From: a virus
DNA length: 21,271 nucleotides
Direction: 5' to 3' (one strand)
Virus record (IMG/VR): IMGVR_UViG_3300027631_000159
Location: 1 to 21,271 of that record
Of this stretch, positions 1-21,271 are shown piece by piece (the first letter of the stretch is position 1; the number at the start of each line of letters is the position of its first letter). Both the position numbers and the translations under genes were made by a program. Below the pieces are notes generated by a model. It did not search any database. It had not been told where the DNA came from and saw nothing but the letters and a program-made list of their open reading frames with translations.

Positions 1-630
1 GTAATTAGCATCATCATTTATTGCTGCTGCTAATTCATTTAATGTATTAAGAAGTGCTGGTGCTCCATCAACAAGACCGTCTACTGCTGTTGCAATTGCT
101 GTGCCAGCCGCTGTTGCTGCTGCTGAGATAGCTGCTGCTTGAGCTGCGTTAGCCTTGGTTGTAGCATCTGATGCTGCTGTAGCTTCGGCTGCTGCTTGAG
201 CTGCGTTAGCTTTTGTAGTAGCATCTGCTGCTGCAGTTGATACTGAAGCTGCGTCGCCTGATACTCTAAGCGCTGCTTCTGCGGCTACCTTAGTTGTAGC
301 ATCTGTTGCTGCTGCTGAAATTGCAGATGATGCTGCGGCATTAGCCTTTGTAGTTGCATCTGCTGAAGCTGTGGCTTCTGCTGCAGTCTGTGCAGCTGCT
401 GCTGCGCCTGCTGCATCAAATACGCCAGACTTTACGGATAGCTTTCCAGCACCGTTAACTTCAAGCTGTGTTGCTTCTACAGACTTTACTAGAGTCGCTC
501 CACCTACAAGGTTGAGGATGTAACTATCTGATCCTGTTTCTCTAAGGATATTTTGGCCATTGATTGTACCTGTTGTACCTTCAACAATGAGGCCAGATTT
601 AATTCTAAAGTTTTTTACTACTGTTGCCAT
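1..630 (-). CDS. Ala-rich tail-fibre-type structural protein (C-terminus beyond window)
   Basis: An open frame starts at the ATG at 630 and stays open for 210 codons to the left edge, so only the N-terminal part is seen. The first 60 or so residues are a small globular start. They are followed by a long Ala/Thr-rich region with repeated units of the type DATTKANAA(Q)AAA, which should form a helical or coiled-coil trimer shaft. Near the edge is GAPALLNTLNELAAAI, a segment common in phage tail fibres and also present in the fibre encoded at 4882-6651. A good Shine-Dalgarno (AGAGGAG) lies 8-9 nt before the ATG, and a run of ten A residues (coding strand) sits upstream of it. It is the last gene visible in the leftward tail operon. 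Assignment as tail fibre rests on composition and shared segments; the receptor-binding end is not in the window. Confidence 0.75.
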   Translation of the reverse strand, partial: MATVVKNFRIKSGLIVEGTTGTINGQNILRETGSDSYILNLVGGATLVKSVEATQLEVNGAGKLSVKSGVFDAAGAAAAAQTAAEATASADATTKANAAASSAISAAATDATTKVAAEAALRVSGDAASVSTAAADATTKANAAQAAAEATAASDATTKANAAQAAAISAAATAAGTAIATAVDGLVDGAPALLNTLNELAAAINDDANY

Positions 631-661
631 TTATATGACTCCTCTTGGTGCTTTTTTTTTA

Positions 662-1213
662 TTACGCCTTGATTGAAGTTCTGTAATATCTTACTGATAT
701 AGAACCGCTCACAGGGGTGACTCTTAAACTAATTATACCTGAATTTTCTTCAAAAGTATAAGTAAAAATGCTTGTGTTAGTGCTTGAAACGATGTTTGAT
801 TCGCTTACAAGGATATCGGAACCTGAATAGGTTGCTGCTATCTCTGAAGTGTATACATCTGCACCTTGTGTAACCTGAATGCGATAGTTAACTGTCTTCC
901 AGTCTGCCTTCGCAAAAGAATCGATGTTTGTTGCATTTTCAATCCCATACACTGCAAGGTCGTTATTTCCTTCTAGACCAAGCTGGGTTGAAATAGCATC
1001 TGAAGAATTTGAAATTCCAGATACTGTTGTTTGAAGTGTGTTTAACTTATATGTTAAAGAATTTGCATCTGTTGAACCTGTTACGCCAACGACATTCTCT
1101 AATGCTTCGATTGCATCATTAGCATTAGCGTGTTGTGCTGCGTGTCCTACTAGCTCATCATTTGCCGCTGGATTTGTAAGGTTGTCCTTACTTGTTGGAA
1201 AAGTTGTTGCCAT
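662..1213 (-). CDS. Small phage tail/virion structural protein
   Basis: 183 residues. The N-terminus has the pattern VGHAAQHANANDAIEALE followed by VG, which resembles the 'H..QHn..NDAI.alE' segment common in minor tail and fibre-associated proteins. The middle (LNTLQTTVSGISNSSDAIS) looks like a short coiled coil, and the C-terminal ~70 residues are beta-rich with no recognised enzyme motif. AGGAGG sits 10 nt before the ATG. It lies between the glycosyltransferase gene and the partial fibre gene, in the same orientation, so it is probably part of the tail operon. No specific function is recognised. Confidence 0.7.
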   Translation of the reverse strand: MATTFPTSKDNLTNPAANDELVGHAAQHANANDAIEALENVVGVTGSTDANSLTYKLNTLQTTVSGISNSSDAISTQLGLEGNNDLAVYGIENATNIDSFAKADWKTVNYRIQVTQGADVYTSEIAATYSGSDILVSESNIVSSTNTSIFTYTFEENSGIISLRVTPVSGSISVRYYRTSIKA

Positions 1214-1269
1214 TTATTAAAGCCTCCTGGCGGTATTGCATGTTATCTAATTATATCCTATATATTTTT

Positions 1270-2454
1270 TTAAGACGGGTAATATCCAGAAGGAAGGCCT
1301 TTGATTACCCTATCATCTATTATACCAGTAGAAAAATGAATTCCTGAATAATTTTCAAAGTCTTCTAATGTTCTTTCGGTGAATAGTCCACTTGCATCAT
1401 CTATTTTTTGTCCGACAATTATCTGCTGGAAGTAAGACTTAGACTCGTTATGCTTTGGATAAAATGTTTCAGGGCTATCGTCCCATATAAGCTTTCTATC
1501 TGGTCTTCCGTATCTATGGTACACAAATGCTTTCTTTGGTGTAACAAGATTATAGCCTGCCGTAAAGAATCTTAAAGCCATCATTGGCTCTTCTTCTGTA
1601 AATGCAATTTCATCCACAAAAGGAACTTTTTCTATTACGGATTTTTCTGTAAAAAAGAAATGTCCAGACACGTAAGGGCTTAGCACATTAGAATCTGGGT
1701 TAGAATATTGTGGACTAAATTGTGGAACAAGGGTAGCCTTAAAATGAGCTACGTTACTTTCAGTCATGTAAAATGTAGGATTCTGTAAAATTTCTGGAAT
1801 TTGATCATTGCCATTTTCATCAACATCATATGGCGGGACATATGCTGTAAATACTAGTTCAGAAAAATCATTCTTTGCATAGTTGTATTCTTTAATTATT
1901 TCTGAATCCCAGTTAGGTATTGCTCTCATGTGGGAGTCCATGTTTAAATAATACTCTTGGCCAGCATAGAATTTATTTGAATTCTTTCTGGCAGGCTGGC
2001 ATCCAATAATAGATCCTGGAATAAGACAATCTGTTCTAACATTATTTCTCTTTAAAGTCTCTGCCTTATTATATTCAACATTATCGTCTTGAAGGGTTAT
2101 TCCAAAGAATACTCTTTCTGGAAATTCCGCATTTGCTATAAAGTGGTCAACTGTCTTCCATATCTCTGGATCCTTATATGAAGGTATATTAATAAATATC
2201 TTTGCGTCGTTGTCTATCATTAGTTCCTCCATTTTTTCTAATGGTACTGGCTCTGCCGCTTCCCACTTATGAATTGGGCATTCGGCTGCCTGTAACTTAG
2301 TTTTAAATTTCATAAAACAGCCACATTTCTTGCATTGTTTTGTAAGACCTATAAATTCTGGGCAGGCCTTACAAATAGAATACCTGTTTGCGGCTTCTTC
2401 TGGTGTTGCATATTGACTATTAGGATTTAATAAATCCCAAGGCTTTACTGACAT
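1270..2454 (-). CDS. GT60-like (Skp1 GlcNAc-transferase family) glycosyltransferase with N-terminal zinc ribbon
   Basis: 394 residues. Residues 25-65 hold six Cys (28, 31, 41, 44, 46, 59) in a C-x2-C / C-x2-C-x-C / C pattern, probably a zinc-binding module. From residue 86 the pattern IFINIPSYKDPEIWKT, then FPERVFFGI, then a DSH triad (173-175, in YLNMDSHMR) followed by NWD fits the Pfam GlcNAc family (PF11397) that includes the Skp1 polypeptide GlcNAc-transferase. DSH stands for the metal/UDP-sugar binding DxD-type motif. The later segment GHFFFTEKSV...EEEPMMALRFFTAGY also follows the family. In Dictyostelium the family enzyme adds GlcNAc to hydroxyproline. The gene directly follows the Pro/Thr-rich tail protein, so a virion or host-surface glycan target is likely by inference. 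No strong Shine-Dalgarno is seen; a TGGTATTAT box ends 6 nt before the ATG. Confidence 0.8.
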   Translation of the reverse strand: MSVKPWDLLNPNSQYATPEEAANRYSICKACPEFIGLTKQCKKCGCFMKFKTKLQAAECPIHKWEAAEPVPLEKMEELMIDNDAKIFINIPSYKDPEIWKTVDHFIANAEFPERVFFGITLQDDNVEYNKAETLKRNNVRTDCLIPGSIIGCQPARKNSNKFYAGQEYYLNMDSHMRAIPNWDSEIIKEYNYAKNDFSELVFTAYVPPYDVDENGNDQIPEILQNPTFYMTESNVAHFKATLVPQFSPQYSNPDSNVLSPYVSGHFFFTEKSVIEKVPFVDEIAFTEEEPMMALRFFTAGYNLVTPKKAFVYHRYGRPDRKLIWDDSPETFYPKHNESKSYFQQIIVGQKIDDASGLFTERTLEDFENYSGIHFSTGIIDDRVIKGLPSGYYPS

Positions 2455-2460
2455 TAAGCA

Positions 2461-2469
2461 ATAATACCA
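2461..2469 (-). promoter_or_regulatory. Possible extended -10 promoter for a leaderless glycosyltransferase mRNA
   Basis: On the minus strand TGG-TATTAT is followed by 6 nt (TGCTTA) and then the ATG at 2454. That spacing would put transcription start at or next to the start codon. The gene lacks a good Shine-Dalgarno, which fits. No clear -35 is seen and the region is A+T-rich, so chance is possible. Confidence 0.35.
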
Positions 2470-2472
2470 TTT

Positions 2473-4869
2473 CTACTTATTGTGCACAAGCATGCCATTT
2501 ACAAAGAACCAGTCGTTTGGTTCGCATGACAATTGATAAACGTTGACAGATTGGTCAACTAGGAACTCTATTTTATCTACTAGTGTTTCTCCTATTTGCC
2601 CTTGGGAATCAATATGAATTATTGATTCGCCAACTTCAACATAATAAGCTTCTTTGATCTTATATTCTCCTGATAAAGTTTTAACAAAGACTGGTTGAGT
2701 ATAAGTCATTCTTGTATCTACATTTTCATTAAAATACAAAATATCTGATTCTTGAGTTTCAACAATATCTGTAATTGTTGTTTCAACAAATTCGCCTACT
2801 GAAAAATCAGAAGATGCCCAAGTAGAGAACTGGTATGAATCAGGTGTTAAAGGGTCAATTTGATTAATCACAATAGATTTGATCTTATCTCCGACCTGTA
2901 AGAACTTGGCTGGCACTTGACCGTCCATAGTGTCTACAAGAGTGTTCTCTTCTACGCAAGGAGGTCCAAACCAAGGAATGTAAATAAAGCTTGGGGGTGC
3001 AAAGAATCCTGGTGGAGCAAAGAATCCTGGTGGAGAGAAGAACCCTGGTGGAGCAAAGAATCCTGGAGGTGAGAAGAACCCTGGAGGAGCAAAAAAACTT
3101 GGAGGTGCAAACGTTAGTGCTCCACCGCAACATTGCCAACCGTTAGGTACGCTATATGTAGTTGAGTTTCCGAGGTATTCGTATCCTAACTCAGTACATG
3201 TATAGGATGTTGGATTAGTATAGGTTCCAGGGCATGTTAGTAAAGGGGTAGGTGTTGGGGTTGGGGTAGGTGTTGGGGTTGGGGTAGGTGTTGGGGTTGG
3301 GGTAGGAGTTGGGGTTGGATCGCAAGCAGAATTTCCTGCATCTGCAAGGGCGGCTGCGTAAGTTGTTCTATAAACCGTTTTTGTGCTTTGTTGTCCGCTA
3401 GTTGTATATGTGTCTTCTGGTATACCTGTACTATTAGTTAGTGGGCCAGATGCACTTGGGCTTTGGCCATAAGTTCCACTAAAAGGATTACAGACTGAAG
3501 TTCCAGTGTAGTAGGTGTACTGGGTTGGTGGGGCAGTTGTTGGAGTTGGTGTTATTGTGGGATCGCAAGCAGAATTTCCTGCTGCAACAAGAGCCTCTGA
3601 ATATGTGGTTCTGTAAACTGTTTTTGTACTGAATGATCCATCAACTATATATGTATCTGTTGGTATTGTATTGTTTGAAGAAACAAGTGGGCCTGTGACT
3701 GATGGGTTTGCTGCATAAACTCCACTAAATGGATTACATCTAGAGGTTCCAGTGTAGTAGGAAACTCCTGCATTTGTTGTAAATTGTACTGTATTAGAGG
3801 TCCATGAAGTTTCAGTAAATCTATCTGCTGTTCCTGTAACTACAACCTTATATCTGTATGTTTCTCCAGCTGTTAGGAATGTTAATGGTATTGTGTTTGT
3901 TGATCCTGAACCAGAACCTGCTGTCATAGAGGATCCGTCTGGATTTACCCAATAAATTTCCCAGGCTGTTTGAGTTAAATTAGAATTAGTCCAGGATAGG
4001 GTGGCAGTAGATTGAAGTATATCAGAAACTCCGATTGCAACAGAAGGCTTAAATGGCTTCATATCTGGAATAACATGCTCTTTAAATGTTGGGCTTTCAA
4101 GTGGAGTGTTGTATAAAGATTGTGTATATGGATTATTTACATTTTGTGATGTAATATAAACTGTTAATTGTCCATCTGCTGAGCCAGTGTCTATGGATGT
4201 TGTATCATATGCAGTTCCATCAACTACAGTAGTAACATCTTTTTGGTTTTGTACTCCTGGTCCCACCCAATAAACTCTATACTGATCTGCACCTATTGGT
4301 TTTACCCATCTTAAATTGATGCGGCCATTCTGTGTAAGTGTGTGGTCTATATAAAATACATTTTGTGGCCTAACAACTTGATTTTGATCATCCGTTGAAA
4401 TTGAATCTATGCCATTTGTATAAACAGAAACTAAATTATTTCCATTAACATAAACAGGGTCAGATTCTCCAAATTCATTTATAGCAACTACCTTACATCT
4501 TAAAACATATCCGATCATCTGCTTATCAATATAAGAAGAGTTTTGATTGTCTCCAAAAGTTACCCAAGAAGATTCTAAATGCGCTCCGCTAAGTGCAAAT
4601 GGTGCTTTTTGCCATGTATATGTAAACGAGGTTGGCGAGTTTTCCCATGTGCCAACTCCTATAGAGATATATTGTCCAGCTTGTCTATTATTATTTTGCC
4701 ATGTAAATACTGGAGCTACTGTATTTTTTGGTACTGCTGCCCCAAATTTTTTCCATTGTGAGCCGTCATAAACATAAGATGCCTTTGAATCTTTCCAGGT
4801 GGAACCATCGTGGATTGATATTTTTTTGAAAGGTTTCCATGCGGAACCATCAAAAATGTTTAACGGCAT
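2473..4869 (-). CDS. Large repeat-rich tail protein with C-terminal Hint (intein-like) domain
   Basis: 798 residues. It starts with three DGSxWK repeats (residues ~7-42), then an Ig-like segment and two fibronectin-III-like segments (~50-370). Next are two tandem ~81-residue modules containing YYTGTSxCNPFSG and TKTVYRTTY, a tract of about a dozen Thr-Pro repeats, a short Cys-rich segment, and six or seven copies of FFxPPG. Residues 638-797 form a Hint domain: Cys638 with ENTLVDTMDG and VGDKI (blocks A/N2), TYTQPVFV (block B), and FFVNGMLVHN followed by one Lys (blocks F/G). The usual block B His (TxxH) is Gln here. With no C-extein, the domain could only release or anchor the upstream protein, not splice. 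AAGGGG precedes the ATG. The gene lies in the tail operon just upstream of the glycosyltransferase. A surface-exposed fibre or adhesin role is inferred. Confidence 0.8.
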   Translation of the reverse strand: MPLNIFDGSAWKPFKKISIHDGSTWKDSKASYVYDGSQWKKFGAAVPKNTVAPVFTWQNNNRQAGQYISIGVGTWENSPTSFTYTWQKAPFALSGAHLESSWVTFGDNQNSSYIDKQMIGYVLRCKVVAINEFGESDPVYVNGNNLVSVYTNGIDSISTDDQNQVVRPQNVFYIDHTLTQNGRINLRWVKPIGADQYRVYWVGPGVQNQKDVTTVVDGTAYDTTSIDTGSADGQLTVYITSQNVNNPYTQSLYNTPLESPTFKEHVIPDMKPFKPSVAIGVSDILQSTATLSWTNSNLTQTAWEIYWVNPDGSSMTAGSGSGSTNTIPLTFLTAGETYRYKVVVTGTADRFTETSWTSNTVQFTTNAGVSYYTGTSRCNPFSGVYAANPSVTGPLVSSNNTIPTDTYIVDGSFSTKTVYRTTYSEALVAAGNSACDPTITPTPTTAPPTQYTYYTGTSVCNPFSGTYGQSPSASGPLTNSTGIPEDTYTTSGQQSTKTVYRTTYAAALADAGNSACDPTPTPTPTPTPTPTPTPTPTPTPTPLLTCPGTYTNPTSYTCTELGYEYLGNSTTYSVPNGWQCCGGALTFAPPSFFAPPGFFSPPGFFAPPGFFSPPGFFAPPGFFAPPSFIYIPWFGPPCVEENTLVDTMDGQVPAKFLQVGDKIKSIVINQIDPLTPDSYQFSTWASSDFSVGEFVETTITDIVETQESDILYFNENVDTRMTYTQPVFVKTLSGEYKIKEAYYVEVGESIIHIDSQGQIGETLVDKIEFLVDQSVNVYQLSCEPNDWFFVNGMLVHNK
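2988..3112 (-). repeat. 18-bp coding repeats (FFxPPG)
   Basis: Six to seven in-frame copies of an 18-bp unit encode FFAPPG or FFSPPG, directly N-terminal to the Hint domain. Copies differ at silent sites and in an Ala/Ser alternation, so this is not a very recent expansion. An aromatic, proline-rich hexapeptide array could form an extended or sticky linker. Confidence 0.85.
3244..3319 (-). repeat. Thr-Pro (TP) dipeptide repeat tract, G-rich on the plus strand
   Basis: About twelve in-frame Thr-Pro codon pairs. The plus strand reads as alternating GGTGTTGGGG and TTGGGGTA units, with many G3-4 tracts. Such 6-bp repeats change length by slippage and the G tracts could form a quadruplex on the template strand. 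Confidence 0.85.
3318..3760 (-). repeat. Tandem duplicated 81-codon module
   Basis: The block GATCGCAAGCAGAATTTCC begins at 3318 and again at 3561, a period of 243 bp. Both copies encode a Cys-containing module with YYTGTSxCNPFSG, TKTVYRTTY and GNSACDP. The copies have diverged in between, and a short Thr-Pro/Ala linker joins them. Confidence 0.85.
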
Positions 4870-4881
4870 CTTCTGTCCCCT

Positions 4882-6651
4882 TTAGTATTGTATGTAAATG
4901 TCGCCAGCTGCTGGGGTAGCTATTGCTGAGTATCCCGTTGCTGATGTTCCATATGCTATTTTATTTGCTGCTGTATTTGACCCTGCATTGTGATATCCAT
5001 AAGTCTTTGCATTATCTAGAGTTGCATATGTTGTTGCTGCTATTGCTGTTGTTAAGTATAGTGTTAAATCTAAATCTTCCCAAGAAGCGTTTGTGCCATC
5101 TGTTTTTAAATATTTTCCAGTGTAGCCCATTTGATTTGGAAGAATTGCATCAAGCCCAGTAACGGTTGCTGTAGAAAAATCTACTGATCCAGTAAATGTC
5201 GGAGAAGATAATGGTGCGTAAGTCAATTCTGCTTCGGTAGTATTTAATAATTTTCTCCATGAACCTGAATGTGCGTAGTATGCAGATCCTGTTCCATGTA
5301 CGTGTGCAAACATGCCGTGCTTTGTAGTTGCCGATGGAAGGTTTGTTTCTGCATCGTATGCCTCCCAGCTTAAATCAGAGCTCTTAACTGTATTTACGGG
5401 AAGAGTTACTGTACCAGTAAATGTAGGTGAAGCAAGAGGAGCTTTTAGATTAACAGTAGTTGTTAATGCGGTAAGTCCAGATACGTCTGCCTGTAAAGCT
5501 GCTGCAATTTCTCCGAGGGTATTTAATGTGCCTGGTGCCGAATTAATTAAACTATCAATTGCACTTGTTATAGCAGTATTTCTATCTGCAACTTCTGTAG
5601 ATATTGCTGCAGAAATTGATGATGTAACATCTGCTGATCTTGCAATTGTTGTTGGTACTACTGCAATATTTAATTTAGCTGCTGCGTCTAAACCAGCATA
5701 TCCAAAAGCCAAATCTTTTTCAGCTTCCATTACATATCCGTCTAAGGTGTTGCTAAGCCCGCTTTGTAAGACATATTTGCTATCTGCTGCTGCAGTTGTA
5801 GTGTATGAAGCAAGAAGGTATGCTGACAAATCATCCATTGATCCATTAACAGCTGCAAATCTATCTGTTAATGTAGGATTTAATGCAGATATTGCTCTAG
5901 AATTTGTAAAGTATAAATTAGAAGATCCTTCTGCTAGGTCGTTTGTTGTTTTTGAAGATAAATTTGTTGATCCTGTTACTGCTGCGATAGCAGCAGTTCT
6001 AGCAGTAGTCTCTGCAGAAATTGCTGCATTTATTGCAATGCCTCTATTAGTAGTTTCTGCTGCAACTGCTGAAGTGATAGCAGAATTTCTAGCTGTAGCT
6101 TCTGTGGCAACTTTTGAATCGGTGTATGTGTTGGCAGCCTGAGTTGCTGAAGCAATTGCTGTTAAGTCTTTTGTTTCTGCTGCAGCGATTGCATTTTGCT
6201 GTGCTGCTGCTGCTTTATTTGTTGCATCTGTTGTTGAAATTGTAACAGCTTGACTTTTTGCTGTTTCAATTGCTGCATTTCTTAAAGAAACTTCTGCTGC
6301 AATTTGAGTAGCTACTGCTGCAACTGCTCTAGCATCTGTAAAATAAAGATTTGTTCCTTCTGGAATTCCAGAGGTGGTCATTGCAGCAAATGCTGAGTTA
6401 ATGTCGGCTGTAATTGAAAGTGCTGTGGGGAGCTGTGAAGCTGGGATCTTTCCTTCTGAGTTTAATGTTGCCATTCCATTTGCTTCACCCATTTTAAAAG
6501 CATATGATGTTATTTGATTCCATCTTTGTCCGTTACCAATTTTAAATTTTAGGGTGTCTGTTTCTATTCCAATTTCACCACTTAAAAGAGTTGGGTTTAC
6601 TGAAGTCCAGTTAGCTGCTGTATCTCTTCGTAGCTGAATTCTTACTGCCAT
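4882..6651 (-). CDS. Tail fibre with Mtd-type N-terminal domain
   Basis: 589 residues from the ATG at 6651, chosen because GGAGGAG lies 7 nt upstream; an ATG at 6669 would place this Shine-Dalgarno inside the gene. The N-terminus (VRIQLRRDTAANW, NPTLLSGEIGIETDT, KIGNG) matches the small N-terminal domain of major tropism determinant-like and many other tail fibres. A long Ala-rich helical shaft follows (residues ~100-240). The fibre motif NLYFTDARA / NLYFTNSRA occurs twice, and a GTLNTLGEIAAALQAD segment resembles one in the fibre at 1-630. The C-terminus is beta-rich and probably contacts the receptor or a chaperone. The gene begins 1 nt after the stop of the upstream gene, indicating translational coupling. 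Confidence 0.8.
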   Translation of the reverse strand: MAVRIQLRRDTAANWTSVNPTLLSGEIGIETDTLKFKIGNGQRWNQITSYAFKMGEANGMATLNSEGKIPASQLPTALSITADINSAFAAMTTSGIPEGTNLYFTDARAVAAVATQIAAEVSLRNAAIETAKSQAVTISTTDATNKAAAAQQNAIAAAETKDLTAIASATQAANTYTDSKVATEATARNSAITSAVAAETTNRGIAINAAISAETTARTAAIAAVTGSTNLSSKTTNDLAEGSSNLYFTNSRAISALNPTLTDRFAAVNGSMDDLSAYLLASYTTTAAADSKYVLQSGLSNTLDGYVMEAEKDLAFGYAGLDAAAKLNIAVVPTTIARSADVTSSISAAISTEVADRNTAITSAIDSLINSAPGTLNTLGEIAAALQADVSGLTALTTTVNLKAPLASPTFTGTVTLPVNTVKSSDLSWEAYDAETNLPSATTKHGMFAHVHGTGSAYYAHSGSWRKLLNTTEAELTYAPLSSPTFTGSVDFSTATVTGLDAILPNQMGYTGKYLKTDGTNASWEDLDLTLYLTTAIAATTYATLDNAKTYGYHNAGSNTAANKIAYGTSATGYSAIATPAAGDIYIQY

Positions 6652-6652
6652 G

Positions 6653-7114
6653 TTATGCTCCTCCTGCATCTACTGTATTACTAAAATCAGTACCTGCATT
6701 TCCACTATTGTTTATTGTATCATTATTATCTGGCCAATACAAAGAATCTGGTTGTCCAGCATCAAATAATGTTAAAGATTCCCAACTTGCATCTGTAGGA
6801 CTTGTCGTTGGGGTTCCGCCGTCAACTCCAATTACTTGTGGCAAAATAACTGCGGGAGATGCAGTTTCATTATATTCAACAAATGTAATTGGGTTCTGTA
6901 TATCTATGCTATGAACGTCTCCGTCAAATGTATGAGTATGTCTATAAAATGGAGTTGGGTCTGTACTTGGAGGGGTTAGTTCAACCCACTCTTCTCCATT
7001 GTATATTCTTAAATTTTTACTTAATATATTAAAATAAACATCTCCAGCTTTTGCGTTATCTGGATCTGCCGCAATAGTAAGTAAATTAAGAGCTACCTTC
7101 ATTTGGCGAGACAT
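6653..7114 (-). CDS. Small tail-associated structural protein
   Basis: 153 residues. The N-terminal half contains AKAGDVYFNI followed by LRIYNGEEWVEL, a short beta motif seen in many phage fibre proteins and also present in the neighbouring 7119-8090 product (AGQIYFDTGTNTLYFYN). The C-terminal half is rich in Asn/Asp/Gly without a recognised fold. The start at 7114 overlaps the upstream gene end closely (stop at 7119-7121); an in-frame ATG at 7102 is an alternative. The Shine-Dalgarno (GGA) is weak, so coupling is likely. Probably a fibre connector or accessory. Confidence 0.65.
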   Translation of the reverse strand: MSRQMKVALNLLTIAADPDNAKAGDVYFNILSKNLRIYNGEEWVELTPPSTDPTPFYRHTHTFDGDVHSIDIQNPITFVEYNETASPAVILPQVIGVDGGTPTTSPTDASWESLTLFDAGQPDSLYWPDNNDTINNSGNAGTDFSNTVDAGGA

Positions 7115-7118
7115 TTTT

Positions 7119-8090
7119 TTATCCTACTACTACTACTCTGTATTCCCCGATTGTCGGAGCAACAGCAAAAGCGATGCTGACATTGTTTTCATCTACTCTT
7201 GCAACATCTGCTTCAACTTGTGCAAATGGTGATGCTGCCTGATAAATTTGAACGGTTACGTCAGTAGTTGCTAGTTTATGATTTACTGTATATGATGTTG
7301 CAGATGTTGATAGTGTTGTAGCAAACTTTCTTGCTATTGCATGATAGTCTGTTCCATTATTTGTTAATGACCATACATCTGATGTCTCATTCCATAGTAT
7401 TTCAACGTCTGTCAGGGTTCCGCGTTCTACAAGAATGCCTGCATCTGTAGTTGGTGTTCCTGCAAATCCGCTATTAAGCTTTACCTTATTATCTTCAATG
7501 TTAATCTGTGTTGTATTTACAGAATTAACAGTTCCAATAACATTTAGGTTTCCGCCTACCTGCAAATTGCCAGTGATCTCTACGTTGTCTGGAAGACCAA
7601 TAGTTACTGCTGCATTGTGTCCACTATTTGGAGAAACAGTAACTTCATTTGCTGTTCCAACAATAGTTGCTACATAGTCTCCTGTTGTCTGAGAATCTAG
7701 TGGAATAACCAGGTTGGCTTCGCTTGCTCCAGTTAATCTACCTTGCTGATCTACTGTAAATGTTGGTACTTTTGTAATTGAACCATAAGTTCCAGCTGTT
7801 ACTGCAGTATCATTTAATTTTATTGTATGTGTTCCCGCTACGTCGTTATATGTGGCAGTTAATCCTGTGCCAGATACTACTGTGGAGCTAATTACATCTT
7901 GAATTACTTCTGTAGAACCAGATGCTGGTACCCACTCTGTCGAGTTGTAGAAGTAAAGTGTATTTGTTCCAGTGTCAAAGTAAATTTGACCTGCTACTGG
8001 ATTAGATGGGGCGGACCCTAAGTTTTGAATTCGAGCATTGAGTAACTCATTCTTGTTGAGATCAATACTAACTAAATATTTTTTTGCCAT
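7119..8090 (-). CDS. Tail fibre / tail spike-like structural protein
   Basis: 323 residues. The N-terminal domain has LNARIQNLGSAPSNP then AGQIYFDTGTNTLYFYN and EWVPA, a common phage tail-fibre start. The middle (VTAGTYGSITKVPTFTVDQQ, LQVGGNLNVIGTVNS) looks like a beta-helical or repeated shaft of the type found in many tail fibres. The last ~70 residues (SYTVNHKLATTDVTVQIY...) form a beta-sandwich module that is similar in layout to the C-terminus of the 8104-8544 product (LHNLGYNPNVTVKSS). GGGAG precedes the ATG at 8 nt. No catalytic residues are recognised, so this is more likely adhesive than enzymatic. Confidence 0.75.
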   Translation of the reverse strand: MAKKYLVSIDLNKNELLNARIQNLGSAPSNPVAGQIYFDTGTNTLYFYNSTEWVPASGSTEVIQDVISSTVVSGTGLTATYNDVAGTHTIKLNDTAVTAGTYGSITKVPTFTVDQQGRLTGASEANLVIPLDSQTTGDYVATIVGTANEVTVSPNSGHNAAVTIGLPDNVEITGNLQVGGNLNVIGTVNSVNTTQINIEDNKVKLNSGFAGTPTTDAGILVERGTLTDVEILWNETSDVWSLTNNGTDYHAIARKFATTLSTSATSYTVNHKLATTDVTVQIYQAASPFAQVEADVARVDENNVSIAFAVAPTIGEYRVVVVG

Positions 8091-8103
8091 TTGCTATCTC
8101 CCT

Positions 8104-8544
8104 TTATGACAGGTGCGCTGTCCCTGAAAATGGCTGTGCCATTGTCAGCGTTATTTGATTTAAACCGTTATAATCTATACCCACTTCTAATATATCCCCT
8201 GCACTTGATTTTACTGTAACATTTGGGTTATACCCTAAGTTATGAAGTATTGGCAATGAATATATACCCTGAACTGGGCCTGTTAATTGTGCTAATTCCC
8301 AACTGAAAGACAATGTGTTTGAAGACAGTGTTATTACAGCAGCATTAGCCCATGTTGCATCTGATAATTTTGGACCGTAAAATTTAGAAAGAGATTTGTC
8401 GTAATAGAAGTCGCCTTCAAGTCCCAAGTTGTTAGAAGGGACACCTGTGCCGTTAAGGATAGTTCTACCTCTAGGCCCTTGTGGTCCTGGAGAGGAAACT
8501 ATTACATCATTAACAATTTCAGTTACAATTACTTTTTCGGCCAT
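8104..8544 (-). CDS. Short fibre protein with collagen-like start
   Basis: 146 residues. After ~17 residues there is a brief collagen-like Gly-x-y stretch (GPQGPRG), then GLEGDFYYDKSLSKFYGPK, a typical phage fibre segment. The C-terminal ~60 residues form the same type of beta module as the end of the 7119-8090 protein. The ATG overlaps the stop of the upstream gene by 1 nt (TAATG), so translation is probably coupled. Likely a fibre or baseplate-associated adhesin. Confidence 0.7.
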   Translation of the reverse strand: MAEKVIVTEIVNDVIVSSPGPQGPRGRTILNGTGVPSNNLGLEGDFYYDKSLSKFYGPKLSDATWANAAVITLSSNTLSFSWELAQLTGPVQGIYSLPILHNLGYNPNVTVKSSAGDILEVGIDYNGLNQITLTMAQPFSGTAHLS

Positions 8545-8891
8545 TATACTGTTACCGATCTATTGAGCGTCATGAAGCCCTCAAGGAGTTTTATTTTATT
8601 TGCATTAGAATCAACAAGCATAATGTCATATACTGATTTAGGATAAAAGAGTTTGTTTGTTTGAGTTGGTGTAAGTGTAATGGTCAATTTCCCATTAAGG
8701 CCATCAATTACAATTCCACCTGAAGGTGATGTTAATGTGACGGCTAGTTTAGCTCCGCCTTTTATGTCACGGATTTGCATCTTTGCAGATGCGCCATTTA
8801 AATCAATTGCATTTCCATTATCGTCTTTGTATTCTAGTACAAAGCTAAATGTAGCATTTTGATCTACTTCGAAATTCTTTTGTCCTGCCAT
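8544..8891 (-). CDS. Baseplate/tail Ig-like structural protein
   Basis: 115 residues, almost entirely predicted beta strand. The order 'FEVDQNATFSFVLEY', 'DLNGASAKMQIRD', 'LTITLTPTQTNKL', 'YDIMLVDSNANKIKLLEG' follows the layout of small phage proteins related to the N-terminal domain of baseplate upper proteins (BppU-type). AGGAG lies 10 nt before the chosen ATG. It is the first of the run of tail genes and follows a strong hairpin that separates it from the holin-like gene. Confidence 0.65.
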   Translation of the reverse strand: MAGQKNFEVDQNATFSFVLEYKDDNGNAIDLNGASAKMQIRDIKGGAKLAVTLTSPSGGIVIDGLNGKLTITLTPTQTNKLFYPKSVYDIMLVDSNANKIKLLEGFMTLNRSVTV

Positions 8892-8913
8892 TTGCCATAG
8901 TCTCCTAAATAGG

Positions 8914-8947
8914 AATACTCCTGTACTAATTTTAGCACAGGAGTATT
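8914..8947 (-). terminator. Hairpin between the holin-like gene and the tail-gene run
   Basis: Arms AATACTCCTGT (8914-8924) and ACAGGAGTATT (8937-8947) pair perfectly over 11 bp. The loop can add a further CTAA/TTAG stem after one mismatch. It lies between genes read leftward. There is no clear U-run after it, so it may act as an attenuator or RNA-processing/stability hairpin rather than a full terminator. Confidence 0.6.
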
Positions 8948-8963
8948 TCTAATTGACTACTTT

Positions 8964-9203
8964 TTAAGCCTTGTTAACGAAACCGAAATTCTTGTCATTT
9001 GGATTAAGTGCCTTTAATAGAACTGGCGCTACTGCTGCCACTCCGCCAAGTAATAGGTCTCTGGGATTTGTATTACCTGTCATGTATAAAGCAAGAGCTG
9101 CTGAAAGAAATGCTCTTCCATAACTTGCTAACGCTGCTAGAATCTGTTCTTGCATAGTTACCTTTCCATCTTTGTTTAAATCTGCTTTTGCAAATTTAGC
9201 CAT
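8964..9203 (-). CDS. EF-hand-bearing membrane protein, putative holin
   Basis: 79 residues. Residues 8-19 (DLNKDGKVTMQE) are a canonical 12-residue EF-hand calcium loop with ligands at positions 1, 3, 5 and 12. Two hydrophobic segments follow (about 24-42 and 49-66), joined by a short polar turn (TGNTNPRD), and then a charged tail. Small size and two membrane helices fit r1t-type phage holins, which release endolysin across the inner membrane. The lysozyme-like gene at 11408 would be the partner. AAGGAG lies 8 nt before the ATG. Calcium binding before a holin-like pair of helices is unusual. The holin role is inference. Confidence 0.6.
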   Translation of the reverse strand: MAKFAKADLNKDGKVTMQEQILAALASYGRAFLSAALALYMTGNTNPRDLLLGGVAAVAPVLLKALNPNDKNFGFVNKA

Positions 9204-9219
9204 TTTATTATCTCCTTGT

Positions 9220-9256
9220 GGGCAATTTGCCCTTGGAATTTTCGGCCTAAGCCGAA
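9220..9256 (-). terminator. Two palindromes after the ribonucleotide reductase gene
   Basis: TTCGGCCTAAGCCGAA (9241-9256; 6-bp stem, 4-nt loop) lies just after the reductase stop codon and is a plausible weak terminator or RNA 3' end. GGGCAATTTGCCC (9220-9232) lies just before the Shine-Dalgarno of the holin-like gene and could affect its translation or bind a protein. Confidence 0.5.
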
Positions 9257-9272
9257 TACTATAATTCTACCA

Positions 9273-11207
9273 CTATGCTGAAATATCCACAAGTTCGCAA
9301 TTTCCATCGGAACTGCAGGCAAGGGTGGCAGAGGGTGATGTTCCGTCTTCTGTCTCATAGAATGAAAGGTCTTCCCAACGAATATTCTTAGGCATCTTTG
9401 CAACCAGCGCATCGTAATCTTCCTTTGAAACCTCTTGGTAAGGAGCTTGCTTGTATGTATGATCTGAATGCGGTAGGAATGAAATTCCAGAGACCTCGTC
9501 AAAATTCTTATACACCCAAGCGCCAACTTCCATCCATTCATCTTCTTTTACTGAAACGGTAATTGATGGCTTGTGTTCACACCAAGCACGTTGATAAACT
9601 AGCCATATGTCTAAGTGCTGAATGGCAGTTAAATCATTTCTTACAATTGCACCATCTGGTGCCTTTACTGGAAATGAAAATACGTAAGTATCATTTGGCT
9701 TCATAACATCGTCTTCTACTGGAATGCCCACTTCTTTTAAGAATGTAGAAATTGGATCTCCTTTAGAGCCACGAACTGTACGAATATAATATGGAGAATG
9801 CCATGGGTGCATGCCTGAAGATACGCCAACTAGTTGTGAAACGGTTCCAGAAGGCTTGACACAAGTAATTGCTGCAGATTCTGGAATACCAATTTTACCA
9901 GACTCTTCTCTGTTTACTTCTCTTGCTTTTTCACGCAAAGTCATAAGAAATGATTCAAGCATAACAATATCTTCTTTTCCAGACATAAATTTGTGACCAA
10001 ACTGCCCAGTTAAAGAAACTCCGAGTAAGCGCTCTTCTTCTGTATTGTCTTTCCAAATTTTACGTAAGTATTTAAAGTCGGTTAAAGTTGATTGCCACGT
10101 TCCAAGAATTGTAGCCAGCTCGACTTTGCGCTGAATATCTTTCTTTGTATCGTTTTCACGTAATACGACTTCTGAAAGATTGCAAAACTGATAAGGACGT
10201 AAAATAATTTCTGAACAAGGGTTAGTTCCGTAGTGTATATCTGGATCTCTTCTTCCAAACTTGGCTGCTTGGGCTTGAGCTGCGGCCACATTGTATATAC
10301 CTCGCTCTCCTGATTTTGAGTCATAAAGAGATTTCCATTCTGCAATAAATTGCTCCATCTCTGGCTTGCGTGAGTATGCAACAGAGTTATTTGATAATGC
10401 ACGTTGTGGGCTTAGCTCCCACCAATTGCCTGACTTTGCTTGAGCCATCTCAATATCATTAATATTAGAAAGCGAAATCATTGCTGACCTACGTACTCCG
10501 CCAACAACTACAACTTCGCCAATCTTGCACATTATGTCGTGACATTCAATTGGCTTAAGATTTCTTCCTGTAGCATTTTTAAATTTAGCAATTGTAAAAT
10601 CAAAAAGATTTATTAATGGTTGTGGCCCAGAAGATCTGCCTCCCATTGTCTTTAAACGTGCCCCTGAAGGTCTAACTTTTGAAACATCAATAGCTGGAAT
10701 GTGTCCTGTCCAAAGTAAAGCCAACAGTTCACGATATGCTTTTGCCCAACCTTGTTTTGAATCTTCAACAACAATAACTGTATCTGACTTTTCAAGTTTT
10801 TCTGGGACTGGCGGAAGTTTGTTGATGTACTTGTATTCTACTGAAAACCCAACGCCAGTTCCGCACATTAGAACATACATTGTTTCATCAAAAGAACGGG
10901 GAGAATCAACTGGAAGAAAAGCACAGTTATATCCTGCAACATTATCTCTTTCTAATGCAGCACCTGAAGTCATTACAGATCTCATAGACGGCATAACATT
11001 TCTTTCAAAAACAAACTCTTTTAATTCCGCAACTAGCTTTTCATTTGGAATATAATTGTGATTTACCTTTAGATGATTAGTCATAAAATTAAAATATCTA
11101 TCTACTGTTTCTCCCCAGGTTTCTCTTCGACCTTCCGACTCTACCCACTTTGCATATCTAGATAAAGCAATAAAGTTTTCATAAGGATTTTCAATAGTTT
11201 GCAACAT
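9273..11207 (-). CDS. nrdJ: Class II (adenosylcobalamin-dependent) ribonucleotide reductase, monomeric RTPR type
   Basis: 644 residues. The protein reduces ribonucleotides to deoxyribonucleotides for phage DNA synthesis, using a thiyl radical generated from coenzyme B12. It starts with the RTPR-type segment ESEGRRETWGETVDRY. Key residues visible: Cys95 (YNCAFLP) and Cys342 (FCNLSEV) as the reducing pair; Asn329, Cys331 and Glu333 (NPCSE) as the finger-loop radical site; and Cys631/Cys637 in the mobile C-terminal tail (ACSSDGNCE). GCGTGVGFSVE and PSGTVSQL motifs also fit. It is shorter than the Lactobacillus leichmannii enzyme (about 740 residues) with all key residues retained. It requires host cobalamin and oxygen does not inactivate it. 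It lies upstream of the lysis and tail genes, not with replication genes, which is atypical but seen in phages. Confidence 0.92.
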   Translation of the reverse strand: MLQTIENPYENFIALSRYAKWVESEGRRETWGETVDRYFNFMTNHLKVNHNYIPNEKLVAELKEFVFERNVMPSMRSVMTSGAALERDNVAGYNCAFLPVDSPRSFDETMYVLMCGTGVGFSVEYKYINKLPPVPEKLEKSDTVIVVEDSKQGWAKAYRELLALLWTGHIPAIDVSKVRPSGARLKTMGGRSSGPQPLINLFDFTIAKFKNATGRNLKPIECHDIMCKIGEVVVVGGVRRSAMISLSNINDIEMAQAKSGNWWELSPQRALSNNSVAYSRKPEMEQFIAEWKSLYDSKSGERGIYNVAAAQAQAAKFGRRDPDIHYGTNPCSEIILRPYQFCNLSEVVLRENDTKKDIQRKVELATILGTWQSTLTDFKYLRKIWKDNTEEERLLGVSLTGQFGHKFMSGKEDIVMLESFLMTLREKAREVNREESGKIGIPESAAITCVKPSGTVSQLVGVSSGMHPWHSPYYIRTVRGSKGDPISTFLKEVGIPVEDDVMKPNDTYVFSFPVKAPDGAIVRNDLTAIQHLDIWLVYQRAWCEHKPSITVSVKEDEWMEVGAWVYKNFDEVSGISFLPHSDHTYKQAPYQEVSKEDYDALVAKMPKNIRWEDLSFYETEDGTSPSATLACSSDGNCELVDISA

Positions 11208-11344
11208 TTATATACGACCTTTTCTCCGCCTTGCGGTATAATTTTGTGTGAAGTCCTAGTGTATCAAACTTTTATTTAGCGGTCTAGTGCCCAAAAAATA
11301 TTCTGAACGTCTCACATAATGATACATTGTTTTAGTTAACTAAG

Positions 11345-11374
11345 TTGACATTACTTATATATTAATGTTATGAT
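11345..11374 (+). promoter_or_regulatory. Sigma-70-type promoter for the lysozyme-like gene
   Basis: TTGACA at 11345-11350 and TATGAT at 11369-11374 are separated by 18 nt. A start site would lie near 11381. A strong Shine-Dalgarno (AGGAGG, 11394-11399) follows, and the rightward gene begins at 11408. This is the only strong promoter seen in the 194-bp divergent gap. Confidence 0.65.
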
Positions 11375-11407
11375 TATAGTTCGTTATCTCTATAGGAGGA
11401 AATGCCA

Positions 11408-11950
11408 ATGGAGAATATAAAGCAACAGTTTAGCGATTTAGTTCGTGACTGGACGATAATAGCAGTAACAATGTTATTTTTGTTTGGTAACTCAGCAAAC
11501 GCTTTAACTGTAGTAGAACCTTTAGTGAAAACTGAAGCCCAATTAAAGCAAGAAGTTTTAGATAGCTTTAGTAAAGAAATTTACAAGCCATCTGAGATGC
11601 TTACAGATCAAGAGTTGTTAACACTTCTGGAGACTGTAGGATTTGAAGGAGTAGGCCTTAAGAAAGCCTGGTCCATAGCAAAGCGTGAATCTAATGGAAG
11701 ACCGCTTGCATATAACGGGGACAGAAAAACAGGAGATAGTTCTTACGGATTATTTCAGATAAATATGATTGGAAATCTTGGTCCTGAAAGACTTGAGAAA
11801 TTTGATCTACAGAGTAACAAAGAGTTATTCGACCCAGTAACAAACGCAGAGATAACGTACTATATGACCAATGGCGGTAGTGATTGGTCGGCTTGGAAGG
11901 GCATGACCCCGAGAGCTAAGGAATTTTATTTAAAATTTCCGACAAAGTAA
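11408..11950 (+). CDS. Secreted lysozyme-like lytic transglycosylase (endolysin or virion lysin)
   Basis: 180 residues from the ATG at 11408; AGGAGG ends 8 nt upstream, while the ATG at 11402 would leave only 2 nt. Residues 11-32 include a hydrophobic stretch ending NSANA|L, a likely signal peptide or signal-arrest anchor. The C-terminal ~100 residues carry a lysozyme/SLT-like fold: AWSIAKRESNG with Glu94 as probable catalytic acid, SSYGLFQINMIG (111-122) which is a hallmark of this fold, and ITYYMTNGGSDWSAW. It would cleave the glycan strands of peptidoglycan. It starts a rightward operon. Whether it acts in lysis or in entry cannot be told from sequence, although the export signal suits lysis together with the holin-like protein at 8964. 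Confidence 0.8.
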   Translation: MENIKQQFSDLVRDWTIIAVTMLFLFGNSANALTVVEPLVKTEAQLKQEVLDSFSKEIYKPSEMLTDQELLTLLETVGFEGVGLKKAWSIAKRESNGRPLAYNGDRKTGDSSYGLFQINMIGNLGPERLEKFDLQSNKELFDPVTNAEITYYMTNGGSDWSAWKGMTPRAKEFYLKFPTK

Positions 11951-11960
11951 AGGAGATGGG

Positions 11961-12179
11961 ATGAGGATACAATATGTATCAACTTACATCTCCATGTCAG
12001 AAGATGGATTGGTTGAAAAGCTTTTATGCCCAGTAGACCAGTCCATTCTTTTTTGTAATCAAGATTTAGAAGACAATATATTTCTATACTGCCTACAATG
12101 TGAGTATAAAAACAATATGGGATCTTCAACGTATCAGAATATAGTAAAGCTTGTTGAGGCACAGAATAATGTGCGATAA
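11961..12179 (+). CDS. Small Cys-containing protein, possible zinc ribbon
   Basis: 72 residues. Cys occurs as LLCPVDQ, LFCNQD and YCLQCEY, which may bind one zinc ion, and the C-terminal part is a short helix (TYQNIVKLVEAQ). The ATG follows AAGGAGATGGG, 11 nt after the lysin stop, so it is in the same operon. The end overlaps the next gene by 11 bp. No family function is recognised. Confidence 0.7.
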   Translation: MRIQYVSTYISMSEDGLVEKLLCPVDQSILFCNQDLEDNIFLYCLQCEYKNNMGSSTYQNIVKLVEAQNNVR

Positions 12180-12276
12180 AGAATACTGTGAGTGCAATAA
12201 AGAGTCGGCACCAATGCAGGTTACCGACGCTATGGGTAGAGAGGTTTTTTGGCTAGATGCAGGAAGACCAGAATAA
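12169..12276 (+). CDS. Micro-protein of 35 residues
   Basis: A short frame from the ATG at 12169, which overlaps the previous stop, through to 12276, which overlaps the next start by 20 bp. It begins MCDKEYCEC, three Cys in nine residues, and ends with VFWLDAGRPE. The tight overlap on both sides supports it as a real gene. Function is unknown. Confidence 0.5.
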   Translation: MCDKEYCECNKESAPMQVTDAMGREVFWLDAGRPE

Positions 12277-12469
12277 AGAAGTTTCAAGTAATCTTGAAGA
12301 TAATTTGCCTATGGTGAATTATATTATGCTTCATAGAATGTACGACCTTCTTACCTTAATTTCAAATAAAATTGTAGGTAGTGAAGATACTCAAAAAATG
12401 ATAGAATATCATGAGGCGGGTTACCTATTGGGGCCAGCGCCTTCATTTACACCAGGTGAGGAAGAATAA
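12257..12469 (+). CDS. Small hypothetical protein with MYDLL motif
   Basis: 70 residues, mostly helical, acidic at both ends (MQEDQNKE; GEEE). The central helix contains HRMYDLLTLI. The next gene product has GNMYDLLVEK, and the DNA encoding MYDLL (15 bp) is identical in both genes, so they may share a partner or a common origin. Start overlaps the preceding small gene. Function is unknown. Confidence 0.65.
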   Translation: MQEDQNKEVSSNLEDNLPMVNYIMLHRMYDLLTLISNKIVGSEDTQKMIEYHEAGYLLGPAPSFTPGEEE

Positions 12470-12470
12470 A

Positions 12471-12659
12471 ATGGAAAAAGAAAAAGTAGTACTACTAATG
12501 CTAGAAAAACTAAACAATGATACAAGATTTGCTGGAGTTTCAAGCGGAGCAGATATTGCAGACGTTGAGCAGCAAATTATTAAGAACCAGCCATTCTTGC
12601 AGTGGCAAATGGGCAACATGTACGACCTTCTTGTAGAAAAAGGCGTATTAGTTCCTTGA
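12471..12659 (+). CDS. Small hypothetical protein with MYDLL motif
   Basis: 62 residues from the ATG at 12471, one base after the preceding stop, with GAGGAAG upstream. A longer in-frame start at 12411 lies inside the previous gene and lacks a ribosome binding site. Predicted helices (KEKVVLLMLEKL, VEQQIIKNQPFL) end in MYDLLVEKGVLVP, which matches the MYDLL of its neighbour. It is the last gene before the terminator at 12720. Function is unknown. Confidence 0.65.
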   Translation: MEKEKVVLLMLEKLNNDTRFAGVSSGADIADVEQQIIKNQPFLQWQMGNMYDLLVEKGVLVP

Positions 12660-12719
12660 CATTATTTAGATAATACTTTATACTTTTAAAGTATTGGTCG
12701 AGTTTTGCTCCCAGTATAT

Positions 12720-12755
12720 AAAGCCTCATTCGGATCCGCCTCTGAATGGGGCTTT
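12720..12755 (+). terminator. Rho-independent terminator
   Basis: AAAGCCTCATTC (12720-12731) pairs with GAATGGGGCTTT (12744-12755) over 12 bp with a single T-G wobble, followed by the T-rich stretch ATTATTT. It ends the lysin operon. Confidence 0.85.
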
Positions 12756-12765
12756 ATTATTTAAG

Positions 12766-12774
12766 TGGTATAAT
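12766..12774 (+). promoter_or_regulatory. Extended -10 promoter for a leaderless gene
   Basis: TGG-TATAAT ends 9 nt before the ATG at 12784. It lies directly after the terminator, so a new transcript is expected here. The mRNA would have no more than a few 5' bases. Confidence 0.6.
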
Positions 12775-12783
12775 TATATTATC

Positions 12784-12939
12784 ATGTCCCCTAGAGATCA
12801 TTTTAAACAAGCAATGCATAGCCCTTACTTTACATCACCTGGTTATGCTGATACTCCGAGTGGCCAATTCGATCAAAAGCTAGATAAAAATCTTAATAAA
12901 ATAAAAGGATTTTTTAAACGTATAGTTAGGAAGAAGTAA
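12784..12939 (+). CDS. Small basic hypothetical protein
   Basis: 51 residues from the ATG at 12784. The in-frame start further left would run through the terminator and is rejected. The N-terminal half is polar (MSPRDHFKQAMHSPYF); the C-terminal half is strongly basic (DKNLNKIKGFFKRIVRKK), which could bind nucleic acid or a membrane surface. No Shine-Dalgarno is present, which fits a leaderless mRNA. Its stop overlaps the next start by 1 nt, so it should be co-translated with the 2OG oxygenase. Confidence 0.6.
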   Translation: MSPRDHFKQAMHSPYFTSPGYADTPSGQFDQKLDKNLNKIKGFFKRIVRKK

Positions 12940-13778
12940 TGTTTACTGACAATAAGAATTTTGAGCAAGTGGCGGAGCAAGTATGGGTCTGGCGTAATTT
13001 TGTAACAGAAGAAGAAAATAATCAAATCATGTCTATCATGAAAGAATATGAATCTAGATTTGCTGATAACCAAGATGCCTTTAAGTTTGAAGACCAAGCA
13101 ATCGACTGGTATAAAAATAAAACTGGCCCATTAATGCTTGAACTAAAACCGATTTGGGATAGAATATCCATGGCTTTATATCCAGAGCATTATATACATC
13201 CACAACTTTTTGTAAACGTTATGCGTCCAGGAGATGAGGGTATGTTTGTACATGCTGACAGCCCAGGAATGAATATGGAGCACAATTTAACTCAGCTAGA
13301 CAGATGGTCAACTTGTTGTAGGCTAAGTCACGGCATAGTTACGTATTTTGGAGACTATTCTGATGGACAAATATTTTATCCTAATCTTGAAAAAGATGGA
13401 TCTGTAAAAGATAGACCTGGGGACGCATTTGATTGTCTAGAAGTAGATGTTCGACCTGGGGACCTGGCAATACACGGAGCCACACATCCATGGGAACACG
13501 GTGTTAGAAAAATAACATCTGGAACGCGATATGCATATTCTAACTTCTGCATGGAGCTTGAGCATGCCCCTGGAACTTATGAACTATTTAATCCAGACAA
13601 GCATCCTCACATGACAGATGAAAAGGAAATTATTAGCTGGGTGCAAACTGTATATCCTGAAACTACTTTCTGTAAAAAGAAATGTATCTGCGGGCAGTCG
13701 GCTGATTTACCGTATTGTGATAACACTCATAAGATTATTAATAAGAAAAAACAAGAAGAGGGCAATTCCGACATTTAG
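12939..13778 (+). CDS. 2OG-Fe(II) oxygenase fused to a CDGSH-type iron-sulfur motif
   Basis: 279 residues. The oxygenase part (about 1-230) has the iron-binding pair His105-x-Asp107 (FVHADSPG), a distal His near 187 (WEHGVR) and Arg197 (GTRYAYSNF) as likely 2-oxoglutarate ligand, with RPGD at 172-175 as in prolyl hydroxylase-like enzymes. Near the C-terminus, residues 249-264 read C-x-C-x2-S-x3-P-x-C-D-N-T-H. This matches the CDGSH [2Fe-2S] signature, with Asn in place of Gly. The tail is basic. AGGAAG is 6 nt before the ATG. The substrate is unknown; candidates are a peptidyl proline, a lipid or a nucleotide. The fusion suggests redox coupling or redox sensing, by inference. Confidence 0.8.
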   Translation: MFTDNKNFEQVAEQVWVWRNFVTEEENNQIMSIMKEYESRFADNQDAFKFEDQAIDWYKNKTGPLMLELKPIWDRISMALYPEHYIHPQLFVNVMRPGDEGMFVHADSPGMNMEHNLTQLDRWSTCCRLSHGIVTYFGDYSDGQIFYPNLEKDGSVKDRPGDAFDCLEVDVRPGDLAIHGATHPWEHGVRKITSGTRYAYSNFCMELEHAPGTYELFNPDKHPHMTDEKEIISWVQTVYPETTFCKKKCICGQSADLPYCDNTHKIINKKKQEEGNSDI

Positions 13779-13832
13779 TGCGAAAGTGCAAAAGTGAAAA
13801 AATTGAAGTGCGGCGGCGGTAGAAGAACCATT

Positions 13833-14111
13833 TTAGAATTTAGCATCATACAGGGGATCTCCACTATATTCGTATATTAGATTCATTAGTAATAAACACT
13901 CTGTATGGCTTTCTAAGTACCATATGTCACATACCCCTGACTCTGCATTCAAACAAGTCTCTAATCGACTCTTGAGGCCCTTTATGACCCATTCTAGCGA
14001 ACACCTTGCCATGAACTTATCAGCTTGAAAATAATTACACTCTTCATATCTACGATCTAGCAAGTATTTCGCTAATTGGTCTGCTTTGTCCGAATTTACC
14101 ATATTGTCCAT
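13833..14111 (-). CDS. Small hypothetical protein
   Basis: 92 residues, helical, with a Cys/Trp-rich C-terminal half (CNYFQADKFMARC, CDIWYLESHTECLL). No family is recognised. No Shine-Dalgarno is seen; a TATACT box ends 6 nt before the ATG, so the mRNA may be leaderless. The gene converges with the oxygenase at 12939-13778; the 54-bp gap has repeats of GTGC(A)AAA but no clear terminator. Confidence 0.6.
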   Translation of the reverse strand: MDNMVNSDKADQLAKYLLDRRYEECNYFQADKFMARCSLEWVIKGLKSRLETCLNAESGVCDIWYLESHTECLLLMNLIYEYSGDPLYDAKF

Positions 14112-14117
14112 ATTAGC

Positions 14118-14123
14118 AGTATA
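14118..14123 (-). promoter_or_regulatory. -10 box for a possible leaderless gene
   Basis: Minus-strand TATACT is followed by 6 nt (GCTAAT) and the ATG at 14111. There is no TGn extension and no clear -35, so support is mainly the spacing, which equals that seen at 2461 and 14434. Confidence 0.35.
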
Positions 14124-14165
14124 GCTATATAGACCCAGGATAGCCAGAGTATTGACCTATAGAGT

Positions 14166-14309
14166 TTAGAATTCTTCACTGTCTATATCTTCATCTAGGT
14201 CAAAATCAAAGATTTCTACTTGTCCCGCCCAATTTAAAAATTTAGACAATGCAACTCCTGAAAGGATTGCTATCGCAATGGTACTTACTAATGCTGATAA
14301 TTTCTTCAT
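14166..14309 (-). CDS. Small membrane protein with acidic tail
   Basis: 47 residues. It starts MKKLSALVSTIAIAILSGVAL, one membrane helix or signal-like segment, and ends with an acidic tail (DFDLDEDIDSEEF). AGGA lies a few bases before the ATG. It is 7 bp downstream of a small CxxC protein gene, so the two are probably cotranscribed. Function is unknown. Confidence 0.6.
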   Translation of the reverse strand: MKKLSALVSTIAIAILSGVALSKFLNWAGQVEIFDFDLDEDIDSEEF

Positions 14310-14316
14310 ATATATC

Positions 14317-14427
14317 CTAGTCAACTGCAATATTCATAGCATGATCTGAACAATAATATATCATCTTGCCATCTAGCGTTAGCTTAGATGTATATGATAG
14401 TTTTTCACAGTATGTGCAGAATTTCAT
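14317..14427 (-). CDS. 36-residue zinc-finger-like micro-protein
   Basis: The protein has CTYC near the N-terminus and YYCSDHAM near the C-terminus, a C-x2-C ... C-x2-H set suited to binding one zinc. A TGG-TATACT box ends 6 nt before its ATG. The last codons (GCAGTTGACTAG) are identical to those ending the neighbouring oxygenase gene at 14448. Function is unknown. Confidence 0.6.
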   Translation of the reverse strand: MKFCTYCEKLSYTSKLTLDGKMIYYCSDHAMNIAVD

Positions 14428-14433
14428 GATATT

Positions 14434-14442
14434 AGTATACCA
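14434..14442 (-). promoter_or_regulatory. Extended -10 promoter for a leaderless gene
   Basis: Minus-strand TGG-TATACT, then 6 nt (AATATC), then the ATG at 14427. No Shine-Dalgarno is present. It sits within 20 bp of the end of the upstream oxygenase gene. Confidence 0.5.
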
Positions 14443-14447
14443 TAATT

Positions 14448-15344
14448 CTAGTCAACTGCTTTATTTCTAATTATGAATTTTTTATTTAAAGCCTTTAAAT
14501 TTGCAATCTCTTCTACTGAGGTATAAATATTAGCCTGATGAGTATGTGTTGCAAAACATTCTTTTCTAGATATATCACGCTTTTGATTAATTTCATCTTG
14601 AGTCATAAATTCTACTTCCTTCTTATATGCATTAGGCATAGGCGACTCTACATACATTCTAATAAATACCTTTTCACCGTTCTTAGTTCCATATACGCCA
14701 TGATAATGCAATGAAGAGAAAAACATAGCATCTCCAGCTTCAGGAAAATATTCTACTGGCTTATCTATCTCATAATACTCTACGCCATTGTCTGTAATCT
14801 TTCGTTCTGCCGTTTCCATATTTATGAATGCCAATCCGCCACCTTCAAAGTCATCATATGGGTATACGTTTAATGTAAATGCATGTGGAGATGATCCCCA
14901 AAATGGAGTTCTATCAATATGGTATCCGTTTATAAATCCATCATCACCAAAACTGTCTGCATAGTCTACAAGAAGTATATCTGCAGATCCCCATCCACCA
15001 GCCTGAGTTGCTTCTTCATGTGTTGCTGGTATATTGTAGTTTGGTGCTACATCTAAAGACTTTAGATAGTCCATATCAAGATAATTATCTTTATAGTAGT
15101 TAATACATTGTGTGTATATGCTTGAAAGCTCTTTAATGATTTCCCCAGGCTCGTTATCTAGATCTCTAGTGTCATAAGGATCTAATGTCGACTTAAATCC
15201 AGATATACCCCAATCCATCCAGTCTGTGAACAGTTCGTGCTTTTCGGTTTGAGATTTTTTTATTACATCGTAAGTTTTTTTAGGATCTTTTAATACATTC
15301 TTAAATACAAGAACTCCCTTAGTCAATTCAAAAGCATCAAACAT
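14448..15344 (-). CDS. 2OG-Fe(II) oxygenase (second of tandem pair)
   Basis: 298 residues. The double-stranded beta-helix core has His142-x-Asp144 (YHIDRTP), DDFEGGGLAFIN (164-175), EAGDAMFF (202-209), distal His215 (LHYHGV) and Arg229 (VFIRMY), so all iron and 2-oxoglutarate ligands appear present. N-terminal KGVLVFKNVLKDP aligns with KDVILFKNTLKDP in the adjacent paralogue at 15337, and both have W-x-DW segments. Layout resembles prolyl 4-hydroxylase-like phage oxygenases. The substrate is unknown. The start lies 8 bp inside the upstream gene, so the two are cotranscribed and probably translationally coupled. Confidence 0.8.
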   Translation of the reverse strand: MFDAFELTKGVLVFKNVLKDPKKTYDVIKKSQTEKHELFTDWMDWGISGFKSTLDPYDTRDLDNEPGEIIKELSSIYTQCINYYKDNYLDMDYLKSLDVAPNYNIPATHEEATQAGGWGSADILLVDYADSFGDDGFINGYHIDRTPFWGSSPHAFTLNVYPYDDFEGGGLAFINMETAERKITDNGVEYYEIDKPVEYFPEAGDAMFFSSLHYHGVYGTKNGEKVFIRMYVESPMPNAYKKEVEFMTQDEINQKRDISRKECFATHTHQANIYTSVEEIANLKALNKKFIIRNKAVD

Positions 15345-16236
15345 TTTTTACCACACAAACTATTTGATTATTGTCTCCACCATTACCAATTTCTTCTTTT
15401 GAGTTATAAATTCTGCATTGCCAACCGTATTTAGCAAATCCTTCTTTTTCTTCTTGCTTTAAAAATTCTTCAAACTCTTCTTCAGACATAGAGTTCTTTT
15501 TAGCATACCACTCTGGTTTAAATGATGCTGTTAAGAATTGACGAATGTAAAATTTATTTCCTATAACTGGCAAAACTGCATGAAATACATCTGTTCTAAA
15601 GAGCAGACCATCTCCAGCTTCCATCTTGTATCTAACTGGAGGATCAATCATCAAACATTCTCTTTCTTTGCCATCAGCATCTATATATGTTGATTTTTCT
15701 GCATCCTCTGTATTAATAATTAAAATATCTCCGCCTTCGTAATTGTCATTAGTATAAATATTAAAATTGAATATATGGGGAGTCCCACCAAACCAGGGCC
15801 TTCTGTCTTGATGATATTCCATAGACAATGGCTTTGATTTATCTGTATTTTCTGATTCTAAAATTACTACATCTGCAGTGCAGTATGTTGGATGCTTTCT
15901 AGCTTCTTCCATAGTTGTTGGAATATCTGAATCTTCGCCTATCAAATCAAAATAATTTTTATTTAAATAATTTTCTTTATATATCTTCATTACATTCCAG
16001 AATATGTCTAAAAACTCTCTCAGGTATTCCCCGCCCTCATTTTCACACACCTCATATGAAGAATCTTGATATGGATATGCTTTTGAGTATTGACCCCATG
16101 GACGCCAGTCTTCCCAATTTCCAAACCACTGGTCATTATTGGTTTTAGAGCGTATAATGAAATCCTGGGTCGCAGCTGGATCCTTCAATGTATTTTTGAA
16201 AAGGATTACGTCTTTGGTGAGTAGTTTGTGTTCCAT
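15337..16236 (-). CDS. 2OG-Fe(II) oxygenase (first of tandem pair)
   Basis: 299 residues. Key residues are His142-x-Asp144 (YHQDRRP), NYEGGDILIIN (165-175), EAGDGLLF (206-213), distal His219 (VFHAVL) and Arg232 (YIRQF). The metal-binding triad is at the same positions as in the 14448 paralogue, which supports a tandem duplication followed by divergence. The C-terminus has an extra acidic helix (SMSEEEFEEFLKQEEKE). AAGGA lies 6-8 nt before the ATG. A strong minus-strand promoter at 16362-16389 and an extended -10 at 16260 lie upstream. Hydroxylation of a protein, nucleotide or lipid is possible; no substrate is evident. Confidence 0.8.
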   Translation of the reverse strand: MEHKLLTKDVILFKNTLKDPAATQDFIIRSKTNNDQWFGNWEDWRPWGQYSKAYPYQDSSYEVCENEGGEYLREFLDIFWNVMKIYKENYLNKNYFDLIGEDSDIPTTMEEARKHPTYCTADVVILESENTDKSKPLSMEYHQDRRPWFGGTPHIFNFNIYTNDNYEGGDILIINTEDAEKSTYIDADGKERECLMIDPPVRYKMEAGDGLLFRTDVFHAVLPVIGNKFYIRQFLTASFKPEWYAKKNSMSEEEFEEFLKQEEKEGFAKYGWQCRIYNSKEEIGNGGDNNQIVCVVKNV

Positions 16237-16259
16237 GATTTTCCTTACGCTAGATTATA

Positions 16260-16268
16260 ATTATAGCA
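16260..16268 (-). promoter_or_regulatory. Extended -10 box upstream of the tandem oxygenases
   Basis: Minus-strand TGC-TATAAT, with the ATG at 16236 downstream and a Shine-Dalgarno (AAGGA) in between. The -35 region is weak, and a stronger promoter lies further upstream. Confidence 0.45.
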
Positions 16269-16361
16269 TTGGTTGTATCACTTGATCTTAGGTCTTAGGT
16301 CTTACTATATATAATATATTTAATATTTATTGATTTACTGACCCCCCGACCCCCCTAGAAA

Positions 16362-16389
16362 AGTATAACATTTGTATTTTCGGTGTCAA
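16362..16389 (-). promoter_or_regulatory. Sigma-70-type promoter with extended -10 for the oxygenase operon
   Basis: Minus strand: TTGACA (16384-16389), 16 nt, TATACT (16362-16367), with TGT directly before the -10. The predicted start is close to 16355, so the RNA would begin near two G6 runs separated by TC, then continue about 120 nt to the ATG at 16236. Confidence 0.65.
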
Positions 16390-16504
16390 CCCCTTTTCAA
16401 ATTTCAGAAAATGTTAATATATTTTTAATTTGTACGATACACATATAAAACAAAATCGGACATTTTGGATAGACCGCCCATAATGAGCGTGTGCCTATGA
16501 TCTT

Positions 16505-16520
16505 TGTGGCGCATATCACA
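16505..16520. promoter_or_regulatory. CRP/GlxR-like palindrome
   Basis: TGTGG-CGCATA-TCACA, one mismatch from TGTGA-N6-TCACA. It lies 49 bp before the promoter at 16569. Confidence 0.5.
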
Positions 16521-16568
16521 GGGTTATTCTAAGATTTATTCCGACACGCCCGACAATAGGGGTCTAAA

Positions 16569-16590
16569 TGTCAGTGCCCCTTGCTATGAT
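16569..16590 (+). promoter_or_regulatory. RecA-NDp (PafBC-type) promoter, copy 1
   Basis: TGTCAGTG, 8 nt, TATGAT. It fits the known TGTCRGTG-N8-TAnnnT pattern exactly. It drives the gene at 16641; CGACACGCC (16542-16550) lies just upstream. Confidence 0.7.
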
Positions 16591-16640
16591 TAAGGTATAA
16601 AGAAAGTAAGAAAGTCTTACTAAGAAAGGTTAGGTCTAAA

Positions 16641-16808
16641 ATGACTAACAGAATTTGGGAAAGTCGTAACGACTACCTAGTAGAGTCAGACGCTAAGCGT
16701 CTTGGCTATGTATCCTGCTCAGCAGGTTGCGGTAGAGTAACCGCATACTCCCTATGCGTAATGTGTGGCGGTAACTACGCCGAGCATAACCTAGTAGGTG
16801 TGAGGTAA
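16641..16808 (+). CDS. 55-residue zinc-ribbon-like protein
   Basis: Cys are arranged CSAGC ... CVMC, a four-Cys set suited to one zinc ion, after an N-terminal segment (MTNRIWESRNDYLVESDAKRL). AGAAAGGTTAGG lies upstream of the ATG. It is alone between two RecA-NDp-like promoters, and its stop codon is inside the TGTGA-N6-TCACA palindrome of the next module. Function is unknown. Confidence 0.65.
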   Translation: MTNRIWESRNDYLVESDAKRLGYVSCSAGCGRVTAYSLCVMCGGNYAEHNLVGVR

Positions 16809-16815
16809 CTCACAC
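16798..16815 (+). promoter_or_regulatory. Hairpin and CRP/GlxR-like palindrome
   Basis: GTGTGAG (16798-16804) and CTCACAC (16809-16815) flank 4 nt. The same bases include TGTGA-GGTAAC-TCACA (16799-16814), a full match to the CRP/GlxR consensus. It could serve as an operator, a terminator-like RNA hairpin, or both. Confidence 0.55.
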
Positions 16816-16843
16816 TAACGCCTAACGGCGTGTCGGTGGTAAA

Positions 16844-16865
16844 TGTCAGCCCTATCGGCTACAAT
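16844..16865 (+). promoter_or_regulatory. RecA-NDp (PafBC-type) promoter, copy 2
   Basis: TGTCAGCC, 8 nt, TACAAT. GGCGTGTCG lies 8 bp upstream (16827-16835). It precedes a ~95-nt leader with duplicated micro-frames and then the operon from 16968 to 17884. Confidence 0.65.
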
Positions 16866-16890
16866 TCCACTATAACAACTAAATAAGGGT

Positions 16891-16942
16891 ATGAGCCTAG
16901 CAAATAATCCGTAAGGTGAGCCTAGCGAATAAGACCCCCTAA
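16891..16942 (+). other. Duplicated leader micro-frames (MSLAN...)
   Basis: ATG at 16891 opens a 7-codon frame (MSLANNP) and GTG at 16916 opens an 8-codon frame (MSLANKTP). The DNA is a tandem repeat of GAGCCTAGC(A/G)AATAA. Both end with TAA before the main gene at 16968. They may be a leader-peptide device, or the repeat may be an RNA or protein binding site. Confidence 0.35.
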
Positions 16943-16967
16943 CAATTACTAACGAAAGAAGAAATAA

Positions 16968-17153
16968 ATGTCATACATATACAACACACGCACTAACAGC
17001 GTATCTAAATGGGAAACTATCCAAGAAGATGTCGCAGACCAATACTCCTACCTAGATGAAGAGGTAGATGTAGAAGATGAAGATTTAGAAGATGTAGAAC
17101 TAACAGATGAGCAAGTAGATGCACTACTAGCAGATATGGAATGGGTGGCGTAA
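16968..17153 (+). CDS. Acidic 61-residue protein
   Basis: The first 20 residues are neutral or basic (SYIYNTRTNSVSKW). The rest is very acidic (DEEVDVEDEDLEDVELTDEQ), like DNA-mimic or charge-decoy proteins, though no homology is recognised. It follows AACGAAAGAAG upstream of the ATG. It is the first gene of a seven-gene micro-operon; the next gene begins directly at its stop. Confidence 0.7.
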   Translation: MSYIYNTRTNSVSKWETIQEDVADQYSYLDEEVDVEDEDLEDVELTDEQVDALLADMEWVA

Positions 17154-17276
17154 GTGGGTTATGTAAAGGCTTTCCTAATGGATAACGAGGGAGCGGGTTG
17201 GGTTGATTTGTCAGACCTACCCGATACAATAAAACTAGATATAGAAATCGCACTACTACAAGAAGGAGCACTATAA
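17154..17276 (+). CDS. 40-residue micro-protein (GTG start)
   Basis: The frame begins with GTG directly after the preceding stop and ends directly before the next ATG; an internal ATG at 17178 is an alternative start (32 residues). The sequence is mildly acidic (DLSDLPDTIKLDIEIALLQEG). Coupling on both sides supports translation. Function is unknown. Confidence 0.5.
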   Translation: MGYVKAFLMDNEGAGWVDLSDLPDTIKLDIEIALLQEGAL

Positions 17277-17426
17277 ATGACTATCACTTACTCAATATGG
17301 GACGGCGCACAACTACTAGGCGTTGATTTCAAGGCAACTAGCGCAGATGAAATGAATAAGGTCGTAGCAGACCTAATGAAAGTTTCTCGTAATGTCGTAG
17401 CACATATGCGAAAGGTTGAAATGTAA
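17277..17426 (+). CDS. 49-residue hypothetical protein
   Basis: Begins MTITYSIWDGAQLLGVDF and continues with a helical second half (ADEMNKVVADLMKVS). GAAGGAG sits about 7-9 nt upstream of the ATG. The stop overlaps the next ATG (TAATG). Function is unknown. Confidence 0.65.
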   Translation: MTITYSIWDGAQLLGVDFKATSADEMNKVVADLMKVSRNVVAHMRKVEM

Positions 17427-17581
17427 TGATACCTACAGGATTTGAGTTATCTATAACTAACGAATACGGATTTGAGTTTGATAGTTTCTTAGGGGCTATC
17501 TACTTACCTTGGCACACTATTATTATCACCGCCCTAGCACTAATCGCTTATAAGATTTATAAGAGAAAGAAGAATAAGTAA
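17426..17581 (+). CDS. 51-residue single-pass membrane protein
   Basis: Residues ~28-44 (TIIITALALIAYKIY) form one membrane helix. A basic end (KRKKNK) follows, so the N-terminus is probably outside and the C-terminus inside by the positive-inside rule. It overlaps genes on both sides by one base (TAATG). It could be a small accessory to host-membrane takeover, but no family is recognised. Confidence 0.65.
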   Translation: MIPTGFELSITNEYGFEFDSFLGAIYLPWHTIIITALALIAYKIYKRKKNK

Positions 17582-17694
17582 TGACTACTAATCGCCTACT
17601 AACTACCGCCGTCCAATTACTACTAGCGGGCGTTACTATCCCGCTACTAATCGCCGTAATCAAAGATATAAAAAATGGGGGACTAAATGAATAA
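17581..17694 (+). CDS. 37-residue membrane micro-protein
   Basis: MTTNRLLTTAVQLLL then AGVTIPLLIAVIKDIK give one hydrophobic helix. Most Leu codons are CTA. It overlaps the previous gene by one base and the next by 8 bp. A TM pair with the preceding gene is possible. Function is unknown. Confidence 0.6.
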   Translation: MTTNRLLTTAVQLLLAGVTIPLLIAVIKDIKNGGLNE

Positions 17695-17884
17695 ATCACA
17701 ATTAGAGAAAGACTTAGAAATAAAAGAAAGCTTTATAGATTTACTAAATGATATTTATCCTACTGTAAAAATCGGTTACTCTACATTCACACCCGCCGAA
17801 ATTCTAGAGTGTTGCGATCCCGTAGCGTTTGCGATTGGATTAGTGGAGCACGAGGATTATTTAGCAGAATTAGAAAATGAATAA
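17687..17884 (+). CDS. 65-residue hypothetical protein
   Basis: An acidic helical protein (LEKDLEIKESFIDLLNDIYP, TPAEILECCDPVAFAIGLVEHEDYL). It is the last gene of the micro-operon started at 16968. Its start overlaps the previous gene. It is followed by the first DnaA-box control region. Function is unknown. Confidence 0.65.
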   Translation: MNKSQLEKDLEIKESFIDLLNDIYPTVKIGYSTFTPAEILECCDPVAFAIGLVEHEDYLAELENE

Positions 17885-17900
17885 ATAAATAACGGCGTGT

Positions 17901-17923
17901 CGGCTTGACAAATCGGCAAGCCG
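17901..17923 (+). terminator. Hairpin at end of the micro-operon
   Basis: CGGCTTG (17901-17907) pairs with CAAGCCG (17917-17923) over 7 bp, 9-nt loop. No U-run follows. TTGACA lies in the loop area. A matching but shorter hairpin is at 20380-20394. Confidence 0.4.
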
Positions 17924-17940
17924 CCCGCATATGTATGGGG

Positions 17941-17970
17941 TTATCCACAGGGTTAAGAGAGTTATCCACA
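17941..17970 (+). promoter_or_regulatory. Pair of DnaA boxes, copy 1
   Basis: TTATCCACA at 17941-17949 and 17962-17970, same orientation, 21 bp apart (two helical turns). They lie between GGCGTGTCG (17894-17902) and CGACACGCC (17990-17998). Perfect matches to the DnaA consensus imply DnaA binding, for control of early genes or for replication. Confidence 0.65.
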
Positions 17971-18007
17971 ACCCCTGGAATTTGCAGCACGACACGCCCG
18001 AGATCTT

Positions 18008-18023
18008 TGTGATGTTTATCACA
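18008..18023. promoter_or_regulatory. CRP/GlxR-like palindrome
   Basis: TGTGA-TGTTTA-TCACA, full match to TGTGA-N6-TCACA, 49 bp before the promoter at 18072. Confidence 0.6.
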
Positions 18024-18071
18024 ACACCCACGCTCCACATATTGAGACAAACTCTTGCAAAATTAACACTT

Positions 18072-18093
18072 TGTCAGTCCTATCCGCTATAAT
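18072..18093 (+). promoter_or_regulatory. RecA-NDp (PafBC-type) promoter, copy 3
   Basis: TGTCAGTC, 8 nt, TATAAT. The leader has AACGAAAGG at 18109-18117 and the ATG at 18125. Confidence 0.7.
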
Positions 18094-18124
18094 GTCTACT
18101 ATAACAACAACGAAAGGAAGTCAA

Positions 18125-18256
18125 ATGAATCTAGATGAATTCAAGGCTCATGTTACAGAAACACGCAAGCAATCTAAAATCGAGGCGATGTCAGTCCTCT
18201 CTGCTACAATTACCAAATCAACAACAACGAAAGAAGGTGCCACTAATGGCAACTAA
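18125..18256 (+). CDS. 43-residue hypothetical protein
   Basis: Starts at the ATG at 18125, after AACGAAAGGAAG. N-terminal half MNLDEFKAHVTETRKQS is a probable helix; the C-terminal half (MSVLSATITKSTTTKEG) is encoded by the next promoter copy and its leader. A TTG upstream at 18071 extends the frame but lies inside the promoter, so it is rejected. It overlaps the next gene by 11 bp. It may be a relic cut short by promoter duplication. Function is unknown. Confidence 0.5.
   Translation: MNLDEFKAHVTETRKQSKIEAMSVLSATITKSTTTKEGATNGN
18189..18210 (+). promoter_or_regulatory. RecA-NDp (PafBC-type) promoter, copy 4 (inside a gene)
   Basis: TGTCAGTC, 8 nt, TACAAT, followed by AACGAAAG (18226-18233) and the ATG at 18246. 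It lies within the 18125-18256 frame and lacks the CRP-like and GGCGTGTCG elements seen before the others. Confidence 0.6.
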
Positions 18257-18452
18257 ACTATACACAATCGAAAACTTGCTAATCGGCAAGAATTACCGCT
18301 CAAACTCTCGCCACTTTTCAGGTGAGATTATTTCTGCAACTGCTCGCCCTGAAATTTGGTATGGCGAAAAAACTGAAGCGTTTTTAATCGAAGTTAGAAC
18401 TGGTGGCTTGCGAAATAAATTCGCAACAATCGCAGTAAAGGTTGGTGAATAA
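18246..18452 (+). CDS. 68-residue hypothetical phage protein
   Basis: Starts MATKLYTIENLLIGKNYRSN and has an alternating strand pattern (GEIISATARPEIW, EAFLIEVRTGG, ATIAVKVGE), suggesting a small beta barrel. AGAAGGTG upstream supports this start over an in-frame one at 18135. It starts a chain of six close or overlapping genes to 19095. Function is unknown. Confidence 0.65.
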   Translation: MATKLYTIENLLIGKNYRSNSRHFSGEIISATARPEIWYGEKTEAFLIEVRTGGLRNKFATIAVKVGE

Positions 18453-18596
18453 ATGGGAATGGTAAAAGATAGCCTTGACGGGATTTTTCTTTGCGATAAT
18501 TGCGACACTCTCGCAACTGTATGGCAAAAGGGAAACACAATTGAAATCACACAATGCAAATGCGTAACACTAGATTGGGAGAGCGACAATGTATAA
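18453..18596 (+). CDS. 47-residue zinc-ribbon-like protein
   Basis: Begins directly after the previous stop. Cys are arranged CDNC and CKC, a likely zinc-binding set, with short strands between. Ends 8 bp inside the next gene. Function is unknown. Confidence 0.6.
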   Translation: MGMVKDSLDGIFLCDNCDTLATVWQKGNTIEITQCKCVTLDWESDNV

Positions 18597-18798
18597 AATA
18601 ACTTTATCTTATGACGGAAATGCACCACACTGGCAACAAGACTACGCAAGCGAATTTGATGCGTGGAAAGATTTCTTTGCATTTACTGATTGGGGATTTG
18701 CTAACGAATTCTCAACTGTAAATATTTACAATTCAGAAATGAAATGCTTTACTAAACATTTTTATCGTGAGGAAAGAAAGGTCGTAACTGTAAAATGA
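18589..18798 (+). CDS. 69-residue aromatic-rich hypothetical protein
   Basis: Rich in Trp, Phe and Tyr (APHWQQDYASEFDAWKDFFAFTDWGFANEF), with strands at both ends. The overall pattern looks like small actinophage proteins of unknown role. Overlaps both neighbours (ATGA type with the next). Confidence 0.65.
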   Translation: MYKITLSYDGNAPHWQQDYASEFDAWKDFFAFTDWGFANEFSTVNIYNSEMKCFTKHFYREERKVVTVK

Positions 18799-18989
18799 CA
18801 ATGACACGCAAGCACTTCGAGGCAATTGCTGAAATCTTAAATTATAATTCAGGTAAAACTCACCCTGCTGTTTTTTCTAAAATGGTTTTAGACTTTGCGG
18901 AATTGTGTGCAAATGAAAATCCTAATTTCAATGTAACTAAATTCTATGAAGCGAGTAACTATGTCATTCCAAAACTCTCTACGAGATAA
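18795..18989 (+). CDS. 64-residue helical hypothetical protein
   Basis: Begins MTMTRKHFEAIAEILN, with FSKMVLDFAELCANENPNFN and KFYEASNYV following. The pattern 'RKHFEAIAEIL...FAE.C..NPNF...KF..A' occurs in small phage proteins of unknown function. Start overlaps the previous stop by 4 bp. A small basic gene overlaps its end in another frame. Confidence 0.7.
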   Translation: MTMTRKHFEAIAEILNYNSGKTHPAVFSKMVLDFAELCANENPNFNVTKFYEASNYVIPKLSTR

Positions 18990-19095
18990 AGTAAAACGCA
19001 TTCAGGAATTGCGTCGCAGTAATGCGGCGCAACCTGTTCGCAATAAAAAAACTTACACACGCAAGATCAAACATAAAAATAAAAATGCAGAGTAA
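18961..19095 (+). CDS. 44-residue very basic micro-protein
   Basis: Starts at the ATG at 18961 inside the previous gene and ends at 19095. Rich in Lys and Arg (RDKVKRIQELRRS, KKTYTRKIKHKNK), so RNA or DNA binding is plausible. Overlap of 29 bp with the gene before supports coupling, though no clear Shine-Dalgarno is seen. Function is unknown. Confidence 0.5.
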   Translation: MSFQNSLRDKVKRIQELRRSNAAQPVRNKKTYTRKIKHKNKNAE

Positions 19096-19149
19096 TGCAT
19101 AAGTATGCAGCTGGCCCGCATATGTGCGGGGTCGGGCGTGTCGTTATGA

Positions 19150-19165
19150 TGTGATCTAAATCACC
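19150..19165. promoter_or_regulatory. CRP/GlxR-like palindrome
   Basis: TGTGA-TCTAAA-TCACC, one mismatch to consensus, 28 bp before the promoter at 19193. GGCGTGTCG (19135-19143) and GCGTGTCG (19176-19183) flank it. Confidence 0.5.
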
Positions 19166-19192
19166 CTGGAAATTTGCGTGTCGATTAGGAAA

Positions 19193-19214
19193 TGTCAGTC
19201 TGTTCTGTTATAAT
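19193..19214 (+). promoter_or_regulatory. RecA-NDp (PafBC-type) promoter, copy 5
   Basis: TGTCAGTC, 8 nt, TATAAT. The leader has AACGAAAG (19228-19235) before the ATG at 19245. Confidence 0.7.
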
Positions 19215-19244
19215 TCTCTTAACTACCAACGAAAGAGGTTCCTC

Positions 19245-19454
19245 ATGGAATTATTTACCGTCGCTTGCTTGAACTATGAAATTTGTGGCGCTCAAGAAAC
19301 TTTTGATTCTGTTGAAGAGTATGAAATTTATGGAGATGACTGGACTTGTGGCGAATGCTACGATTCAGAAGAAATGGAATTCTATGAACTAGGTGGCTGG
19401 GCGGATTCCGACGCCCTTGCTTCCGCTGGCCATGGCATGGATGAGGATTACTAA
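19245..19454 (+). CDS. 69-residue acidic Cys-containing protein
   Basis: Cys occur as ACLNYEICG and TCGECYD, which could bind zinc, in a very acidic context (EEYEIYGDDW, DSEEMEFYE). It directly follows promoter copy 5 and AACGAAAGAGG. It stops one base before the upper GP88 start. Function is unknown. Confidence 0.65.
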   Translation: MELFTVACLNYEICGAQETFDSVEEYEIYGDDWTCGECYDSEEMEFYELGGWADSDALASAGHGMDEDY

Positions 19455-19455
19455 T

Positions 19456-20205
19456 ATGTCAGACGTCACCGCTATAATTACCCCTATGAAATTAAAACGT
19501 TCTAATGACCGCAAGGTGGCTAACCTTGTCACAAAAAATGGCAAGCAAGCAGCAATTGCGAACACGTTCGGATTACCTGCAGGCAAGGCCTACTCGTGCC
19601 CTGGCGCCACTAGTATTTGCGAAAGCGTGTGCTATGCGGGAAAGCTTGAAAAGTTATTCCCTGGCGTAAAAACTAATCTGTTACACAATTGGGAATTGTT
19701 ACGCAATGCAGACAATGACACAATGGTGGCCCTATTAGAAGAAATGATTATTGATTTTGTTTCTGATTGTGATAAGAAGAGTGCTCCTAAGTTATTCCGT
19801 ATCCACTGGGACGGCGATTTCTTTAATGATATTTATACATATGCCTGGAAGACTGTTATCATGAACCACCCCGATATTCAATTTTGGGTTTACACACGTG
19901 TAAAGTCTGCAGCGCTTATTCTTAAGGATGTTGTTAATCTTTCACTGTATTATTCTACCGATGATGAGAATAAGGAAATAGCATTCGATTTAAAGAAGAA
20001 TTCTAAGGTCCGCCTTGCTTACCTAGGCAAGACATTCGCGGCCACCGAAGACACGATGAAAGAGTTAACGGGCAAGCCTGGCGCTAAGTGTCCCGAGAAT
20101 ATGAAATCAATTCCGCTTATCTCTAGCAATGGGTCCGCCTGTGTTTCTTGTGGTCTCTGTGTCTACGGTAAAGCAGACATTCGATTTTCTGCGAGTAAAA
20201 AATAA
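19456..20205 (+). CDS. GP88-family phage protein (Cys-rich, possible Fe-S protein)
   Basis: 249 residues from the ATG at 19456 or 239 from 19486. Pattern TFGLPAG, then SCPGATSICESVCYAGK, then RIHWDGDFF and FWVYTR fits the actinobacteriophage GP88 family (Pfam PF17338), of unknown function. Counting from 19486, Cys38, 45 and 49 form one cluster; Cys202, 219, 222 and 225 form a second (CVSCGLC). These suggest one or two Fe-S clusters; relation to radical SAM enzymes is conjecture, as no CxxxCxxC is present. The 19456 start is coupled to the previous gene (GAGG upstream). Promoter copy 6 lies between the two starts, and from it the 19486 ATG would be leaderless. Confidence 0.75.
   Translation: MSDVTAIITPMKLKRSNDRKVANLVTKNGKQAAIANTFGLPAGKAYSCPGATSICESVCYAGKLEKLFPGVKTNLLHNWELLRNADNDTMVALLEEMIIDFVSDCDKKSAPKLFRIHWDGDFFNDIYTYAWKTVIMNHPDIQFWVYTRVKSAALILKDVVNLSLYYSTDDENKEIAFDLKKNSKVRLAYLGKTFAATEDTMKELTGKPGAKCPENMKSIPLISSNGSACVSCGLCVYGKADIRFSASKK
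19457..19478 (+). promoter_or_regulatory. RecA-NDp (PafBC-type) promoter, copy 6, inside the GP88 start region
   Basis: TGTCAGAC, 8 nt, TATAAT, 7 nt, then ATG at 19486. It overlaps codons 1-8 of the longer GP88 frame. A transcript from here should begin at or next to the second ATG. Confidence 0.65.
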
Positions 20206-20357
20206 TGCATGATGTTATTGGATCCCTGATCGGAATTATATTAATCATGTTTTTATTATCACCAATTATTTTAACGGTGTACATGTTGTGGAGCTCTAAA
20301 ATAGATATCGATAACGACGGCCAGGATGATTTGCCTTATCGTTGGGAAAATAAATAG
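20205..20357 (+). CDS. 50-residue membrane protein with DxDxDG loop
   Basis: One strongly hydrophobic helix (SLIGIILIMFLLSPIILTVYML) is followed by DIDNDGQDDLPYRW, which resembles an EF-hand or Excalibur-type calcium loop. The ATG overlaps the GP88 stop (TAATG). It may sit next to GP88 in the membrane; no function is recognised. Confidence 0.65.
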   Translation: MHDVIGSLIGIILIMFLLSPIILTVYMLWSSKIDIDNDGQDDLPYRWENK

Positions 20358-20419
20358 GCTGGTACCCTATCGGCGTGTTCCCTTGACAAAAGGGGACCGC
20401 TGCCCCCATATGTGCGGGG

Positions 20420-20449
20420 TTATCCACAGGCTTACGGGAGTTATCCACA
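20420..20449 (+). promoter_or_regulatory. Pair of DnaA boxes, copy 2
   Basis: TTATCCACA at 20420-20428 and 20441-20449, same orientation, again exactly 21 bp apart. GGCGTGT (20372-20378) and CGACACGCC (20485-20493) flank the pair as in copy 1. Confidence 0.65.
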
Positions 20450-20462
20450 GACCCTGAAAATT

Positions 20463-20478
20463 TGTGAGAAATATCACA
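20463..20478. promoter_or_regulatory. CRP/GlxR-like palindrome
   Basis: TGTGA-GAAATA-TCACA, full consensus match, with TT and AA extending the symmetry. 33 bp before the promoter at 20511. Confidence 0.6.
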
Positions 20479-20510
20479 AAGCTCCGACACGCCGAGAATG
20501 GATTAGGTAA

Positions 20511-20532
20511 TGTCAGTGCCCTATGCTAAAAT
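20511..20532 (+). promoter_or_regulatory. RecA-NDp (PafBC-type) promoter, copy 7
   Basis: TGTCAGTG, 8 nt, TAAAAT. The leader has AACGAAAGG (20547-20555) before the ATG at 20562. Confidence 0.7.
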
Positions 20533-20561
20533 ACTCTTATCCAACCAACGAAAGGTAACAA

Positions 20562-20786
20562 ATGTCTAATCTAATGAAAGTTCCACACACAGTTGAGTTC
20601 GAGGCAGTAATTGACTTGGACAAGATTCCCGCTAACTTACTACCTGCGCTAATTGCACTTGACACTTATTCAGTTACAAAGATGTGCAAAGAAGCAACAC
20701 TACACGCACTTGGAATGTCAAATGTAATTCCACTTGCTAATGAAAATAACACTTGGGCTGAAGTAACAATTAAGGAAGGTAACTAA
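20562..20786 (+). CDS. 74-residue hypothetical protein
   Basis: Begins with a strand-rich part (VPHTVEFEAVIDLDKIP) and continues with a helix (TKMCKEATLHALGMS) and a final strand (WAEVTIKEG). AACGAAAGG precedes the ATG. Two bases separate it from the next gene. No family is recognised. Confidence 0.65.
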   Translation: MSNLMKVPHTVEFEAVIDLDKIPANLLPALIALDTYSVTKMCKEATLHALGMSNVIPLANENNTWAEVTIKEGN

Positions 20787-20788
20787 CA

Positions 20789-21058
20789 ATGGGAAATAAC
20801 ACTGCGCTAGATTTAGCAAGCGAGTTTGATTTAGAACAAGGTATTGCTTATCACTTACAAGGTAATCATTACCCGCCCGTTCCACTTTCTATGGTGAAGC
20901 CTTGCATCGATGCTATCGATGCTTGGTGGGAAGAAGATTCAGATAGACTAATTGAAATGCCTGAAGGCGTATCTTATCGTGGAGATAAGTTTGCACCTGC
21001 TCACGCAATAATTGACCAGCATCACCTACACGCTTGGCTGCAAGATACCGACTACTGA
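20789..21058 (+). CDS. 89-residue small actinophage-type protein
   Basis: Contains AYHLQGNHYPPVPLSMV and IDAWWEEDSDR, then EMPEGVSYRG and a His-rich end (DQHHLHAWL). The 'HL..NHYPPVP..mv..ci.AI' pattern recalls small proteins of actinobacteria and their phages, of unknown function; this rests on memory only. Follows the previous gene by 2 bp. A perfect hairpin lies just after its stop. Confidence 0.7.
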   Translation: MGNNTALDLASEFDLEQGIAYHLQGNHYPPVPLSMVKPCIDAIDAWWEEDSDRLIEMPEGVSYRGDKFAPAHAIIDQHHLHAWLQDTDY

Positions 21059-21070
21059 GATCAAAACCAG

Positions 21071-21092
21071 GCGTGTGAGATTACTCACACGC
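21071..21092 (+). promoter_or_regulatory. Hairpin and CRP/GlxR-like palindrome
   Basis: GCGTGTGAG (21071-21079) and CTCACACGC (21084-21092) pair over 9 bp around 4 nt. TGTGA-GATTAC-TCACA (21074-21089) is a full CRP/GlxR match, 38 bp before the promoter at 21127. It may also terminate the operon ending at 21058. Confidence 0.6.
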
Positions 21093-21126
21093 TTGGCATC
21101 TCAAATAATAAGATTGGGGTAGTAAA

Positions 21127-21148
21127 TGTCAGACCCCTTTGCTATAAT
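21127..21148 (+). promoter_or_regulatory. RecA-NDp (PafBC-type) promoter, copy 8
   Basis: TGTCAGAC, 8 nt, TATAAT. The leader has AAGAAAGGAAG before the ATG at 21174. Confidence 0.7.
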
Positions 21149-21173
21149 AAGACCCTACAAGAAAGGAAGCAAA

Positions 21174-21271
21174 ATGACAGTAAATGGATACACTTACAAG
21201 GTTGGCGATTTATTCACCACCCTAAAGTCAAAAAAGACAGGAGTAATCAAAGAGATTATTCCTAACGCATC
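21174..21271 (+). CDS. Partial small phage protein (C-terminus beyond window)
   Basis: The first 32 codons (beginning MTVNGYTYKVGDLFTT, with KSKKTGVIKEIIPN) are open to the right edge. KVGDLFTT then TGVIKEI suggest a small SH3-like or KOW-like beta fold. GAAAGGAAG precedes the ATG and promoter copy 8 lies just upstream. Function is unknown. Confidence 0.6.
   Translation, partial: MTVNGYTYKVGDLFTTLKSKKTGVIKEIIPNA

Follow-up and report, generated by a model that had tools for sequence, protein, structure and literature searches.

Many phages take over transcription using factors of their own. T4 middle promoters combine a box for the phage-made protein MotA with an extended -10 element. In class I CRP promoters the palindrome TGTGAN6TCACA lies upstream, and its spacing to the promoter changes by whole helical turns. 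The PafBC motif of M. tuberculosis reads TGTCGG or TGTCAG, 10 N, TA, 3 N, T (PMC8151990), and PafBC, which is activated in mycobacteria by single-stranded DNA, redirects RNA polymerase carrying sigma-A through sigma adaptation (PMC11804915). Sites of this PafBC type are described here from a virus and its relatives; no earlier account of such phage promoters was found in a partial search of the literature, covering titles and opening abstracts.

The window (the whole stretch of DNA analyzed, virus record IMGVR_UViG_3300027631_000159, 21,271 bases, 38% GC) contains nine putative PafBC-type promoters, all on the + strand. Promoter 1 (16569..16590, TGTCAGTG-N8-TATGAT) precedes the ORF 16641-16808, and promoter 2 (16844..16865) precedes the ORF 16968-17153 with a leader of 102 nt. 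The following site (17209..17230) lies inside the ORF 17154-17276, 46 nt before the ATG at 17277. The site at 18072..18093, with TATAAT as its -10, stands before the ATG at 18125, and that at 18189..18210 overlaps the short ORF 18125-18256 and stands before the ATG at 18246. Downstream of these, a site at 19193..19214 precedes the ORF 19245-19454, one at 19457..19478 stands 7 nt before the start codon of GP88, one at 20511..20532 (TGTCAGTG-N8-TAAAAT) precedes the ORF 20562-20786, and the last (21127..21148) precedes an ORF that begins at 21174 and runs off the window. Start codons fall 7 to 102 nt downstream of the sites. Three of the sites (17209, 18189 and 19457) share sequence with an upstream ORF rather than lying in an intergenic leader. 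The GP88-family gene (19486..20205, + strand; PF17338, E = 3.5e-52; phrog_1392) is the only early gene in this region with a strong family match, and its mRNA from the 19457 promoter is predicted to be leaderless.

TGTCAG-N10-TANAAT was found 8 times in the window, always on the + strand and between 16844 and 21148, against 0.03 copies expected from dinucleotide shuffles; the reversed pattern was found 0 times in the window. A preliminary description had given eight sites, and all eight coordinates were exact (seven are TGTCAG-N10-TANAAT, and copy 1 at 16569 carries TATGAT), but the ninth exact copy, at 17209, had been overlooked. Its match to the RecA-NDp motif held in part. TGTCRG, 10 N and TANNNT are present at 9/9 window sites with a constant 10-nt spacing, but the full TGTCRGTG is present at only two of the nine (16569 and 20511), the other seven reading TC, AC or CC after TGTCAG.

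Relatives of this virus in IMG/VR number in the hundreds. The preliminary description had stated that the spacing does not vary and had proposed a motif scan of related phages; across 160 related viral loci, 735 copies of TGTCAG-N10-TANAAT were counted at spacing 10 and 0-9 at each other spacing from 4 to 23, although close relationships among many of the loci mean that the 735 copies are not independent. With the looser TGTCRG-N10-TANNAT, each of 12 near-complete relatives (97-116 kb) gave 9-17 matches, nearly all clustered in one early block and on one strand. Conservation of TGTCRG was also assessed in 623 extended -10-like elements, which were chosen solely for a ribosome-binding site and ATG behind them. 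It is all or none: TGTCRG was intact in 416 elements and had a single mismatch in 5, and the other 202 differed from it at two or more positions. An upstream TTGAC was present at 1 box promoter vs. 30 of the other extended -10 elements. TTGACA or TTGACT stands directly before the box in L387 and L460, two phages that have the box but little similarity in protein to this family.

When only TGTCRG and the -10 were used to align the phage sites, the consensus continued after the core with T (68%), followed by two positions that are each G or C. The commonest nonamer, made up of the core and the three following positions, was TGTCAGTGG, and TG directly followed TGTCRG at 330/609 family sites (about 54%). 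Core and spacing are identical to the published PafBC motif, and in the family consensus the following TG or TGG emerges unasked. The proposal that these are promoters of an early regulon with PafBC/RecA-NDp architecture was supported in that the sites look like such promoters in core and spacing. The RecA-NDp/PafBC promoters of mycobacteria (PMC8151990, PMC11804915) resemble the phage sites in TGTCRG, 10 N and TANNNT; both are non-palindromic, directional and placed as the promoter itself, and in both the most frequent full form is TGTCRGTG(G). The phage differs in having many copies in one early region, a near-consensus extended -10 and a phased palindrome upstream. The idea that the TGG and CC variants serve different purposes was rejected, as homologous promoters carry either and both occur with palindromes.

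Phage and host boxes were compared on equal terms using TGTCRGTG-N8-TANNNT. TANAAT was present at 83% of phage sites vs. 0% of host sites (0/93), and TG before the -10 at 61% vs. 6%, the list of 93 host sequences including chance matches. CC after the core is tolerated at phage sites, whereas host boxes mostly have GG. Judged from sequence, a TGn-TATAAT extended -10 joined to a PafBC-type box is a new feature, not seen in host PafBC promoters. A generic host promoter was ruled out as the source of the pattern: TANAAT is absent from the host box sites, and 800 kb of candidate-host DNA contains few promoters of the TTGAC-TANAAT or the extended -10 type. Unlike its host counterpart, the phage -10 is extended and close to consensus, so the phage promoters may need little activated PafBC to fire; with a stress box set beside so strong a core, host activation may raise phage output rather than gate it.

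The candidate host order belongs to the class of Nocardioides and has genomes of 1.0-2.2 Mb; from size and GC we take it to be Ca. Nanopelagicales. A streamlined actinobacterial order of this kind is a plausible host. WYL genes were present in 61/61 genomes of the order, as two neighboring genes in most listed cases, and in one genome the two WYL proteins matched solved structures of PafB and PafC (E values between 5e-28 and 9e-36). TGTCRGTG-N8-TANNNT was present in 99/101 genomes of the order, with roughly three matches per genome, of which about one is at chance level. Host boxes precede a yneA/chiZ-like LysM gene that neighbors lexA and is followed by nrdR, and also DUF6504-dnaE2, dnaN, radA and others; several have a start codon 6-8 nt away and would give leaderless mRNAs. 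The motif was far above its reversed control in the whole class of Nocardioides. The phages have 38% GC vs. 39-52% in the sampled candidate-host stretches. For tRNA-Asp, the five best matches (84-86%) came from genomes of 1.4-1.9 Mb, including four from the candidate order, which is suggestive of a link between phage and order. A WhiB protein in 11/12 near-complete relatives also marks the hosts as actinobacterial. Assigning the host by a motif scan of genome contigs was abandoned, since it returned mostly chance matches across phyla, with four Actinobacteria.

Searches of the 12 near-complete relatives found no WYL domain (E up to 10), and neither sigma-70 region 2 nor a CRP-type HTH was detected in them. 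On the basis of these 12 genomes, a phage-encoded PafBC mimic, a phage sigma factor and a phage CRP were rejected. The preliminary description had offered a host activator or a phage mimic of it; the PafBC pair and the box before repair genes in the plausible host order favor the former, and the lack of WYL in the relatives tells against the latter. Judged by RNR (65%) and GP88 (57% at best), the nearest known phages are Streptomyces phages of the Stanwilliamsviridae. Evy, Paradiddles and Mandalore have in common with the present group related RNR and GP88 and short early genes, which are duplicated at the genome ends in some. Their early regions differ in using TTGAC-N17/18-TANNNT promoters, and no TGTCRG site clusters were found in any of the three. 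The box system was therefore either acquired by this lineage or has disappeared from theirs, and its inheritance from Streptomyces-phage relatives was rejected on the strength of these three. Nothing seen in the analysis points to lysogeny.

The preliminary description had also left out two further elements, phased CRP-type palindromes and pairs of DnaA boxes. TGTGAN6TCACA with 0 or 1 mismatch is present 35-56 bp upstream of six window sites. The palindromes at 16799..16814, 18008..18023, 20463..20478 and 21074..21089 are exact, and those at 16505..16520 and 19150..19165 have one mismatch (no strand is assigned to any). The same palindrome (0-1 mismatch) lies upstream at 550/912 sites of relatives, at distances to the box that peak at 26, 36, 46 and 56, a period of about 10.4 bp. 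Phasing was retained when sites were grouped by homologous downstream DNA (41 cluster modes, Rayleigh z about 15), and single promoter clusters hold distances one turn apart (mainly 46 and 56 in the 16569 cluster); the exception is the 20511 cluster, which prefers 41, half a turn off. The phased palindrome appears to be a new feature of these PafBC-type promoters. Like class I CRP promoters, they have the palindrome upstream at whole helical turns, but it centers at about -64, -74 and -84 (conventional -10 numbering), 2-3 bp off the textbook phase. A CRP-family gene was present in 15/15 candidate hosts and absent from the phages. As the perfect palindrome was not above control in candidate hosts, the promoters were not classed as CRP promoters, and the CRP part of the explanation below is weak. 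The DnaA boxes (TTATCCACA) stand upstream of some sites in pairs, most commonly 21 bp apart; the pairs at 17941..17970 and 20420..20449 (+ strand) both have this distance, start to start.

The nine sites probably serve as early promoters of the phage, at which host RNA polymerase carrying sigma-A works together with the host's PafBC. This reading is suggested by TGTCRG held rigidly 10 nt before the -10, in one strand-consistent region family-wide, in most cases followed by a ribosome-binding site and the start of a gene. PafBC would bind the box and replace the -35 contact by sigma adaptation, so that early transcription would rise with single-stranded DNA, whether from phage replication, from breakdown of host DNA or in already damaged cells. 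The near-consensus TGn-TATAAT would let the promoters work when little PafBC is activated, perhaps in part without the factor, and a second, dimeric factor, possibly of the CRP family, could add to activation from the upstream palindrome on a fixed helical face. Since the promoters copy the damage box with a much stronger core, the virus is probably borrowing the host's damage-response activator. Counted against PafBC were the seven of nine window sites lacking TG after TGTCAG, the GC difference from a candidate host whose link to the phage is suggestive, and the strong extended -10, which may make PafBC unnecessary. T4 middle promoters offer a parallel: in one temporal class of genes, a strong extended -10 is paired with a factor site near -30 that takes the place of the -35. 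Their factor is phage-made, whereas the present box belongs to a host stress regulon and the searches turned up no phage factor.

A phage-encoded activator, either WhiB or an unrecognized small DNA-binding protein, might read TGTCAG instead, which would make these delayed-early promoters and the likeness to PafBC mimicry or coincidence. WhiB is encoded by 11/12 near-complete relatives, and proteins of this kind work together with sigma-A; most early proteins were assigned to no known family, and the CC allowed at phage sites departs from the GG of most host boxes. We regard this as a minor possibility, however, because core, spacing and commonest flank (TGG) are those of the host box, neither a WYL protein nor a sigma factor was found in relatives, and several sites also occur in each of a few phages whose proteins have little similarity to those of the family (L514 has seven); moreover, the early block would be driven before any phage protein could abound. 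The promoters could also be constitutive sigma-A extended -10 promoters, with TGTCAG contributing basal strength or surviving as a relic and PafBC having no practical effect, as the frequencies of TG and TANAAT at phage vs. host boxes would allow. That is quite unlikely for an element conserved all or none, in promoters that exclude an upstream TTGAC, when the Streptomyces relatives manage with TTGAC promoters. It is very improbable that the boxes serve mainly as a sink drawing PafBC from host repair genes, with promoter activity secondary. The 9-17 boxes per phage genome, presumably multiplied by replication, would outnumber the roughly three matches per candidate host, but a sink requires neither the -10 nor the start codon that follow each window copy.

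Beyond early promoters read with host PafBC, it is possible, though doubtful, that the early regulon was rebuilt lineage-wide to read several host states on top of a strengthened extended -10: single-stranded DNA or damage through PafBC, with further input from paired DnaA boxes and from a dimeric factor of the CRP type bound on a fixed helical face. Single-stranded DNA from the phage's own replication would then be a feed-forward signal, with no phage sigma factor or PafBC-like activator involved. A large group of Actinobacteria viruses, known mostly from metagenomes, seems to have taken its early promoters from the DNA-damage regulon of the host. If so, the host's alarm becomes the phage's start signal, changes in PafBC might open a way to resistance, and sigma adaptation could be studied on hundreds of natural promoters of the PafBC type whose cores are stronger. 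The box consensus also provides a DNA signature for this phage group: a scan of IMG/VR for TGTCRGTGG-N4-TGN-TATAAT recovered at least 194 viral loci, 183 of which share at least 3 proteins with this phage family.

Two pairs of perfect DnaA boxes were located in the window (17941-17970 and 20420-20449), each upstream of a promoter and each with its boxes 21 bp, or two turns, apart, and 21 bp was likewise the most frequent spacing among the DnaA-box pairs of related phages. The pairs may act as an origin, in titration or in regulation. Other repeats were found in the window: a hairpin sequence resembling GCCCGCATATGTGCGGGGT was present in three intergenic copies (17923-17941, 19114-19132 and 20402-20420), and GGCGTGTCGG / CCGACACGCC blocks were placed near promoters in both orientations (16542, 16826, 17893, 17990, 19135, 19177 and 20484).

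Outside the family, the TGTCRG box was seen in L387 (5657 and 6278) and L460 (5890, 9139 and 11228), phages whose proteins resemble those of the window's family little or not at all. TTGACA or TTGACT stood immediately 5' of TGTCAG at these sites, and this adjoining arrangement indicates a promoter that combines a -35 element with the box. In Mycobacterium phage XianYue (L172), one TGTCAG-N10-TATGGT site was observed at 7591, approximately 95 nt upstream of the immunity repressor gene, and may be a chance occurrence. Positions 7-9 of the phage boxes, the three nucleotides directly after the TGTCRG core, read TGG/TGC or xCC, and either form was possible in homologous promoters.

Another recurrent promoter type, lacking the box and resembling ACTATTTACAAATTGCAAATAGTTGATATA, was observed in related loci; it contains an inverted repeat, CTATTT/AAATAG, which could be an operator.

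A tRNA-Ile with anticodon TAT, which is unusual in bacteria, was recurrent in the phage family (viral loci L091, L010 and L012, and many relatives). A long protein with proline-threonine repeats is encoded on the minus strand (2473-4869), and its end stretch gave the impression of resembling a Hint/intein-type domain.
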